DNA of 64,000 nt from Peptococcaceae bacterium BICA1-7 (GTDB taxonomy: Bacteria > Bacillota > Desulfotomaculia > Desulfotomaculales > Desulfocucumaceae), in NCBI GenBank assembly GCA_000802095.1, contig JUEB01000026.1, positions 62,001-126,000 of the forward strand. Reading direction: 5' to 3'. Below are positions 1 to 64,000 of the stretch, piece by piece. A program made the translations under genes and the position numbers. Position 1 is the stretch's first letter, and each line of letters begins with the position of its first letter. The notes below the pieces were generated by a model, which saw nothing but the letters and a program-made list of their open reading frames with translations, searched no databases and had not been told where the DNA came from.

Positions 1-1423
1 TCTTTCTGGGACGGTTTATTTCTATAACCTTGGCTGATATTTCCTGCCCTATGAATTTATTGAGGTCTTCCACATATCCTCTTTCAACAAGGGATGCAGG
101 AAGGAAGGCACGTACTCCCACATCTACCAGGAGACCGCCCTTAACAACCTCTCTGACCACACCGGTTAAAACTTCTCCGCTCTCAAGCCGCCCCTCAAGC
201 ACTGACCATGCTTTTTCAGCGTCGGCCTTCTCCTTGGAGAGAATTAGCCTTCCTTCTTTGTCCTCTGTTTTTAAGACATATACGTCTATTTTATCCCCTA
301 TCCTGACAATGTCATCAGGGGAAGAAACATCACAGCAGGAGAGTTCTCGCAGGGAAATGACCCCCTCCGATTTGGCGCCGATATCAACCAGCACCTCGTC
401 CTGGTTGACCTGCACCACCACCCCGGTAACTATCTCGCCCGGGCGAACGGATTTGATATCCATGGCGTCCCCCATGTCTTCCTCTTTCGCCTCAGCCTCC
501 ACAGTTTCCATCGCAGCGGGAGCATCACTTTCAGCCACTGTTCCCTGTTCGATGATTTCATTTTCGTTCTCTGTCATTCCGCCCAACTCCTTCATCCGTC
601 TTTCAACCTCCTCAATAATCCACTGCGGTGTAGAAGCCCCGGCAGTCAATCCTGCCTCTTTTACCCCGGTAAACCACTGCTTCTGAAGCTCATCCGCAGT
701 CTCCACCTGATGGGTAAATGCCTCTCCGGTTACAGCAGAGCAAAGTTTTGTAAGCTTGGCTGTGTTTGAGCTTTCTTTACCACCCACCACCACCATCACT
801 TCAACCCTGCCGGCCAGCTCCACAGCAGACCTTTGCCTTTCTCCCGTTGCATTACATATTGTATTGTAAACATCCACTTCCCGGCACTTTTTTTTAAGCT
901 CACCCACAACAGCCATAAAATTTGCCTCTGTCTGTGTTGTTTGAGCGAGCACTCCAACGTGATCGGGAAGACAATGTTTCCAAACCTCTTCAGGGCCTTC
1001 AACAATCATTGCTCTGTCTTCGGCCCAGCCCACTATACCCTTTACCTCGGGGTGATCCCTATCCCCTGCCACCACTGCCTGAATTCCTTTTTCAGTAATT
1101 TCCCGGGCAATCCTTTGGGCCTTTACCACATGGGGGCAGGTGGCGTCAATAATCTCTATCTGATTGCCGGCAGCCTCGTCATATACTCCCGGGGGGACTC
1201 CATGGGACCTTATTATTACAATACTATCCGGATCAGCGTCGGAAATGTTTTTTATAATACTGATACCGGATTTAACAAGGTCATCCACCACCAGCCTGTT
1301 ATGGATCAGGGGTCCCAGGGTGTAAACCGGGCCATCCCTGTTTCTGGAACAGTTTTTGGCTATTTCAATGGCCCTTTTTACCCCGTAGCAGAAACCTGAC
1401 TTGCCGGCAATTGTAACCTTCAA
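1..1423 (-). CDS. ispH: IspH (HMBPP reductase) fused to ribosomal protein S1 domains, 3' end outside window
   Basis: Bifunctional protein: IspH, the iron-sulfur enzyme of the last MEP-pathway step giving IPP and DMAPP, followed by S1 RNA-binding repeats. The reading frame is open without a stop to the window edge. The N-terminus has GFCYGV with Cys12, then ATCPH and TICNAT, the three cluster cysteines. After about residue 280 an acidic linker leads into at least two S1 repeats. The chosen start is TTG at 1421-1423, with a GGTGAT ribosome site, 7 nt after plsC. Such fusions are common in Clostridia. The gene looks co-transcribed with cmk and plsC, an arrangement seen in many Firmicutes. Confidence 0.93.
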   Translation of the reverse strand, partial: MKVTIAGKSGFCYGVKRAIEIAKNCSRNRDGPVYTLGPLIHNRLVVDDLVKSGISIIKNISDADPDSIVIIRSHGVPPGVYDEAAGNQIEIIDATCPHVVKAQRIAREITEKGIQAVVAGDRDHPEVKGIVGWAEDRAMIVEGPEEVWKHCLPDHVGVLAQTTQTEANFMAVVGELKKKCREVDVYNTICNATGERQRSAVELAGRVEVMVVVGGKESSNTAKLTKLCSAVTGEAFTHQVETADELQKQWFTGVKEAGLTAGASTPQWIIEEVERRMKELGGMTENENEIIEQGTVAESDAPAAMETVEAEAKEEDMGDAMDIKSVRPGEIVTGVVVQVNQDEVLVDIGAKSEGVISLRELSCCDVSSPDDIVRIGDKIDVYVLKTEDKEGRLILSKEKADAEKAWSVLEGRLESGEVLTGVVREVVKGGLLVDVGVRAFLPASLVERGYVEDLNKFIGQEISAKVIEINRPRK

Positions 1424-1430
1424 AATAATA

Positions 1431-2030
1431 TCACCGCTTTTTAAAAGCCATCAGACCGGCTATGCTGTTCATAATATCACTGCTTATAGCAGAAAGCTCT
1501 TTTCTTCCCACTTTTTTAACTCCGGACTCTATCTGTATGACCATAGGTTCTCCAAATACCATAAAAATTTTCCCGAAATACCCCCTGGTTCCCATAACTG
1601 CCACCGGCAGTACAGGAACACCGGCCCTGGTGGACAGCATAGCCGCCCCCAGGTGAGGATCCATCATATCATCGCCTTTATTCCTTGTGCCCTCAGGGAA
1701 AATACCCACCATCCGGCCATTTTCCAGATGGCTCAGGGCGGTCCTTATGGCTGAACGGTCAGCTCCCCCTCTTTTTACAGGAAAAGCGCCAAGTTTTTTT
1801 ATTAAAGGCCCCATGAGAGGTATAGTAAAAAGTTCGTGCTTAGCCATAAAATATACATTTCTTGACATGGGAATGGAACAGCCGATAACTACGGGGTCCC
1901 AATAGCTTATATGGTTACTTACCAGGACAACACCACCCCCGGCAGGGATGTTCTCAAGCCCGGTAATCTCAAGCCTGCGCACAATGGTCAGGTAGAATCT
2001 GCACAATGTCCAGGCTATCCTGTATAACAT
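1431..2030 (-). CDS. plsC: 1-acyl-sn-glycerol-3-phosphate acyltransferase
   Basis: Makes phosphatidic acid by acylating lysophosphatidate at the membrane. The 199-residue length is normal for PlsC. The catalytic HX4D motif is NHISYWD (His40, Asp45), and the substrate-binding FPEGTR block is at 111-116. An N-terminal hydrophobic stretch fits membrane association. The ATG overlaps the cmk stop by one base (ATGA), so the two are translationally coupled. The exact acyl donor (acyl-CoA or acyl-ACP) cannot be read from the sequence. Confidence 0.92.
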   Translation of the reverse strand: MLYRIAWTLCRFYLTIVRRLEITGLENIPAGGGVVLVSNHISYWDPVVIGCSIPMSRNVYFMAKHELFTIPLMGPLIKKLGAFPVKRGGADRSAIRTALSHLENGRMVGIFPEGTRNKGDDMMDPHLGAAMLSTRAGVPVLPVAVMGTRGYFGKIFMVFGEPMVIQIESGVKKVGRKELSAISSDIMNSIAGLMAFKKR

Positions 2031-2707
2031 CAGGAGAGGCCCTCCGCAACTGTAGTAACAATACTGTTAATCACTTCTTCGGCTGACATGCTGGTGCAGT
2101 CTATAATAATGGCATCTTCGGCAGGCTTAAGTGGATCCGCCTCCCTACTGCTGTCTATATGGTCCCTTCTCTTTATTTCATCAGCCAAATCTTTTAGGTT
2201 GACGCTAAATCCCATCCTTTCCAGATCCCTGGCTCTTCTCCCGGCTCTTTCCAGGGCAGAGGCCACCAGGTAGAACTTGTATCGGGCGTCAGGCATAACT
2301 ACCGTGCCTATATCCCTGCCTTCCATGACCACCCCGCCGGACCTGGCCAACATTTTCTGGGCTTCCACCAGTATGCTGCGCACACCGGGCACCTTGGACA
2401 CATCCGAAACAATTTTGGTTACCCTGGGAGTTCTTATTGCTGCTGAGACATCTGCTCCATTTAGAAGTACAGTGGTTTCTCCAGAGTTACTATTTATTAT
2501 ATCAATTTTTGCATCCTTTGCCAGTTCACATAATGAATGGTGATCATAAATATCAATTTTTTTTTCAAGGGCCAGCAGAGCAACCGCCCTGTACATGGCG
2601 CCGGTGTCCAAATACCTGAAACCCAGTGCCCCGGCCACTCCTCTGGCCACGGTGCTTTTTCCTGCTCCGGCGGGCCCGTCTATAGCAATGTTTACTTTTT
2701 CGGGCAT
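2030..2707 (-). CDS. cmk: Cytidylate kinase
   Basis: Phosphorylates CMP and dCMP to the diphosphates. The P-loop GPAGAGKST is at about residues 11-19 and the protein has the usual length (225 aa from the chosen ATG). The ATG at 2705-2707 was preferred to an in-frame TTG 18 nt upstream because GGAGAG lies at proper distance from the ATG and overlaps the TTG. It heads the cmk-plsC-ispH/rpsA unit. A hairpin at 2847-2876 separates it from aroA, so it probably has its own promoter in 2708-2846. Confidence 0.94.
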   Translation of the reverse strand: MPEKVNIAIDGPAGAGKSTVARGVAGALGFRYLDTGAMYRAVALLALEKKIDIYDHHSLCELAKDAKIDIINSNSGETTVLLNGADVSAAIRTPRVTKIVSDVSKVPGVRSILVEAQKMLARSGGVVMEGRDIGTVVMPDARYKFYLVASALERAGRRARDLERMGFSVNLKDLADEIKRRDHIDSSREADPLKPAEDAIIIDCTSMSAEEVINSIVTTVAEGLS

Positions 2708-2846
2708 AGTTTTCCGTCTCTCCAAATCATTGTTCTATCTGTCATATATTAACGAGAACAGGTTTTACATTCGACATGGGAGGGCCATTTCCTTTTTTTA
2801 AATTTGTCAGCGCCTGTCTCAATATGCACTCCGCTCCTTATTGAAT

Positions 2847-2876
2847 AAAGCTGATCAGGAGTACCTGATCAGCTTT
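2847..2876 (-). terminator. Hairpin terminator after aroA
   Basis: A perfect 13-bp inverted repeat (AAAGCTGATCAGG / CCTGATCAGCTTT) with a 4-nt loop starts one base beyond the aroA stop codon. The tract after it on the minus strand is T-rich but interrupted (TTTATT). It probably ends the aroF-tyrA-aroA transcript. Confidence 0.7.
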
Positions 2877-2877
2877 A

Positions 2878-4119
2878 TTATTCTTTGACTATAGATTTTA
2901 ATACGTCATAGAATCCGGGAAAGGATATGTTCACGCAGTCGTAATCCCTTATGGCAATTTCTTCTTCGGACATCAGCCCCGCCACCGCCATGGCCATAGC
3001 TATGCGGTGGTCCTTCCCTGTTTCCACCGTGGCGCCCCTCAGCCTGTTCCCCGGCCGTATTATAAAGCCGTCAGGCCTGCCCTCTATATTAACTCCCATA
3101 TTTGTAAGAGCTCTAACAATTGCCGATATTCTGTCCGACTCCTTTACCTTTAGCTCAGCTGCGTCCCTGACCACTGTCTCGCTGCCGGCGGCACAGGCGG
3201 CCACTGCAAGGGCAGGTATTTCATCAATCATCCTCGGTATAAGGTCACCTTCAAAAATGGCGCCTTTCAGGCAGGAGTGCCTTATCCTGATGTCTGAGAC
3301 AGGCTCACCGTTCATCTCCCTGGCGTTGAAAAGTGTGATGTCGGCGCCCATGCTCTTTAGAGCCCAGATTATTCCATCCCTGGTGGGGTTGGTGCCTACA
3401 TTGGCGATTACCAGGTCAGACCCCGGGACCACCGCCGCCGCCACTATAAGAAAGGCGGCCGAGGAAATGTCTCCGGGAACTATTATTTCAGATCCCTTTA
3501 ATGTTGGACCGCCGTGTACCGTCACTGTATTACCGTCTGTTTCCACAGAGGCGCCGAAGTGTCTGAGCATTCTTTCTGTGTGGTCTCTGGATTTGGCAGG
3601 CTCTGTTACAGTGGTTTTACCCCCGGCGTAAAGCCCGGCCAGCAGTATGGCTGATTTGACCTGGGCGCTGGCCACCGGTGATAGGTAGTCTATAGGTTTC
3701 AGATTGCCGCCCCTTATGGCCAGTGGAGCCAGGGTATTTTCTTTCCTCCCCATTATGGAGGCGCCCATCTTTGTCAGGGGGGTTACTACCCGTCCCATGG
3801 GCCTTCTCACCAGGGACTGGTCACCGGTAATAACGCTTAGAAAAGTCTGCCCGGAGAGAATTCCCATAATGAGCCTTATAGTGGTGCCTGAGTTGGCGGC
3901 GTCCAGTATGCCGGAAGGTTCCCTCAAGCCCTGCAGTCCCTTGCCATGGACAAGCAGCTCCCCCCCGGTGGGACCCTCAAATTCCACGCCCAGCTCTTTA
4001 AAGCAGTTCATGGTGGACAGGCAGTCCTCTCCGGTTAGAAAATTTTTAATTATAGTGTCTCCCTCGGCAATGGATCCCAGCATGACAGCCCTGTGTGAGA
4101 CCGACTTGTCTCCGGGCAC
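2878..4119 (-). CDS. aroA: 3-phosphoshikimate 1-carboxyvinyltransferase (EPSP synthase)
   Basis: Sixth step of the shikimate pathway: shikimate-3-phosphate plus PEP to EPSP. Visible motifs are PGDKSVSHR at the N-terminus, NSGTT near 76-80, RRPMGRV near 105 and ELKVKESDRI in the C-terminal half. The coordinates use the first conventional in-frame start (GTG), which directly precedes PGDKS and lacks the normal first strand of the fold. An ATG at 4175-4177 with a GAGG site would encode MFKIYKVSKPCG and join this frame only if the T-run of the coding strand (4171-4174) were one base shorter. A frameshift or sequencing error at that run is likely. The gene is third in aroF-tyrA-aroA. Confidence 0.92.
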   Translation of the reverse strand: MPGDKSVSHRAVMLGSIAEGDTIIKNFLTGEDCLSTMNCFKELGVEFEGPTGGELLVHGKGLQGLREPSGILDAANSGTTIRLIMGILSGQTFLSVITGDQSLVRRPMGRVVTPLTKMGASIMGRKENTLAPLAIRGGNLKPIDYLSPVASAQVKSAILLAGLYAGGKTTVTEPAKSRDHTERMLRHFGASVETDGNTVTVHGGPTLKGSEIIVPGDISSAAFLIVAAAVVPGSDLVIANVGTNPTRDGIIWALKSMGADITLFNAREMNGEPVSDIRIRHSCLKGAIFEGDLIPRMIDEIPALAVAACAAGSETVVRDAAELKVKESDRISAIVRALTNMGVNIEGRPDGFIIRPGNRLRGATVETGKDHRIAMAMAVAGLMSEEEIAIRDYDCVNISFPGFYDVLKSIVKE

Positions 4120-4185
4120 GGTGATGGTGCCGGCTATCCTGCCGCAAGGTTTGCTGACCTTATATATTTTAAAACATCCTTTCCT

Positions 4186-5295
4186 CTACAGTCTCTTTTT
4201 TGAAGGTATTCCGGATTGGGAAAGAAGGTGTACCGCAGACTCCTGCTCAATCTCGCTGGCAAAGCCAAGCCTGATGGTGCCTCCCTCTCCCTCCCTGACC
4301 CGCAAAATTTCTATGTCGCTTATATTTATCCCGGACCGGCCCAGTGTCCCTGCCATTTCACCGATAATGCCGGGCCTGTCGGGAACGGTAACCACTATTT
4401 CCCAAAGTGCCGGAAGATACCCTTTTCTTCTGGCCGGCATACCGCTTTTGAGGTTTCTGGCTCTGCCCAGCAGCTCGTATATAGACTGCTCATCCCTGTC
4501 CTGCACGGCTTTCTGAAATTCCTTAAGCCGGCTGGTAAAGCAGTCAAGGGCATCAAGTATGCAGTCCCGGTTTGTTATAAATATATCCCGCCACATTTCC
4601 GGGTTTCCGGCTGCTATCCTGGTAGTGTCCCGAAAGCCCCCGGCGGCCAGCAGTGATTTTTTTTCTCCCCCGGGCATATCAAAAAGGCAGTTGACCAGGG
4701 TGGCGGCCACCAGGTGCGGCAGGTGACTCACCGCAGCCACAGAAAGATCGTGCTCGTCGGGAGTCATTATAACAGGCCTGGCCCCCACTCCCTCCACCAG
4801 CCCGGTCATCAGATCGATGCAGTGGGCCGGGGTGTCCTGTGTAGGTGTTAGAACATAAAAGGCGTTTTCAAAAAGATAGGGATCAGCTCCGTTTATCCCA
4901 TCCCTTTCAGATCCCGCCATGGGGTGACCTCCGATAAATACAGCACCGCCTGGAAGCACCGGGGCAGATCCCTCAACTATGGCCGCCTTGGTGCTGCCCA
5001 CATCGGTCACAATGGCTCCGGGAGAGATGTATGGGGCGAAGTCTGCCAGTATGCCCAGGGTCGTTCCCACCGGGGTGGCTATTATAATAAGGTCACAGCC
5101 TGAAACAGAGCTGTAGTCAGTTGAATACCGGTGAATAGACCGGTATTCAACTGCCATTTCCAGTAATTCAGGGCTCCGGCCCAGGCCTATGACCTCTGCG
5201 GCCAGATTCTTTCTTATGATGGCCATGCCCAGCGAGCCTCCGATGAGTCCCACCCCTATAATGGCCACCTTTTTAAAAAGGTGGTTATCTGACAT
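4186..5295 (-). CDS. tyrA: Prephenate dehydrogenase with C-terminal ACT domain
   Basis: Oxidatively decarboxylates prephenate to 4-hydroxyphenylpyruvate for tyrosine. The Rossmann glycine motif GVGLIGGSLG is at residues 14-23. GGHPMAGSE, a family hallmark, lies in the middle. The last 70-75 residues (from about 296, with VPDRPG) form an ACT domain, the usual site for tyrosine feedback. Length (369 aa) is normal for the Firmicute form. The start overlaps the upstream DAHP synthase by 11 nt, so translation is coupled. Confidence 0.94.
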   Translation of the reverse strand: MSDNHLFKKVAIIGVGLIGGSLGMAIIRKNLAAEVIGLGRSPELLEMAVEYRSIHRYSTDYSSVSGCDLIIIATPVGTTLGILADFAPYISPGAIVTDVGSTKAAIVEGSAPVLPGGAVFIGGHPMAGSERDGINGADPYLFENAFYVLTPTQDTPAHCIDLMTGLVEGVGARPVIMTPDEHDLSVAAVSHLPHLVAATLVNCLFDMPGGEKKSLLAAGGFRDTTRIAAGNPEMWRDIFITNRDCILDALDCFTSRLKEFQKAVQDRDEQSIYELLGRARNLKSGMPARRKGYLPALWEIVVTVPDRPGIIGEMAGTLGRSGINISDIEILRVREGEGGTIRLGFASEIEQESAVHLLSQSGIPSKKRL

Positions 5296-6310
5296 CGTCC
5301 ATCTTCCTGTTCATAAGCATGCTGACCTGGCGCACCTCGTTCATGAGAATATTAAAATTTTCAGGGGTCAGGGATTGAGGCCCGTCACAGAGCGCCTCGG
5401 ACGGATTGGGGTGGACCTCAATGATCAGTCCGTCGGCGCCGGCGGCAATGGAGGCCCTGGCCATAGGCTGGACATAGCGCCACTTCCCTATGGCGTGACT
5501 GGGGTCAACAATTACCGGCAGGTGTGAGAGGTGTTTTAGTATAGGCACTGAAGTAAGGTCCAGAGAGTTCCTGGTATAGGTCTCAAAGGTGCGGATGCCT
5601 CTTTCGCACAGAATTACCTGGCTGTTGCCTCCGGATATTATGTACTCTGCGGCCATCAGCCACTCCTCTATAGTTGCCGAGAGGCCTCTCTTCAAAAGCA
5701 CAGGCTTCCCTGCGGTGGCTACTTCCTTGAGCAGGAAAAAATTCTGCATGTTCCTGGTGCCGATCTGTATAATATCGGCATACTGAGCTACCAGGGGAAG
5801 TGTCCGGGGGTCCATCACCTCGGTAACAATATAAAGGCCTGTGGCTTCCCGGGCCTCCGCCAGCATCTCCAGGCCCCTTTCCTCAAGGCCCTGGAAGGAG
5901 TATGGAGATGTGCGGGGCTTGAAGGCGCCGCCCCTTAAAATGGTGGCTCCGGCCTCTTTAACCCTTAAGGCGGACTCCATCAGCTGCTCCTTGGTTTCCA
6001 CCGCGCAGGGTCCGGCCATAACATGTATGGTGTCTCCGCCTATCTCTATATTTCCCACCCTGACAACGGTGTTCTGTTCTTTGAAGTTTCTGCTGGCCAG
6101 TTTAAAGGGCATTAAAATGGGTACCACCTTTTCCACCCCGGGCATGGCCTCAAGAGCCAGGTCGCCTATTCTGGTCTTGTCTCCTATAGCGCCTATAATG
6201 GTTCTTTCAACACCTGCGGAGAGGTGGATCTGAAATCCTGACTTTTCCAGCCTGTCAACAACTGCGTCTATGTTCTTTTTATCTGCACCGTGATTCATTA
6301 CAACTATCAC
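5285..6310 (-). CDS. aroF: 3-deoxy-7-phosphoheptulonate synthase with N-terminal ferredoxin-like domain
   Basis: Condenses PEP and erythrose-4-phosphate, the committed step to aromatic amino acids. Residues 1-70 match the regulatory ferredoxin-like extension of the Thermotoga-type (I-beta) enzyme. The barrel starts near 95 with MAGPCAVE and contains [14 protein letters not shown] around 134-147. GTG start with GGGAGG 10 nt upstream. It heads aroF-tyrA-aroA behind its own promoter and attenuator-like leader (6385-6545). The extension usually confers Phe/Tyr feedback; this is family knowledge, not visible here. It is a paralogue of the gene at 6740-7561, which lacks the extension. Confidence 0.94.
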
Positions 6311-6384
6311 AACTAATTTTCCTCCCGGTCTTTCTATTTATTTTTCCGTTTAATCAGACTGTAAATCCCTATGGACAAACTATT

Positions 6385-6415
6385 TTAAAAAAGACAAAGC
6401 ACCCCTACGGGGTGC
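6385..6415 (-). terminator. Terminator in the aroF leader, probable attenuator
   Basis: Stem GCACCCC-GTA-GGGGTGC followed on the minus strand by TTTGTCTTTTTT. It lies about 75 nt upstream of the aroF GTG and downstream of a promoter, so it would end transcription before the operon. Its 5' arm, with the preceding G (GGCACC, 6411-6416), is complementary to GGTGCC at 6476-6481 inside the putative leader peptide, which would allow an alternative antiterminator. Confidence 0.7.
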
Positions 6416-6462
6416 CATATAATCTTCTGATCATCTTCATCCCCCCCTGCCATACTGCCGTC

Positions 6463-6504
6463 CTACATTATGAAGGGCACCATTTTAAAAAACCATCCAA
6501 CCAT
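6463..6504 (-). CDS. Putative 13-aa attenuation leader peptide
   Basis: ATG to TAG encodes MVGWFFKMVPFIM. A Trp and two Phe codons precede the GGTGCC segment that can pair with the 5' arm of the downstream terminator. There is no Shine-Dalgarno, but the predicted transcription start lies only about 6 nt upstream, so it could be a leaderless message. Stalling at W/F codons would leave GGTGCC free to form the antiterminator, while finishing at TAG would cover it. This logic is inferred from geometry; no homologue was recognised. Confidence 0.35.
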   Translation of the reverse strand: MVGWFFKMVPFIM

Positions 6505-6516
6505 TCTACAAAAAAT

Positions 6517-6545
6517 ATATTACCATAATTGGGAGAGGGCAACAA
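6517..6545 (-). promoter_or_regulatory. Sigma-A-type promoter for the aroF leader
   Basis: -35 TTGTTG (6540-6545), 17-bp spacer, -10 TAATAT (6517-6522). It sits between the repeat after the trp operon and the aroF leader, where a separate promoter is expected. Confidence 0.55.
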
Positions 6546-6573
6546 TATAAAAAGCTTATACTGATTAAAATAC

Positions 6574-6747
6574 GGTCGGAATACAGGAGACAGAATACAG
6601 GAGACAGAATGTTAAGGGCATTCCTTTTATAGCGATACAGGGCTGATAAGTCGGGCATATAAAACTCCTGTCTACTGTCTCCCGACCGGGTAGTATTGCC
6701 CTTAAGCAGTCTCCTGTCTCCTGACCCAAGGTATTACCCTCAAGCAA
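6574..6747 (-). repeat. Gene-end repeat (GGTAATACC / GGTCGGGAGACAGGAG family)
   Basis: Begins at the stop codon of the trp-operon DAHP synthase. Read on the minus strand it has AGGGTAATACC, then GGTCAGGAGACAGGAGACTG, a second AGGGCAATACT, GGTCGGGAGACAG, and finally inverted copies (CTGTCTCCTG, CCGACC). The whole can fold into a long stem. The TGA of the upstream gene lies within the conserved GCTTGAGGGTAATACC motif. Confidence 0.75.
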
Positions 6748-7561
6748 CGTCACAGGCTCCGTGCAGGGCTTTGAGGGAGGGCAGCAGTGCTTCCAGCTCT
6801 GCCGGGTAGAGGGACTGAGGCCCGTCTGAAAGGGCCTCCGGAGGATTTTCATGCACTTCCAGCATAAGACCGTCTGCCCCTGCCGCTACCGAGGCTCTGG
6901 ACAGGGGACCCACCAGCGACCGCCTGCCGGTGCCGTGGCTGGGGTCAGCCACCACCGGGAAGTGGGAAAGCTCCTTGATGGCCGGTATGGCGCTTATGTC
7001 CATAGTATTCCTGGTGTAATTTTCAAAGGTCCGTATGCCTCTTTCACAGAATATTATTTTTTGATTGCCCTCAGAGGCAATATACTCCGCAGCCATAATC
7101 CACTCCTCAAGGGTTGAGGAGAAGCCTCTTTTCAGCAATACCGGCTTTTTAGATTTCCCGGCCTCCCGCAGCAGGGAGAAATTCTGCATGTTGCGGCTGC
7201 CTATCTGAATTACGTCGGCGTACCTGCAGGCTATTTCCAGTGACCTGCTGTCGGTGGCCTCGGTAACAAAGGGAAGGCCTGTTTCAGCACTGGCGGCCGA
7301 TAGTATTTTCAGTCCCTCCTCCCCAAGCCCCTGGAAGGAGTAGGGAGATGTTCTGGGCTTAAAGGCCCCGCCCCTTATTATGGCCACCCCCATCTTTTTC
7401 AAGAGCCTGGCCAGATAAATCATCTGGTCCAGGCTTTCCACGGCGCAGGGCCCGGCTATTATGGTCAGGCTGCCGTCTCCTATTCTGCAGCTGCCCAGGT
7501 CTACTACGGTATTATCTTTTTTAGTGCTGCGGCTGGTGATCATTTTATTCACCGGTATCAC
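6740..7561 (-). CDS. 3-deoxy-7-phosphoheptulonate synthase, second copy, last gene of the trp operon
   Basis: Same reaction as the 5285-6310 gene but only 273 aa, lacking the ferredoxin-like extension. IAGPCAVES is at 35-43 and [14 protein letters not shown] is conserved. It overlaps trpA by 17 nt, so it belongs to the trp transcript and would rise when tryptophan is short. Without the extension it may escape Phe/Tyr feedback; that is inference from family architecture. GTG start. The gene ends inside a dispersed repeat that supplies its stop codon. Confidence 0.93.
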   Translation of the reverse strand: MIPVNKMITSRSTKKDNTVVDLGSCRIGDGSLTIIAGPCAVESLDQMIYLARLLKKMGVAIIRGGAFKPRTSPYSFQGLGEEGLKILSAASAETGLPFVTEATDSRSLEIACRYADVIQIGSRNMQNFSLLREAGKSKKPVLLKRGFSSTLEEWIMAAEYIASEGNQKIIFCERGIRTFENYTRNTMDISAIPAIKELSHFPVVADPSHGTGRRSLVGPLSRASVAAGADGLMLEVHENPPEALSDGPQSLYPAELEALLPSLKALHGACDVA

Positions 7562-8366
7562 ATCCGTTCCTGAGTGTAGCCTTTATTTCCCCGGCCAGCC
7601 GGCCAACCCTATCCACTATCACGGGCAGCCCTTCCCCGCTGTCCATTTCTTTAACTATAGCGCTGCCTACCACCACAGCGTCAAAGTAGGGGGCTAAACG
7701 GCGGGCCACCCCGGGCCCTGTGATGCCAAAGCCCACTGCCAGGGGGTGACTGGTATTTTTTCTTACCCTGCAGGAAAAGGTCTTTAAATCCCCTATCTCT
7801 TTCCCCGCCCCGGTTACTCCTGTTACCGAAACACAGTAGATGAAACTGTCGGTCCGGCCGGATATTTTACTGATGCGCTCATCGGTGGAGGTGGGGGCCA
7901 CCAGGGGAATCAGGGACAGACCGTATTTTTGTGCGCACTCCCTTAATGGATGGTCCTCTTCAACCGGGAGGTCGGGCACGATCAGTCCGTCTACCCCCGA
8001 CTCATGGGAGCTCTTGACAAAGTTTTCTATTCCATACCTCATCACAGGGTTGTAATAGGTCATGAAAATGAGCGGAATATCAGTGCCCTCTCTTATTTTT
8101 CCCGCCAGGTTAAATATATTGGACAGTCTTATGCCCCTCTCCAGGGCATGGTAGGAGGAATTCTGTATCACCGGCCCGTCGGCCACAGGGTCCGAGAAGG
8201 GAATGCCTATCTCGATCATGTCCGAGTGCAGGGCCAGCTCCCTGGCAACCTCCAGGGTGTGATCGGGGCTGGGAAATCCCGCCGTGAGATAGGTGATCAG
8301 ACCCTTTTCCCCCTTTTCACTTAGGGCCTTAAAGCTGTTGGCTATCCGTTCTTTTCCGGTAATCAT
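7545..8366 (-). CDS. trpA: Tryptophan synthase alpha chain
   Basis: Splits indole-3-glycerol phosphate to indole and glyceraldehyde-3-phosphate in complex with TrpB. The catalytic pair equivalent to Salmonella Glu49/Asp60 is Glu52 and Asp63 in [12 protein letters not shown]. The C-terminal phosphate-binding loop GFGITGPG is present. Length of 273 aa is typical. Its ATG overlaps the trpB stop by 4 nt and its end overlaps the DAHP synthase gene. Confidence 0.96.
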
Positions 8367-9556
8367 AATTTCACCCCCTGCACCCCGGCCACTGTTTCTA
8401 CATCCTTGTCCCCGCGGCCGGATAGGTTTACCACCACAATCTGGCTGCTACTCATTTCCCCGGCTATTCTGACCGCCCCGGCCAGTGCGTGTGAGCTCTC
8501 CAGGGCAGGAATGATGCCTTCTGTCCGGCATAGCAGATTAAAGGCCTCCAGCGCTTCGGTATCGGTCACCGAGGTGTAGTGCACCCGTCCGGAATCTTTG
8601 AGATAGCTGTGCTCCGGCCCTACACCCGGGTAGTCCAGACCGGCTGAAATGGAGTGGGCCAGCTGTATCTGTCCATCCTCATCCTGCAGTACATAGCTGA
8701 GGGAGCCATGCAGCACCCCGGGCAGTCCCGCTGTCAGTGTAGCGGCATGCTTGCCGGTATTTATTCCGTGTCCTGCCGCCTCAACACCCACTAGCCTGAC
8801 ACTATCTTCGGTGAAGGGGTAAAATATGCCCATGGAGTTGCTGCCCCCTCCCACACAGGCCACAATACAGTCCGGAAGCCTTCCCTCCAACTCAATTATC
8901 TGTTTTTTAGTCTCATCACCGATCACTCTCTGAAAGTCCCTCACCATTGCCGGGTAAGGATGGGGGCCGGCCACCGACCCAATAAGGTAATATGTGTGTT
9001 CCACATTGGCCACCCAGTCCCGCATGGCCTCATTCATGGCGTCCTTTAATGTTTTGCTGCCGGAGGAAACGGGTATTACCCGGGCTCCCAGTATTTTCAT
9101 TCTGAACACATTGAGGGACTGCCTGGCTATATCTTCCTCCCCCATGTATACATCGCACTCCATATTGAAAAGCGCGGCTGCGGTGGCTGTGGCCACACCG
9201 TGCTGGCCTGCCCCTGTTTCAGCGATAACCCTTTTTTTGTTCATTTTGCTGGCCAGCAGTATCTGGCCGATGGTGTTGTTTATTTTGTGGGCCCCGGTAT
9301 GGTTTAAATCCTCTCTTTTCAGGTAAATCCTGGCTCCTCCGCAGTGCCGGGTAAGTCTTTCGGCAAAGTATAAAACAGAGGGGCGTCCCACATATTTGCT
9401 TAGCAGTAATTGATACTCCCTGATAAATGACGGGTCTTTAACAGTAGTTTTGTACGACTCCTCCAATTCCTCCAGCGCGGGCATTAATGTCTCAGGAACG
9501 AAACGGCCGCCGTAATTTCCGAAGTAACCCCGGCTGTCCGGCAATATATTGCTCAA
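8363..9556 (-). CDS. trpB: Tryptophan synthase beta chain
   Basis: PLP enzyme condensing indole with serine. The Schiff-base lysine is Lys91 in GAHKINNT, the catalytic acid is Glu113 in AETGAGQHG, and the phosphate loop GGGSNSMG is near 235-242. It has the N-terminal TrpA-contact region ([15 protein letters not shown]) of the TrpB1 class, unlike the TrpB2 at 29315-30670. Length of 397 aa is normal. Four-base overlaps with trpF and trpA indicate coupling. Confidence 0.97.
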
Positions 9557-10167
9557 CCTTTAGCCCTCCTAACAAATTCAATAATTTTACCCATGTCTTT
9601 TATTCCTCCGGACTCAACACCGCTGCTTACGTCCACTGCGTAAGGCCTGACCATACGGACGGCCCCGGCCACGTTTTCCGGAGTGAGGCCTCCTGCCAGT
9701 ATCAGCGGGCCGCACCTGAATCCGGCGGCCAGCCGCCAGTCGAAGGTTTTTCCGGTGCCTCCCTTAAGTCCCGGCACCGAAGTATCCAGAAGATAGGCGT
9801 CCACCTTGTACAGACCTGCTTTTTCAAGGTCTTCGGGACAGGCCACTGAAAAAGCTTTGATAACTCTATATTTTAAGGACCTGCAGAATTCCGGGGGCTC
9901 CCCGCCGTGCAGCTGTATGGTGTCAATCCCGGTAAATTCCGCTATCCGGCATATTTCATCATAGGACTGGTTGACGAACACCCCTACCCTGGCTATGAAG
10001 GGGGGTAATGTTGAAATAATTTCCCTGGCCTTTTCGGGACTGACTTCTCTTTTACTTTCGGTAAATATAAAGCCAAGGGCGTCAGCTCCAGCGGCGGCAG
10101 CGCAGAGGGCGGTGTCGGTATCTCTTATGCCGCATATCTTAACTTTTACCTGTCCTGCCTCTCCCAT
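9553..10167 (-). CDS. trpF: Phosphoribosylanthranilate isomerase
   Basis: Amadori rearrangement of phosphoribosylanthranilate to CdRP. The conserved start VKVKICGI carries the catalytic Cys, and the C-terminal part has [10 protein letters not shown] and DVSSGVES, the phosphate-binding loops. ATG at 10165-10167 was chosen because GGGAG lies 8 nt upstream; an in-frame GTG 9 nt earlier overlaps that site. Gap to the trpC stop is 2 nt. Confidence 0.95.
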
Positions 10168-10169
10168 GG

Positions 10170-10955
10170 TCACCACTCCCGCCCTGACAGCTCTCTGACT
10201 TTAGCGGCCATATCCTCCGCCGCCATGATGGCCTCACCCACCAGCACGGCATCTACCCCGGCGGAGCCAAGAATTTTAATGTCCTCGCCGGACTTTATTC
10301 CGCTTTCACTGACCACCACGGCATCACAGTCTCCCATTTTCCGGCGCAGCCTTAGGGTGGTGCTGATGTCGGTTACAAAAGTTTTCAGATCACGGTTATT
10401 TATGCCTATTATACCTGCACCGGCCTTGACGGCCCACTCCAGCTCGCCCTCGTCATGAACCTCCACCAGCGCCTCCATGCCGGCCTCAGAGACCGTTTTC
10501 ATAAGGCTCCCCAGCCGGTCCGGGGACAGGGCCGAGCAGATCAGAAGAACGGCGTCGGCCCCCAGCACCCTGGCCTGGTAGATTTGAACAGGATCAATAA
10601 TGAAATCCTTTCTTAACAGGGGAAGATCTGTTTTATCCCTGGCTAGTGCCAGATACCCGGGATCACCGGAAAAAAATTTCTGATCTGTCAGCACTGATAT
10701 GGCATCGGCCCCGTTCCTGTCATAAATGCCGGCTATCCCGGCCGGGCTGAAATGCTCCCGGATAACCCCTCTGGAGGGTGAGGCCGCCTTTATTTCCGCC
10801 AGCAGCGATACCCTCCCTCTGTTCCTGAGAGCTGCGGAGAGAGACCTTGCTCTGGGCAGGGAGGAAATTGTTTTACTGGCTAAGTCAAGGTTAAAAATTT
10901 TTTTTAGATGCTCAACTTCCAGTTTTTTATGTTCCAGTATTCTTTCAAGAATCAC
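10170..10955 (-). CDS. trpC: Indole-3-glycerol phosphate synthase
   Basis: Ring closure and decarboxylation of CdRP to indole-3-glycerol phosphate. Motifs: SLLAEIKAASPSRG (catalytic Lys), LRKDFII, and GINNRDLKTF. 261 aa, monofunctional as in other Firmicutes. Its ATG overlaps the trpD stop by 4 nt. Confidence 0.96.
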   Translation of the reverse strand: MILERILEHKKLEVEHLKKIFNLDLASKTISSLPRARSLSAALRNRGRVSLLAEIKAASPSRGVIREHFSPAGIAGIYDRNGADAISVLTDQKFFSGDPGYLALARDKTDLPLLRKDFIIDPVQIYQARVLGADAVLLICSALSPDRLGSLMKTVSEAGMEALVEVHDEGELEWAVKAGAGIIGINNRDLKTFVTDISTTLRLRRKMGDCDAVVVSESGIKSGEDIKILGSAGVDAVLVGEAIMAAEDMAAKVRELSGREW

Positions 10956-12001
10956 GATATCGCCTTCCTGACGGCTGCTTTCGATGTAAAATCAGACAGC
11001 TCCTTGAGTTTTTTCAGCGCTTCGCCGCTGTCGATGCCCTGCCGGGCAATTTTTAAGGCTTCGTCAATGGTGGCAGCATTTTCAGAGGCCACCAGTGCCA
11101 GGGCGGCGTTCAATAGCACGGCATCCCTTTGGGGCCCTTTTTCTCCGGACAGTATGCTGTTTATTATGGAAGCATTTTCCTGGGGGGACCCCCCCTTAAG
11201 GCTATCCAGTGGAGCCCTTTTTATTCCCAGTTCCAGGGGGTCCAGCTCAAAGCTATGCACCTTTCCCCCGGATACATGGCAGACCTGGGCTGGTCCTACC
11301 GGGGTGATCTCGTCGGTCCCCCCGGCCCCGTGCAGCACAAAGGCCCCTTTGGTGCCCAGCCTGGCCAGAACACCGGCCAGCTTGGGCACCAGGTCACTGC
11401 TGTATACTCCCAGCACCTGGGCGTTGGCCCCGGCGGGATTGGTCAGCGGGCCCAGCACGTTAAACACCGTTCTAACTCCTATCTCCCTGCGGGGACCGGC
11501 TGCGTGCTTCATGGCCCCGTGCAGCGACGGGGCGAAAAGAAAAGCTATCCCTATCCGGTCCAGGCACTCTTCTTTTTGATTCGGGGTAAGGCCAATGTTT
11601 ATGCCCAGGGACTCCAGAACATCGGCCGATCCGCAGCGGCTGGAAACAGAACGGTTGCCGTGTTTGGCCACTGGAATGCCGCAACCGGCCACCACCAGCG
11701 CTGCCGCCGTGGAGATGTTGAAGGTGTTGACCCCGTCTCCCCCTGTGCCGCAGGTATCCACCACTGTTTCATGGCGGGTGCGGATTGGTGTGGCCTTGCT
11801 CCTCATTACCCTGGCAAAGCCGGTTATCTCCTCAACTGTTTCTCCCTTCAGGCGCAGGGCTATCAGAAGGGCGGCAATCTGGGCCGGGCTGGCCTCCCCC
11901 TCCATAACAATATCCATTACCTCCCCGGCCTGGTTTTCATCAAGGTGAAGGCCTGCCACCGCCTTATGTATAGCCTCTCTGATAAGATCGGTTTTTTCCA
12001 T
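10952..12001 (-). CDS. trpD: Anthranilate phosphoribosyltransferase
   Basis: Transfers phosphoribosyl from PRPP to anthranilate. DTCGTGGDG, the PRPP pyrophosphate loop, and NISTAAALV are present, as are KHGNRSVSS and the DE metal pair (TDE) near 220. ATG at 11999-12001 (MEKTDL) with GGGAGG 9 nt upstream was preferred to an in-frame start 45 nt earlier inside trpG. One base separates it from the trpG stop. Confidence 0.96.
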   Translation of the reverse strand: MEKTDLIREAIHKAVAGLHLDENQAGEVMDIVMEGEASPAQIAALLIALRLKGETVEEITGFARVMRSKATPIRTRHETVVDTCGTGGDGVNTFNISTAAALVVAGCGIPVAKHGNRSVSSRCGSADVLESLGINIGLTPNQKEECLDRIGIAFLFAPSLHGAMKHAAGPRREIGVRTVFNVLGPLTNPAGANAQVLGVYSSDLVPKLAGVLARLGTKGAFVLHGAGGTDEITPVGPAQVCHVSGGKVHSFELDPLELGIKRAPLDSLKGGSPQENASIINSILSGEKGPQRDAVLLNAALALVASENAATIDEALKIARQGIDSGEALKKLKELSDFTSKAAVRKAIS

Positions 12002-12002
12002 A

Positions 12003-12599
12003 TCAGACAACCTCCCTGAAATTATTAACCTTGCTGCAGCCATCAAGAAAATTTCTTAGAATTGTATAGCCGTGGTCGGTCAGTATAGACTCGGGGTGGA
12101 ACTGCACCCCCTCCACACCGATAAGCCGGTGACGGATACCCATTATTTCTCCCTCTTCGGTCCAGGCGCTTATTTCCAGACATTCCGGAAGGCTATGGCG
12201 CTCCACCACCAGGGAGTGGTATCTGATGGCTGTGAAGGGAGTGGGAATGCCACTGAAAACCCCTCTTCCATCATGGTGAATTAGAGACTGTTTGCCGTGC
12301 ATCACCTTTTGGGCCCTGACCACGGCCCCGCCGAAAACGCTTCCTATGGCCTGGTGTCCCAGGCAGACGCCCAGTATAGGTATACAGCCTGCAAAACTCC
12401 GGATTGCCTCGCTGGTAATTCCGGCGCCCTCGGGCCTCCCCGGGCCGGGTGACAGGACAATTCCTTCAGGCCTGGCTGCTTTGATATCATTAAGTGTCAG
12501 GGCGTCATTTCTTTTTACCTGCACCTCTGCGCCCAGCTCGGCAAAATACTGGGCCAGGTTGTAGGTAAAGGAGTCGTAATTGTCAATAATTAGCAGCAT
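12003..12599 (-). CDS. trpG: Anthranilate synthase component II (glutamine amidotransferase)
   Basis: Supplies ammonia from glutamine to TrpE. Class I triad: Cys79 in GVCLGHQ and the His/Glu of FHPES near the C-terminus; LSPGPGRP is also present. ATG at 12597-12599 ([11 protein letters not shown]) follows AGGAGG and overlaps the trpE end by 17 nt. A separate trpG inside the trp operon, not fused to trpD, is seen here. In some Bacilli one amidotransferase serves both folate and Trp; a second copy outside the window cannot be excluded. Confidence 0.95.
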
Positions 12600-14064
12600 G
12601 GCTGTCATCCTCCTCATCAAGGGTTCTCAAGAGGGCCAGGGCCTTGTTTTCGGTTTCCTCAAACTCCCTGTCCGGGTCGGAGTCTGCCACAATTCCGGCC
12701 CCCACCTGAACAGAGGCCCTGTTTCCCTGGAATACTATGGTGCGAATGGCAATGGCGGTGTCCAGTGTGCCATTAAAGCCGATATACCCCACCGCCCCGG
12801 CGTAGGGTCCCCTGCGGGAGGGCTCCAGCTCCTCAATTATCTCCATGGCCCTGACCTTGGGCGCCCCGGATACTGTGCCGGCCGGAAAGCAGGCCTTGAG
12901 TACGTCCAGTCCCTTTATACCTTCCTGCAGATCCCCCTTTACCGAGGACACCAGATGCATAACGTGGGAGTATCGCTCTACTTCCATAAACTGAGTCACC
13001 TTGACGGTGCCGGGCCGGCTTACCCTGCCCAGGTCATTTCTGCCGAGATCCACCAGCATTACATGCTCGGCCCTTTCCTTTATATCATCAAGGAGGTCGG
13101 CTGCCAGATCCATATCTTCCTGCCTGTCTGAGCCCCGGGGCCTTGTTCCGGCGATAGGCCTTGTCTCAACGCTGTTATCCTCTACCCGGACCAGCATTTC
13201 CGGTGATGAGCCGGCTATCACCACATCTCCCATATTGATATAGTAAAGGTATGGGGAGGGGTTATTTCTCCTTAGCCTGCGATATACCCTGAAGGGATTT
13301 CCCTTAAAGTCAAGGTCTATTCTTCTGGAGAGGACTACCTGGAGTATGTCTCCGGCCATAATGTATTCCCTGGCTTTTTTTACCCTGTCCGTAAATTCTG
13401 TCCTGGAAAGGCTCGACCTTGCCGCCCTGCCCCGGGCTCCTGTCGGGGGGGTCAATCCCAGTGGGGCCTGGCCCTCGTTTATCCGCTGCAGTATTTCTTT
13501 TATAGCAGCTATGGCCCTGGCATATTCTTCAGACACACCCCTGCCCGGGCTGGTGTTTACCACAATCCTCAGGGTGTGCTTTAAATGGTCAATGATAATG
13601 GTTATGCCCGGCACCATCAGCATGCAGTCCGGAGCGCCGGCACTCTCCAGGCTGTAGTCCGGCAGCCTTTCTATGCCCCTTACTATGTCATAGCCCATAT
13701 AGCCTACGGCCCCGCTGTAAAACCTGGGCATTTTGTCCAGCACCGGTGAGCTGTAACCCTCCAGCAGCCTTTCTATAGCGTGTAAGGGATTGCCTGAAAA
13801 CAGCTCTACCCCGCCTTCTTTCTCAATTGTGGTGGTATTCCCCCGGGAGGTGAGCAGCGCCTCGGGATCAATTCCTATAATGGAATACCTTCCTATGGTG
13901 TCTGCTCCCTCAGCGCTCTCCAGCAGGAAGGACTTTTTCCCCCGGGAAACCTTGGCGTAAACGGTTATGGGTGTTTCAGTGTCTGAAGGCCACTCCACGC
14001 TGACAGGCACTGTACTGTACAGTCGGGACAGCTCAAGATATGTTTTTTCATCAGGATAATACAT
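12583..14064 (-). CDS. trpE: Anthranilate synthase component I
   Basis: Converts chorismate to anthranilate with TrpG. The tryptophan-feedback motif LLES is at 47-50. C-terminal chorismate-binding motifs include [30 protein letters not shown] and GTVSGAPK. 493 aa is typical. The ATG follows a GGGGAGG site 9 nt away and lies 21 nt after an attenuator hairpin, so it is the first gene controlled by the (G/U)AG leader. Confidence 0.96.
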
Positions 14065-14084
14065 GCGGTATACCTCCCCAACAC

Positions 14085-14114
14085 AAAAAGCCGGTACTCA
14101 AATGAGTACCGGCT
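14085..14114 (-). terminator. trp operon attenuator terminator
   Basis: Perfect 12-bp stem AGCCGGTACTCA / TGAGTACCGGCT with a 2-nt connector, followed on the minus strand by TTTTTGTG. It ends 21 nt before trpE and after a promoter, so it is a leader terminator and not the end of an upstream gene. Confidence 0.85.
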
Positions 14115-14142
14115 GTTAACGCAAAAATAGCAAACTTAACAG
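14113..14142 (-). promoter_or_regulatory. Candidate trp antiterminator stem
   Basis: CTGTTAA (14136-14142) pairs with TTAACAG (14113-14119); three further pairs (ACC with GGT) could extend into the terminator's 5' arm across a small internal loop. It overlaps that arm and starts just after the (G/U)AG array, as in the Bacillus subtilis trp leader where TRAP binding prevents antitermination. Confidence 0.55.
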
Positions 14143-14147
14143 TGGTT

Positions 14148-14200
14148 TTCACCTCAGCTCCGCTCATCTCAGCTATTCTATTCTCATCTCAGCTATGCTA
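14148..14200 (-). promoter_or_regulatory. TRAP-type binding array: ten (G/U)AG triplets
   Basis: On the minus strand, ten triplets (TAG or GAG) are spaced by exactly 2 nt. Their 5' bases are at 14200, 14195, 14190, 14185, 14180, 14175, 14170, 14165, 14160 and 14155, and a degenerate GAA follows at 14150. TRAP (MtrB) 11-mers bind about eleven (G/U)AG repeats with 2-3 nt spacers in trp leaders. The array, antiterminator and terminator order matches that mechanism. No mtrB was recognised in the window; a HutP-family gene lies 2 kb upstream. Confidence 0.8.
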
Positions 14201-14207
14201 AATATAA

Positions 14208-14236
14208 ATCTATCACAATGATATAACGGGTGTCAA
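14208..14236 (-). promoter_or_regulatory. Promoter of the trp operon
   Basis: -35 TTGACA (14231-14236, perfect consensus), 17-bp spacer, -10 ATAGAT (14208-14213). Transcription would start near 14201, immediately before the first triplet of the array. The -10 is poor, so the confidence rests on the -35 and position. Confidence 0.6.
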
Positions 14237-14254
14237 TATAACCGGATAATTAAT

Positions 14255-15679
14255 TTACCGGTTATATTGTTGCAGCTTTTCGCCTAACATCCGGTAAGCC
14301 CTGTCAAATCCAGGCCAGTCATTGCCCTCACTGAGCGCCCTGCTCAGCTCCAGAAGACCTCTGTCCGGACTTCCGCCCTCAAAGTAGCACCTGGCCAGGG
14401 CCAGCCGAAGCTCGGGCCACACCGGTCCCGGGGAGGAGTCCAGGGCTGACTGAAGCAGAGGAAAGGCATCGGAACATTTGTTAATTTCCACCAGCGCCAG
14501 GCCCCTCATTCCCTGGAAGGTCTGGCTGGAGGGGTAGCTCTGGGGCAGGCGCATGCCGTCCAGAGAATATTTAATGGCCTGATCGAAGTTTCCGGATTTT
14601 AAGAAGGCCTCAGCTTTCCGGTAATACAGCGCCCGGGCCGGAGAGGCTCCTGCCGGCTGGCTGCTGTAATACTCCAATACCTTTTGATAGTAGCCGGGGC
14701 AGATCTCCATAGGGATTAACCTGCTGCCGTTCCACTTTAATATAGTTACGCTGTAGGTGTCTCCCTGGTCTTTCTGCCACAGGGCCAGTTCATTGCAGCC
14801 GTCGGCGTCAAGGTCGGCAATCTCTATTTTATGGTAAAGGCCTGTAAACAAAACATCCAGGCCGTCTTCCTCCAGTGAGTAAACCTCCAGGAAAGACCCC
14901 AGAGGGTCGCCCAAATCCCATCCGGACAACAGAAAAGGCTTGCTTCCCCCGAAGCTGTCAGTCCCCAAAAAGTCCGGGGCAAAGGGTTCATCCTTTTGCC
15001 AAATCCTCCTGTACTGGCCTTCAGTGCCGTTATAAAGTAAAAGGCCGTACTTATTGCCAACTCCCTTGTAAAAAGAGGCATATTCCACATTTCCGTCCCC
15101 GTCAAGGTCGGCCTTTGTGGGCTTAAGCGTATCTGTAGAGCTGCCTGACTGTGGCGCGTCCACAAAATCTGCCCCCCTGGGAAGAAAATCCTCAATAGTA
15201 TCGGTGGGGTCCCCCGGAGAAATTTTTATGTAGCAATTATAATTAAGGCTGATTGAGTTTCCGTCACCGGAAGATATGCTGTAGCCAAGGCAGGATGCCG
15301 AAAATTTAAAGGGTATGTATATAGTGCCGTCCACCTCGGCAGGGGCGGGTGAAACTGTGGCTGTCCGGCCGTTTATATTTGCCCCGGGGCTGCCTATGAC
15401 AAGGTCCAGGCGGCGGGCTCCTTTGAACAATGATATGGCGCCCGAACCAGGGTATGTTCTATAGGTGCAGCCTGTTATCATGGAAAAATCGCACAGGGCC
15501 AGATATATATCTGATCCGGCCGGTCTGGAGGGGTACAGAAGTAAAAAGCTCTTTCCGTTGACATTTATGGTGTTGCCGTCCCCGGCATTGGCCCCGGGGT
15601 TTATTTCAGCCGCAGGTGCGGCTGTGGTGAATAAAAGAATAAAAACCAATGAAATAAATGATAATATTTTTACCCGCAA
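14255..15679 (-). CDS. Secreted protein with copper-amine-oxidase-N-like domain, VCBS/FG-GAP-like segment and TPR-like tail
   Basis: Function unknown. TTG start at 15677-15679 with GGGAG 9 nt upstream gives a clean signal peptide ending near TTAAPA. Residues about 25-150 resemble the copper amine oxidase N-terminal domain found in Firmicute wall proteins. DLDGDGNVE and IADLDADGCNE are calcium-binding VCBS/FG-GAP-like loops. The last 120 residues look helical with TPR-like spacing. The stop codon lies within an 11-bp inverted repeat (14235-14268) that may weaken read-through into the trp leader. It follows aroH by 41 nt, but no link to aromatic metabolism is evident. Confidence 0.7.
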   Translation of the reverse strand: MRVKILSFISLVFILLFTTAAPAAEINPGANAGDGNTINVNGKSFLLLYPSRPAGSDIYLALCDFSMITGCTYRTYPGSGAISLFKGARRLDLVIGSPGANINGRTATVSPAPAEVDGTIYIPFKFSASCLGYSISSGDGNSISLNYNCYIKISPGDPTDTIEDFLPRGADFVDAPQSGSSTDTLKPTKADLDGDGNVEYASFYKGVGNKYGLLLYNGTEGQYRRIWQKDEPFAPDFLGTDSFGGSKPFLLSGWDLGDPLGSFLEVYSLEEDGLDVLFTGLYHKIEIADLDADGCNELALWQKDQGDTYSVTILKWNGSRLIPMEICPGYYQKVLEYYSSQPAGASPARALYYRKAEAFLKSGNFDQAIKYSLDGMRLPQSYPSSQTFQGMRGLALVEINKCSDAFPLLQSALDSSPGPVWPELRLALARCYFEGGSPDRGLLELSRALSEGNDWPGFDRAYRMLGEKLQQYNR

Positions 15680-15720
15680 ATTAAAACACTCCCGGAGGTC
15701 AAATATCTTTATCAATTATG

Positions 15721-16098
15721 CTACTGGGGCAAAAGGTCTTTTCTTAGCACTGTGGCCCCCTTTAGGTAGATATGTTTTAACTCCTTCTGGGTTTTATCCG
15801 TGTTAACAATGACCATAACCCTGATGCATTTGCCCAGCCTTCCGGGTACGGGTATTTCGTTGCCGCAAAGCATGGGGACATGGTTCCACCCCATGAATTC
15901 CCGGGCCGCTGTGGCTGGAAATTCGGCGTCCAGGTCGGCTGTAACTGTAAAAAAGGCCGCTGCTATGTCTTCAGTGTCTATGCTGTTCTCGCTGACCAAT
16001 TGGCTTAGAAGCTCCCTTGTGGCCTCAAGTATTTCTGCAGAATTATTATTATCCACGGTAATTGCTCCCCGCAATCCCCTGGAACACCATTTACCCAT
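15721..16098 (-). CDS. aroH: Chorismate mutase, AroH class
   Basis: Claisen rearrangement of chorismate to prephenate. 125 aa with the trimeric AroH signature: RGAITVDNN at 9-17, ATRELL, FFTVTADLDAEFPA in the middle and CIRVMVIVNT near 91-100 (the active-site Arg). Its ATG overlaps the stop of the HutP-family gene. Bacillus also keeps aroH near trp genes. With TyrA downstream it feeds the tyrosine/phenylalanine branch. Confidence 0.94.
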   Translation of the reverse strand: MGKWCSRGLRGAITVDNNNSAEILEATRELLSQLVSENSIDTEDIAAAFFTVTADLDAEFPATAAREFMGWNHVPMLCGNEIPVPGRLGKCIRVMVIVNTDKTQKELKHIYLKGATVLRKDLLPQ

Positions 16099-16532
16099 TA
16101 TATTACCTCCTGTGAAGACGAAACAGCCCGGTGGCCAAGTCCTACTGCCACCTCATCAAGATGGAGCAGCCCAACCCCAAAGAAAACCGCCACACTGATG
16201 TGGTCTTTATGGCGGGCTATACCTATCTTGCCGCCAATATTAAGGCCCAGTGCCTTGGGCATCACCTGTGACAGGGCTTCCCTGGTGGCTCCGGCCACCG
16301 CCCCCTCATCGGCGTGCACATCTCTAATCACGCCTTCTCTTTTGGCTGCTACCACAGCCCTTTCAGTTATTTTGCTTACAGACGAAATAAAGTCTCCCCC
16401 GTAATCCACGGCAGCCGCCTTTATTCCGCTCCTGGCGTACCTTGAAATAAGCTCCCTTTCATAGGATCTTTCCTCGGAAAGAGCCATTTCCAGAGCTACC
16501 TTGGCCACCAGCCTGCTTCCCTGGAAAACCAA
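16098..16532 (-). CDS. HutP-family RNA-binding regulator
   Basis: Resembles HutP, the histidine- and Mg-dependent antiterminator that binds NAG triplets in the hut leader of Bacillus. Seen: a central helix with ITERAVVAAKREGVI and a C-terminal GLNIGGKIGIARH, SVAVFFGVGLLHLDEVAVGLGHRAV, the usual family core. TTG at 16530-16532 with GGGAGG 8 nt upstream was chosen; an in-frame GTG 9 nt earlier overlaps the site. No hut genes are nearby. It is coupled to aroH and sits 2 kb upstream of a trp leader full of NAG triplets, so its ligand or RNA target may be tied to aromatic amino acids (inference). Confidence 0.78.
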   Translation of the reverse strand: MVFQGSRLVAKVALEMALSEERSYERELISRYARSGIKAAAVDYGGDFISSVSKITERAVVAAKREGVIRDVHADEGAVAGATREALSQVMPKALGLNIGGKIGIARHKDHISVAVFFGVGLLHLDEVAVGLGHRAVSSSQEVI

Positions 16533-16570
16533 GCAAGCCACCTCCCTTATGCTTGAGCGTATTACTTATG

Positions 16571-16759
16571 GGTCAGGAGACAGGAGACAGGAGTTTTGCA
16601 TGTTGTGCCCTGGAGCTAAAACCCCGTAATCTCTGCTACATATAAGGAATGCCGGGAATTCTGTCTCCTGTCTCCCGACCCTTGATCCAATCTTATAAGC
16701 AGTCTCCCGACCATGGAACCATTCTTATGAGCAGTTTATATGAGCAGTCTCCTGACCTG
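16571..16759 (-). repeat. Gene-end repeat locus
   Basis: On the minus strand it follows the 16827-17258 gene. Several GGTCGGGAGAC / GGTCAGGAGAC copies alternate with GCTTATAAG-type segments, and inverted copies lie at the far end (GGTCAGGAGACAGGAG at 16571), able to pair with the near ones. The 16533-16826 gap holds nothing else recognisable. Confidence 0.7.
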
Positions 16760-16826
16760 TAAAGCACTCAGCATTAGCTAATTATATTTCAGCGTCCGGC
16801 AAAAAACAATACCGTTTGGCCCACGG

Positions 16827-17258
16827 TCAGTCAGGAGCGACGACATTGCTCAGGCTGGCTACATTGCCGTTTAAGAGGATGGTCTCTCCGCTGCGGGGCC
16901 GGGTAACAGCTTCCGGGACGTTAAGCACCTCAACCGTTAGCGGCTCTTTGTAAAAGGTGCCGTCTATGGCTATGCTGTCGCCATCGCGCACTGGAACGGT
17001 CACATACCGGTTTAGAAAAGATCCCCTGATCTCATTGTTTACAAGCACCTTTAAGTAGGGCAGCAGGGAGTAGTTATGAAGGTAAAGGGTAATCACCTGC
17101 TCATCTCCGCTGAATTCCCAGGCCTTCCCGGAGGCCGGGGCAGCATCAGGGCTGCTTTTGTATTGACCCGGGCCCCCCAGCAGGTGCAGGGACAGAAATA
17201 TTATTGCCAGAGAAAGTATAAGACTGGCAGCTGCTGATTCAAATCTTATTTTGGACAT
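16827..17258 (-). CDS. Hypothetical membrane-anchored protein
   Basis: Not recognised. 143 aa with one N-terminal hydrophobic helix (about residues 10-28) and an outside domain rich in beta-strand pattern, without cysteines. ATG follows GGGGGG at 6 nt. It is the last gene before a gene-end repeat and follows the 17327-17773 gene by about 70 nt, possibly one transcript. Confidence 0.6.
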   Translation of the reverse strand: MSKIRFESAAASLILSLAIIFLSLHLLGGPGQYKSSPDAAPASGKAWEFSGDEQVITLYLHNYSLLPYLKVLVNNEIRGSFLNRYVTVPVRDGDSIAIDGTFYKEPLTVEVLNVPEAVTRPRSGETILLNGNVASLSNVVAPD

Positions 17259-17326
17259 AAAAAACCCCCCTTATTATCCTGTTTAAAAATATGCCTCAAC
17301 AGGAAATTTTATCCGGGGGTTTTTGT

Positions 17327-17773
17327 TTATTTCAGGTTGTACTTTCTCTCCATATGATTTCGGTAGCCCTTTATTTCTTCGGCCACCCTGAATAGCATCC
17401 TTTCAATCTCAATTCTGTCCAGACTGATACTCTGGGGTGACACAATTTCCACCTTACGGAAATCTTCCCTGGCTACCAGCTTTAAGAGGTCCTCCGCAGA
17501 ATCTGCCGCCACATCCAGTATGACCGGGGCGTAAGCTGACTCAGTATTGTTCAAATCGTCAAATACAGTGTAGACCTCCGTGCCTATGTCTATATCCAGT
17601 ATGTTTATCCCCTGCAGGGGTATGTTTCTGAACATGGCCACATTCTGTTCTCTGGCCTCCTCAGCCATCCTCTCGACGGATTTTCCCCCAAAAAAAAATT
17701 TACCGGGTTTTGCGTTTCCTTTAAAGTCTATTCTTAATTTAGCCCTTATAACTTTATCGGGAGAACCATTCAA
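17327..17773 (-). CDS. Hypothetical cytoplasmic protein
   Basis: Not recognised. About 148 aa, charged, no signal or membrane segment. It contains KFFFGGKSVERMAEEAR and ends in a basic helix. TTG at 17771-17773 with AGGGGGT 6 nt upstream is preferred; an ATG 27 nt earlier has no ribosome site. It lies between a zinc-ribbon gene and a membrane protein, all on the minus strand. Confidence 0.6.
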   Translation of the reverse strand: MNGSPDKVIRAKLRIDFKGNAKPGKFFFGGKSVERMAEEAREQNVAMFRNIPLQGINILDIDIGTEVYTVFDDLNNTESAYAPVILDVAADSAEDLLKLVAREDFRKVEIVSPQSISLDRIEIERMLFRVAEEIKGYRNHMERKYNLK

Positions 17774-17840
17774 ATCGCCACCCCCTGTCCTATTGCGCAT
17801 TATTTATCTTCTATTTTGTTTTAAAAAATCCTGCTTATTT

Positions 17841-18080
17841 TTACCAAAGTATATTTTCTGACCCGCAAACAGGACAGGTATCGAGATATTCCGGGGGATT
17901 TTCATAGACCTCCTGGGCCTCGTCCAGGGTAGAGCCCTGGCATTCCATGGTGGTGATATTTCCGTCACTGTCGAAATTGGCCAGAAGTCCATAGGTGGGA
18001 GGATTTGCCGTGGGGGCTTCCCTGGTCACCATACTGCTGGCCAGCACGTTGGAGTTTCCACATATCTGACACCTGGGCAT
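17841..18080 (-). CDS. Small zinc-ribbon protein
   Basis: 79 aa with two CxxC pairs, CQICGN at 4-9 and CPVCGS near 70-75, which would bind one zinc as a rubredoxin-like knuckle. Role unknown. ATG with AAGGAG 7 nt upstream is strong evidence that it is translated. It is not the anti-TRAP protein, whose CxxC spacing and sequence differ. Confidence 0.7.
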   Translation of the reverse strand: MPRCQICGNSNVLASSMVTREAPTANPPTYGLLANFDSDGNITTMECQGSTLDEAQEVYENPPEYLDTCPVCGSENILW

Positions 18081-18214
18081 AGATATTCTCCTTGTCCGAA
18101 AATACTAATACTAAAATTCCTATACGGGCGGAATCCAGAATTCGGAAAGACATGTAAAAGGTACCACAGAGGTATGAAAATAACTTTTTGTATGTCATCC
18201 TTACAAGTCATATT

Positions 18215-18387
18215 TAAACCACAGAGCACACAGAGGACACAGAGGTTTTAGGCCCTGCTTGAATGCTTTAAGAGGTTTTTTAAATGGATTGGAGAAAGAA
18301 ACTTATCTAATTTTCTATATGTCCTCAGACCTTAGAGTAGTGCCTGAGAGAAAATTCTCTGTGATCTCTGTGTCCTCTGTGGTTTAT
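18215..18387 (-). repeat. CCACAGAG-type dispersed element, copy A
   Basis: Ends in inverted termini (AAACCACAGAG... and ...CTCTGTGGTTT). Its reverse complement aligns with the copies at 51834-52028 and 53238-53428: shared ACACAGAGATCACAGAGAATT, CAGGCA-TACTCT-AGGTCTGA, and a final TTCAAGCAGGGC. No gene is inside. 18081-18487 otherwise holds only this and a gene-end repeat. Confidence 0.75.
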
Positions 18388-18409
18388 TAAGAGACCTAAG
18401 AGTCTGTCC

Positions 18410-18477
18410 TGCAAGACTCCTGTCTCCTGTCTCCCGACCAGAGGTATTACCTTTAAGCAGTCTCCTGTCTCCCTGGC
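18410..18477 (-). repeat. Gene-end repeat after rluB
   Basis: Minus strand: GGGAGACAGGAGACTGCTTAAAGGTAATACC, 5 nt, GGTCGGGAGACAGGAGACAGGAG, starting about 10 nt after the rluB stop. It is directly joined to CCACAGAG element A. Confidence 0.75.
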
Positions 18478-18487
18478 GGTTATTAAA

Positions 18488-19258
18488 TTATCCCCCTGAT
18501 GGCTTGGCCGTTATTCCTTTTTTAAGGGGCTGCTTTACTCCTGCTGTTTTGAGTAGGCCCCGCACCTCGATGTCTTTAAGGGGTCTCGACTGGCCTGATT
18601 TAAGGTTACCCAGTGAAAGGGGACCGATTTTTGTCCTCTTTAGCCTGATCACCTCATGGCCAATTTTTTCGAACATTCTTCTTATCTGCCTGTTTTTGCC
18701 CTGGGTAATGGTTACCTCCAGGAGAGAGTTGCCCTCCAGCTGGTCGATAAAATAAATTGTGGCCGGGGCAGTGATTCCGTCCTCCAACATAATTCCGGCA
18801 GAAAGGGAATCCAGGCTGGCATCGGTGGGGATGCCCTTTACCCTGACCCGGTAGGTTTTGGCAACCTTGTGTCCCGGGTGGGTAAGCCTGTAGGCGAATT
18901 CACCGTCGTTGGTAAGCAAAAGAAGTCCCTCGCTGTCATAGTCAAGCCTTCCTACGGGATAAACCCTCTCTTTAATCCCGTCCAGAAGGTCGGTAACTTT
19001 TTTTCTGCCACTGGGGTCTGTCACGGTGGATAAGTACCCTCTGGGCTTATATATCATCAGGTAAACCTTCTTCTGGGGCTCCCTCAGCCGCTTGCCGTCC
19101 ACCTCCACCCGGTCCCTGTCCGGGTCAACGGTAATTCCCGGCCGATCAGCCACGTGTCCGTTCACCTTTACCCTGCCGGAGGCTATAATCTCCTCACAGG
19201 CTCTGCGGGAGGCTATGCCGTGCCGGGACATATATTTCTGCAGTCTTTCCAAACCCAC
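18488..19258 (-). CDS. rluB: Large-subunit rRNA pseudouridine synthase, RluB type
   Basis: Isomerises a uridine in 23S rRNA (about position 2605 in the E. coli enzyme). N-terminal S4 domain (RLQKYMSRHGIASRRACEEII) followed by the catalytic domain with GRLDYDSEGLLLLTNDG, where the Asp of RLDYD is the nucleophile, and GKNRQIRRMF. 256 aa. GTG start with a weak ribosome site. In many Firmicutes it is clustered with spmAB and scpAB, as here with spmAB. Confidence 0.92.
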   Translation of the reverse strand: MGLERLQKYMSRHGIASRRACEEIIASGRVKVNGHVADRPGITVDPDRDRVEVDGKRLREPQKKVYLMIYKPRGYLSTVTDPSGRKKVTDLLDGIKERVYPVGRLDYDSEGLLLLTNDGEFAYRLTHPGHKVAKTYRVRVKGIPTDASLDSLSAGIMLEDGITAPATIYFIDQLEGNSLLEVTITQGKNRQIRRMFEKIGHEVIRLKRTKIGPLSLGNLKSGQSRPLKDIEVRGLLKTAGVKQPLKKGITAKPSGG

Positions 19259-19314
19259 ACCACTCTTTTCGAAAAGATTTAAATAAAGCTTTTAAGGTGA
19301 ATTCTACCATAAAA

Positions 19315-19349
19315 GCAGAAAAAATATAACCGCCGGCAAAGGCGGTTAT
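19315..19349 (-). terminator. Terminator between spmB and rluB
   Basis: Stem ATAACCGCC / GGCGGTTAT (19326-19349) followed on the minus strand by ATTTTTTC. It points downstream from spmAB and lies before rluB. Confidence 0.7.
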
Positions 19350-19380
19350 TCTAAGAGATGGCTTATAGGGACATCAGAGT

Positions 19381-19431
19381 GGGGTCAGCCCTTGACATTG
19401 GACAACGTGTCTCCTGTCAAGGGCTGACCCC
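19381..19431. repeat. REP-like palindrome
   Basis: Perfect 17-bp inverted repeat, GGGGTCAGCCCTTGACA and its complement, with a 17-nt loop. Palindromes with GGGGTCAG...TTGACA resemble REP sequences mobilised by Y1 (RAYT) transposases in other bacteria. No such transposase is in the window. Confidence 0.6.
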
Positions 19432-19455
19432 AAGTTGCTAGTTTTTAAGCATGTA

Positions 19456-19500
19456 AGCAGGGCTAAAACCTCTGTGGCCTCTGTGGCTAATAAAGACCCT
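19456..19500 (+). repeat. Partial CCACAGAG-type element
   Basis: AGCAGGGCTAAAACCTCTGTGGCCTCTGTGG...AAAGACCCT matches only the right end of copies B and C; the left part is missing, so this is a decayed remnant. Confidence 0.55.
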
Positions 19501-19548
19501 GGCCATTTTCCGAGATCTACTTATTAGAAATGCCCAAACCATTCTGAC

Positions 19549-19608
19549 TTCTGTATTCTGTCTCCTGTCTCCTGTCTCCCGACCGCAAAGTAATACCTTT
19601 TAGCATCA
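19549..19608 (-). repeat. Gene-end repeat after spmB
   Basis: On the minus strand, immediately at the spmB TGA: GCTAAAAGGTATTACTTTGC then GGTCGGGAGACAGGAGACAG and a CAGAATACAGAAGTCAG tail. Only one orientation is present at this locus. Confidence 0.7.
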
Positions 19609-20139
19609 CCCGTACAGCCGGTTGATTATGTAAATGGATGCGGCCAGTGTGGTAAAGTCGGCCGCCAGGCCGGAATATATGGCATACCTGTAGCGATAAA
19701 TGCCCACCGACCCGAAATAAAGGGTGAGCACGTAAAAGGTGGTGTCGCTGGTTCCCTGCATGGTGGAGACCAGTCTTCCAATGTAGGAGTCAGGGCCGTG
19801 GCTGGCAATTATATTGGAGGCAATGCCCAGGGCGGCCCCTCCGGAAAGGGGCCTCATTATGGCATGGGGTATAAGCTCTGCGGGAAAGCCGATTATATCA
19901 AGATAGGGGGACAGGGCTCCAACCAGCATCTCCATGGCTCCAGAGGCCCTGAACACATTTATGGAAACCATCATGGCCACAAGATAGGGGATTGTTTTTA
20001 TGGCGGTGGCAAACCCGTCCTCGGCTCCCTGCACAAAGGTCTCAAAAACTTTGACTCCTCTGATCATGGCCGTTAGAGGAATCACCAGCAGAATAACCGG
20101 TATCGCCCACCGGGACAGCTCGGATATTATGGCGTACAT
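19606..20139 (-). CDS. spmB: Spore maturation protein B
   Basis: Membrane protein needed for spore-core dehydration, acting with SpmA. 177 aa with several hydrophobic helices and the nucleoside-recognition (Gate) core HAIMRPLSGGAALGIA. Start overlaps the spmA stop by one base. The last codons run into a gene-end repeat. Confidence 0.93.
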   Translation of the reverse strand: MYAIISELSRWAIPVILLVIPLTAMIRGVKVFETFVQGAEDGFATAIKTIPYLVAMMVSINVFRASGAMEMLVGALSPYLDIIGFPAELIPHAIMRPLSGGAALGIASNIIASHGPDSYIGRLVSTMQGTSDTTFYVLTLYFGSVGIYRYRYAIYSGLAADFTTLAASIYIINRLYG

Positions 20140-20738
20140 CAGGACCTACCCCGGTGTCTTGTAAAAATGGATCTGAACAGCCTGTCGGCAATAACGGCCA
20201 CTGTCATGCCGCAGGCGGTGGCGAAGATGGTCGTCCCCACCACCTCGGTGGGGTCGGCTGAGCCGTGCACAACCCTTATGCCGATTATGGTGGTGGGAAT
20301 AATGGTGATACAGGAGGTGTTCAAGGCCAGAAAGGTGCACATGGAGTTGGAAGCTGTGCGGGGGTCCCCGGAGTTCAGCTTTTGCATCTCCTGCATGGCA
20401 ATAAGGCCCATGGGAGTGGCAGCGTTACCCAGGCCCAGAACATTGGCGCTGATATTCATTATTATGGCTCCCATGGCCGGGTGGTTTCCGGGTATTTCCG
20501 GGAAAAGGAATTTCATCAGCGGGGCGATGGCCCGGGACAGGAAAGAAATAATGCCGGCCTCTTCCGCCAGCTTCATAATGCCCAGCCAGAAGGTTATGAT
20601 GGCTATAAGGCCTATGGATATCTTTACCGCGCTGCCCGCCCCCTCAAGGGCTGCCTTTGTGACCACCTCTATATTTCCTCCGGCCGCCGCCGCCAGTATG
20701 CCAAAAACAATCATTCCAAGCCAGATTACGTTAACCAT
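20139..20738 (-). CDS. spmA: Spore maturation protein A
   Basis: Partner of SpmB in spore dehydration. ATG at 20736-20738 (MVNVIWLGM) follows GGGGTGAT; an upstream in-frame start at 20789 has no site and adds a non-conserved tail. About 199 aa with multiple membrane helices and NVLGLGNAATPMG, typical of the family. Confidence 0.93.
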   Translation of the reverse strand: MVNVIWLGMIVFGILAAAAGGNIEVVTKAALEGAGSAVKISIGLIAIITFWLGIMKLAEEAGIISFLSRAIAPLMKFLFPEIPGNHPAMGAIIMNISANVLGLGNAATPMGLIAMQEMQKLNSGDPRTASNSMCTFLALNTSCITIIPTTIIGIRVVHGSADPTEVVGTTIFATACGMTVAVIADRLFRSIFTRHRGRS

Positions 20739-20818
20739 TACATCACCCCTGGGGCTTGTCTGTTTAAAAAGTATGAGAGACCCGCCCAATATAGAACTGT
20801 GGGCAGGCAGAACATGTG

Positions 20819-22090
20819 TTACACTTTGTTCCGGTATATTCCCATAAGATCGAGGTTCCTGACCCTGCTTGTTATAGTTTCCAGGTCAGTGGTATAAAGC
20901 CCCCTCTCCTTCATTCTCTCAAAGTAGACTGATCCGGAAAAAGTATATTTTTTCTGTAGCCCCGGTTTTGTTTTCATCATTGAGAGCATGTAGGTGATCA
21001 TATCTCCGGAGGCAAGCCCTACGGGCAGCTGCAGAGTTTTTTTCCCTTTTAAGGCCCGGACGGCGTTATGGCCGGCCAGCATGCCTGTTACTATAGCCTC
21101 GGTGTGACCAACCAGAAGGCCGGTTTTTTCACCGGCGCAAAAAAGGTTCTCCATGCCTGCTACACTCAAATCCTCCCGGGCGGGGGCTATGGCCATAAAC
21201 CTTACAGAATTGCCCTTGCCTCCGGAATAAGGGTCGGCATACCTGGCATTGCCAAACCCGTCTATTGTTCTTAATATTTCCAGGGGGAAATAGGGGGTCA
21301 TCAGCTTGGCATGTCCTGTGTCCAGTATAATGAGATTGTCGGCAAACTCTTTAAGGTTGTACTGCTGGCAGGCCTTTTTGTCCAGGAGGTCACCCTTTTT
21401 TATAGACTCAGGCAGTGGAATAACCACCACGCCGTCCCTTTCCAGATTATTAACCAGCCAGGGTGCAAGAGATTTTTTGTCCAGCTTGCAGGAGCCGCTC
21501 ATGGCCTCGAACTGCCAGAACTCTCCTCCGGCGGTGATTTCCTTTACTCCTGCCCGGGCGGTCAGGCTTACCCTGGGCCCGAAGGTGGGGCATCTTAAAA
21601 TGCACATGGCGCAGCCGGCGCCATAGCGGGAGCAGTTATTGACCGGGCCGGCGGTTCCGGTGGTGTCAATAAAAATATCTCCGCGGACAGTTTCATTGGA
21701 GGCTGTGGACACGCCTGTAATGCTTTTTCTGCTGCTTTGCACATCGGTCATCCTTGTCTGAAGCCTTAAGGTTACGCCATTCTCTGAAAGAAAATTTCTT
21801 ATTACCGGCTCAATTCCGGTTACGTCATAAAGAGAGGCGTGCCTGTGCCCCGGGAAGTTTATCCACCGGTGCCTGGCTGAAAGGTCGATGGCCCTGACCA
21901 GATCGGTGCCGCCCATGGCGGAGAGCTCCTCAATGGCGGTATAGCGGCCGTTATTCCTCATTATTCCGCCCACCAGGCCGGTTCCCAAAAGCATATCTGT
22001 TTTTTCCAGCAGCATTACCGGAGCCCCCGCAGCAGCAGCTGAATAAGCCGCCGCACAGCCTGCCCAGCCCCCGCCCACCACCACTATCAC
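20819..22090 (-). CDS. FAD-dependent oxidoreductase, MnmG/TrmFO-like fold
   Basis: N-terminal dinucleotide motif VVVGGGWAGCAAAYSAA, and a C-terminal FAD block (NLFCAGEKTGLLVGHTEAIVTGMLAGHNAV) resembling GidA/TrmFO flavoproteins. CSRYGAGCAMCILRCP in the middle is an unusual four-cysteine cluster. About 423 aa from GTG at 22088-22090, chosen because GGGGGTGA is 5 nt upstream. Substrate unknown. It sits alone between spmA and gerW; an inverted repeat at 22133-22164 precedes it. Confidence 0.75.
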   Translation of the reverse strand: MIVVVGGGWAGCAAAYSAAAAGAPVMLLEKTDMLLGTGLVGGIMRNNGRYTAIEELSAMGGTDLVRAIDLSARHRWINFPGHRHASLYDVTGIEPVIRNFLSENGVTLRLQTRMTDVQSSRKSITGVSTASNETVRGDIFIDTTGTAGPVNNCSRYGAGCAMCILRCPTFGPRVSLTARAGVKEITAGGEFWQFEAMSGSCKLDKKSLAPWLVNNLERDGVVVIPLPESIKKGDLLDKKACQQYNLKEFADNLIILDTGHAKLMTPYFPLEILRTIDGFGNARYADPYSGGKGNSVRFMAIAPAREDLSVAGMENLFCAGEKTGLLVGHTEAIVTGMLAGHNAVRALKGKKTLQLPVGLASGDMITYMLSMMKTKPGLQKKYTFSGSVYFERMKERGLYTTDLETITSRVRNLDLMGIYRNKV

Positions 22091-22132
22091 AGAAATCACC
22101 CCCATGGTTTAGTATTCGGCCTGTTAACTAAT

Positions 22133-22164
22133 CATAAAATATGTTCTCAATAGTATATTTTATG
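22133..22164. promoter_or_regulatory. Palindrome upstream of the flavoprotein gene
   Basis: CATAAAATAT-N12-ATATTTTATG, perfect 10-bp arms, 43 nt upstream of the GTG. Could be an operator; no T-run follows, so it is not a typical terminator. Confidence 0.4.
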
Positions 22165-22200
22165 ACTGTTTGAAAGTGTATTTAGTCCAGCGGCTGCCCT

Positions 22201-22231
22201 TAAAAAGAAAATCCCCCGCCCGGAGGGAGTT
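22201..22231 (-). terminator. Terminator after gerW
   Basis: GC-rich imperfect stem (CTCCCTCCGGGCGGGGGA on the minus strand) followed by TTTTCTTTTT, starting about 10 nt after the gerW stop. Confidence 0.65.
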
Positions 22232-22240
22232 CCTTAATGA

Positions 22241-22678
22241 TTAGTCTATGGGGGAGGCTGTGGTGGTCCCGGCGGCGCCTGCAGGGGGACGATCTTTTTT
22301 AAAAATGCTCTGTATCTGGGATATAAACTGCGGGGCCACCTCAATTATTCTGTCCACTATGGCGTTATTGTCTACGGGAAGCAGCCTCACCTGACCGTTG
22401 CCCACCACTAAAAAGCCTACAGGCTGAACGGATACCCCTGCCCCGCTGCCTCCTCCGAAAAATGGCGCCTGCTGATCCCTGTTGCCGCCCTCATCCTTGC
22501 CGGAGCTCTCAAATTCACCGCCACCGGCGCCAAATCCGAAAGATACTCTGGAAATTGGTATTATTACTGTTCCATCAGGAGATTCCACCGGGTCTCCCAC
22601 CACAGTGTTTACGTCAACCATTTCCTTTATATTTTCCATGGCCGTTTTCATCAGTCCCTCAATGGGATGTTCTGGCAT
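22241..22678 (-). CDS. gerW: GerW/YtfJ-family sporulation protein
   Basis: Family needed in Bacillus for L-alanine spore germination; soluble, conserved in spore formers. HPIEGLMKTAMENIKEMVDVN at the start and a glycine-rich centre (FGFGAGGGEFE, FFGGGSGAGVSVQPVGFLV) are diagnostic. ATG at 22676-22678 follows AGGAGG. Overlaps the DUF2953 gene by 20 nt, the same ytfI-ytfJ pairing as in Bacillus. Confidence 0.92.
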   Translation of the reverse strand: MPEHPIEGLMKTAMENIKEMVDVNTVVGDPVESPDGTVIIPISRVSFGFGAGGGEFESSGKDEGGNRDQQAPFFGGGSGAGVSVQPVGFLVVGNGQVRLLPVDNNAIVDRIIEVAPQFISQIQSIFKKDRPPAGAAGTTTASPID

Positions 22679-23366
22679 AGCCATACCTCCTGCCTGGTTT
22701 AAATATTATTTTTAAGAGTCTGCCGGCCTTGCCGCTGAGAATTAGTGCAATAAGCATCCTCAGGCCTGTAAAGATAATATGGCCTGTTCTGATTCTTAAT
22801 ATACAGTCCAGTGTAACGTTCAGATTGCGGCTGTTAAAATAAGGTTCGACTGAAAAGACAGGTTTTTGGGACACCCTGAGGCGGCTGCACAGGGCTGTAA
22901 CGATAAAGCCCTTAAATGACCAGGCTGCACCGGCGGCCAGGGCTGTATAATAGGGGTTGCCTGTGCCTAATCCGGTTTTCCAGATTAGCCTGGTCATTTT
23001 GATGCTTCTGACCAGGTAATGCAAAGAGGGGCTTAGTGTTTTAAAAATATCAGACATTTCCCTCAACAGCCTTAAGAGATCAAAAATTTCACTGGCGCTG
23101 TAGTTTTTTCTCCCGGTGAAGCCTGATGTTTTGGATATTCCCTTAAACTCTCCCCTGAAGCTGAAAACATTCCATGAAATTGAGGAGCTAAAGTCCAACA
23201 TAACCAGTTTTAATTCAATTCTGATGCCGGGCCAGACAGACAGTTGCAGGCGCAGCAGGTCCTCCTCTCCTTCTCTTCCGTACCTGACCCTTAATTCTAA
23301 GGGCAGAAGGATGATCATAGCCCCCAATAATGCCAGCCCCGCCAGGAGGTATAGAATTACAGTCAC
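22659..23366 (-). CDS. DUF2953 (YtfI-like) membrane protein
   Basis: 235 aa; N-terminal membrane helix (about 3-23), then a domain beginning LELRVRYGREGEED typical of DUF2953, and a second hydrophobic stretch near 200-212. Always paired with GerW/YtfJ in spore formers. Molecular role unknown. GTG start with AGGGAG upstream. An inverted GGTCGGAG array separates it from the lipoprotein gene. Confidence 0.85.
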   Translation of the reverse strand: MTVILYLLAGLALLGAMIILLPLELRVRYGREGEEDLLRLQLSVWPGIRIELKLVMLDFSSSISWNVFSFRGEFKGISKTSGFTGRKNYSASEIFDLLRLLREMSDIFKTLSPSLHYLVRSIKMTRLIWKTGLGTGNPYYTALAAGAAWSFKGFIVTALCSRLRVSQKPVFSVEPYFNSRNLNVTLDCILRIRTGHIIFTGLRMLIALILSGKAGRLLKIIFKPGRRYGYARTSH

Positions 23367-23398
23367 AACATATGCTCCCTATTAGCTCAAGGGCAGTA

Positions 23399-23640
23399 CC
23401 TGTGGTCGGAGTGGCTAATGTGTAATACCTAATGGTCGGAGGAGCTAACGGGTATACCTGTTGGTCGGAGGAATTCATAGGTATTACCCCAGGTCGGAGA
23501 TCACGATGAGAAGTTTCCTGGACTCTCCGACCCAACGGGAACGCATCTTTGGTTACTCCGACCATTTGGGAATACATCTTTGGCACCTCCGACCATCAGG
23601 AAATGCATCTTCGGCCCCTCCGGCCATAAAGAAATACCCC
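23399..23640 (-). repeat. Inverted array of GGTCGGAG units
   Basis: About four units in one orientation (GGTCGGAG at 23404, 23430, 23461 and 23490) and four in the other (CTCCGACC at 23524, 23557, 23588; CTCCGGCC at 23618), spaced 26-33 nt. Several units also carry GGTATTACC-like segments. The two halves can pair into one long stem. It starts a few bases after the lipoprotein stop. Confidence 0.8.
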
Positions 23641-23644
23641 CTGA

Positions 23645-24460
23645 CTATTTAATCACAACAGGCACTCTGGCCAGAGTTTTTTCTTCCTTTCCCACTATTT
23701 CGATTAATGCCAGCTCTCCGGGGGTGGCCATTTCCGGGGAGCTATAGCTTAAACTTGTAGTAAAGCTGCCCCCGCTTTCTGTGGAAAGCTCCTCTTCTTT
23801 GATTATCTGACCTCCCCTGGTGGAAAGCCTCACCCTCTTCTGACCGGTAGATTTTACGGTGCCCTTTATTTTAAGGGGACTGGTAATCTCCTGGTTTGCC
23901 GTCGGCTGCTCCAGCACTGCGCCGGACTGTGAACCCTGGGTGGAAGGCAGTGGCGCGGGCGCTGTTTTAACTGGGGGAGTGTTAACGGCAGGGGCGGGGC
24001 TGCTTATATCCGCACCTGTAATGGTAAAGCCAACTCCATTGGGGGCTTTGGCTATATCTGCCCTGACCAGTGTATAAAACGGCTCTCCGGCTTTTCTTGG
24101 CTCAGCTCTTTTTTTATACTTGAGCCTGGCATCTATCCAGACAAAGTTTTCCTCAGGCAGCCTCTGTTGTATCTCATCAAAAGTAATGTCGTATCCCCTC
24201 GACCTCTCGCCGCTGCTCACAATAAAATAGGCCTTGTCTCCTACCTGGGCCCAGGAGGTGGAGTCCTGGTTTTCCAAAAGCTTGGCAATATCCCGTACAG
24301 CTTTGGGAGCTGTTTTTAAATCCGCCGAATCAAAGGTAACCCTGCTTACCTCGGGCACTATAATTGTCCTGTTCTCGGGAGGAGCAGGCTTTTTTGCCGC
24401 CGAGCAGGAGCATAAGCCCAGCAAAAGAAGGATAACAGCGGCCCATAATAACTTTTTCAT
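23645..24460 (-). CDS. Lipoprotein with PrcB-C-like and Gmad2 domains
   Basis: N-terminal MKKLLWAAVILLLLGLCSC is a lipoprotein signal with lipidated Cys at about 19-20. Residues 75-105 (KAYFIVSSGERSRGYDI) resemble the PrcB C-terminal domain. The last 85 residues, starting at SPLKIKGTVKSTG, match Gmad2, the immunoglobulin-like fold found in spore germination proteins. ATG at 24458-24460 follows GGGGGT. Probably exposed outside the membrane; a germination or stationary-phase role is inferred. Confidence 0.75.
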   Translation of the reverse strand: MKKLLWAAVILLLLGLCSCSAAKKPAPPENRTIIVPEVSRVTFDSADLKTAPKAVRDIAKLLENQDSTSWAQVGDKAYFIVSSGERSRGYDITFDEIQQRLPEENFVWIDARLKYKKRAEPRKAGEPFYTLVRADIAKAPNGVGFTITGADISSPAPAVNTPPVKTAPAPLPSTQGSQSGAVLEQPTANQEITSPLKIKGTVKSTGQKRVRLSTRGGQIIKEEELSTESGGSFTTSLSYSSPEMATPGELALIEIVGKEEKTLARVPVVIK

Positions 24461-24562
24461 AAGCAAAAACCCCCGTTTTTTGGCAGATTAAGCGCAAAGG
24501 CTCTTAACTATTCTTCCAAAATACGGGGGGAATATTCTTTTGCTTACAAGAATAACTTTGCG

Positions 24563-24735
24563 GTCGGAATACAGAATTCAGAGGACAGGAGTCAGAATAA
24601 AGACCTCCGGGCCGCAAAAGCGGCCACCACTGGGCTCAGCCTCATGATAACTTATAAGGAATGCGGTTATCATTCTGAATTCTGAATTCTGGATTCTGAC
24701 TCCTGACCGAAAAGGATTACAGTATAAGCAAGCTT
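24563..24735 (-). repeat. Gene-end repeat after trpS
   Basis: Minus strand: begins at the trpS stop with GCTTGCTTATACTGTAATCC, then GGTCAGGAGTCAGAATCCAG; an inverted copy (GGTCGGAATACAGAATTCAG) is at 24564. Between them are small palindromes (GGCCGC / GCGGCC). It fills the lipoprotein-trpS gap. Confidence 0.7.
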
Positions 24736-25711
24736 ATATTTTCACTGCCTCCCTGACCAGGGCCATTGTTTCGGAGGCTTTTTTGCGGGCTCTTACCGCC
24801 CCGTCATAAAGCACCTCTTCCACGTACCCCGGTCGGGACATTATTTCTGCTCTTTTCTCCCGCAGCGGGCTCAGAATCCCGTCCAGTGCCTCATGCAGTA
24901 TTTTTTTGCAGGCCACGCAGCCTATGCCTCCTCCCCTGCATTGCTCCTCAAGGCCGGCCAGCCCGTCGGGGAGGTAAATTTTATGGTAATTATGCACCAC
25001 GCAGACCTCCGGGTGGCCGGGGTCGTCTTTTTTTATCCGGGCGGGGTCTGTAATCATGGAGTTAATCTTATTTTTAAGCTCCTTGGGCTGGCAAAAAATT
25101 CCTATATCATTGGCATAGCTCTTGCTCATTTTCCTATTGTCAATTCCGGGCAGAGTGCTTACCTTGGCCAGCAGAGCCTTGGGCTCAGGGAATACCGGGG
25201 CATACATATGGTTGAACCTGCGGGCTACCTCCCGGGTAAGCTCCACGTGGGGGACCTGGTCCTCGCCCACCGGAACGGCGTCAGCCCGGTATATGAGAAT
25301 ATCGGCGGCCTGCAGAAGAGGGTAGCCCAGAAAGCCGTACATCATTATATCTTTTCCCCGCTCCTTGAACTGCTGCACCTGGTCTTTGTAGGTGGGGACC
25401 CTTTCCAGCCAGCTTAGCGGGGTGATCATTGAAAATATAAGGTGCAGCTCGGCGTGCTCATTAACCTCGGACTGTTTGAAGATAACGCTCTTTTCGGGGT
25501 CAAGACCCACCGCCAGCCAGTCGGCCACCATCTCAAGAGTGTTCTCTTTGAGCCCGCCGGTCTCGTCAAAGGATGTGGTCAGGGCGTGCCAGTCGGCCAC
25601 GAAAAAATAGCAGCTGTACTCCTCCTGAAGTCTCCTCCAGTTTTCCAGAACGCTTAGGTGACCTATGTGAAGCCTGCCGGTAGGCCTCATTCCGCTTAAT
25701 ATTCTTTCCAT
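24734..25711 (-). CDS. trpS: Tryptophanyl-tRNA synthetase
   Basis: Class Ic synthetase charging tRNA-Trp. GRLHIGHL is the HIGH motif at 12-19 and RKMSKSYAND is the KMSKS motif near 196-205. 325 aa, bacterial type. CRGGGIGCVACKK near 258-270 is a Cys-rich insert seen in some TrpRS. The ATG follows the site-2 protease gene by 30 nt with no T-box between, so it is probably read from the upstream unit. Confidence 0.96.
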   Translation of the reverse strand: MERILSGMRPTGRLHIGHLSVLENWRRLQEEYSCYFFVADWHALTTSFDETGGLKENTLEMVADWLAVGLDPEKSVIFKQSEVNEHAELHLIFSMITPLSWLERVPTYKDQVQQFKERGKDIMMYGFLGYPLLQAADILIYRADAVPVGEDQVPHVELTREVARRFNHMYAPVFPEPKALLAKVSTLPGIDNRKMSKSYANDIGIFCQPKELKNKINSMITDPARIKKDDPGHPEVCVVHNYHKIYLPDGLAGLEEQCRGGGIGCVACKKILHEALDGILSPLREKRAEIMSRPGYVEEVLYDGAVRARKKASETMALVREAVKI

Positions 25712-25741
25712 GGTGTGATAAGTGCCCCCTTCGGGTAGTTT

Positions 25742-26368
25742 TTAAAAAATAGCGTTCACTGTCCCGGCCAGCCATATCAAAAGCTGGTATACCGGGCCTA
25801 TAAAGAATCCCAGTATTTTAGGGATTACATTGGTTACCAGAAGTAAAATAAGTATTATGAAGCCGTACTGCTCAAGCCTGTACATAAACTCCCGGCTGGC
25901 CGGTATCAGTCCGGCCAGAATCTTGGATCCGTCCAGCGGGGGAATGGGGATCAGGTTGAATATTGCCAGTATCACATTGATATATATTATATACTGGGTA
26001 ATCCTATCCAGGTAGGGTATTTTGTAAAAGAAGGCGCCCAGCAGTATTGCAGCCAGGACAGCCATAATCAAATTGGCTGCCGGCCCGGCCAGGGAAACCA
26101 GTATTACACCCCGGTCCCTGTCTCCCCTGAAATTGTAGGGATTGATGGGAACAGGCTTGGCCCAGCCAAATCCTGCTATATACAGCATAATCAGGCCCAG
26201 AATGTCTATATGGGCAATGGGGTTGGCAGTAAGCCTGCCCTGATTATAGGCTGTCCTGTCTCCAAGGCGGTATGCCGCGGCGGCGTGGGCGAATTCATGG
26301 AAAGAAAGGGCTATAATTACAGCCGGGGTCATATATAACAGCCTGGTGGGATCGAAAAAATCCAGCAT
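25742..26368 (-). CDS. Site-2 protease family metalloprotease (rhomboid-like M50)
   Basis: Intramembrane zinc protease. HEFAH at about 24-28 is the HExxH site; the second motif NLIPIPPLDGSKIL near 138-151 has the metal-binding Asp. Six hydrophobic helices in 208 aa, the compact S2P form found next to trpS, CCA transferase and scpA in many Clostridia. Its ATG follows the stop of the fusion gene without any gap. Confidence 0.92.
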   Translation of the reverse strand: MLDFFDPTRLLYMTPAVIIALSFHEFAHAAAAYRLGDRTAYNQGRLTANPIAHIDILGLIMLYIAGFGWAKPVPINPYNFRGDRDRGVILVSLAGPAANLIMAVLAAILLGAFFYKIPYLDRITQYIIYINVILAIFNLIPIPPLDGSKILAGLIPASREFMYRLEQYGFIILILLLVTNVIPKILGFFIGPVYQLLIWLAGTVNAIF

Positions 26369-29002
26369 CTACAATTCTCCCTCTGCTTTCCTGAGAAAAT
26401 CCTGTATAAATTCCCTCTCCTCTTCCTCAGAGCTGACCAGACCGTCCATTTTGGCCTTCCAGAGCCCGTTTAAAGCATCCCGGTAAACCGGCCCGGGCTT
26501 GTAGCCCAGTTTTTTGATATAATTTCCGTTTATGGAGGGCCTGCTTTCTTTTATGGTGTTAAGCACAGTTTTAAGGCGCTGTTTCAGGTGTTTTTCATCC
26601 ATCACGGTGAGCAAAAGGGGGTAGGCTTCCCTGGGAAGCTTCAGTATAACTCCTGCCAGGCCGCTTATCCTTGTCTGACTGCTGTCAGACAGAGCGGCCA
26701 TCACTTCCTTCCAGCAGCCCAGGGTGGCCATAACTTTTTCAGTCTGCCTTCTGCTTAAGCTGTATTTGGAGCAGATGCTTTCCGCCACCTCCCTGTCAGA
26801 CCAGTGCAGTATGGCGATAATGTATGGAAGCCAAGGGTCACCCTCAATGCCAAAGCCCCAGTCTTCAAGCCTGGCGATTGACTTGTGAAGACCCTTTAGA
26901 ACCGGCTGAACCTCCCAGAAGGTGACCCCGGGCAGCACCTGGGGCCAAATGTGAAGCGCATCAAGCCTGGCCAGCATTTTCCCCGCCTCTGGCTCCATCA
27001 TTATGTGGCTCAGCTCATCCCAGAGCCTGTCGTTGGAAACCTTCAGCAGCACCTGCTGCTGCACTGCATCCTTGAGAAGTTTAAGGGTCTGGGGCTCTAT
27101 GCTTATTTTATAGCGCTGCTCGAACCTGACAGCCCTGATAATCCTGGTGGGGTCCTCAATGAAGCTAAGGTTGTACAGAACTCTTACCAGGCCGTAGTGC
27201 AGGTCGTCCCGTCCCCCGAAATAATCCACCAGCTCTCCAAAATTGTCTTCGTTGAGGGACACCGCCATGGCGTTTATGGTGAAGTCCCTGCGGTACAGGT
27301 CCTGCCGGAGAGAGGAGCTTTCCACCTGAGGAAGGGCCGCCGGGTATTCATAGTATTCCACCCTGGCGGTGGCAACATCTACACTGAAGCCATCCCCAAA
27401 AACCAGCTCAGCCGTTCCAAAATTATAGTGGGCCCTAAGCTTTGCCCCTGCTCTCCGGGCCATTACCGTGGCCAGGGTGATTCCGTCACCCTCCACCACA
27501 ATGTCCACATCAATATTTTGATAGCCCAGCAAAAGGTCCCTAACTACCCCTCCGGCGGCGTATACACGGACGTCCAGCTCCCTGGAGATATTCCCGGCCT
27601 GGCGCAAAATGCCCATGACGGTGGGAGAAAGCTCCCTGACCATGATTTCGGCAATATTGTTATAAAAGCTGTACTGGGTGGACTGGCCGTTATGAACGGC
27701 ATGAAACCTACCCTCCACCTGGCCGTGCAGCGTTCTAAGCACATCGGTCCTGGAAACTATTCCAATCAGCCGGTCCCCCTCCACTACCGGAACCCTGCCG
27801 ATATCATTTTCGATCATTATCTCCCTTACCTCGGCCACCGGCATATTGGGGTGCACCGTAACGGTGTTGCTGGTCATATATCCTTTTACCGGGGCATGGC
27901 CCAGCCCGTGATTCAGGGCCTTTTCCACATCCCTCCGGGATATCACACCCTTTAGCACCAGTCCCTCCACCACCGGCATTCCCGAGTGCCCGTAGCGCAT
28001 CAGCACCTTGCTGGCCTCGGCAATGGTGGTGTCCGGAAATACTGTTTTTACAGGGTAGGACATAATATCCGAGGCCGCCATGGGGGGCTTTACCTTTTCT
28101 TTAATGGTGGTTACGAGTCTCTCGGCAAGTTCATTGACATCCCCGTTTTTAATTGTGGCCGAGGCTGCCGAGGGGTGCCCACCACCCATGAAGGGGCCCA
28201 GTATCTCAGCGGTGTTTACCTGGGGGATGTTGCTCCTTCCCACAATGTATACCCTGTCTTCCATATGCACTATGGTAAAAACAGCATCCAGCCTTTCTAT
28301 CTCAGAGATGGTATGGGTCAGCAGGGAAAGCCCGATGATAAACTCACTGGCCTTGGATCTGGCGATAAGTACCTTAACGCCGTTGATAACGTGTCTCTCG
28401 GCTGACATGAGAAGAGATTTAAGAAGCTCCTTCTGCTCCTCTGTAAGGGGCCTTCCCAAAAATTCCGAAACAACTCCCAGGTTGGCTCCCTTTTCGATAA
28501 GCCAGGCTGCCGCAGCCGCATCCCTGTGAGTGGTGCTGGTAAATAAAAGAGAGCCGGTGTCCCCGTATATGCCCAGTGCCAGTATAGTGGCCTCAAGAGG
28601 GGTTACCGGTATCCCTTCGCTTATTAATTTCTCCACCAGCAGTGTGACGGTGGCCCCCATCACCTCCACCAGCTCTACTGAGCCGTGAACGTCCCCCTCG
28701 GTCCAGGGGTGGTGGTCATATATGTGCACATCCATATCCGGCCTGCTGATGAGATCGGCCAGTTTGCCAATTCTTTTGGGGTTTTTGGTATCCACCAGAA
28801 TAACCCGGGTTACCGTCCCGAAATTAATTTGCTTAATAGCCTTGAAAGTGAATATATCTTTATGCAAGGACATGAATTCTTCCACATTCTTGGAAAGCTT
28901 ACCTGGGAAAACCATTTCGGCCCCCGGGTACAATTTCTTCGCGGCCACCATGGAGGCCAGGGCATCCAGGTCGGTGTTGGTGTGAGAAGTTATTATTTCC
29001 AT
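26369..29002 (-). CDS. DHH phosphoesterase-CBS-tRNA nucleotidyltransferase fusion
   Basis: One polypeptide of about 877 aa. Residues 1-150: DHH domain (SHTNTDLDALAS, VDTKNPKRIG, DHHPW). About 200-310: DHHA1 with GGGHPSAAS. About 318-440: two CBS domains, probable adenine-nucleotide sensors. From 480: nucleotidyltransferase head GGVVRDLLLGYQNIDVDIVVEG with the DxD carboxylates, then the RNA-binding helices. The C-terminal half should add A or CCA to tRNA 3' ends; the N-terminal half may be a nanoRNase/NrnA-like enzyme. ATG at 29000-29002 with GAGG chosen; an upstream extension runs into repeat DNA. Similar fusions exist in Peptococcaceae and Aquifex-like lineages. Confidence 0.88.
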   Translation of the reverse strand: MEIITSHTNTDLDALASMVAAKKLYPGAEMVFPGKLSKNVEEFMSLHKDIFTFKAIKQINFGTVTRVILVDTKNPKRIGKLADLISRPDMDVHIYDHHPWTEGDVHGSVELVEVMGATVTLLVEKLISEGIPVTPLEATILALGIYGDTGSLLFTSTTHRDAAAAAWLIEKGANLGVVSEFLGRPLTEEQKELLKSLLMSAERHVINGVKVLIARSKASEFIIGLSLLTHTISEIERLDAVFTIVHMEDRVYIVGRSNIPQVNTAEILGPFMGGGHPSAASATIKNGDVNELAERLVTTIKEKVKPPMAASDIMSYPVKTVFPDTTIAEASKVLMRYGHSGMPVVEGLVLKGVISRRDVEKALNHGLGHAPVKGYMTSNTVTVHPNMPVAEVREIMIENDIGRVPVVEGDRLIGIVSRTDVLRTLHGQVEGRFHAVHNGQSTQYSFYNNIAEIMVRELSPTVMGILRQAGNISRELDVRVYAAGGVVRDLLLGYQNIDVDIVVEGDGITLATVMARRAGAKLRAHYNFGTAELVFGDGFSVDVATARVEYYEYPAALPQVESSSLRQDLYRRDFTINAMAVSLNEDNFGELVDYFGGRDDLHYGLVRVLYNLSFIEDPTRIIRAVRFEQRYKISIEPQTLKLLKDAVQQQVLLKVSNDRLWDELSHIMMEPEAGKMLARLDALHIWPQVLPGVTFWEVQPVLKGLHKSIARLEDWGFGIEGDPWLPYIIAILHWSDREVAESICSKYSLSRRQTEKVMATLGCWKEVMAALSDSSQTRISGLAGVILKLPREAYPLLLTVMDEKHLKQRLKTVLNTIKESRPSINGNYIKKLGYKPGPVYRDALNGLWKAKMDGLVSSEEEEREFIQDFLRKAEGEL

Positions 29003-29037
29003 GTTATAAACCTCAGATTTTCTTATAGGTATTACCC

Positions 29038-29320
29038 TGGGTCGGGAGACGGTAGACGGGAGATTCTGCATGCTGTGCCCCGGGGTTAAAAAAATTAACG
29101 CCCTGCAGGCGTTGCTGCCTTATAAACGGATTAACTTAAGGCCGCCTAAGGCGGCCGCATCATTGATGATGAATTAGACTATGATTCAGAACTAATTAGC
29201 TTTATATAACTTATGAGAAATGCCCAGGAAATTCTCCCGTCTACTGACGGGAGGTACTACCCATAAGCGCCTCCCGTCTCCTGTCTCCCAACCTCAGGTA
29301 TTACCCTTCAGCAACTATAC
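29038..29320 (-). repeat. Gene-end repeat after the second trpB
   Basis: Minus strand: GCTGAAGGGTAATACC at the stop codon, GGTTGGGAGACAGGAGACGGGAG, GCTTATGGGTAGTACC, then inverted copies ending in GGTCGGGAGACGG at 29040. Internal short palindromes are GGCCGCC-TAA-GGCGGCC (29141-29157) and AACGCC / GGCGTT. The 29003-29314 gap holds nothing else. Confidence 0.7.
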
Positions 29321-30670
29321 CTTGGGCAGTCTTTCCAGGGCAGCTTTGAGGTCCTCCTCAGGAAGGGGGTAGTCCTCAAGCTTTCCGGCCAGATAAAGGT
29401 CATACGAAGGAAGGTCAAGGAAGCCGTGTCCGCTCATATTGAACAGAATAGTCCTGGCCTCACCGGCCTCCTTGGCTTCAAGGGCCTCATCAATGGCTGC
29501 CTGTACTGCGTGAGCAGACTCAGGGGCAGGTATCAGCCCTTCATTTCTGGCAAACAGCACGGCTCCCTGGAAAACGGATGTCTGGCCAAGGGCAATAGCC
29601 TCAACCAGGCCGTCCTTGACCAGGCGGCTAAGCAGAGGAGAGTCCCCATGATAGCGCAGGCCGCCGGCATGAATTCCGGGAGGCATGAAGGCCGCCCCCA
29701 GTGTGTACATCATTACAATGGGCGCCAGGCCGGCCACATCGCCGTAGTCGTAGTGGTACATGCCCCTGGTAAGGGTGGGGCAGGATATGGGCTCCACGGC
29801 CTTCAGGCGGACCTTTTGACCCTTGGTAATCTTGTCATGGGCAAAGGGGAAGGCTATGCCGGCAAAGTTGCTGCCCCCTCCGCAGCAGCCTATAACCACG
29901 TCAGGATAGTGTCCGGCCTTGGCCATCTGCTCCTTGGCCTCCAGCCCTATAACCGACTGATGAAGGCAGACATGGTTTAGCACACTGCCAAGCGCGTAGT
30001 TAGTGTCCTCTCTCTTGGCGGCATCCTCAACAGCCTCGCTTATGGCTATTCCCAGGCTTCCGGGTGAGTCGGGGTACTCTTCCAGCATTTTTCTGCCGGA
30101 ATCAGTGAGATTGCTGGGTGAAGGTATTACGTTTGAGCCGAAAATTTCCATTAAAGATCTTCTGTAGGGCTTCTGGTTATAGCTTACCTTAACCATATAC
30201 ACGGTGCACTCTATACCGAAGAAATTGCAGGCCTGGGACAGGGCTATTCCCCACTGTCCTGCGCCGGTTTCGGTGGCCAGCCTTTTTACTCCCTCAGCCT
30301 TATTATAGTAAGCCTGGGGAACGGCGGTGTTGAGCTTGTGGCTGCCGGCCGGACTTACTCCCTCATATTTGTAATAAATTCTGGCCGGAGTGTCCAGCGC
30401 CTTTTCCAGGCGGCGGGCCCGGTACAGTGGAGATGGCCTCCAGATTCTAAGAATATCCCTGACCTCATCGGGTATTTCAATCCATCGCTCCTGAGAGACC
30501 TCCTGCATAATAAGGCCCATGGGGAAAATTGGTTTGAGGTCATCGGGGCCTATAATTTGCTTAGTTACAGGATTAAGCGGAGGGTCAGGGAGGTTGGGCA
30601 TGTCCGCCTGAATATTGTACCAGTGGGTAGGCATTTCCTTCTCATTAAGGAGAATTTTAACGTCTCTCAT
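29315..30670 (-). CDS. TrpB2-type tryptophan synthase beta-like protein
   Basis: PLP enzyme of the TrpB2 class (451 aa), with the longer N-terminus ([13 protein letters not shown]) and lacking several TrpA-contact residues. PLP lysine in GSHKLNTA near 131; [11 protein letters not shown] is the phosphate loop. TrpB2 proteins can make tryptophan from indole or serine-like donors without TrpA. It is redundant with trpB at 8363-9556 and lies outside the trp operon, suggesting indole salvage (inference). ATG follows a purine-rich GAGAGGAG region. Confidence 0.9.
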
Positions 30671-30779
30671 CTCTTCTTATACTCCTCTCTTCTGGCAAGT
30701 TGTTAAATATTTCATGTGATTATTGTATATGATGCTTTTTTTTTCCGCAAGAACCATTTGCTTATACTGAATACTTTGT

Positions 30780-31072
30780 AGGTCAGGAGAGGCCAAGGAT
30801 GTATTCCCTGATGGTCGGAGGAGCCAGGGAGCATTTCCGGTTGGTCGGAGGTGACAGAGGGGTATTTCCGATTTGTAGGAGAGACCGAAGTGGCATTTCC
30901 CGGGGTCGCAGACCCGGGGCAATACTTTTAGCTTCTCCGACCAACCGGTAATGCCCCACAGCCCCTCCGTCAAATCGGTAATACCAGTTAGCTCCTCCGA
31001 CCAACAGGTATTACACAATAGCTCCTCCGACCTTAATGTCTTACCCTTAAGCATTAAGATTACCCGCAAGCA
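30780..31072 (-). repeat. Inverted array of GGTCGGAG units with central hairpin
   Basis: Four units forward (GGTCAGGAG 30781, GGTCGGAGG 30813 and 30844, a degenerate one near 30875) and four reversed (CTCCGACC at 30935, 30998, 31027; CCTCCGTC at 30965) around a hairpin CCCGGG-GTCGCAGAC-CCGGGG near 30899-30918. Units are about 30-32 nt and most carry GGTATTACC or GGTAATACC. The stop codon of the activase gene falls inside the first GCTTGCGGGTAATC motif. Confidence 0.8.
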
Positions 31073-32034
31073 ATTTGGGGGACGCTGTTGGACCACTTGC
31101 CGCACCTGTCTCCCCAGCGGGCAATTACAGCCCCGCTTTCGCTTAACTCTACAACCTCACAGAAGTTGGGACAGCCGTCACACTCAAAGCTTCTGGCCCT
31201 AAAGTCCGTTTCGGCCGCGCCAAATCCTTTAAAGGCGGTGGGCGCCCCTCTGGAAACATAATCCCTGGCCAGCATGGCCGCGCCCACTGCCCCCATCACG
31301 TCATAGTTGGGTGGGATTACAATTTCTTTTTTAAGAGCCCTCTCAAAGGCTGATCTCATTCCCAGGTTGGCAGCCACTCCCCCCTGAAAGACTACAGGCC
31401 CGGAAATATCCTTGCCCTTGCCCACATTGTTGAGGTAGTTTCTCACCAGCGCCTCGCACAGCCCGGCCAGTATATCAGGCAGGTCATGCCCCATCTGCTG
31501 CTTGTGGATCATGTCGGACTCGGCGAAAACAGCGCACCGGCCAGCAATTCTCACTGGAGAGGAGGACTTTAGTGAAAGCTCTCCAAAGTCCTCAATTTGT
31601 ACATTGAGCCTGGCTGCCTGCTGGTCCAGGAAAGAGCCTGTGCCGGCGGCGCACACGGTATTCATGGCAAAATCAGCCACTATTCCGTCCCGCAATATAA
31701 TTATTTTTGAGTCTTGCCCTCCTATCTCCAACACGGTTCTTACTCCGGGCACCAGCCTGGAGGACGCAGTGGCATGGGAGGTGATCTCATTTTTTATAAC
31801 ATCGGCTCCTGCTATAATGCCGGCCAGGTGCCTTCCGCTGCCGGTGGCCCCCACTCCCCGGATTACCGTGCGGGGCGGAACAAGGCGGCTGATCTGTTTT
31901 AAGCCTTTTTGAACAGCGGGAATGGGGCGGCCATTGGTGCGCAGGTACACAGATTCCCTTACCCTTCCCTCGTCATCCAAAAAAACAATATTGGTGCTTA
32001 CCGATCCCACATCAAGCCCTATAAATCCTATCAT
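31060..32034 (-). CDS. Acyl-CoA dehydratase activase (BadF/HgdC-type ATPase)
   Basis: ASKHA-fold ATPase that normally drives an electron into 2-hydroxyacyl-CoA dehydratase or benzoyl-CoA reductase. GLDVGSVSTN at 6-15 is the phosphate-1 loop, GGQDSKII the second, and CAAGTGSFLDQQA carries the cluster cysteine. The C-terminus adds CDGCPNFCEV and DRCGKW, further cysteines not needed in classical HgdC. Overlaps the next gene by one base. The real dehydratase subunits are not in the window. Confidence 0.87.
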   Translation of the reverse strand: MIGFIGLDVGSVSTNIVFLDDEGRVRESVYLRTNGRPIPAVQKGLKQISRLVPPRTVIRGVGATGSGRHLAGIIAGADVIKNEITSHATASSRLVPGVRTVLEIGGQDSKIIILRDGIVADFAMNTVCAAGTGSFLDQQAARLNVQIEDFGELSLKSSSPVRIAGRCAVFAESDMIHKQQMGHDLPDILAGLCEALVRNYLNNVGKGKDISGPVVFQGGVAANLGMRSAFERALKKEIVIPPNYDVMGAVGAAMLARDYVSRGAPTAFKGFGAAETDFRARSFECDGCPNFCEVVELSESGAVIARWGDRCGKWSNSVPQIACG

Positions 32035-33125
32035 TAAGCTAATTCCTCTTTTCTGGCTCCTTTTTCTGCAAGAAGATCCACGAAGGCCTCAAGCCTGGTC
32101 ATGTAGCCCGACTCCCCTGTCTGTTCATCCACAATCAGTGTCATCACAGGCATGCCGGTGTCCCGGCTGAATTGGGGCAGTACGCTCTGGGCAACTATCT
32201 CGGGCATACAGGTAAAGGGAAGAATCTGAATTATACCGTCGTAACCTTTATTATTGTAATAAGCGGCTGCCCCCAGGGTCTCCTGGCCATGCCCGCCCAC
32301 AAAGTGCCGCAGGTATGGGGCCGATAACCTTGTATAAAGGGAGCTGCTTCTCACCCCTCTGACCAGTCCCATAAAAAGATGGTCGTTAACCCACTCGCTG
32401 AGGTAAATAGACCTGTCCACCTCAACCCCCAGACGCCCTAGTTTTTTCTCCAAATCAAGATTGGAGAAGGGCTCTAAAAGTGTGTATATTTCACCCACCA
32501 GCCCAATTTTTAAAACCGGCTTCCGGTCTACCGGTATCTGTTCCATAATTTCTGAGGCCCTGGCATAGGCCTCATCAAGCTTCCCATAGACTGCCCCGGC
32601 AATAATACTTAAAGCCTCGTTAAGGGCGGTGTCTGTCTGCCCGGGCCTTCTTTCCAGGGGTCTTTTACGCATTGCTGCCATTTCCAGCATATCAACAGCC
32701 CTGGCCTTGCTGTAGCCATACTTTATCCCCCGGATAACCTCTATCCAGGGCTTATTGCCGGTTATGTACCTGATCCTGGAAAGAAGCTGGCTGATGTGCT
32801 TTTCGGGTGGCTCCATCACCACCAGCCTGTAGTTGTAGCCCAGGTCCTCCAGTATAACATGCTCCACCTGGGCGTAGTAGCCGAACCTGCACGGGCCGCA
32901 CCCTCCGGCCATTATTATGGTGTCGGCCCCCATCTCGCTTGCCTCCATGAAATTGCCCAGGTTGAGCTTTAAGGGCATGCAGGCAAACTCGGGTGAGTGC
33001 TTGGAGCCAAGGTCCAGTGTTTTTTTGGATGAAGGGGGCGGGACTACAGTTTCTATTCCGAGATATTTAAGCATTGCGTCCAGGCAAATCCAGAGATTGC
33101 CCATATGGGGGAAGGTAACCTTCAT
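32034..33125 (-). CDS. CoA protein activase-related, 2-hydroxyacyl-CoA dehydratase-like (DUF2229 group)
   Basis: 363 aa. GGCGPCRFGYYAQVE near 90-104 and SPEFACMPLKLNLGN near 47-61 have cysteines arranged as in the dehydratase/BcrB-like fold that binds a 4Fe-4S cluster; PFTCMPEIV is a third. Substrate unknown. It forms a three-gene set with the activase and the 33151-34128 gene, spaced 1 nt and 25 nt apart. Confidence 0.8.
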   Translation of the reverse strand: MKVTFPHMGNLWICLDAMLKYLGIETVVPPPSSKKTLDLGSKHSPEFACMPLKLNLGNFMEASEMGADTIIMAGGCGPCRFGYYAQVEHVILEDLGYNYRLVVMEPPEKHISQLLSRIRYITGNKPWIEVIRGIKYGYSKARAVDMLEMAAMRKRPLERRPGQTDTALNEALSIIAGAVYGKLDEAYARASEIMEQIPVDRKPVLKIGLVGEIYTLLEPFSNLDLEKKLGRLGVEVDRSIYLSEWVNDHLFMGLVRGVRSSSLYTRLSAPYLRHFVGGHGQETLGAAAYYNNKGYDGIIQILPFTCMPEIVAQSVLPQFSRDTGMPVMTLIVDEQTGESGYMTRLEAFVDLLAEKGARKEELA

Positions 33126-33150
33126 AATTAAGTCATCCTCTGCTCACTTT

Positions 33151-34128
33151 TTAGCACCGGGCAGCCTGTTCTTTAGTACCCACCATATCAAGGAAGGCCT
33201 CTACTCTGGTGACAATGCCGGCCTCACCGGTGTGCTCGTCAAGGGTCAGGTTCAGATAGGGCTTGCTCCCAATGCGGCGGGCCTTGCGCTCAATAAGCTC
33301 CCCGGTCATGGAGTCCGGGCCGCAGGCAAAGGAGGCTACATGTATTATGCCGCTTATGCCGGGGCTCTCCAGGAAGTGATAGGCCGCCCCCACCATCCGC
33401 CGTCCCAGTGTCCAGAATAATTTTTTATTAAGATGAGCTACGTGATCATTAACCTCTTTTTCAGGCACATTATCGGTGGTCAATACATTAATGCCTGCGT
33501 CTTCCAGCCTCTTTAAAAGGCCTATGTTTATAAAGCTGTCATATATGTTGTAGGGATGCCCTATTACTGCCACGGTGGTATCTTTACGGCCTGCAGGCCC
33601 GTCCTCGCTGTAACTGGAATCAATTGCCCGGTCAGGCCGCAGACCCGATTCAACCCGGGCGGTGAATCTCTTTATTGCATCTCCCGCCTTTTTGATGGCC
33701 AGGGCAATTTTGAAGGGATTGCCGCAGATTAGTGATCCTATCTCAAAAAATTGCCGGTAGAGATCACTTTCCCTTCGGTACATATTGATGTTGTTGTCAA
33801 TAACGCCGGGAAGCCCCTGGACATTCTGCCTAACCATGTCTGGAAAGCCCAGAAACTTGGGGCATATGTACTCTCTGGGGAAAACGCTGACCAGCCTGGG
33901 TATGAATATATAATCGGCCTTGTTTTTAAGGTGCTCCACATGGCCGAAGGCAACTTTTACCGGCAGGCAGGCCTCATCAACGGAAAGGCGCAGCCCATCC
34001 TGCAATATGGCCTTGTTGGTGAGGCCCGAGATAACCACCTCGGCCCCTATTCCCTCAAAGAAGGTTTTCCAGTATGGGATAAAATTATGAAAAAGTAGCG
34101 CCCTTGGAATTCCTATTTTTACTGTCAA
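33151..34128 (-). CDS. CoA activase-related protein (DUF2229 group)
   Basis: 325 aa, starting MTVKIGIPRALLFHNFIPYWKTF, the typical DUF2229 opening. SVDEACLPVKVAFGH near 50-64 and ASFACGPDSMTGE near 272-284 carry the likely cluster cysteines. It is related to the second gene of this set, so the two may form a heterodimer (inference). First gene of the unit; a hairpin at 34186-34221 lies just upstream. Confidence 0.8.
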   Translation of the reverse strand: MTVKIGIPRALLFHNFIPYWKTFFEGIGAEVVISGLTNKAILQDGLRLSVDEACLPVKVAFGHVEHLKNKADYIFIPRLVSVFPREYICPKFLGFPDMVRQNVQGLPGVIDNNINMYRRESDLYRQFFEIGSLICGNPFKIALAIKKAGDAIKRFTARVESGLRPDRAIDSSYSEDGPAGRKDTTVAVIGHPYNIYDSFINIGLLKRLEDAGINVLTTDNVPEKEVNDHVAHLNKKLFWTLGRRMVGAAYHFLESPGISGIIHVASFACGPDSMTGELIERKARRIGSKPYLNLTLDEHTGEAGIVTRVEAFLDMVGTKEQAARC

Positions 34129-34185
34129 TTTTCACCCTCCCGCAATATTATGGACAAATTAAGGGATGGTTATGCTTTCCAGGTA

Positions 34186-34221
34186 AACAAAGACTGCCTT
34201 CACCGGAAGGCAGTCTTTGTT
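34186..34221. terminator. Long perfect hairpin after spoVAF
   Basis: 15-bp stem AACAAAGACTGCCTT / AAGGCAGTCTTTGTT with a 6-nt loop, beginning 32 nt after the spoVAF stop. The T-rich segments are inside the stem arms, so it can serve either strand; the minus-strand gene needs it. Confidence 0.7.
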
Positions 34222-34252
34222 ATTAAGGGTAATACTATGCTTAAACCTTGTC

Positions 34253-35767
34253 CTATTTCTTTTCCGGCTTTCTGGCCGGCTGTGGCACTGCCTGCCTTAT
34301 CTTTTCTCTGGTTTTTAGAATTGAGGGACGTATATTGATCATGGACACCGGTGTTCTGATCAGCACCCCTTTTAGACCTCCCCAATTAAATGGAATGAGG
34401 GGCCAGAGGTAAGGGACCCCAAAAGACCTGGTCATGGCTAGATAACCTATAAAAATCACAGCTCCAGCTATCAAGCCCGGCAGTCCAAAGGCCGCTGTCA
34501 ATACCAGCAGAAAAATCCTCACCAGCCTGTTGGCCCAGCCCAGCTCATAGCTAGGTGTCAGGAAGGTGCCGATCATGGCTATGGCAACATACATAACCAC
34601 CTCAGAGCTGAACAATCCCACCTCTACGGCTATCTGTCCCAGGAGCAGGGCCGCCACTATGCTTATGCCTGAGGCCAGGGCGGTGGGGGTGTGTATGGTG
34701 GCCATCCTGACCATATCAATAGAGATTTCTGCCATAATAAACTGGAGGAATATGGGTATCTCTCCGGTCTTCTGGGGGCCTATGAATTTAAGCCCGGGCG
34801 GAAGAATATCGGGGTTAATCACGGCCAGGAGCCAGAGGGGAAGAAGGAATATGGATATGGCCACGCCAACGAACCTGAGCCACCTTATATAGATACCAAT
34901 GGTGGGGTTCTGTCTGAATTCCTCGGCATGCTGCAAATGGTGCCAGTAAGTGGCCGGGGTGATCATTATGCTGGGGGATGTGTCCACAATGACCAGCACA
35001 TGCCCCTCCAGAAGGTGAACTGCCGCCACGTCCGGCCGTTCAGTGTACCGCACCTTGGGAAAGGGATTCCAGTAGGAACCGGGAGATATAAGCTCCTCAA
35101 CCGCCTTTTCAGCCATAGGCAGGCCGTCAATTCTTATTTTCTGTAAATTTTCCTTTATATTCTCGACCAGTTGGGGGTTGGCCACATCCTTTATGTAGCA
35201 TAGGACCACATCTGTTTTTGACCGGTCTCCGGCCTGCATAGTCTCCATCCTCAGGCGGGGGTCTCTTATTCTTCTTCTGATGAGCGCGGTATTAAATACC
35301 AGGGTTTCAACAAAACCGTCCCGGGAGCCCCGGACAACCTTTTCCAGGTCGGGCTCTTCGGGCTGGCGGGCTGGATAGGTTCTGGCGTCTATGACGATGG
35401 CCCTGTCCGCGCCGTCTATCAGCAGCACCTGAGGGCCCATGAGAACCTTGTTGACAACATCCTCCAGGCTCTCAGCCTGCTCGACCTCGGTATAGGGAAC
35501 AAAATGGCTGTAAATCTTATCATAGGCATTGATGGATAGCTCTCCGCGCCTTATATCCACCAGTTCCTTTAATATAAGGGTGACAATCTGATCGTTGGTA
35601 AGACCGTCAATAAATAAGAGCGCCACTTTTACGCTGCCTACCGTCATTTCCCGGACAATAACGTCAAAGTTTTCCTTTACCGACATTCTCTCCTGGAGAA
35701 GAGACAGGTTCTTTTCCAGATCAGTGCTAAGGGGAGTCTTGTTAATCTCTCTTTGCTGGTCAGCCAT
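34253..35767 (-). CDS. spoVAF: Spore germination protein SpoVAF (GerA family)
   Basis: GerA-like membrane protein that associates with SpoVA channel subunits in spore germination. About 504 aa: soluble N-terminal half, then five or six membrane helices from about 300 onward (FVGVAISIFLLPLWLLAVI, ASGISIVAALLLGQIAVEVG). ATG at 35765-35767 follows AGGAG by 8 nt. Overlaps spoVAE by 8 nt. Other spoVA genes (AA-AD) are not here. Confidence 0.9.
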   Translation of the reverse strand: MADQQREINKTPLSTDLEKNLSLLQERMSVKENFDVIVREMTVGSVKVALLFIDGLTNDQIVTLILKELVDIRRGELSINAYDKIYSHFVPYTEVEQAESLEDVVNKVLMGPQVLLIDGADRAIVIDARTYPARQPEEPDLEKVVRGSRDGFVETLVFNTALIRRRIRDPRLRMETMQAGDRSKTDVVLCYIKDVANPQLVENIKENLQKIRIDGLPMAEKAVEELISPGSYWNPFPKVRYTERPDVAAVHLLEGHVLVIVDTSPSIMITPATYWHHLQHAEEFRQNPTIGIYIRWLRFVGVAISIFLLPLWLLAVINPDILPPGLKFIGPQKTGEIPIFLQFIMAEISIDMVRMATIHTPTALASGISIVAALLLGQIAVEVGLFSSEVVMYVAIAMIGTFLTPSYELGWANRLVRIFLLVLTAAFGLPGLIAGAVIFIGYLAMTRSFGVPYLWPLIPFNWGGLKGVLIRTPVSMINIRPSILKTREKIRQAVPQPARKPEKK

Positions 35768-36338
35768 GATAACCACTCCTGTTTAGTATTTCCTGCAGAG
35801 CCCTGGTGGTTAGCGGAGCTCCCCGATCGGGGTCGTCAGCCCCGTCCATTTTGCCTATATCGCCGATGCCCACAACTATTGGAAAATTAAGTCCGCTTAA
35901 GCTTTCCACTGTATCGCCGGTAAGCAGGTCCGGAGAAAAAATCTTTTCCCTTCCCGATTTATCCACCGCCGCCTTTGATATGACACCGGAGCTGGTAACC
36001 GAGCAGTCTACATCCACTCCCCCGGCGTATTCAGTATTTGAGGCCACGGCCAAAACTCCCATAACACTTATTTCCGGATGCCCGGCCAGGTATGCTAGTG
36101 CCCTCTCTCCTTTACCCTGTCCCAGATAGCCCTTGTCATCCAGCATAACCACCACCGGGTCATGGGGGGCCTTCTTTATCTGGGCAACCAGCTGCTCTCC
36201 GGAGAGTCTGGTGGGATTACCGGCCGATACAGATATACAGCGGGCTCCTATATTGTGTGCTGCTTTTTCTACAGCTTTTTTCGCTACCAGATCACCATCG
36301 GTGACAAGTATTACACTCCTCCTGATAATTAGCCTCAC
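35760..36338 (-). CDS. spoVAE: Stage V sporulation protein AE
   Basis: 192 aa, soluble, containing VILVTDGDLVAKKAVE at the start, SAGNPTRLSGEQLV and VVVMLDDKGYLGQGKGERAL, hallmarks of the SpoVAEa protein in the dipicolinate-channel operon. It is translationally coupled to spoVAF. Expression late in the forespore under sigma-G would be expected; no clear sigma-G promoter was identified. Confidence 0.88.
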   Translation of the reverse strand: MRLIIRRSVILVTDGDLVAKKAVEKAAHNIGARCISVSAGNPTRLSGEQLVAQIKKAPHDPVVVMLDDKGYLGQGKGERALAYLAGHPEISVMGVLAVASNTEYAGGVDVDCSVTSSGVISKAAVDKSGREKIFSPDLLTGDTVESLSGLNFPIVVGIGDIGKMDGADDPDRGAPLTTRALQEILNRSGYHG

Positions 36339-36415
36339 CCCTCTTTGTCAGCACTTTGTCAGAATTTTCTTTTCAGAAAATATAATTCCCAGGAAGAACT
36401 CCTTTATTCCAGGTA

Positions 36416-36445
36416 AAGGGGCACCCTTTTTAAAGGGTGCCCCTT
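36416..36445. terminator. Hairpin between dodecin and spoVAE
   Basis: 14-bp stem AAGGGGCACCCTTT / AAAGGGTGCCCCTT with a 2-nt loop, 17 nt after the dodecin stop. The downstream T-tract is short, so efficiency is uncertain. Confidence 0.65.
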
Positions 36446-36462
36446 ATTTAATGGCATTTTTA

Positions 36463-36657
36463 TCAGGTTTTGTGGGCAACCTTGAGATTTGCCTTGTACT
36501 CCACTACCCTGCCGTTTTCAACATTGGCGGTAAAGTTAACAATTTCTACACCCACTATTTCATGTAAGGTTTTTGACGCATCGGTCACAGCCGACTGTAC
36601 AGCGTCCTTCCATCCCGCCGTTGATTCCCCTACCATTTCTGTAACCTTAATATGCAT
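36463..36657 (-). CDS. Dodecin
   Basis: Small flavin-storage protein forming a dodecamer. 64 aa from the chosen ATG (MHIKVTEMVGES), preceded by GGGGGG. The aromatic and polar residues of the flavin pocket are in GESTAGWKDAV, with Trp at about 16. Monocistronic between two hairpins and the chemotaxis promoter region. Confidence 0.9.
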   Translation of the reverse strand: MHIKVTEMVGESTAGWKDAVQSAVTDASKTLHEIVGVEIVNFTANVENGRVVEYKANLKVAHKT

Positions 36658-36875
36658 TTTTATCCCCCCGGATTTATTGTGAATATTATAAGCAGGTCTT
36701 GGAAGGCCGCTCACCCGACCAGAGTAGTCAGCTGTCTTTCGGCCTGTTTCCTGCCTGCAGTATAGTATCCCCGGGAAGATTAAAAAAATTCAGTTTCATT
36801 ACATTTTTACCTTTTGCATTATTCATTTATTAACCATAACAAAAAATAACAAATATATGGTAAAAGGAAAGGAAA

Positions 36876-36904
36876 TTGACTTAAATTGTCGAAGTCAAAA
36901 TAAT
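36876..36904 (+). promoter_or_regulatory. Promoter and palindrome upstream of the chemosensory operon
   Basis: -35 TTGACT (36876-36881), 17-bp spacer, -10 AATAAT (36899-36904). The spacer lies inside an inverted repeat TTGACTT-N9-AAGTCAA and contains TTGTCGAA (36886-36893), a match to the Spo0A box core. The rest of the 36658-36985 gap is AT-rich with nothing recognised. Confidence 0.5.
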
Positions 36905-36985
36905 GCATATTTAATTTTACAAAATATTTAGTTATTTATCTGTGCCAGACATTATAATTTGATGTGGGATACGAGGTGAAAGCCA

Positions 36986-39970
36986 TTGCAAAATGCTGAG
37001 TTTATCAGAGATTTTGTTGAAGAGGCCCTGTCTCATGTGGAAGATTTTGAGTCCGGCCTCCTGAAAATGGGTGATCAAAAGGATACAGAAATTGTCAACG
37101 GCATATTCAGGAATGTTCACAGCGTTAAAGGAACAGCCAGTTTTTTTAATCTGAAGAACATTGTCAGCCTTTCTCACACAATGGAGAATCTGCTGGGCGA
37201 AATTAGGAACGGTAAATTGGATATAGACAGAGAACTGGTTGACATACTGCTCTCCGCCAATGACTGTCTGAAGGGCATGATTACAGATGTGGAGGGAAGC
37301 GGATCTGTAGATATTTCCGCTCATGTAGCCAAGCTTACAGAAAAACTGGAAAGTAATGCTCGCAAATATGCTCCACAAAATGATCATAAAAATGTTCACA
37401 AAAATGCTCCCCAAAATAATCATAAAAAGATTAAAAAGGTTGAAGAGCAACAGCCATTAGTAGTGGGAGGTATTATTGAAGAGGCCCTTGGCCGGGGGCA
37501 GAGAGCCTATATTATAAATATTGCTGCCGCCGGAGACCAGGCCGGTATAATTGACAGGGTTAAGGCAATTGGGCAGATAGTGGCCGCGTATGACCAGGAC
37601 GGGCAGGAAAAGGATTTTACCTCGAAAGAGGTTTTCCGTATAGTGATTACCACTGTACTGGAGGAAAGTCTCCTGCCTCTGGCACTGGAAATTTCCGAGG
37701 ATATGGTGGAGGAGATTTTTGATGCATCCGGGCTGAGGGAAACAGAGCCGGCAAGCCCGCCGGCAGTTGTCTCCCCTGATCCTGTGGAAAGGCCGGAAAT
37801 GAACGGTGCCGTGCCCTCTGAACAGCCCATGGATACCGCCCCGCCCAGCCCCCAGGCCGAGGATGGTGACCAGCAGGCCAAAAAGAATCCCCTGATGGCT
37901 GTAGATGAAACAATAAGGGTGCATATAACCCTTTTAAACGATCTTCTGGACCTGGCCAGTGAGATGGTGTTGGGCAGAAATCAGCTACTGCGTATACTTG
38001 ATGCGCACCGTAAAGATATAGCGGGGATTAACTCCGTTCTTCAGAATATTGACGGAATTACCACCGAGCTTCAGGAAAAAATTATGCAGACCAGAATGCA
38101 GCCGGTGGCCAAGGTTTTTAATAAATTTCCCAGGATTATTCGTGAGCTGTCCAAAAAAATGGGCAAGGAAATAAGCCTGCAGATTGAGGGCGCCGATGTT
38201 GAGCTGGACAAATCAATAATAGAAGCGCTGGGGGACCCTCTTACACACCTGGTGCGCAACGCTGTTGACCATGGCATAGAGGCGCCGGACGTCCGTGAGG
38301 CAGGCGGCAAGACAAGGACCGGAAATATTGATCTGAGGGCGTATCACGAAGGCGGCCACGTTAATATAGACATTACTGATGACGGTATGGGGATAGATAC
38401 TGAGATCATCAAGACAAAGGCACTTGAAAAAGGAATAATAAATCTTTCAGAGATTCCCATGATGGGAGAGAGAGAATTTCTTGAGCTTCTTTTCCGGCCA
38501 GGCTTCTCAACCGCAGAAAAGATTACCGATGTGTCCGGAAGAGGCGTGGGCATGGATGTGGTCAAAACAAATATTGAAAAACTGGGCGGAACCATGGAAA
38601 TAATGACCACACCCGGAAGAAAAACCACCTTCAGGCTTACGCTCCCCCTCACTCTGGCCATTATTTCATCACTGGTGGTGGAGGTGGAAGGTCAGAAATT
38701 TGCCCTGCCCCAGGTAAACCTGCAGGGTCTTATCCGGATAAAGCCAGGGGACTATACCAGAAAGATTGAAAATATAAAGGGCTCGGATGTTCTCCGGCAC
38801 AGGGGAAAGCTTTTGCCTGTTATTCACCTGGCCGAGGTGCTGGGCCGGGAAAAAAGAGATTTCAACACCGAGAGTATAATAAGGGTGCTGGTGATCAAGA
38901 GCGGGTCAAAGCTGTTCGGCCTGGTGGTGGATACCATTCATGACGGAGAGGAAATACTGGTCAAGCCCCTGCCGCGCTTTTTAAATGACTGTCACTGCTA
39001 TTCAGGGGTAACTATTATGGGAGATGGCCGAACGGCCATGATACTTGATCCGGAGGGGATTATTTCCAGGGCCGGACTCAGATTTATGGATGAAATGAGG
39101 GATATTGCCTCCAAGGAAGCGTTAGCTTCAGACTACAGCCTTACCGAATCCCAAAACCTGCTTCTGTTTAAATGCTCCGGGCCCGAGACACTGGGCATTG
39201 ACCTGTCCATGGTGGCCAGGGTGGAAAAAATACACTCCAGCCAGATAGAGACCATTGGAAACAGGGAGTATATACAATTTAGAGGTGAGGCGGTTCGCAT
39301 TATACGCCCGGAGAATTACCTCCCTATAAGTCACAGCGCAAACAGCTGTGAGAGGCTTTATGTAATTATCCCAAAGCTGGTTGAGGGTCAGGTGGGCATA
39401 CTGATCGAAAAGATAATAGATACCATGGAGGCCGAAATAAAATTTAACAAGGAAGACATGAAGGCCAGAGGTCTTGTGGGATCGGCCATTCTGGACAACA
39501 GGATTGTTTTGTTTATCAATATGTATGAGCTTTTCGAAATGGCTGAGCCCAAAAAGGCCAGCGCTCCGGCAGAGATTAAAGAGACCAGTGCAAGTAAAAC
39601 AGTTCTTTTGGCTGAGGACACTCCTTTTTTTATCAAGATGGAAAAGAAGTACCTGGAGTCTGCGGGCTATAAAGTATTGGCCGCCCCGAACGGAAAAGAG
39701 GCCTGGAAATTACTTCAGGAAAATAATGTTGATGCCGTGGTTAGTGATATTGAGATGCCTATTATGGACGGCTATGAGTTGGTCAGGAAAATTCGCGCCG
39801 ACCAGAGACTGGCCAACCTTCCTGTTATAGCGGTGACCTCAAGGGCTGATAAGCCAAGCGTACAGAGGGGCATGGAGGCGGGGTTTGATTTTTACGAAGT
39901 CAAGCTTGACCGGGAACGATTGCTGGAAAAATTGGAGATGGCCTTAGAAAAAAGGGGTGATGCTGTATAA
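36986..39970 (+). CDS. cheA: Hybrid CheA histidine kinase with two CheW domains and a receiver
   Basis: Central kinase of a chemosensory array, 994 aa. Hpt domain at 1-110 with phospho-accepting His45 (VHSVKGTASFF). A low-complexity Asn/His/Lys linker lies near 128-150. Dimerisation helices about 308-370, ATPase 380-555 (VRNAVDHG, DDGMGID, GRGVGMDVV). Two CheW-like domains follow, about 555-700 and 715-855, then a receiver about 870-990 with Asp near 923 (SDIEMPIMDG). The usual KP pair near 970 reads VKLD, so the proline is lost. TTG start with GAGGTG upstream. The terminal receiver suggests a phosphate sink or internal feedback. Confidence 0.92.
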   Translation: MQNAEFIRDFVEEALSHVEDFESGLLKMGDQKDTEIVNGIFRNVHSVKGTASFFNLKNIVSLSHTMENLLGEIRNGKLDIDRELVDILLSANDCLKGMITDVEGSGSVDISAHVAKLTEKLESNARKYAPQNDHKNVHKNAPQNNHKKIKKVEEQQPLVVGGIIEEALGRGQRAYIINIAAAGDQAGIIDRVKAIGQIVAAYDQDGQEKDFTSKEVFRIVITTVLEESLLPLALEISEDMVEEIFDASGLRETEPASPPAVVSPDPVERPEMNGAVPSEQPMDTAPPSPQAEDGDQQAKKNPLMAVDETIRVHITLLNDLLDLASEMVLGRNQLLRILDAHRKDIAGINSVLQNIDGITTELQEKIMQTRMQPVAKVFNKFPRIIRELSKKMGKEISLQIEGADVELDKSIIEALGDPLTHLVRNAVDHGIEAPDVREAGGKTRTGNIDLRAYHEGGHVNIDITDDGMGIDTEIIKTKALEKGIINLSEIPMMGEREFLELLFRPGFSTAEKITDVSGRGVGMDVVKTNIEKLGGTMEIMTTPGRKTTFRLTLPLTLAIISSLVVEVEGQKFALPQVNLQGLIRIKPGDYTRKIENIKGSDVLRHRGKLLPVIHLAEVLGREKRDFNTESIIRVLVIKSGSKLFGLVVDTIHDGEEILVKPLPRFLNDCHCYSGVTIMGDGRTAMILDPEGIISRAGLRFMDEMRDIASKEALASDYSLTESQNLLLFKCSGPETLGIDLSMVARVEKIHSSQIETIGNREYIQFRGEAVRIIRPENYLPISHSANSCERLYVIIPKLVEGQVGILIEKIIDTMEAEIKFNKEDMKARGLVGSAILDNRIVLFINMYELFEMAEPKKASAPAEIKETSASKTVLLAEDTPFFIKMEKKYLESAGYKVLAAPNGKEAWKLLQENNVDAVVSDIEMPIMDGYELVRKIRADQRLANLPVIAVTSRADKPSVQRGMEAGFDFYEVKLDRERLLEKLEMALEKRGDAV

Positions 39971-39978
39971 ATGGCAAA

Positions 39979-40395
39979 GTGCTTACTTTTTACATGGGTG
40001 GATACCTTTTCGGTATAGACATACTGTCGGTTAAAGAGATTAACCGCAACGTGGATTATACACCGGTGCCCGATGCCCCGCCGCACATAGTAGGTCTTTT
40101 AAACATGAGGGGACAGGTGGTGACCCTTATTGATCTGGCGGGACTTATGGGCTACCGTCTGAACTCCGGAACCGGCAAGGCAACCTGCATTATATTAAAA
40201 AACAGTCCTGAAAAGCAGGATTATATAGGATTCTTTATAGATTACCCGGGGTCAGTGATAGACATAGACGATGGCAGCTGTGAGCCGCCCCCGCCCAATG
40301 TCAGTATTATGGAAAACAAATTTGTGGATCAGATCGTCAAGCTTGAGGAGGGCCTCCTGTTGATAATTAATAATTGTGCCATTTATGAGCAGTAG
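39979..40395 (+). CDS. cheW: CheW adaptor protein
   Basis: Couples CheA to the receptor. LTFYMGGYLFGIDILSVKEINR is the usual opening and HIVGLLNMRGQVVTLIDLA the core strand pair. The first in-frame start is GTG at 39979, without a near ribosome site. An ATG at 39971 would give MAK and enter this frame only with one extra A in the AAA run at 39976-39978. Follows cheA by 8 nt. Confidence 0.85.
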   Translation: MLTFYMGGYLFGIDILSVKEINRNVDYTPVPDAPPHIVGLLNMRGQVVTLIDLAGLMGYRLNSGTGKATCIILKNSPEKQDYIGFFIDYPGSVIDIDDGSCEPPPPNVSIMENKFVDQIVKLEEGLLLIINNCAIYEQ

Positions 40396-40425
40396 ACTGA
40401 TTAAATATTGAGGGAGGTTGTCTTG

Positions 40426-42699
40426 TTGAGCTTAAAGGTAAAGCTTATTGTTATAAATATAGTTATCCTTATGGTTGCCGTATCTATATCAACTGCTTTC
40501 AGCTATCTGAACGCTAAAAAATTACTGCTTGGCGGTGTGGAAGAAAACATAACAGCCCTGGCGGTTTCCTCCAGCAAGGAAGTGGGGCTTTGGCTTGATG
40601 GAAGGAGGTCCGAGGTTTCCACAATGGCCAATAATCCAATGCTTGTTTCCGGGAGCCCAAGGGCTAAAATGGATTATTTGATGGCGGAGCTGAAGAGGAA
40701 TAATCTGTATGAAACATTTTTTATCGCCGACGAAAAGGGTAACTACAGTATAACCTCGGGTACTCCCGGGAATGTGAAGGACAGGGACTACTTTATAAAT
40801 GTAATGCAGACAGGGGAAACAGTGGTATCCAACCCGGTAGTGTCCAGGGCAACCGGCCAGACAGTTATTGTGGTGGCCTCACCAGTAAAGAAGAACGGCA
40901 GAATCATTGGCATGCTGGGGGGAACTGTTTCCATCACCGGCCTTTCCCAAAGGCTGGCCTCCATTAAGTCCGGCCAAACCGGGTATGCATATATGGTGCA
41001 GAGTGACGGGCTGATAATCGCCCACCCCGACCAGGGAGTGCTGATGAAGCTTAACCCTTTAACAGACAGCGGGATTGATCCAAGATTAAAAGAAACGGTG
41101 CAAAATGTAATAGCCGGCCAAACATCGGTAAACAGATACTTATTTAATGATATAGATAAGTATGTTGCCTACGCCCCTGTTCCCGGGGTTAACTGGGGAA
41201 TAATGGTTAATGTTCCGGTGGCCGAGGTTACCACCCAGCTGACCAGCCTGCCCATAGTAGCCTCTGTGGTGGCCATTATTGTTGCGCTGATCAGCGCACT
41301 GGTGTCGTACCTGTTACTGGCCAGGATGGTCAGCCGGCCCATAGAAAAAATACAAAAGCTTATGGCCAGGGCCGAGGTAGGTGATTTAACAGTGCGGGGA
41401 GAGGTCCTGTCTGAGGATGAGATCGGTCAGCTTACACAGTCCTTTAACCATCTGATGGAAAAAATACGGGGTATGCTGGTTGATATAAGGAACAGCGCGG
41501 TGACCATCAATAAATCTCTGGCTATAATGTATGGCAAGGCCAGCCATATGGCCTCCAGCAATCAGTCCATGAAGGGCCGGATAAATGAAATTAATTATTC
41601 AGCTGAATTGATTTCAGAAAATATAGCCGGCACAGCCTCCACCTCGTCTGAAACAAGCAGCTACATACAAATGAACGCCCAGGCGCTGGAAGACATGTAC
41701 AGCAGCGTGCAGAGACTGGCCTCGGCGTCGGAAGAGATTTCGGCCAGCGTTGACCAGGTAAGCACCGGGGTGGAGCAGAATTCTGAAAGCATCAACAGCA
41801 TCTCAGTGTCAGCCCAGGACATGTCTTTGTCTGTAAACAGCGTGGCCGCAGCTGTCAAGGAGATCAACATATCCTTAAATGAGGTCAGCCGGAATTGTGA
41901 GAGGTCTATACAAATTACCGACAATGCCGGGGTAAGGGCCGGAGAGACAAATGAGATAATAGAAAACTTAAGCCAGTCCTCCAGGCAGATTGGAAAAATT
42001 GTAAATGTTATCAACGATATTGCCGAGCAAACTAAAATGTTGGCGCTTAATGCAGCCATTGAGGCAGCGGGGGCCGGAGAGGCGGGCAAGGGCTTTGCCG
42101 TGGTGGCCAACGAGGTTAAGGAACTGGCCAAACAGACCGCCGAGGCCACCGATGAAATAAGCAGCCAGATAGAAGTAATGCAGAACAGTATGGGCGCGGC
42201 GGTGAAATCGGTGGGAACAATAACCCAGGTGATTGAAGAAATAACAGACATAACCAATACCATAGCCTCAGCTGTAACAGAACAATCCTCTTCCACCGGT
42301 GAAATATCCAAATCTGTGGTGCTTTCAGCGGAAAAGGTAAACCTGATCACCCGGGAAATAGCTGAGGTGGCCGAGAACGCCAGGCATGCTGCCCTAAACA
42401 TTGATGAAACCTCCAAGGGACTGCAGGATGTAGCGCGCTCAATAAATGACCTGTCACTTTCAGCCAATAATGCCACCGAGAATACCACCAGAGCCTCGGA
42501 AAAAGTGGCCCTGGTAGCCAGTGACGCCTCGGAGATTTCACGGGGTGCGGTGGAAATAGCCCAGAGTCTGCAGGAAATAAACCAGTTTTCCAACGAAACA
42601 GCCGCCGGCGCCGAGGAAGTCAGCATGTCCGCCAAGGAACTGGCGGACATGGCAAAAAAGATGGAGAACCAGATTACACAGTTTAAAGTGGACAAATAG
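40426..42699 (+). CDS. Methyl-accepting chemotaxis protein with dCache sensor
   Basis: Transmembrane receptor, about 757 aa. First helix at about 5-27, an extracellular dCache domain to about 275 ([20 protein letters not shown] and [14 protein letters not shown] are typical), second helix near 280-300, HAMP near 300-355, then the signalling domain with hairpin tip [31 protein letters not shown] at 40426 with GGGAGG 8 nt upstream was chosen. The ligand is unknown; dCache domains often bind amino or carboxylic acids. It is the only receptor in the operon. Confidence 0.92.
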
Positions 42700-42730
42700 G
42701 TGACAATTAAAATGAGTGGCTGGTGCATAA

Positions 42731-43804
42731 TTGGATAAGCTTAATATTCTAATAATCGACAAATCACGTTTCTATAAAGATATGCTTGTACGGGCAGTTG
42801 ATAGCACAGGGTTGGGAGTGGTCACCCAGTTTGCCCCGGATGAGCTTACGGCTATGGAAAAACTGAAAAATTCCAGTATTGATGTAGTGCTTTATGATAT
42901 ACAGAAAGAAAAGGAGTCCTCCTTTTTAATTAAAAAGAGTTATCCGGAAGTCAGTCTAATACTGATGCTTCCGGACAAAGAAGAAAGCAAAAGGCCGAAC
43001 CTTGCAGGCGGGCAGGATTTTATAATAAAGCCAGGCCCTCATAATCCTGAAATAGGCGAGGAAAGCATCAGAAAGCAGCTGCTGGGCCTTTTCACAATGA
43101 TTATTACCGGAAGATATACCAATGACGGCGGTAACGGACTGGGCGGCAAAAAGTCACCTCAGGTGATTGTGGAAGAGCCAGTAAAAACATTTGTTAAAAA
43201 AGTTCCTGCCTATATAGATCTTATTGTTATTGCCTCTTCCACAGGAGGCCCCAGCGCACTTGAAACAGTATTGAAAAAACTGCCCGGCAGTCTGGACAGG
43301 CCGGTATTGGTTGTTCAGCACATGCCCGGGGAATTGACCGGGAGAATGGCGCGATCGCTGGATAAAAAATGCCCCCTGACCGTGAAAGAGGCCGGTGAAG
43401 GGTGCAGGATGATTCCCGGTACAGTGCTGATAGCTCCCGGCGGATATCATATGACCGTCGGACCGGGAAAGTCCCGAAGCCTGGAAATAAAGCTGGATTC
43501 CTCAAACCCTGTTAATGGTGTGAGACCTTCCGCCGATGTGCTTTTTGAATCAATTGCCAGACATTGCAGTGGAAAAGGAATTCTGGCAGTTATACTAACG
43601 GGTATGGGTAGCGACGGTATGAGGGGTGTAAGTGAGGTAAAGAAACACTGTGAGTGTTACTGTATAACCCAGAGTGAAAAAACCTGTGTGGTGTACGGTA
43701 TGCCTAAAAGCGTGGTAAACGCAGGGCTGTCGGATGCAGTTGCGGACCTCGAGAGCGTACCTTTATCGATGATGAATATAATATCCGGCAGGGGTAATTT
43801 ATGA
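42731..43804 (+). CDS. cheB: CheB protein-glutamate methylesterase
   Basis: Removes methyl groups from the receptor when phosphorylated. Receiver at 1-105 with Asp56 and Lys100-Pro101, then an Arg/Lys linker, and the esterase from 160: Ser170 in ASSTGGP, His197 in VQHMPG, Asp near 289 in TGMGSDGM. The receiver lacks the normal MPxMDG after the Asp. TTG start with a weak ribosome site; overlaps cheR by 4 nt. Confidence 0.92.
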   Translation: MDKLNILIIDKSRFYKDMLVRAVDSTGLGVVTQFAPDELTAMEKLKNSSIDVVLYDIQKEKESSFLIKKSYPEVSLILMLPDKEESKRPNLAGGQDFIIKPGPHNPEIGEESIRKQLLGLFTMIITGRYTNDGGNGLGGKKSPQVIVEEPVKTFVKKVPAYIDLIVIASSTGGPSALETVLKKLPGSLDRPVLVVQHMPGELTGRMARSLDKKCPLTVKEAGEGCRMIPGTVLIAPGGYHMTVGPGKSRSLEIKLDSSNPVNGVRPSADVLFESIARHCSGKGILAVILTGMGSDGMRGVSEVKKHCECYCITQSEKTCVVYGMPKSVVNAGLSDAVADLESVPLSMMNIISGRGNL

Positions 43805-44646
43805 GTATTAGCCTATCCAGGGAAGAATTCAGCCTCATGCAAAAATTTATAAACCACCACAGCGGCATTCTTATAACTTCAGATAAAGCCTATCTCATAG
43901 AGAGCAGACTTTCAAGGCTGGTTATGGAAACCGGCGCCAGGAGTTTTTATGGGCTGTACAGAATTTTAGAAAACAATAACCCCATAATAAGGCAAAAGGT
44001 GATAGATGCCATAACTACCCATGAAACTCACTGGTTCAGAGACAGGACCCCCTGGCTTATACTGGAGGAAGTGCTGCTTCCCTCGTATATTGACCAAATA
44101 AGGAAAGGTTTGCGTAAAGAGGTTAATATATGGAGCGCTGCCTGCTCTTCCGGTCAGGAGCCCTATTCCATAGCCATGTGTATACATAGCTATCTTGAAA
44201 ATATGAATATTGATGATGTTGCCCTGGGAAATTTTAAAATAACCGCCACCGACATATCAGAAGCTGTTCTGGAAACTGCCAGATCGGGGTGCTATGACGG
44301 AATATCTGTTGAAAGAGGACTGGGTCCCGGGTATCTTGAGAAATACTTTCATAAAAGTGGACCATCCTGGATTATAAAGGATAGAATAAAAGACTGTGTA
44401 AAATTTAAGCAGCTCAACCTGGCAGACAGTCTTTCCACAACCGGCCAGTTTGATGTGGTATTTTGCCGCTATGTAATGATATACTTTTCCGATAAGGCCA
44501 AGAAAATACTGATGAAAAAGGTGTCATCCTCTCTTTTTCCGGGTGGGGTAATGTTTTTGGGAAACTCCGAACTATTAAGCAGTGATGAAGGTTCTTTTAA
44601 ACAACTGACCTATAAAAACCAAACCTATTATTGTGTTAGGAGTTGA
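43801..44646 (+). CDS. cheR: CheR chemotaxis methyltransferase
   Basis: SAM-dependent methylation of receptor glutamates. N-terminal helical domain to about 75, THETHWFRD near 76-84, SAM motif WSAACSSGQEPYSIAM near 111-126, and FCRYVMIYF near 221-229. 281 aa is standard. ATG overlaps the cheB stop. Confidence 0.94.
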   Translation: MSISLSREEFSLMQKFINHHSGILITSDKAYLIESRLSRLVMETGARSFYGLYRILENNNPIIRQKVIDAITTHETHWFRDRTPWLILEEVLLPSYIDQIRKGLRKEVNIWSAACSSGQEPYSIAMCIHSYLENMNIDDVALGNFKITATDISEAVLETARSGCYDGISVERGLGPGYLEKYFHKSGPSWIIKDRIKDCVKFKQLNLADSLSTTGQFDVVFCRYVMIYFSDKAKKILMKKVSSSLFPGGVMFLGNSELLSSDEGSFKQLTYKNQTYYCVRS

Positions 44647-44650
44647 TCTG

Positions 44651-45484
44651 TTGAACATCCTGTCGGTTGATGACGTTCTGGTGGTAAGAAAGATAATCAA
44701 AAGGGTAGTTGAGGGAATGGGAGGCAATCTTCTGGAGGCGTCTAGCGGCATGGAGGCCTTTTCAATAATGGCATCCAACGATAAAATTGACCTTATCCTG
44801 CTGGACTGGAATATGCCCCAGATGGATGGCTTTGAATTCCTGAGCAAAAAGAAAAATGATGAAAAGTACAGACAAATTCCTGTCATAATGGTCTCCAATG
44901 AAAATGAAAAGGACAAGGTAATAAAAGCAATTCAGGCCGGCGCCTCAAATTATCTGTCCAAGCCCTTCTCAGAGGAGGATTTGACAAAAAAAATAGTGGA
45001 GTCCCTGGGCCTTGGCTATGAAAGCCTGTTAACCAAGTTTTTTTCTGGCGCAGTAGTTAGACTTATGGAGTATACCTCGGGCACCACGGTAACTGAGAGT
45101 AAAATTACCGATGAAATAACGGAGATTACGCCGGGGTGGTTATTTGGACAGGCACTGGTAATAGGGCAGAAAAAAGCAGTAGTGCTAATATCCATGGACA
45201 AGGATACAGCGGGTAATTTGTATACTGCGGTATGTAAAAAAAATGAGGGCGGTAGCCCGCCCCCGGGGGTTTTAATGAATCAGATACTGGATGCCTTTTT
45301 TAATAAGGTACAGGATTACTTAGTAGAAACCAATACAAAAATAAATCTGACGGCGCCCTTTTATTTCGGCGGGGCGATAGAAAAAAACTACTACTCAACA
45401 CAAATGACAAAGACCCTGACAGCAGCAAAGAAATATAGTTCCGGCGATATGAACGTTGAGCTGAGAATAGTATATTATAGTTAG
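44651..45484 (+). CDS. Response regulator with CheX/CheC-like phosphatase domain
   Basis: Receiver at 1-120 with Asp near 54 (LLDWNMPQMDG) and Lys-Pro (LSKPFS), then a domain from about 130 to 277 with LMNQILDAFFNKVQDYLV that resembles CheX/CheC phosphatases. Such fusions may dephosphorylate a response regulator, including themselves; the CheX assignment is tentative. TTG at 44651 with AGGAG 8 nt upstream was chosen. It ends 10 nt from the convergent sigF stop. Confidence 0.78.
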   Translation: MNILSVDDVLVVRKIIKRVVEGMGGNLLEASSGMEAFSIMASNDKIDLILLDWNMPQMDGFEFLSKKKNDEKYRQIPVIMVSNENEKDKVIKAIQAGASNYLSKPFSEEDLTKKIVESLGLGYESLLTKFFSGAVVRLMEYTSGTTVTESKITDEITEITPGWLFGQALVIGQKKAVVLISMDKDTAGNLYTAVCKKNEGGSPPPGVLMNQILDAFFNKVQDYLVETNTKINLTAPFYFGGAIEKNYYSTQMTKTLTAAKKYSSGDMNVELRIVYYS

Positions 45485-45494
45485 TTTTTTATAC

Positions 45495-46292
45495 CTAAGG
45501 GACTTTTATACTTTCCGGCGGAGGGGTAAGGTATTCCCTTATTTTTTTAAGGGCCTGTCTTTCCAGCCTTGATACCTGAACCTGAGACAGACCCAGCCGT
45601 TCAGCTATATCGGCCTGTGTTTTATCCTCAAAAAATCTCCAGATCAGAATTTTCCTGTCCCTTTCCGGCAGCCTCTGCAAAAGCTCCTTAACTGCTATAG
45701 TTTCCAGCCAGGGGGCGTCTCCGGACGACGCTTCGTCCTTAAGCTGGTCCAGGAGATATATAGGGTCTCCATCGTCCTGGTGAAGTGTATCGTATATTGA
45801 GGTGGGTACCTGTACGGCTTCCAGCGCCGATACCACTTCCTCACGGGGTATGCCCAACTCCTCGGAAACCTCGCTTATGGTGGGATCCCTCCCTATTTTG
45901 GCGATTAGTTTTTCTCTGGCCTGCTGTATCTTAAAAGCTGTTTCCTTGGTGGACCGGCTTATTTTAACAGGATTGTCGTCTCTTAAAAATCTCCTTATCT
46001 CACCCACTATCATGGGCACAGCATAGGTGGAGAATTTTACATCATAGCTTAAATCAAATTTGTCAATTGACTTCATTAATCCAATGCAGCCTATCTGAAA
46101 AAGGTCTTCCAGCTCATATCCCCTGTTCTGAAATCTTTTCACCAGATTAAACACCAGCTTAAGATTACAGTTGACGAGTCGCTCCCTGGCCTGACTGTCT
46201 CCATCCTGGGCCTTTTTTATTAAATCCCGCATTTCCTTATCCTTAAGGAGTGGAAAACGCGGCAGATTCATTTCAATTAACCTGGAGCTCAT
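45495..46292 (-). CDS. sigF: RNA polymerase sigma-F factor
   Basis: First forespore-specific sigma factor. Sigma70 regions: DLFQIGCIGLMKSIDKFDLSYDVKFSTYAVPMI (region 2) and TQADIAERLGLSQVQVSRLERQALKKI (region 4.2). 265 aa. Assigned as sigF over sigG because spoIIAA and spoIIAB immediately precede it. ATG with GAGGTG upstream, 9 nt after spoIIAB. Confidence 0.96.
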   Translation of the reverse strand: MSSRLIEMNLPRFPLLKDKEMRDLIKKAQDGDSQARERLVNCNLKLVFNLVKRFQNRGYELEDLFQIGCIGLMKSIDKFDLSYDVKFSTYAVPMIVGEIRRFLRDDNPVKISRSTKETAFKIQQAREKLIAKIGRDPTISEVSEELGIPREEVVSALEAVQVPTSIYDTLHQDDGDPIYLLDQLKDEASSGDAPWLETIAVKELLQRLPERDRKILIWRFFEDKTQADIAERLGLSQVQVSRLERQALKKIREYLTPPPESIKVP

Positions 46293-46301
46293 AGAGACAC
46301 C

Positions 46302-46748
46302 TCAATGCCCCTGCCTGGGGGTTACTCCCTTTTTACATATCCTGGTCATGGATACCCTGGTGCCCTTTCCTGGTTCAGATTGAATATCAAAGCTGTCGGA
46401 GAAAGACTGCATAAAGGAGAACCCCAGCCCCATTCTTTCCGGGTCAGTGGAAAAGGCAGGCTGAAGCGCACTGGCCAGATTGTCGATACCCCTGCCCATG
46501 TCCTCCACTGTTATGGTAAGAACATCTCCGGCTATCTCGGCGGCCATCTCAATTATTTTGCCGGCATCAGTCCCGTAGCCATGCACAATGGCGTTGGTTA
46601 CCGCCTCAGACACCGCCACCTTTATTTCCTCCAGATCGTTAATGGTAAAGTCCAGCTGGGATGCGAAAGATCCCGCAGCCACCCTGGCAAATGCCACATT
46701 GGCAGGAATACTGCTGAACTGAATGCTTACTCTGTTAACCGGTTGCAT
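46302..46748 (-). CDS. spoIIAB: Anti-sigma-F factor SpoIIAB
   Basis: GHKL-fold kinase that holds sigma-F and phosphorylates SpoIIAA. N-box AVTNAIVHGY, G1 box VEDMGRGI, and ERMGLGFSFMQSF. 148 aa. It sits 12 nt after spoIIAA and 9 nt before sigF. Confidence 0.96.
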   Translation of the reverse strand: MQPVNRVSIQFSSIPANVAFARVAAGSFASQLDFTINDLEEIKVAVSEAVTNAIVHGYGTDAGKIIEMAAEIAGDVLTITVEDMGRGIDNLASALQPAFSTDPERMGLGFSFMQSFSDSFDIQSEPGKGTRVSMTRICKKGVTPRQGH

Positions 46749-46760
46749 TATTAACCCTCC

Positions 46761-47102
46761 CTATACAGCCAGGCTCATGGCCCGCTTTTCATCGGGGCAC
46801 TCCTTCATTATATTTAGCAGTCCGGATATCTCAAGTATCCTCCTTACCTGAGGTGATGCCCCCACTATAAACATCTTTCCCCCGGCCCTGGAAATCTTCC
46901 TGTACCGTCCAAGCATTACACCCAGACCGGCACTGTCAATAAAAGTAACCCCGGCAAGGTTTACTATTATATTTTTTAACAAATTGTCCCGCTCCAGCTC
47001 TTCATCCATGTAATTTCTAAGGCAGTCCGTTACGGCCATGTCAATTTCTCCAGAAAGCCTAACCAGCAGCACACCCCCGGAAATTTCTTTTTGCAGTTCC
47101 AT
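46761..47102 (-). CDS. spoIIAA: Anti-anti-sigma factor SpoIIAA
   Basis: STAS-domain protein that releases sigma-F from SpoIIAB when unphosphorylated. The regulatory serine is in FIDSAGLGVML near residue 57. 113 aa. First gene of spoIIAA-AB-sigF; ATG with GGAGGG upstream. Confidence 0.96.
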   Translation of the reverse strand: MELQKEISGGVLLVRLSGEIDMAVTDCLRNYMDEELERDNLLKNIIVNLAGVTFIDSAGLGVMLGRYRKISRAGGKMFIVGASPQVRRILEISGLLNIMKECPDEKRAMSLAV

Positions 47103-47147
47103 ATCGAAATCCCTCCAAAAGGAATTGATAAAACAATTACCTGCTAA

Positions 47148-47176
47148 ATTTTACCATACATATCACAGGAAGGCAA
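47148..47176 (-). promoter_or_regulatory. Promoter upstream of spoIIA
   Basis: TTGCCT (47171-47176), 17-bp spacer, TAAAAT (47148-47153). In Bacillus spoIIA is sigma-H dependent; here only a weak sigma-H candidate (AGGTAATT) is seen further downstream, so the sigma specificity is open. Confidence 0.45.
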
Positions 47177-47191
47177 TTTTACTTATAAAGT

Positions 47192-47235
47192 AAAAAGCCC
47201 CCGGCATAGGATTATTCATAGGCCAGGAGCTTTTT
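47192..47235 (-). terminator. Terminator after dacF
   Basis: Imperfect stem (AAAAAGCTCCTGGCC ... with GGGGGCTTTTT on the minus strand) beginning 9 nt after the dacF stop and ending in TTTTTAC. It separates dacF from spoIIA. Confidence 0.7.
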
Positions 47236-47243
47236 ACATGGTT

Positions 47244-48416
47244 TTACTGCATTACCCCGCGAAGGGTTTTATTAAGCTGCTGTACAAAGCTTCTTTTGGG
47301 AATATTGTTTTCGGCCACCAGGGGGACCCTTAATACTTCCCTGTTGTCTCTGGTTACTATATAGTCTCCTATTTTTTGGCCTTTCTTGACGGGTGCGGCA
47401 ATTCTTTCAGGAGTTTCCACCCTGCCCTGGTATCCTTTTTCCTCTCCCTTTTTAACAATCACTGAAACTTTTGCCGAGGTTAAAAGGCCAACCTTTTCCT
47501 GCACTCCCTTTTCCACAGGCAATACTTTAACCACCTTGCCGCTGTCTTCTATGTATACAGACTTATAGCGGGCAAATCCATAATTAAAAAGTTTGATTGA
47601 TTCCCTAAAATGGCTTTTGGGCTCCGGTGTGCCCAAAACCACAGCTATTAGCCTTAATTTATCCCTTTCGCAGGTGGAGGCAAGGCAGTATTTAGCCTCG
47701 TTTGTCCACCCGGTCTTGCCTGCGTCCACCCCATTGTACCACTTCAAAAGTTTATTGGTATTCCACAGCTTGAAGTCTCCACCCCGGAGATCGTACTCAT
47801 AAATTCCCGATATCTGCATGAACAGAGGGTGTTTTATACACTCTGTCATTATCCTGGCCAGATCCAGGGCCGAGGTATGATGCCCCTGGGCGGGAAGCCC
47901 GGTGGGGTTTACAAAATTTGTGGCAGTGCAGCCCAACTGTTTGGCCCGCTCATTCATTTTCTGAACGAAGGCCTCCTCGCTTCCCTCCACCTGCTCCGCC
48001 AGGGCTACGCTGGCGTCATTGGCAGAACCCACCGCTACAGAAATTAGCATTTCCTTGAAGCTGAATTCTTCCCCGGGCTCGAGGTAAATCTGGGAGCCGC
48101 CCATGCCCCAGGCATTTTCTGAGGTCACCACCTTGTCCTCCAGCCTGGCCTTTCCCTGCTCCACAGCCTCCACAGCCAGCAGAAGAGTCATTATTTTTGT
48201 CACACTGGCCATAGGCAAAGGCTGGTCAGGATTTTTCGAAAAAAGCACCTCACCGCTGTCCGGGGCAATTAGAACCGCACTTTCAGCAGTCGTTTCAAGG
48301 AGGTCTTTTTTAGCCGTATCCTTTTGGGCCACCGGATCGGCAAATGCCTGGCCAGATATCAAAGCTAATGAAAATATAGCTATAAAAACGACTTTTGGTA
48401 TCATTTTCCGGAACAT
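47244..48416 (-). CDS. dacF: D-alanyl-D-alanine carboxypeptidase (DacF-type)
   Basis: Penicillin-binding protein trimming peptidoglycan stem peptides, in sporulation probably cortex cross-linking. Signal peptide at 1-26 (ending QAFA). SxxK is Ser71-Lys74 (SVTK), SxN is 131-133, KTG is 234-236. The PBP5-like C-terminal domain is present. ATG at 48414-48416 follows GGGGAGG by 7 nt. Its place before spoIIA matches Bacillus. Confidence 0.93.
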   Translation of the reverse strand: MFRKMIPKVVFIAIFSLALISGQAFADPVAQKDTAKKDLLETTAESAVLIAPDSGEVLFSKNPDQPLPMASVTKIMTLLLAVEAVEQGKARLEDKVVTSENAWGMGGSQIYLEPGEEFSFKEMLISVAVGSANDASVALAEQVEGSEEAFVQKMNERAKQLGCTATNFVNPTGLPAQGHHTSALDLARIMTECIKHPLFMQISGIYEYDLRGGDFKLWNTNKLLKWYNGVDAGKTGWTNEAKYCLASTCERDKLRLIAVVLGTPEPKSHFRESIKLFNYGFARYKSVYIEDSGKVVKVLPVEKGVQEKVGLLTSAKVSVIVKKGEEKGYQGRVETPERIAAPVKKGQKIGDYIVTRDNREVLRVPLVAENNIPKRSFVQQLNKTLRGVMQ

Positions 48417-48594
48417 GTACATACCTCCCCTGGTTATGTTGTATATTTACTTTTATTAGGCTGTTCAAAATATAAAAAGTTATACCAGCGTAAATTAACG
48501 GTGGTTTTACCAATTTTATTTGTTTTACTGTAACCACTTATATTGGCTCAACATACCATGTAAGCAAAATCATTTCCATAAGGAGGTTTTTTGA

Positions 48595-48723
48595 ATGACC
48601 GAAGCCCTTTCAGCCTTATTTAGAAATCCCACGGTAATTATAATAGGTGGTGGATTTTTCCTGCTTTTTTTCCTGATCTTGCTGGTAGTGATTCTTCTTG
48701 TTTGCGGCAACACTATAATCTGA
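48595..48723 (+). CDS. Small hydrophobic single-helix protein
   Basis: 42 aa, ATG with AGGAGG 8 nt upstream and a stop followed by a clean terminator, so it is likely a real gene. Polar start MTEALSALFRNPT, then a glycine patch and one long hydrophobic helix, ending CGNTII. It resembles the YjcZ-type small spore-associated membrane proteins only in general character. Lies in the dacF-abfD gap, opposite in strand to dacF. Confidence 0.65.
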   Translation: MTEALSALFRNPTVIIIGGGFFLLFFLILLVVILLVCGNTII

Positions 48724-48738
48724 TTGCTTAATGGCAGG

Positions 48739-48768
48739 GTCCTCATGATCAAATGAGGACTTTTCTGT
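48739..48768 (+). terminator. Terminator after the 42-aa gene
   Basis: 8-bp stem GTCCTCAT / ATGAGGAC with a 6-nt loop and TTTTCTGTT tail, 15 nt after the stop. Confidence 0.8.
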
Positions 48769-48788
48769 TAACGTATCAATTTATTTAC

Positions 48789-48835
48789 ATTGTGTTCATT
48801 ATTGTGAACACAATATTTTGTGATATTATACAAAA
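48789..48835 (+). promoter_or_regulatory. Two palindromes upstream of abfD
   Basis: First: ATTGTGTTCA-N6-TGAACACAAT (48789-48814), perfect 10-bp arms. Second: TTTTGT-N8-ACAAAA (48816-48835). They are about 60-85 nt upstream of a sigma-54 promoter, where enhancer-binding regulators normally bind. A sigma-A-like TTGTGA-N16-TATTAT overlaps them, so an operator role is also possible. Confidence 0.6.
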
Positions 48836-48873
48836 CATTGGCCCGGGGCGGCCTTCGAATATTGCGACAATAG

Positions 48874-48890
48874 CTGGCACGCTTCTTGCG
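48874..48890 (+). promoter_or_regulatory. Sigma-54 promoter of abfD
   Basis: CTGGCACG-CTTC-TTGCG fits the -24/-12 consensus (TGGCACG-N4-TTGC) perfectly. It is 39 nt before the abfD ATG. A small palindrome TATTG-CGA-CAATA lies just upstream (48860-48872). Confidence 0.8.
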
Positions 48891-48928
48891 GGTGTTGTAT
48901 GTTAAAATAATCCGCAGGGGGTGTTAAA

Positions 48929-50362
48929 ATGAAAACTGCCGGTGAATACCTGGAGAGTCTTAAAAGTCTTAATCCTAAAATATTTTTGGGAGGCAGGCAG
49001 GTAAGCCTGCTGGATAATCCCACCACTATGACCGTGGTAAACGCCAACGCCCGGGTCTACGAGCTGGGCTGTGAGCCTGAATTTGATGATGTTATGAATA
49101 CCATATCACCCTTTACAGGTAATAAAATAAGCCGCAATCTTAATATCGCCACTTCAACGGCGGACCTGGAAAAAAGGATGGAAATGGCCCTTTTAACCAG
49201 CCAGATGCTGGGTACCTGTAATTACAGGTGTGTTGGGGCGGACACCCTAAACGCTCTGGCCGGAGTCACCTGGGAGATGGACCGCAGCCTGGGCACTAAC
49301 TATCATGACAAATTTTTAGCGCACTTAAGGTATCTGCAGGAAAATGACCTTGCGGTAAGCGGTGCTGTTACCGATGCCAAGGGAGACAGGTCAAAAAGGC
49401 CCGGTCAGCAGGAAGACCCGGATGTTTACGTGCACATGACCAAAAAAACTGCTGAAGGCATATATGTCAGCGGCGCCAAGGTAAGCCAGAGCGGGGCTAT
49501 CGGAGCCCATGAAACTATCGTTATACCGACTATGGGAATGAAGCCGGGTGAAGAGGATTTCGCCGTGGCCTTTGCCGTTGCCAACGGTACCCCCGGTATA
49601 ACCTATATCTGTCAGTACACCCCCTTCACTGCGGAGAGGGAATTGGTGGAAAGCAAATATCTGGGTAATCCCCTGTATGGTCAGAGAGAGACCAGTATAA
49701 TGGTTTTTGACAATGTGTTTATTCCCTGGGAAAGGGTATTCATGTGCGGTGAGACCAAATACTGCGGAAAGCTAATCGCCAGGTTTGCCAAAACCCACCG
49801 GATGAACTGCGGTGGGGCCTGTAAGGTGGGCTTCGCCGATCTTATCATCGGGGCGACACAGCTTTTGGCAGAATACTCAGGAGTTCAGAAGGCTCCCCAT
49901 ATAGTGGACAAAATTACCGATATGATCCGTATCAGCGAAACAGCCAGGGCCTGCTCTGTCGCGGCTGCCCTTAAAGGTATTGAGGAGCCGTCAGGGTCAG
50001 GGTTCTACATGCCGGACGATATATTCGGCAATGCCGCCAAGCTGACGGTGGCGGAGGGATTTTGGGATATTATGAAGTGGGCCGGGGATATAGGCGGCGG
50101 TCTGGCTGTGACCATGCCCAGTGAGCTGGAGCTGAATAATCCAGAAACCGCACCCTATGTAAACAAATTTTTAAAAACAGGAGCCAATGCCGAGGTAAGG
50201 CTGAGGATGGCCAAATTTATTCAGAACTGGTGCGCCGGACTGCACGGGGCCGGAACCTGGCACGGCGCAGGCTCACCCATGGCCCAGAAGATGGCTCTGT
50301 ATGCCCTGGCCGACCTGGACAAAAAGAAAAGCCTGGCCAGAAGCCTGGCAGGGCTTGAGTAA
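48929..50362 (+). CDS. abfD: 4-hydroxybutyryl-CoA dehydratase / vinylacetyl-CoA isomerase
   Basis: Flavin and 4Fe-4S enzyme dehydrating 4-hydroxybutyryl-CoA to crotonyl-CoA, used in 4-aminobutyrate and succinate-to-butyrate routes. Cluster-ligand candidates: Cys97 and Cys101 (TCNYRC), His290 with Cys294/Cys298 (HRMNCGGAC). The acyl-CoA-dehydrogenase-like body is complete at 477 aa. ATG with GGGGGTG upstream. Monocistronic, from a sigma-54 promoter, between dacF and the pyrimidine phosphorylase gene. Partners such as 4-hydroxybutyrate dehydrogenase or CoA transferase are not in the window. Related HpaB-family aromatic hydroxylases lack these cysteines. Confidence 0.9.
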   Translation: MKTAGEYLESLKSLNPKIFLGGRQVSLLDNPTTMTVVNANARVYELGCEPEFDDVMNTISPFTGNKISRNLNIATSTADLEKRMEMALLTSQMLGTCNYRCVGADTLNALAGVTWEMDRSLGTNYHDKFLAHLRYLQENDLAVSGAVTDAKGDRSKRPGQQEDPDVYVHMTKKTAEGIYVSGAKVSQSGAIGAHETIVIPTMGMKPGEEDFAVAFAVANGTPGITYICQYTPFTAERELVESKYLGNPLYGQRETSIMVFDNVFIPWERVFMCGETKYCGKLIARFAKTHRMNCGGACKVGFADLIIGATQLLAEYSGVQKAPHIVDKITDMIRISETARACSVAAALKGIEEPSGSGFYMPDDIFGNAAKLTVAEGFWDIMKWAGDIGGGLAVTMPSELELNNPETAPYVNKFLKTGANAEVRLRMAKFIQNWCAGLHGAGTWHGAGSPMAQKMALYALADLDKKKSLARSLAGLE

Positions 50363-50380
50363 GCTAGAGGGTGTTACTTT

Positions 50381-50428
50381 TCGGTCGGAATTCAGAATAC
50401 AGAAGTCAGGAGTCAGGAGTCAGAATAA
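50381..50428 (+). repeat. Gene-end repeat after abfD
   Basis: Plus strand, after GCTAGAGGGTGTTACTTTTC just past the abfD stop: GGTCGGAATTCAGAATACAG then AAGTCAGGAGTCAGGAGTCAG. Here the repeat follows a plus-strand gene and is on the plus strand. Confidence 0.65.
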
Positions 50429-50455
50429 ATTTTGAATTAATTGTTTTGGCCTGCT

Positions 50456-51775
50456 CTATTTAGAGCCGGCCTGATTTATTTTTTGGATTACTATGGGCAA
50501 CTTTTCCGGGGGTTTGTTTCCTATGGTAAAGGCCCCTTTGACAAGGGCCTCCGAATATTCTGCATCTCTTCCGGGATTATAGTGCAGGGTGGCCAGGGCC
50601 TCCCCGCGGCTTACGGTATCTCCTTCTTTTTTGTGCAGAACAATTCCCGCCGACAGGTCGATGACGCTTTCCCGGGTCTCTCTACCGGCCCCCAGGCCCA
50701 TGGCGGCCAGGCCTATACTCATGGCGTTTATGCCGTACACAAATCCTGGCTCAGCGGCGGTAATGTCCTTTTTGAGGGATGCCTCCGGCAAAGATTTAAA
50801 ATCTTTAAGCGCACTGGAGTCTCCTCCCTGGCGATCGATCATCTGTCCAAACTTGTCAAGGGCCAGGCCGCTTGATAGGTTTTCCTCCAGGATGGCCCGG
50901 GCCTCCTCTGATGATCCGGCCTTTCCGGCCAGAACCACCATTTCGGCCCCCAGGGCAAGACACAGCTCCCTTAAATCTTCAGGGCCTCTGTTGGAAAGAG
51001 TTTCAATAGCCTCTCTCACCTCCAGGGAGTTGCCCACCGTCAGCCCAAGGGGCTGGTCCATCCGGGTGATCAGGGCCACAGTATTCCTGCCCAGATTGTT
51101 ACCGGTATCCACCATAAGCCCGGCCAGTTCCTCGGCCTCCTTAATGCTCTTCATAAATGCTCCCCGGCCCACCTTAACATCAAGAACAATGGCGTCAGCC
51201 CCCGAGGCCAGCTTTTTGGACATTACACTGGAGGCAATAAGTGAAATATTTTCCACCGTGGCGGTTACATCTCTCATGCCATAGAGCTTTTTGTCCGCAG
51301 GAACAAGGTTTCCTGTCTGGGAAACCACTGCTATGCCTATGGACTCAACCTGTTTTAAAAAATTCTCCTTATTAATCTCAACATTAAAGCCGGGTATTGA
51401 CTCCAGCTTGTCAATGGTTCCTCCTGTGTGGCCCAGACCCCGGCCGGACATTTTGGCCACCTGGACACCAGCCGAGGCCACAAGGGGCCCCAGCACCAGG
51501 GTGGTTTTGTCACCTACACCGCCGGTGCTGTGCTTGTCCACCTTAATGCCGGGTAAGGCTGAAAGGTCGACTATATCGCCCGAGCGTAACATGTGCAGGG
51601 TGAGGTCGGTTGTTTCCCTCCGGTTAAGGCCTCTGAAAAAAATTGCCATTAATAGCGCGGAAATCTGGTAGTCGGGAATGGTGCCGCTGACGCAGCCACT
51701 GACAAAATGCTCAATCTCAGGGCTGCTCAGCTCGCCACCCTGCCTTTTCTTCAGAATAATATCGTACATTTTCAA
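50456..51775 (-). CDS. pdp: Pyrimidine-nucleoside phosphorylase
   Basis: Phosphorolysis of thymidine and uridine. SGRGLGHTGGTIDKLESIPGF near 113-133 is the family signature and KHSTGGVGDK near 80-89 the phosphate site. 439 aa. TTG start at 51775 with AGGTGAT 6 nt upstream; an ATG two codons later is possible. With deoB it forms a nucleoside-salvage pair; a CCACAGAG element separates the two. Confidence 0.94.
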   Translation of the reverse strand: MKMYDIILKKRQGGELSSPEIEHFVSGCVSGTIPDYQISALLMAIFFRGLNRRETTDLTLHMLRSGDIVDLSALPGIKVDKHSTGGVGDKTTLVLGPLVASAGVQVAKMSGRGLGHTGGTIDKLESIPGFNVEINKENFLKQVESIGIAVVSQTGNLVPADKKLYGMRDVTATVENISLIASSVMSKKLASGADAIVLDVKVGRGAFMKSIKEAEELAGLMVDTGNNLGRNTVALITRMDQPLGLTVGNSLEVREAIETLSNRGPEDLRELCLALGAEMVVLAGKAGSSEEARAILEENLSSGLALDKFGQMIDRQGGDSSALKDFKSLPEASLKKDITAAEPGFVYGINAMSIGLAAMGLGAGRETRESVIDLSAGIVLHKKEGDTVSRGEALATLHYNPGRDAEYSEALVKGAFTIGNKPPEKLPIVIQKINQAGSK

Positions 51776-51833
51776 AAGCTATCACCTGCCTGGCCGTTAT
51801 ATATAATGAATGCCCGGAATTCTATCAAAAAGT

Positions 51834-52028
51834 GATGAATGTTTTTTATAAACCACAGAGGACACAGAGGACACAGAGAATTTGCTCTCAAGCATTACCC
51901 TCGGGTCTGAAACCTATGAAGAAAGAAAAGCTTTTCAATAAAAACCCTTAAAAATATTAAAGCAGGGCTTAAAAACCTCAGTGTCCTCTGTGTGCTCTGT
52001 GGTTTAAAAAAGACCCTAATTTCATCTT
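51834..52028 (+). repeat. CCACAGAG-type dispersed element, copy B
   Basis: AAACCACAGAGGACACAGAG... to ...CTCTGTGGTTTAAAAAAGACCC, ending 1 nt before the deoB stop codon. It is a direct repeat of copy C at 53238-53428, including flanks (GATGAATG and AATTTCATCTT). Confidence 0.75.
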
Positions 52029-52029
52029 T

Positions 52030-53202
52030 TTAGGACAGTATTTCCCCGGCAAAGCTTTTTCCCGTTTCCCACTTAAGGCTGAATATCTCAGCCAGGGTGG
52101 CGGCCACATCTGCGAAGGTCTGTCTTATTCCCAAATTTACTCCTGGCCGCACGCTATTTCCTGTTATTATAAGAGGAACGTACTCCCGGCTGTGGTCTGT
52201 GCCGGGGGTGGTGGGGTCGCAGCCATGGTCGGCGGTGATTATAAGAATATCATTTTTATTCAGGGCGCCGGTTATTTCAGGAATACGCCGGTCAAATTCC
52301 TCCAGTGCCCTGGCGTATCCCCGGGGGTCGTTGCGGTGTCCGTAGACCATATCAAATTCCACCAGATTGGTAAAAATGAGGCCTCTGCCGCCATCTCTGA
52401 TCAGCTCGACGGTGCGGTCCACTCCCTCTGTGTTATTAGTTGTATGAATGGCCCTGGTAATTCCCACGCCGGAGAATATATCGCTAATTTTGCCCACCGC
52501 CAGCACCGGAAGTCCTTCCCCGGACATTTGGGTAAGTATGTTTGGCCCGGGCTCAAGTGAAAAATCATGTCTGTTCATGGTTCTGACAAAATTACCGGGC
52601 TCTCCGGTAAAGGGTCTGGCTATTACTCTGCCTACTGCATTTTCCCCGGTAAGTATAGCCCTGGCTATACGGCACATCTCATACAGCCTTTCCAGCGGTA
52701 TGACCTCCTCGTGGGCGGCAATCTGGAAAACGCTGTCAGCAGAGGTGTAGACTATGGGCCTGCCGGTGCGGACATGCTCTTCTCCCAGCTCCTTGATTAT
52801 TTCAGTGCCCGAGGCCGCCTTGTTGCCCAAAATTTCTACACCTGTCCGCTGTATGAACTGATCTATGATTTCCCTGGGAAATCCATTGGGGTACACAGGA
52901 AAGGGACGGTTCAGTATAATTCCGGATATTTCCCAGTGTCCGGTGGTGGTGTCCTTTCCCGGCGACTGGCAAGCCATTTTCCCATAAGCGCCAGCAGGGT
53001 CTCCGGAGGGGCCTATACCCATAAAATCTCCCAGATTGCCCAGTCCCAGTTTTTCCATCTGGGGCATGTTTAGTCCGTTTACTGCGTGAGCGCAGTTGCC
53101 CAGTGTATTGCTTCCCTCGTCACCGTACCTGAAGGCGTCAGGGAGAGACCCGATGCCCACGCTGTCCAATACTATAATAATCACCCGGTCTACCTGTTTC
53201 AT
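52030..53202 (-). CDS. deoB: Phosphopentomutase
   Basis: Interconverts (deoxy)ribose-1- and -5-phosphate. [13 protein letters not shown] with the metal Asp, [10 protein letters not shown] with the phosphorylated Thr, and ADHGCDPTT are diagnostic. About 390 aa from the ATG at 53200-53202 (MKQVDRV), which matches family N-termini; another ATG 12 nt upstream abuts the ribosome site. It is flanked by direct repeats B and C. Confidence 0.94.
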
Positions 53203-53237
53203 TAAAGCAATCATCCCTTTTTAAGAATACTTATCCT

Positions 53238-53428
53238 GATGAATGTCTTTTTTATGAACCACAGAGGACACAGAGATCACAGAGAATTTGGTTTCAGGCA
53301 TTACTCTCAGGTCTGAAACCTATATAGTAAAAGAGATAATAAAAACATTTTAAAACATTCAAGCAGGGCTTAAAAATCTCTGTGTCCTCTGTGTTCTCTG
53401 TGGTTTAAAAAAACTCCAATTTCATCTT
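53238..53428 (+). repeat. CCACAGAG-type dispersed element, copy C
   Basis: Same organisation as copy B with about 75-80% identity by eye: left terminus GAACCACAGAGGACACAGAG, centre TCTGAAACCTAT, right terminus CTGTGTTCTCTGTGGTTT. No coding capacity. Confidence 0.75.
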
Positions 53429-53489
53429 CCTTGATGGCCGTTTTAGGCGGCCCGGATGCCTGAATCCTTCCTCATGAGGAATGCCTGAA

Positions 53490-53560
53490 CCTTCTGTCTC
53501 CTGTCTCCCGACCTAAGGTACTACTTCCGGGCAGTCTCCTGTCTTCCGCCACCGGTACGG
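53490..53560 (-). repeat. Gene-end repeat after xerD
   Basis: Minus strand, about 10 nt after the xerD stop: GGAAGACAGGAGACTGCC, GTAGTACCTTAGGTCGGGAGACAGGAGACAG. One orientation only. Confidence 0.65.
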
Positions 53561-53566
53561 TGGAAT

Positions 53567-54454
53567 TTATGCCCTGGGGTGTGACTTCCGGTGGACCTCT
53601 TTAAGTCTTTTGCCTGTGAGGTGGGTGTAAATCTGGGTTGTTGATATGTCGGCGTGTCCTAAAAGCTCCTGAACAGACCTGAGGTCCGCCCCGTTTTCAA
53701 GGAGGTGGGTGGCGAAAGAGTGCCTCAGTGTGTGGGGGGTTATCTCCTTATTAATTCTTGACCTTATACTATACTTTTTTATTATTTTCCAAAAGCCCTG
53801 CCGGGTGAGTCTTCTCCCCAGCCTGTTCAGGAAAAGGTGTTTTGAATTTTTACCTCCCATTAATTTGGCCCTTGCCTTTAGCATATATGCCTCCAGGTAG
53901 TGAACAGCCACCTCTCCAATGGGCATTATTCTTTCCTTGGACCCCTTTCCCAGACACCTTATATACCCCTCTTCCAGGTTTAGGTCTCCCTTCTCAAGGG
54001 TTACAAGCTCGGTAACCCTCATGCCGGTAGCGTAAAGAAGCTCCAGCATAGCCTTGTCCCTCAGGCCGGCCGGAGTTGAAATGCGAGGCTGGGCAAGTAG
54101 TGTGTCCACCTCACCGGTGGTGAGCACCCTCGGCAGCTTCTGAGCCTTTTTGGGGGATTCCAAATTCTCAGTGGGGTCAATTTCTATACGGCCTTCATTT
54201 ATTAAGAACCCGTAAAGTGACTTCAGAGCCGCCAGCCTTCTGGATATGGTGGCCGGGGAACGCCCCTCCTTTTTCAGCTGCAGAAGATATGCGGCAATAG
54301 CAGTACGTCCCCCTGCTCCCAGAGGGCTGTAACTCTTTTGAAGGCAGAAGCTTTTAAAAAAGTTAAGATCTGATTTATATGAAATAACGGTGTTTCTGGC
54401 TAGTCCCCTCTCGATGGCCAGGAAATTCAAAAAGTCTTTTATCTCTCTGTCCAT
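53567..54454 (-). CDS. xerD: Tyrosine recombinase XerD
   Basis: Chromosome-dimer resolution at dif with XerC. Catalytic residues Arg146, Lys170, His241, Arg244, His267, Tyr276. N-terminal SAM-like domain at 1-100. 295 aa, intact. It is the housekeeping enzyme, not a phage integrase: the order spoIIM-yqzK-xerD-drm-dacF follows Bacillus. ATG with GAGAGGTG upstream. Confidence 0.93.
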   Translation of the reverse strand: MDREIKDFLNFLAIERGLARNTVISYKSDLNFFKSFCLQKSYSPLGAGGRTAIAAYLLQLKKEGRSPATISRRLAALKSLYGFLINEGRIEIDPTENLESPKKAQKLPRVLTTGEVDTLLAQPRISTPAGLRDKAMLELLYATGMRVTELVTLEKGDLNLEEGYIRCLGKGSKERIMPIGEVAVHYLEAYMLKARAKLMGGKNSKHLFLNRLGRRLTRQGFWKIIKKYSIRSRINKEITPHTLRHSFATHLLENGADLRSVQELLGHADISTTQIYTHLTGKRLKEVHRKSHPRA

Positions 54455-54523
54455 AAAGAAACACCTCTCCCTTATTTTTTATTGAATGTTCAACAGCATG
54501 CCAATAAATACCTCTAAAACAAT

Positions 54524-54550
54524 AAAAAAACCGCCCTGTTGTTGGGCGGA
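54524..54550 (-). terminator. Terminator after the DUF362 gene
   Basis: Stem CCGCCC / GGGCGG with 7-nt loop and seven T on the minus strand, 30 nt past the stop of the DUF362 gene. Confidence 0.85.
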
Positions 54551-54579
54551 TTAGCTATCGGCTATCAGTATCAGCCGGA

Positions 54580-55695
54580 TCAGGTCTTTATTTTTATAAG
54601 CTCATAATCCCTGGTGCCCAGGCCCACCTCTTCAGCGTATTCCAGCTGTCTTCTCCAGTCGATGTTTGGATGCAGGGCGCCGAATATATCGCCCTCTCCG
54701 CCTTTACCCTCCAACTGGCTGCCAGGCAGGGTCCTTTCCTTGTTGACCAGTTCCACGCAGGCCTGGTCTAGGGCTACTATATCCTTGGACGCCAGAATGC
54801 CTATGTCCCTGACCACCGGGGCATCGCTGAAACTGAAGCAGTCGCAGTCAGGGGTTATATTGTTGAGAAAGGTTAAAAAGCCATATTTTCCGGACTTATT
54901 GCTTAAAACTCCGGCGGTGTACTCCACCATTTTTTCCTGCAGGCCATACTGCATGTTATTTTTCCAGTTTACGCTGATGGCCCCATGAGGACAGGTGATA
55001 GTGCACTCACCACAGCCAAGGCATATTTTTTCGTCTATCACGGCCATTTTAAGCTCACCTACGGTAATAGCGCCGGCAGGGCACCATTGGGAGCACCTTG
55101 CGCAGGCCTTACACTTGCTCTCCTTTACCCTGGGAAGCATATCAGAGTGCATCACCTGTTTGCCAGCCCTGGACCCGCAGCCCATGCCCACATTCTTTAT
55201 AGCCCCGCCAAAGCCGGTAGCCTCATGTCCCTTAAAGTGGGTAACGGCAATGATGACATCGGCAAGCATTACTGCGCTGCCTATTTTAACATCACTGCAG
55301 TGCTTAAGCTTAACAGGCACGTTAATATAATCCTTTCCACTGAGCCCGTCGGCTATCACCAGGGGCGCATCCACCACCGCATAGGCGAACCCGTTTTCTA
55401 TGGCAGTTTTAAGGTGATCCACAGCATTTGAACGGCTGCCTGCGTAAAGGGTATTGGCATCAGTTAAAAATGGTTTGCCGCCGGCATTTTTAACCTCCTC
55501 CACAATCCTTCTGATAAATTGGGGCCTTATAAAACCTGTATTGCCCTTCTCTCCAAAATGCAGTTTGATAGCTACAAGGTCACCGGGAGAAATAATATCC
55601 TTTAGCCCGGACTCCGTGAACAACTTACCCACCTTATCTATAAGGTTTAATTTCTGGGTGGCCCTCATATCGGTGAAATAAACCTTAGACGACAT
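54580..55695 (-). CDS. DUF362 protein with two 4Fe-4S ferredoxin clusters
   Basis: 371 aa. DUF362 core in the first half (SKVYFTDMRAT, VAIKLHFGEKGNTGFIRP, THFKGHEATGFGGAIKNVGMGCGSR), then CKACARCSQWCP and CLGCGECTITCP as two clusters near 192-230. Likely an electron-transfer protein of unknown partner. ATG with AGGAGGG upstream, own terminator, so probably one gene. It interrupts the otherwise Bacillus-like yqzK-xerD order. Confidence 0.88.
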   Translation of the reverse strand: MSSKVYFTDMRATQKLNLIDKVGKLFTESGLKDIISPGDLVAIKLHFGEKGNTGFIRPQFIRRIVEEVKNAGGKPFLTDANTLYAGSRSNAVDHLKTAIENGFAYAVVDAPLVIADGLSGKDYINVPVKLKHCSDVKIGSAVMLADVIIAVTHFKGHEATGFGGAIKNVGMGCGSRAGKQVMHSDMLPRVKESKCKACARCSQWCPAGAITVGELKMAVIDEKICLGCGECTITCPHGAISVNWKNNMQYGLQEKMVEYTAGVLSNKSGKYGFLTFLNNITPDCDCFSFSDAPVVRDIGILASKDIVALDQACVELVNKERTLPGSQLEGKGGEGDIFGALHPNIDWRRQLEYAEEVGLGTRDYELIKIKT

Positions 55696-55783
55696 GATAT
55701 CCCTCCTAATTATTGCTATACTAATAATTCTTTCACCGAAAAACTGTTTTTCCCTCTAAAAGCAAGTATAAAAAAAAATCCGG

Positions 55784-56053
55784 TTACTCCGCCGGCTGCA
55801 GATGGTCCCGGTGAATCTTAAGCTTTTTTAAAAAAGGGTCCTCATTAAGGACTGCGGCACTGTCCAAATCAAGATAAACCTTGGTTGGATTTCCATGGGG
55901 ATGGTCTCTGTTTATCCACCTCCGGTATGTTTCCCCGGCCTGCTGCAGGGCAGTGGAGAGCTGTGTCAGAAGTATAACCAGAATAGATATGGCCAATATC
56001 ACTTTTAACCAGTAAACCATTTTTTTTCTGGTATTAAGTATAACCAAAAACAT
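55784..56053 (-). CDS. YqzK-like (DUF4227) small membrane protein
   Basis: About 89 aa; one hydrophobic helix (about 14-34) then a short outside tail with HGNPTKVYLDLD. Similarity to DUF4227/YqzK is weak but the place, between spoIIM and xerD, is the same as in Bacillus. ATG at 56051-56053 follows GGGGGG. Role unknown. Confidence 0.6.
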   Translation of the reverse strand: MFLVILNTRKKMVYWLKVILAISILVILLTQLSTALQQAGETYRRWINRDHPHGNPTKVYLDLDSAAVLNEDPFLKKLKIHRDHLQPAE

Positions 56054-56071
56054 ATCCAATCCCCCCTATAT

Positions 56072-56713
56072 CTAACTGGATAAAAATACTGACGCAATCT
56101 TGGTGAGATAGGGAGTTATGTATCCCTCTACCAGGCCTGCCGCTACGGCCACTGTGACAACCACCAGCATAAGGCCGGTATAGCTGAGCAATCTTGGAAG
56201 AATGGCCACCCCACTGTTAAAATTCCTTTTCCAGAGAGCCACCGCAAACATGACAGCGGAAACAGAAGCCATGTAAATTGCAGGAATATATAGCAGATTG
56301 TGCGGAAGCACCGAGGCCAGGGTAAGCAATAATCCCTGCAAAGACATGTCTCTTGTTAAAAAAGAAACAGCAAACCCAATAACAAACCCTCTTGTAAAAA
56401 GTATAGTCAGTATAAACGGTATGCCAATCATGGTCAGACCCAGGACATAAATTGAAATAATCATTATAATGTTGTTTTTTACGGCCACCCGGGCCATTTT
56501 TGATGATTCAAAGCTTACAGATTCAACACTTTCTACAAAATCACCGATATATTCACTGAGCTCTCCAGCCTTTGTGCTGTCCATCCCCGCTGATGAGAAG
56601 GAGCCCGCCAGAACGCCACCTGAGAATACCATTAAAACCAGCAAATATACAGTCCAGCTGCCCGAAAATAAAGATAAAGGCCTGAGTTTTCTTCCGGATG
56701 GGTAGTCTAGCAT
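56072..56713 (-). CDS. spoIIM: Stage II sporulation protein M
   Basis: Component of the SpoIIDMP septal peptidoglycan-degrading complex, needed for engulfment. 213 aa with about five membrane helices, including GVLAGSFSSAGM near 34-45 and LPHNLLYIPAIYMASVSAVMF. ATG with GGGGGAGAG upstream. Followed by the YqzK-like gene. Confidence 0.92.
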   Translation of the reverse strand: MLDYPSGRKLRPLSLFSGSWTVYLLVLMVFSGGVLAGSFSSAGMDSTKAGELSEYIGDFVESVESVSFESSKMARVAVKNNIIMIISIYVLGLTMIGIPFILTILFTRGFVIGFAVSFLTRDMSLQGLLLTLASVLPHNLLYIPAIYMASVSAVMFAVALWKRNFNSGVAILPRLLSYTGLMLVVVTVAVAAGLVEGYITPYLTKIASVFLSS

Positions 56714-56903
56714 ACTCTCTCCCCCGTAAACAGCCTGTAATATATTTGTATTATGGATAAAATTTCATTATTACCAAGACTTTCTTTAATTAAAGCCAGT
56801 AAGATTATTAATAAAAGTTTACAGATACTTAATAATCCCTTGAAACATGCATAGAAACTATTTTTATTCAAAAATAGCCATCTTATATATTTTTTATCCT
56901 ATA

Positions 56904-56932
56904 TTGATTTTTTCTAACTAAAATAATATATT
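56904..56932 (+). promoter_or_regulatory. Possible promoter of the exosortase locus
   Basis: TTGATT (56904-56909), 17-bp spacer, TATATT (56927-56932), 87 nt before the first gene. The 56714-57019 gap is very AT-rich, so chance matches are easy; nothing else was recognised in it. Confidence 0.35.
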
Positions 56933-57019
56933 AAGCTTACTTCTATTTTAAAAATATGTTATATTATGACATATTAGTAATTTTATATATTATATTGTTT
57001 ATTTTTTGCGGGAGATTTT

Positions 57020-57442
57020 ATGGTTAATATCAGTACAAAAAGCTTTTTCGGCAGGGTAAAAAAAGCGGCCGGTAATAATCCGTCAGCTGAAAACCTTCTG
57101 ACTGAAATTGAAATGATAACTGAAAATCTCAAAATATCAAAAGTTGAGATTGATAATCTTAGGAACCAGCTGGTGGTCTATCAGGAGAAGGAGCAACTGG
57201 TGTCCCATATTCTTATCAACGCCCAGTTAAACGCCCACAAAATAGAACTGGAAGCCAGGCAAAGCGCCCGGCTGATTATTGAAAGATGCAAACTGGATCT
57301 AAATGAAAAGAAAATAGAATTGGATAAGCTGAAAAGCATTGTCTCGAGACTTAGAAACCAGTACAGGGAAATTTTAAGACCTTGTCTGCCGGTAGACGCA
57401 CCCCCGGATAAAGCCGGCGGGTCCTCTGTAGAGACCCCTTAG
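57020..57442 (+). CDS. DivIVA-like coiled-coil protein
   Basis: 140 aa, almost entirely helical between 20 and 118. The middle part (SHILINAQLNAHKIELEARQSARLIIERCK) has the pattern of DivIVA/GpsB coiled coils, but the N-terminal membrane-binding GYD/V motif of true DivIVA is absent. ATG with GGGAG upstream. It begins the exosortase locus, and its coil resembles the N-terminus of the next protein, so the two may associate (inference). Confidence 0.65.
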   Translation: MVNISTKSFFGRVKKAAGNNPSAENLLTEIEMITENLKISKVEIDNLRNQLVVYQEKEQLVSHILINAQLNAHKIELEARQSARLIIERCKLDLNEKKIELDKLKSIVSRLRNQYREILRPCLPVDAPPDKAGGSSVETP

Positions 57443-57486
57443 GGCCGTTAATACTATTACCGTCTTCTAAGCAGGAGGGTGCAGTC

Positions 57487-60400
57487 ATTTTATTAGATAT
57501 TATAAAAACAAGGGACAAGAAAAAAAATGACCCGGTCCAAGCAGTGCAGCAGACGGATGAGCTGAATGAACTGAAAGCTCTTCTGAGAGAAAGCGAGCGA
57601 ATAAAGAGCGACCTGGAGAACAGCCTGCTTCATGATGCCGATAGGATTAGAAGATTAAACGGGGCTTATGAACAGGCTTTAACACTGGCCAGGGAACTGG
57701 AGAACAATGCAACAATTGAAGCGGAGCGCATTATCGCGGAAGCAAACGAGAAAAAGGAAGAAATAGAAGCAAGAATAATAGAAATTGAGAATGAAATAAA
57801 CTATCTGAAGGAAGAGATTCAATTTTTACGGTCTGCCATAGAATCAGGCAGTCATACACATGACCGGGAGAAATCAATAGGCTTAGAGGAGGTAAAAGCC
57901 TTTGATAAAACAGATAACACTTCAAATAATACAGACAACTTTTATGTAATAAAACTTCTGGCCTTTCTTAATGCCAGGCACTATGTAGTATTTAGGGACA
58001 AGCAGGGGCCTGTTCATGCACATTCCTGGCAGTTCAAGGTTGACGTAGAGGTGCCTGCCGATAACCCAAATCAAATTGCCTTTGGAGATGTGCTTCGTGT
58101 AATAAAAAAAGTCGTAGAGCCATACGAAAATTCCCTTCTAAACGAACATAAACCATTTGACACATTAATGCCGACCACTGAAAATCTGGCCGGTGTATTA
58201 TTTCAAAGTATAAAAGAAGAAATAAGTTCACTGGGAGTGAATTTAGCCAGGATTTCTGTATGGGAGTCCCCCACCAAAGGAATAGAGGTGACCTGTTACA
58301 CCACCCCACCAGATAAAGACCTTAATTATAATCATCTGGATATAGTTAATAGCGGCCTTGCTAATGCCGAAAATGTATCTGACCTGACAGCAGTCACCTC
58401 GGACTGCGCAGATCCGTCTGAAGACTGCGAATCTTTGCCGGAGCTGACAAATAATGAGGAGAGTGCTACTTTAGCAAATAACGGAGCAGTTGATCCATCA
58501 GTACTGGAAAAAAATTATTCAGTCAAGCATTATCTATTTGCAGGCGCAATAATCATAACCACAGTTTTAATTGCCTATTTTAAATTGCTTTATACGCCAG
58601 ATGGAAATATATATCCATGGGGATCAGATACCTGGGCACATCTTCACAAGGCCGAATATCTATACGGAGAAATAAAAAGGGGTAATTTTCTTCCCAACTT
58701 TTACGCCGACTGGTATAACGGCTGGCAGCCTTTCCGTTACTGGCCGCCACTTTCATATTACCCAATAGTGGCGATAAGATTCTTTACTGGAAACATTTTT
58801 GTTGCCGGAAACATATTCATAGTGTTGTGCGCTGTCACCGGGTCCCTGCTATGGCTTTTATTTGCCAGAAGAATGGGTATTTTTGCAGCTACCTTAATGG
58901 GCATAGTATGGGCTGTCTGGCCTGACAACCTCAATGTGGCAATTGCCTCAGGCAATCTCCCCCGAGCTCTTGACAATGCTATTTTGCCGATACTGTTTTT
59001 TTATTTCTGGCGAACAATAGAAGATAAAAAAGCTAAAGACATTGTAATAACAATTATATTAGTGCACATAGCTGTACTAACACACGCAATGTTTGCAGCA
59101 ATATTCTGTATAAGTTTAATGTTGTTTTCTTTTTTCTTTTTCATCTTCAGAGGCTGTTCTTTTATCGGTTTACTTCGCGGGGGCACAGTTCTGATATTGG
59201 GTATAATGACAACTGCATGGTGGCTTTTACCAAGCCTATCCGGTGGGGCTGTCGGCATTGATGCAGTATCTGTCAAAGAATCCGTTGAATTCTTCTCTCC
59301 TTTGCAGTCTTTTAATCCAATCAAGCGTATTGACAACATTTACGCCTTCTATTTTGGCTTAAGTTTGCTGTTTGGAACAGCCATTTCATTTTATTTCTGG
59401 AAGTCAAAGCCGGCATGGGCGAAAAGCTTGCTCTTATGCGGACTATTACTTATTGTATTCACTTTCCCCATTGTAAAGCCTTTATATATGGCTATGCCTA
59501 TAGCTCACCTTATTTGGCCCATCAGGTTTTCGTCCTTTGCAGGGATGGCTATATTATTGGCCAACCTGTCTTTTTTACCAGTACAGGAGAAAAAGGTCAA
59601 AACTAAATTAATTATTGCAATCTGCGTTATTTTTACCGTCTTTTACATTGACAGTTTTTTTTCAAGACAGATTATAACAACCAAATGGGAACCAGCAGAT
59701 GTATTAAAGAGTGTTGAAATTATAAACAGCAACCCAGGCTGGAAAGTGGCAACTCTTGACTTGAGCCTTTTGGGATCATCACCATCTTATTATTTCTCGC
59801 AAAAAGCAGGCCGTGAACAGGTTTTTGGAAGTTCATACCAGGGAGCTGTGACTTCCAGCAACATTATGCAGATTAATACTGCTATCATGAATGAGTATTA
59901 CCCCTTTATATTTAGAAGTCTTACCTATCTTGGGGCAACTGATTTGGTGGTCAAAAAAGATATTTTTAAAGATATGTCCTCTTTTAAAAAAGCTGCTGCA
60001 GATACACCCTACAGTCAAATAGGCGATAAGGGCCAATTAGCATTCTGGCACGGAAAAAACTCCCCATACTTTGTTGAAGCCAATAATCAATGTCTGGTTA
60101 TCGGAAAACATGCCCCGGTTCTTTGCTATCTTTTCCCTTCTGCTGAAACAGGCCGGAGTAATTATATTGATGATTATACCACTGATGAACTGAACAAATA
60201 TTCTATGCTTGTACTTTCAGGGGCTGAATGGCGCAGCAAAGATAATGCAGAAAGTTTAATTACACAATACGCCCTATCAGGCAAGAATGTTTTCATTGAT
60301 ATGACAGGCACTCCACAGAAAGTATCTGCAAAGCAGCCTTACTTTATGGGTATTTATGGAGAAAGCATCTCGCTGAAAAAACCTCTTGAAATATCCGGAG

Positions 60401-60990
60401 AGGGACAAAAATATGAACTATTACCTTTTTCCGATGAATTTTCAATATGGAAATGCTATGTTCCACAAGGGCTGGATAAGACATTATACTCTTTCGGCTA
60501 TATGGGCCGTACTGCGGCTTTATTGGGCTATAAGAACATAGGCAGCGGCAAGGCATATTTCCTGGGTTCTAACATTATTTACCATGCGTTCCTTAGCAAG
60601 GACCCCACGGCAATAGGTCTCCTTAGTAATATATTAGGCCTGAAAGAGCTGTATCCCCAGATGAAAACAATACCGTTGACTGACTATAAGGTAAACCAGA
60701 ATGGATATTCTCTTAAATATCAAAATGAAAATGCAGTGGATGCCATTCTTCCCCTGGCCGCCATACAGGGCTTTAAGGTAAAAATTGATGGGCAGCCGGT
60801 TCAGCACAGCACCTTTGAAAACCTTATAAGGCTTAATCTACCAGCCGGATATCATAGTGTTGAGATTAACCTGGAAAAATCAGGCATTGATTATATTGGT
60901 ATTACAGTGTCAGTTATGTCTATATTTTTAATTTTATTATACTTTTCGTTAAGGGTGAGGAGGGTTAAATCTGAAGCGAATAATAGTTAG
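57487..60990 (+). CDS. Coiled-coil / PTPS-like / multi-membrane protein of the XrtG locus
   Basis: About 1167 aa if started at ATT (57487), which has AGGAGGG 7 nt upstream; the first conventional start is GTG at 57544, without a ribosome site. Positions from that GTG: 1-105 DivIVA-like coil (NNATIEAERIIAEANEK); 133-252 a 6-pyruvoyl-tetrahydropterin synthase-like domain with zinc histidines His146, His158, His160 and PTTEN, but the catalytic Cys before HxH and the Asp-His pair are missing; from 330 about ten membrane helices with SDTWAHLHKAEYLYGEIKRG, as in PTPS-related membrane proteins; a beta-rich part and a last helix close to the C-terminus. Probably a non-enzymatic membrane glycan factor (inference). 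Confidence 0.78.
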   Translation: MLLDIIKTRDKKKNDPVQAVQQTDELNELKALLRESERIKSDLENSLLHDADRIRRLNGAYEQALTLARELENNATIEAERIIAEANEKKEEIEARIIEIENEINYLKEEIQFLRSAIESGSHTHDREKSIGLEEVKAFDKTDNTSNNTDNFYVIKLLAFLNARHYVVFRDKQGPVHAHSWQFKVDVEVPADNPNQIAFGDVLRVIKKVVEPYENSLLNEHKPFDTLMPTTENLAGVLFQSIKEEISSLGVNLARISVWESPTKGIEVTCYTTPPDKDLNYNHLDIVNSGLANAENVSDLTAVTSDCADPSEDCESLPELTNNEESATLANNGAVDPSVLEKNYSVKHYLFAGAIIITTVLIAYFKLLYTPDGNIYPWGSDTWAHLHKAEYLYGEIKRGNFLPNFYADWYNGWQPFRYWPPLSYYPIVAIRFFTGNIFVAGNIFIVLCAVTGSLLWLLFARRMGIFAATLMGIVWAVWPDNLNVAIASGNLPRALDNAILPILFFYFWRTIEDKKAKDIVITIILVHIAVLTHAMFAAIFCISLMLFSFFFFIFRGCSFIGLLRGGTVLILGIMTTAWWLLPSLSGGAVGIDAVSVKESVEFFSPLQSFNPIKRIDNIYAFYFGLSLLFGTAISFYFWKSKPAWAKSLLLCGLLLIVFTFPIVKPLYMAMPIAHLIWPIRFSSFAGMAILLANLSFLPVQEKKVKTKLIIAICVIFTVFYIDSFFSRQIITTKWEPADVLKSVEIINSNPGWKVATLDLSLLGSSPSYYFSQKAGREQVFGSSYQGAVTSSNIMQINTAIMNEYYPFIFRSLTYLGATDLVVKKDIFKDMSSFKKAAADTPYSQIGDKGQLAFWHGKNSPYFVEANNQCLVIGKHAPVLCYLFPSAETGRSNYIDDYTTDELNKYSMLVLSGAEWRSKDNAESLITQYALSGKNVFIDMTGTPQKVSAKQPYFMGIYGESISLKKPLEISGEGQKYELLPFSDEFSIWKCYVPQGLDKTLYSFGYMGRTAALLGYKNIGSGKAYFLGSNIIYHAFLSKDPTAIGLLSNILGLKELYPQMKTIPLTDYKVNQNGYSLKYQNENAVDAILPLAAIQGFKVKIDGQPVQHSTFENLIRLNLPAGYHSVEINLEKSGIDYIGITVSVMSIFLILLYFSLRVRRVKSEANNS

Positions 60991-61810
60991 CATTACTGCT
61001 GCGCTTTTAATTTACTCCATCCTTATGATCATGCCCGGCTCAGGGGCTGTGGCCATAGAAACAGTTACCAATTTTCCTATTATAGAAGTTGGTGCCCCAC
61101 CGGTTGTGCCGGTACCGGGAGATGAGGACGAAGAGATAGAATCCGCGCCTGAAGACACAGAAATATTTCAGGATTCTGAAATGAATGAGGGGTCAGGTAA
61201 AGGCCATGGCAATGGGAAATCTCTTTGGTTGGACGGAAAATTCAGAGACTGGTGGGGAATGCCAAACCTGGGGGACCGACAGCATGACTCTTCAGAAAAC
61301 ACCGACCTTAAGGCAGTATACTATGGAACTAACGACGGGGATTCAAATCTATATTTTATGATTCAGAGATACAGCCCGTCAAATGAGATAAGCTCTGCTA
61401 TCTACAAAATATATTTCGATACAAACGACAATGAAGTTTATAGTGATTCTGTGGATAAATACGCCATTGTCTCATATGTGCCCATTTCAAATAACAGAGG
61501 CATGGTTATTGTTGGTTTATACAGATCAGGCGGGATGCTTATTAACATATACACTGGTTTTTGGGGTGAAGGTACAAGGTTCTCCGAGCGTTGTGAGTTT
61601 AAAATATCCATGGATAATCTTGGGATTATCCCTCACCAGCCAATAAGGTTTTATGTTACCAGTTTCGGTAATCCGCAAGACAGGCTTCCGGACAGTGGAG
61701 ATATACAGTGGGCGCCGGTGCCGTCCTCTGGAAAACTGGGACTGGCCCTGCTCTTCTTTTTAGGCACGATTATAATTATTCGTTCGGTCAAGAAGAGGGA
61801 AAAATGCTGA
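60971..61810 (+). CDS. Secreted protein with PEP-CTERM-like sorting tail, candidate exosortase substrate
   Basis: A CTG at 60971 with GGAGG 7 nt upstream would start a normal signal peptide (MKRIIVSITAALLIYSILM, cleavage near AVA); the first ATG is at 61025, in the middle of that peptide. The mature part has an acidic linker and a beta-rich domain (WLDGKFRDWWGMPN, IYFDTNDNEVYSDSVDKYA) of unknown fold. The C-terminus reads APVPSSGKLG, a hydrophobic helix, then RSVKKREKC: motif, membrane span, basic cluster, as exosortase substrates have. It overlaps the exosortase gene by 7 nt. Function unrecognised. Confidence 0.72.
   Translation: MKRIIVSITAALLIYSILMIMPGSGAVAIETVTNFPIIEVGAPPVVPVPGDEDEEIESAPEDTEIFQDSEMNEGSGKGHGNGKSLWLDGKFRDWWGMPNLGDRQHDSSENTDLKAVYYGTNDGDSNLYFMIQRYSPSNEISSAIYKIYFDTNDNEVYSDSVDKYAIVSYVPISNNRGMVIVGLYRSGGMLINIYTGFWGEGTRFSERCEFKISMDNLGIIPHQPIRFYVTSFGNPQDRLPDSGDIQWAPVPSSGKLGLALLFFLGTIIIIRSVKKREKC
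61712..61807 (+). other. Putative exosortase sorting signal (tripartite C-terminus)
   Basis: Last 32 codons of the secreted protein: PVPSSG, a helix LALLFFLGTIIIIR, and SVKKREKC. The pattern parallels PEP-CTERM signals but the PEP tripeptide reads PVP. Confidence 0.55.
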
Positions 61811-62388
61811 TTGCATCAGTTATCATCTGGCTGGTAACACTATTGTTTTTAAAATTAAACCGGATATGGATTTTTTATTTCATATGGGGTGCCGTGGGCA
61901 GCACAATTCTGCTTATTTTAATACTGAGGGGCACTTATGTTGAGTTTGCCATGGAACAAATGACCGGGTTTATACTTCATGAGCTGCTATATTTATTAAG
62001 TATTCAATCATATATTTTCGATAATGCACCGGGTACAGTTCTGGTTCTTTTGGAAATTGAAAACAGCTGGTCCACCATTGATATAGATATAGAATGCTCT
62101 GGCTTGCTGGAAACCTGTGTTTTTCTGGGGCTGTTGATATTCTACCCTTCCTTTGCCACTGGCAGGAGGATGTTTTTTCTTGTTTCAGGTATGGTAGGAA
62201 TTTATGTAATTAATCTTGTCAGGCTTATTATTATAGTTTTAATTATGAGCTATTTCGGACGTGATTCCATTTTTATTGCTCATACTCTGTTCGGACGCAT
62301 GATATTCTTTGGGCTATTAATTCTTATTTATTGGCTTATATTCACACGGGCGTCCCTTCTGATAATTAAGGAGCATAAAAATGATTGA
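61804..62388 (+). CDS. xrtG: Exosortase, XrtG type
   Basis: Integral membrane cysteine transpeptidase-like enzyme. Catalytic triad candidates: Cys98 in ECSGLLE, Arg140 in NLVRL, His160 in AHTLFGR. 194 aa with about six helices, the short size of the Gram-positive XrtG group. ATG at 61804 with GAGGG upstream was chosen over an upstream start inside the secreted-protein gene. Its neighbours (PTPS-like membrane protein, family 2 glycosyltransferase) are the usual XrtG partners. Confidence 0.85.
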   Translation: MLIASVIIWLVTLLFLKLNRIWIFYFIWGAVGSTILLILILRGTYVEFAMEQMTGFILHELLYLLSIQSYIFDNAPGTVLVLLEIENSWSTIDIDIECSGLLETCVFLGLLIFYPSFATGRRMFFLVSGMVGIYVINLVRLIIIVLIMSYFGRDSIFIAHTLFGRMIFFGLLILIYWLIFTRASLLIIKEHKND

Positions 62389-63742
62389 TATGTTTTTTGA
62401 AAGGTTTATAAATTTTTTCTTTTTTTGGGGTGTATGGATGCTGGCCCCTCTAATGATAGATATTGTTACGGCCTTTATATATTTATTTACTATAATGATT
62501 AACAGAAAAAAAGTAATTGATGTAGATCCGGTGGATAACCTAAGCTTTCTTCCAATTGTCTCACTGATCGTGCCTGTACATAATTCAGCAGATACACTGC
62601 GAAAATGCCTTAAATCAATTGAAAGACAAAATTATCCGATAAATTTAATGCAGGTTATATGTGTAAATAACGGAAGCAACGATAAAAGCTTCCAGATTTT
62701 TTCACAATTTCAGCAGGAGAGCCCCCTCAATGTTTCCTGGTCAGAATTGGACAGGACCGGTAAATCCATAGCCCTAAATGCAGGGCTTTACATCTGTGAG
62801 GGGACATACATAATAAATGTGGACTCTGACTGCCACCTTGATAAAGATGCCGTACAGAATATGGTCAAAGCCTTTGAAAAAGAACCGGAAATGGTGGCGG
62901 CCACCGGAGCAATACATATAGATAAGGAACTGGGAAAGGGCTACAATTTCATTGATATAGTCCATTACTGCGAGGCTATAGAATATGTTGTTGCCTTTAA
63001 TATTGGGAGACAGTATCAAACCCTGACAAATACACTTTTTACACTTTCAGGCGCTTTCTCTGCTTTTAGGAGAGATATTATACTAAATTCATTTCTTTAC
63101 TCAGAGACAACAGTTTCTGAGGATACAGAACTGACCTTTCATCTCAGAGAAAAAACTAAAGAAAATAAGGGCCAACTGGGCTGTGTTTCAAAGTCAATAG
63201 CCTATGTTGAGCCTATTACAAACATTTCAAAACTTTATTCGCAAAGGGTTCGCTGGCAGCGAGGACAAATTGAGGTGGCTTCGATGTATTCAAGCTCATC
63301 AAAAAATCCTTTGCAGGCGCTGAAGGCAATAGGAGGGAGAATACTGATTTCCGACCATACCCTTGCATTATCAAGGCTGACCTGGACCTTCCTCATACCC
63401 ATTCTTTATTTTTTCGGATATCCTCTGAACCTGGTTATGGCAGCCGTGCTGGGCATGCTGATCTGCTACTCAATGCTTGATCTTTTGTATTTAACAGTTG
63501 CTTACGCCGGATCGTCAATAGAGATAAGAAAAGGACTTAAAAAAATATGGTGGGTTGTTTTTTTCCTGCCTTTTTTCAGGTACCTGACTTACTGGTTCCG
63601 GTTCGCTGGCATAATACTCACCATGACAGAACCCGGAACCTGGAGAACTGAAAACCCATTTACACAAACAAAAAAAGCAATTAAGTCTAATATTTATTTT
63701 ATAAGAGAAAAATTATTGCAAAAGAAGGATATTTCCAGATAA
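62381..63742 (+). CDS. Family 2 glycosyltransferase, exosortase-associated
   Basis: Processive-type GT2 in the membrane, 453 aa. N-terminal helix 10-38, then SLIVPVHNSADT (nucleotide site) near 62-73, DSDCHLD for the metal DxD near 147-153, TVSEDTEL near 244-251 and QRVRWQRGQ (QxxRW) near 287-295, with three C-terminal helices. The motifs place it with cellulose/hyaluronan-synthase-like enzymes; the sugar is unknown. Its ATG overlaps the exosortase end by 8 nt. Confidence 0.88.
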   Translation: MIDMFFERFINFFFFWGVWMLAPLMIDIVTAFIYLFTIMINRKKVIDVDPVDNLSFLPIVSLIVPVHNSADTLRKCLKSIERQNYPINLMQVICVNNGSNDKSFQIFSQFQQESPLNVSWSELDRTGKSIALNAGLYICEGTYIINVDSDCHLDKDAVQNMVKAFEKEPEMVAATGAIHIDKELGKGYNFIDIVHYCEAIEYVVAFNIGRQYQTLTNTLFTLSGAFSAFRRDIILNSFLYSETTVSEDTELTFHLREKTKENKGQLGCVSKSIAYVEPITNISKLYSQRVRWQRGQIEVASMYSSSSKNPLQALKAIGGRILISDHTLALSRLTWTFLIPILYFFGYPLNLVMAAVLGMLICYSMLDLLYLTVAYAGSSIEIRKGLKKIWWVVFFLPFFRYLTYWFRFAGIILTMTEPGTWRTENPFTQTKKAIKSNIYFIREKLLQKKDISR

Positions 63743-63915
63743 ATCTAATATTTTTTTAAAATTTAAAAAATTGTTATTCTGTATTGTGCTTAATAAAGCG
63801 CTTTTAATAGGTATCAAATATATAAAGGATTTTATTGTAACTTGATTGCAACCGGATAAAATTCTTAATGTAAATCTTTTTTGTATACAAAGCAATAATT
63901 TGGAGGGCTTTACTC

Positions 63916-64000
63916 TTGAAATACATATTACTTACTTTGCTATGCACTTTAATACTGTCTGTAGGGCAAATACTATGGAAAAAGGGTGTCTACGAAAAGA
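63916..64000 (+). CDS. Small transporter of the EamA/SMR type, 5' part only
   Basis: TTG at 63916 with GGAGG 7 nt upstream. The 28 visible residues start MKYILLTLLCTLILSVGQ and continue ILWKKGV, a first membrane helix with the Gln/Lys pattern of EamA-like or ArnE-like flippases. The window ends here. The AT-rich gap of 173 bp before it has nothing else recognised. Confidence 0.6.
   Translation, partial: MKYILLTLLCTLILSVGQILWKKGVYEK

Follow-up and report, generated by a model that had tools for sequence, protein, structure and literature searches.

On sequence evidence, the leader that precedes the trpEGDCFBA-aroF operon of Peptococcaceae bacterium BICA1-7 very probably places these genes under attenuation control by TRAP (MtrB). 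In the 64,000-nucleotide stretch of DNA that was analysed (the window), ten (G/U)AG triplets at an exact 5-nt period lie upstream of the operon on the minus strand, between a TTGACA promoter and an intrinsic terminator. Nearly all work on TRAP, a textbook RNA-binding regulator, concerns Bacillus, whose attenuators are weak and where the protein seems to favour termination by direct action. The leader is probably a case of this known mechanism in a little-described anaerobic, Desulfotomaculum-like lineage. A literature search on TRAP outside the Bacilli, of incomplete coverage, returned nothing directly on point. With their strong intrinsic terminators and co-varying antiterminator, these leaders offer a clean way to ask if the original switch model is sufficient, and the arrays of relatives point to a predicted TRAP regulon extending to transporters and 2-oxoacid oxidoreductases; this wider regulon and the strong-terminator architecture are the features most worth following.

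A predicted TRAP-binding array in the trp leader

The array reads TAG CA TAG CT GAG AT GAG AA TAG AA TAG CT GAG AT GAG CG GAG CT GAG (Table 1). By chance, about 1e-11 runs of ten KAG triplets would be expected in the window (KAG frequency 0.0247), and the longest triplet run in 60 Markov shuffles never exceeded four. A pattern of seven triplets at the exact period, with up to 2 mismatches, finds the array only once in the 4.75-Mb genome; no further array, including at the trpG-trpD junction, was found in the window or genome with exact-period patterns, a form of search that could miss arrays with irregular spacers outside the window. Ten triplets followed by a near-cognate GAA in the 11th register fit the count of TRAP leaders, which carry about 9-11 triplets 2-3 nt apart. 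TRAP is expected to be an 11-mer ring, and the presence of ten triplets rather than 11 counts against the best explanation.

Uniform GAGAT or GAGCA microsatellites fit the same pattern in three relatives that lack mtrB, so we considered whether the array arose as a simple-sequence repeat whose units read KAG by coincidence. This origin is scarcely credible and was rejected, since the spacers in the window vary from unit to unit (CA, CT, AT, AA, AA, CT, AT, CG, CT) while the triplets are kept, and in the congeners it is the spacers that differ and almost no triplet position: changes among the three congeneric leaders fall at 1/60 triplet positions and 9/36 spacer positions (p 5e-4). A second alternative is that the operon is controlled by another tryptophan switch (a Trp T-box, a Trp-codon leader peptide or a riboswitch) and that the array is incidental. 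T-boxes often control trp operons in clostridia, and this genome uses them, with 16 matches. Control of this kind is nevertheless very improbable here, as a search for a T-box or other Rfam leader gave no family match anywhere in the window, no open frame with Trp codons precedes trpE in the leader, and an array of ten triplets that is far beyond chance and conserved in congeners is not incidental.

The promoter that precedes the array has its -35 element at 14236-14231 and a -10 element (TAGATT/ATAGAT) that ends at about 14207, with 10/12 matches to the consensus, and the congeners have the same -35 element and extended -10 region. Transcription would start at about 14200-14206, which would place the array almost at the 5' end of the RNA. 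The terminator, AGCCGGTACTC-ATTT-GAGTACCGGCT-TTTT (14114-14089), is followed by a U tract at 14088-14085. Its 5' arm ends in CUCA, the complement of the UGAG of the array, and a 38-nt linker separates it from the array. The antiterminator predicted in between has an energy of -13.6 kcal/mol, only modestly better than shuffles (z -1.9). It abuts the last triplet in the window and in both congeners, its overlap with the array in the window being a single base, and the antiterminators of the congeners have the same shape despite different sequences. In the predicted folds, the antiterminator and the top of the terminator are mutually exclusive.

The first-pass annotation had described this leader as ten (G/U)AG triplets at an exact 5-nt period, an antiterminator and a terminator behind a TTGACA promoter, in front of an operon with its own trpG and a terminal DAHP synthase. 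The array, promoter and terminator are all present, the promoter as a consensus match only, and Pfam confirms both genes. The antiterminator exists as a predicted fold, but it does not lie within the array as it does in Bacillus. Downstream of the trp operon are a second DAHP synthase, with an FXD domain (window 5285-6310), then tyrA (prephenate dehydrogenase, by Pfam) and aroA.

Table 1. Features of the predicted trp leader and operon (window coordinates).
Feature	Position	Strand	Basis or remark
Sigma-70 type promoter, TTGACA, 18 nt, TAGATT, TG before -10	14207..14236	-	Consensus match only
TRAP-binding array (predicted)	14153..14200	-	Sequence; chance test; triplets kept while spacers drift in two congeners
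GAA, 11th register, near-cognate, overlaps antiterminator 5' strand	14148..14150	-	Sequence; folding with register blocked; role inferred
Antiterminator 5' strand, GUGA..ACC.CUGUUAA	14136..14152	-	Folding; same fold in both congeners
Antiterminator 3' strand, UUAACAG..GGU..UCAU, overlaps terminator 5' arm and loop	14102..14119	-	Folding
Intrinsic terminator, 11 bp, loop AUUU	14089..14114	-	-20.7 kcal/mol, z -8.4
trpE, ATG at 14064, SD GGGGAGG at 14079-14073	12583..14064	-	Pfam
trpG, anthranilate synthase amidotransferase	12003..12620	-	Pfam
trpD, ORF as listed, likely start ATG about 12001	10952..12046	-	Sequence and gene order
trpC	10170..10955	-	Family by sequence and order
trpF	9553..10176	-	Family by sequence and order
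trpB	8363..9556	-	Family by sequence and order
trpA	7545..8366	-	Family by sequence and order
aroF, DAHP synthase, last of coupled run	6740..7561	-	Pfam

The TRAP protein and the array in relatives

The search for mtrB that the first-pass annotation had proposed found the gene in the same genome (PF02081, 133 bits, E 1e-38), at 318106-318306 of contig 26, the contig that holds the window, 192 kb past the window end. The predicted protein scores over the NCBIfam equivalog cut-off and has 63-64% identity to solved TRAPs over 63-67 residues. It keeps the residues aligned with Lys37, Lys56, Arg58, Glu36 and Asp39 and with the tryptophan pocket of Bacillus TRAP; in Bacillus TRAP, Lys37, Lys56 and Arg58 are RNA contacts and the pocket residues bind tryptophan. 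Anti-TRAP (rtpA) is an optional partner of TRAP attenuation that is absent in some Bacilli, and PF15777 finds nothing in this genome.

In both congeners trpE is preceded by an array, of 10 triplets in one and 9 in the other, and the same position is seen in three further members of the family, in one of which the array has the same coordinates as in the record of Peptococcaceae bacterium BRH_c4b. With mtrB present and the array kept in genus and family, the findings fall on the side of the TRAP reading put forward in the first-pass annotation. Across the phylum, mtrB is found in 200 of 398 genomes, and an exact six-triplet array occurs in 61/200 genomes with mtrB as against 6/198 without it (p 2e-14), several of these six being plain microsatellites. 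The carriers of mtrB include Desulfallas, Desulfoscipio, Pelotomaculum, Desulfovirgula, Carboxydothermus, Thermincola, Syntrophomonas and Paenibacillus. The exact six-triplet pattern finds arrays in 10/32 named mtrB genomes, a low yield that probably reflects missed 3-nt spacers or short runs. Three loci have an mtrB-aroF-trpE operon in which mtrB immediately precedes the array, so that TRAP is encoded next to its target.

Predicted switching by RNA folding

The preferred reading of the leader is a switch that would work as follows. When tryptophan is scarce, TRAP would be inactive and the linker of the emerging RNA would fold as the antiterminator, which would mask the upper part of the terminator 5' arm together with its loop, so that polymerase would read through. 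With plentiful tryptophan, the TRAP ring would bind the ten triplets just behind the promoter, and its 11th subunit, over GAA, would cover the antiterminator 5' strand and free UCAU; the strong 11-bp terminator would then form before trpE. What is inferred in this scheme is that binding depends on tryptophan, that the 11th register acts as the trigger in this genus, and that regulation has this sign.

The leader was folded with the array free and blocked, as the first-pass annotation had suggested. Blocking triplets 1-10 barely changes the antiterminator (0.62 to 0.59 in the window, and likewise in both congeners). When the block is extended through the 11th register in the window, the outer antiterminator helix is lost and the terminator is favoured at nt 109 instead of nt 112-113. 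Occlusion therefore has to depend on either the 11th register or a steric effect, and the folding models make it likely that an 11th TRAP subunit over the near-cognate GAA is the trigger in this genus. Once the terminator has been made in full it is preferred in every state, at equilibrium in the free RNA too, so the switch must be kinetic; attenuator decisions are generally so.

These results also bear on the possibility that TRAP binds the leader but acts mainly by a route other than the antiterminator switch, either through direct termination behind polymerase or by hindering translation of trpE. That the array ends 38 nt before the terminator, and that a ten-triplet block leaves the antiterminator intact, would suit direct action, and TRAP of B. 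subtilis regulates even with the attenuator deleted (PMC3913778). However, direct action would not need so strong a terminator with a U tract, nor a CUCA arm that co-varies with array and linker, and hindrance of translation is disfavoured by the predicted pairing of the trpE SD, which is the same with or without the array block (0.81 and 0.80). This unchanged pairing gives no hint that translation is regulated as a second layer, as it is in B. subtilis. Overall, we consider such a route unlikely, and the attenuation switch remains the preferred reading.

Evidence that the linker and the terminator evolve together comes from a sample of 68 leaders with both array and terminator. CUCA stands in the terminator 5' arm of 32/68 of these leaders, compared with 7/265 control terminators from the same regions. 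Among 49 leaders thinned for relatedness, which removes family relatedness only roughly, array end and linker pair overall more strongly with the terminator arm of the same leader than with swapped ones (z -4.3; 0/20,000 permutations as good). Many leaders share UGAG and CUCA, so what this excess of cognate pairing reveals is co-variation between linker and terminator arm. The cognate linker-arm pairing of the window itself ranks 35 of 60, which, like the modest z of its antiterminator, counts against the switch reading of this leader. Across these leaders, blocking the array weakens the antiterminator in 42/60 and strengthens it in one, and the median terminator energy across array leaders is -16.7 kcal/mol, with that of the window at about -20.

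Comparison with Bacillus

The leader shares with the B. subtilis trp leader a (G/U)AG array before an antiterminator-terminator pair upstream of trpE (PMC3913778, PMC4027176), together with mtrB in the genome and a predicted Trp-dependent termination. The two differ in several respects. B. subtilis has 11 triplets with 2-3 nt spacers, whereas there are 10 here with uniform 2-nt spacers; its 5' stem-loop would find no room here; and its antiterminator overlaps the array. In addition, the operon described here contains trpG and ends in aroF, and rtpA was not found. Published Bacillus attenuators are weak, their U tracts are interrupted, and TRAP can still work in their absence (PMC3913778). The B. 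subtilis terminator is put at -12.6 kcal/mol and the weak, mismatched attenuator of Bacillus halodurans at -8.4 kcal/mol (PMC3913778), whereas the terminator here is strong, perfect and G+C-rich. The TRAP systems of B. halodurans and B. licheniformis likewise combine mtrB with a trp leader array, and B. halodurans is without anti-TRAP (PMC11255114), as this genome apparently is.

The proposal of a Bacillus TRAP mechanism is supported by mtrB, by conservation of the array and, across the phylum, by the association of arrays with mtrB and their position before tryptophan genes. It needs amendment on two points: the Bacillus model does not carry over unchanged, since here the antiterminator merely adjoins the array and termination relies on a strong intrinsic hairpin, and TRAP attenuation is a widespread feature of these anaerobes rather than a speciality of this operon.

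A predicted TRAP regulon in relatives

The contexts of about 100 array regions across relatives suggest a broader role. We consider it an evenly balanced question whether TRAP in these anaerobes forms a conserved module distinct from that of Bacillus, with a strong terminator, a CUCA arm pairing with the last UGAG and the linker and, in this genus, with 11th-register bases, and whether this module governs a wider regulon of TrpP/ECF, TrpX and DctP-type transporters, TrpB2 and indolepyruvate ferredoxin oxidoreductase. Most arrays precede trpE, and the other targets are trpD, TrpP, TrpX-like ABC transporters, TrpB2-like enzymes, indolepyruvate ferredoxin oxidoreductase and DctP-type transporters. 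Most of these targets are tryptophan-related, which gives independent support for TRAP as the reader of the arrays.

In ten loci a second, shorter array inside the trp operon covers the ribosome-binding site of trpD, where TRAP probably acts on translation. Arrays also stand before or over TrpP-like genes in twelve loci; PF17099 confirmed the seven such genes that were scanned, and ECF-type ABC transporter genes follow in eight loci. The arrays of relatives over the trpP and trpD starts follow the same principle as the translational sites of B. subtilis TRAP (trpP, pabA/trpG), whereas the operon in the window has no array at the trpG-trpD junction.

Other arrays precede genes of metabolism and transport. 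Five loci have an array before a gene for indolepyruvate ferredoxin oxidoreductase and/or a phenylacetate-CoA-ligase-like gene, and here TRAP may possibly control tryptophan breakdown or its synthesis from arylacetates. Two loci have arrays with CUCA terminators before genes for DctP-type (tripartite) transporters, a class that, to our knowledge, is not known for tryptophan. In five further loci, arrays lie at or over the start of TrpB2-like genes, which encode a TrpB-like PLP enzyme.
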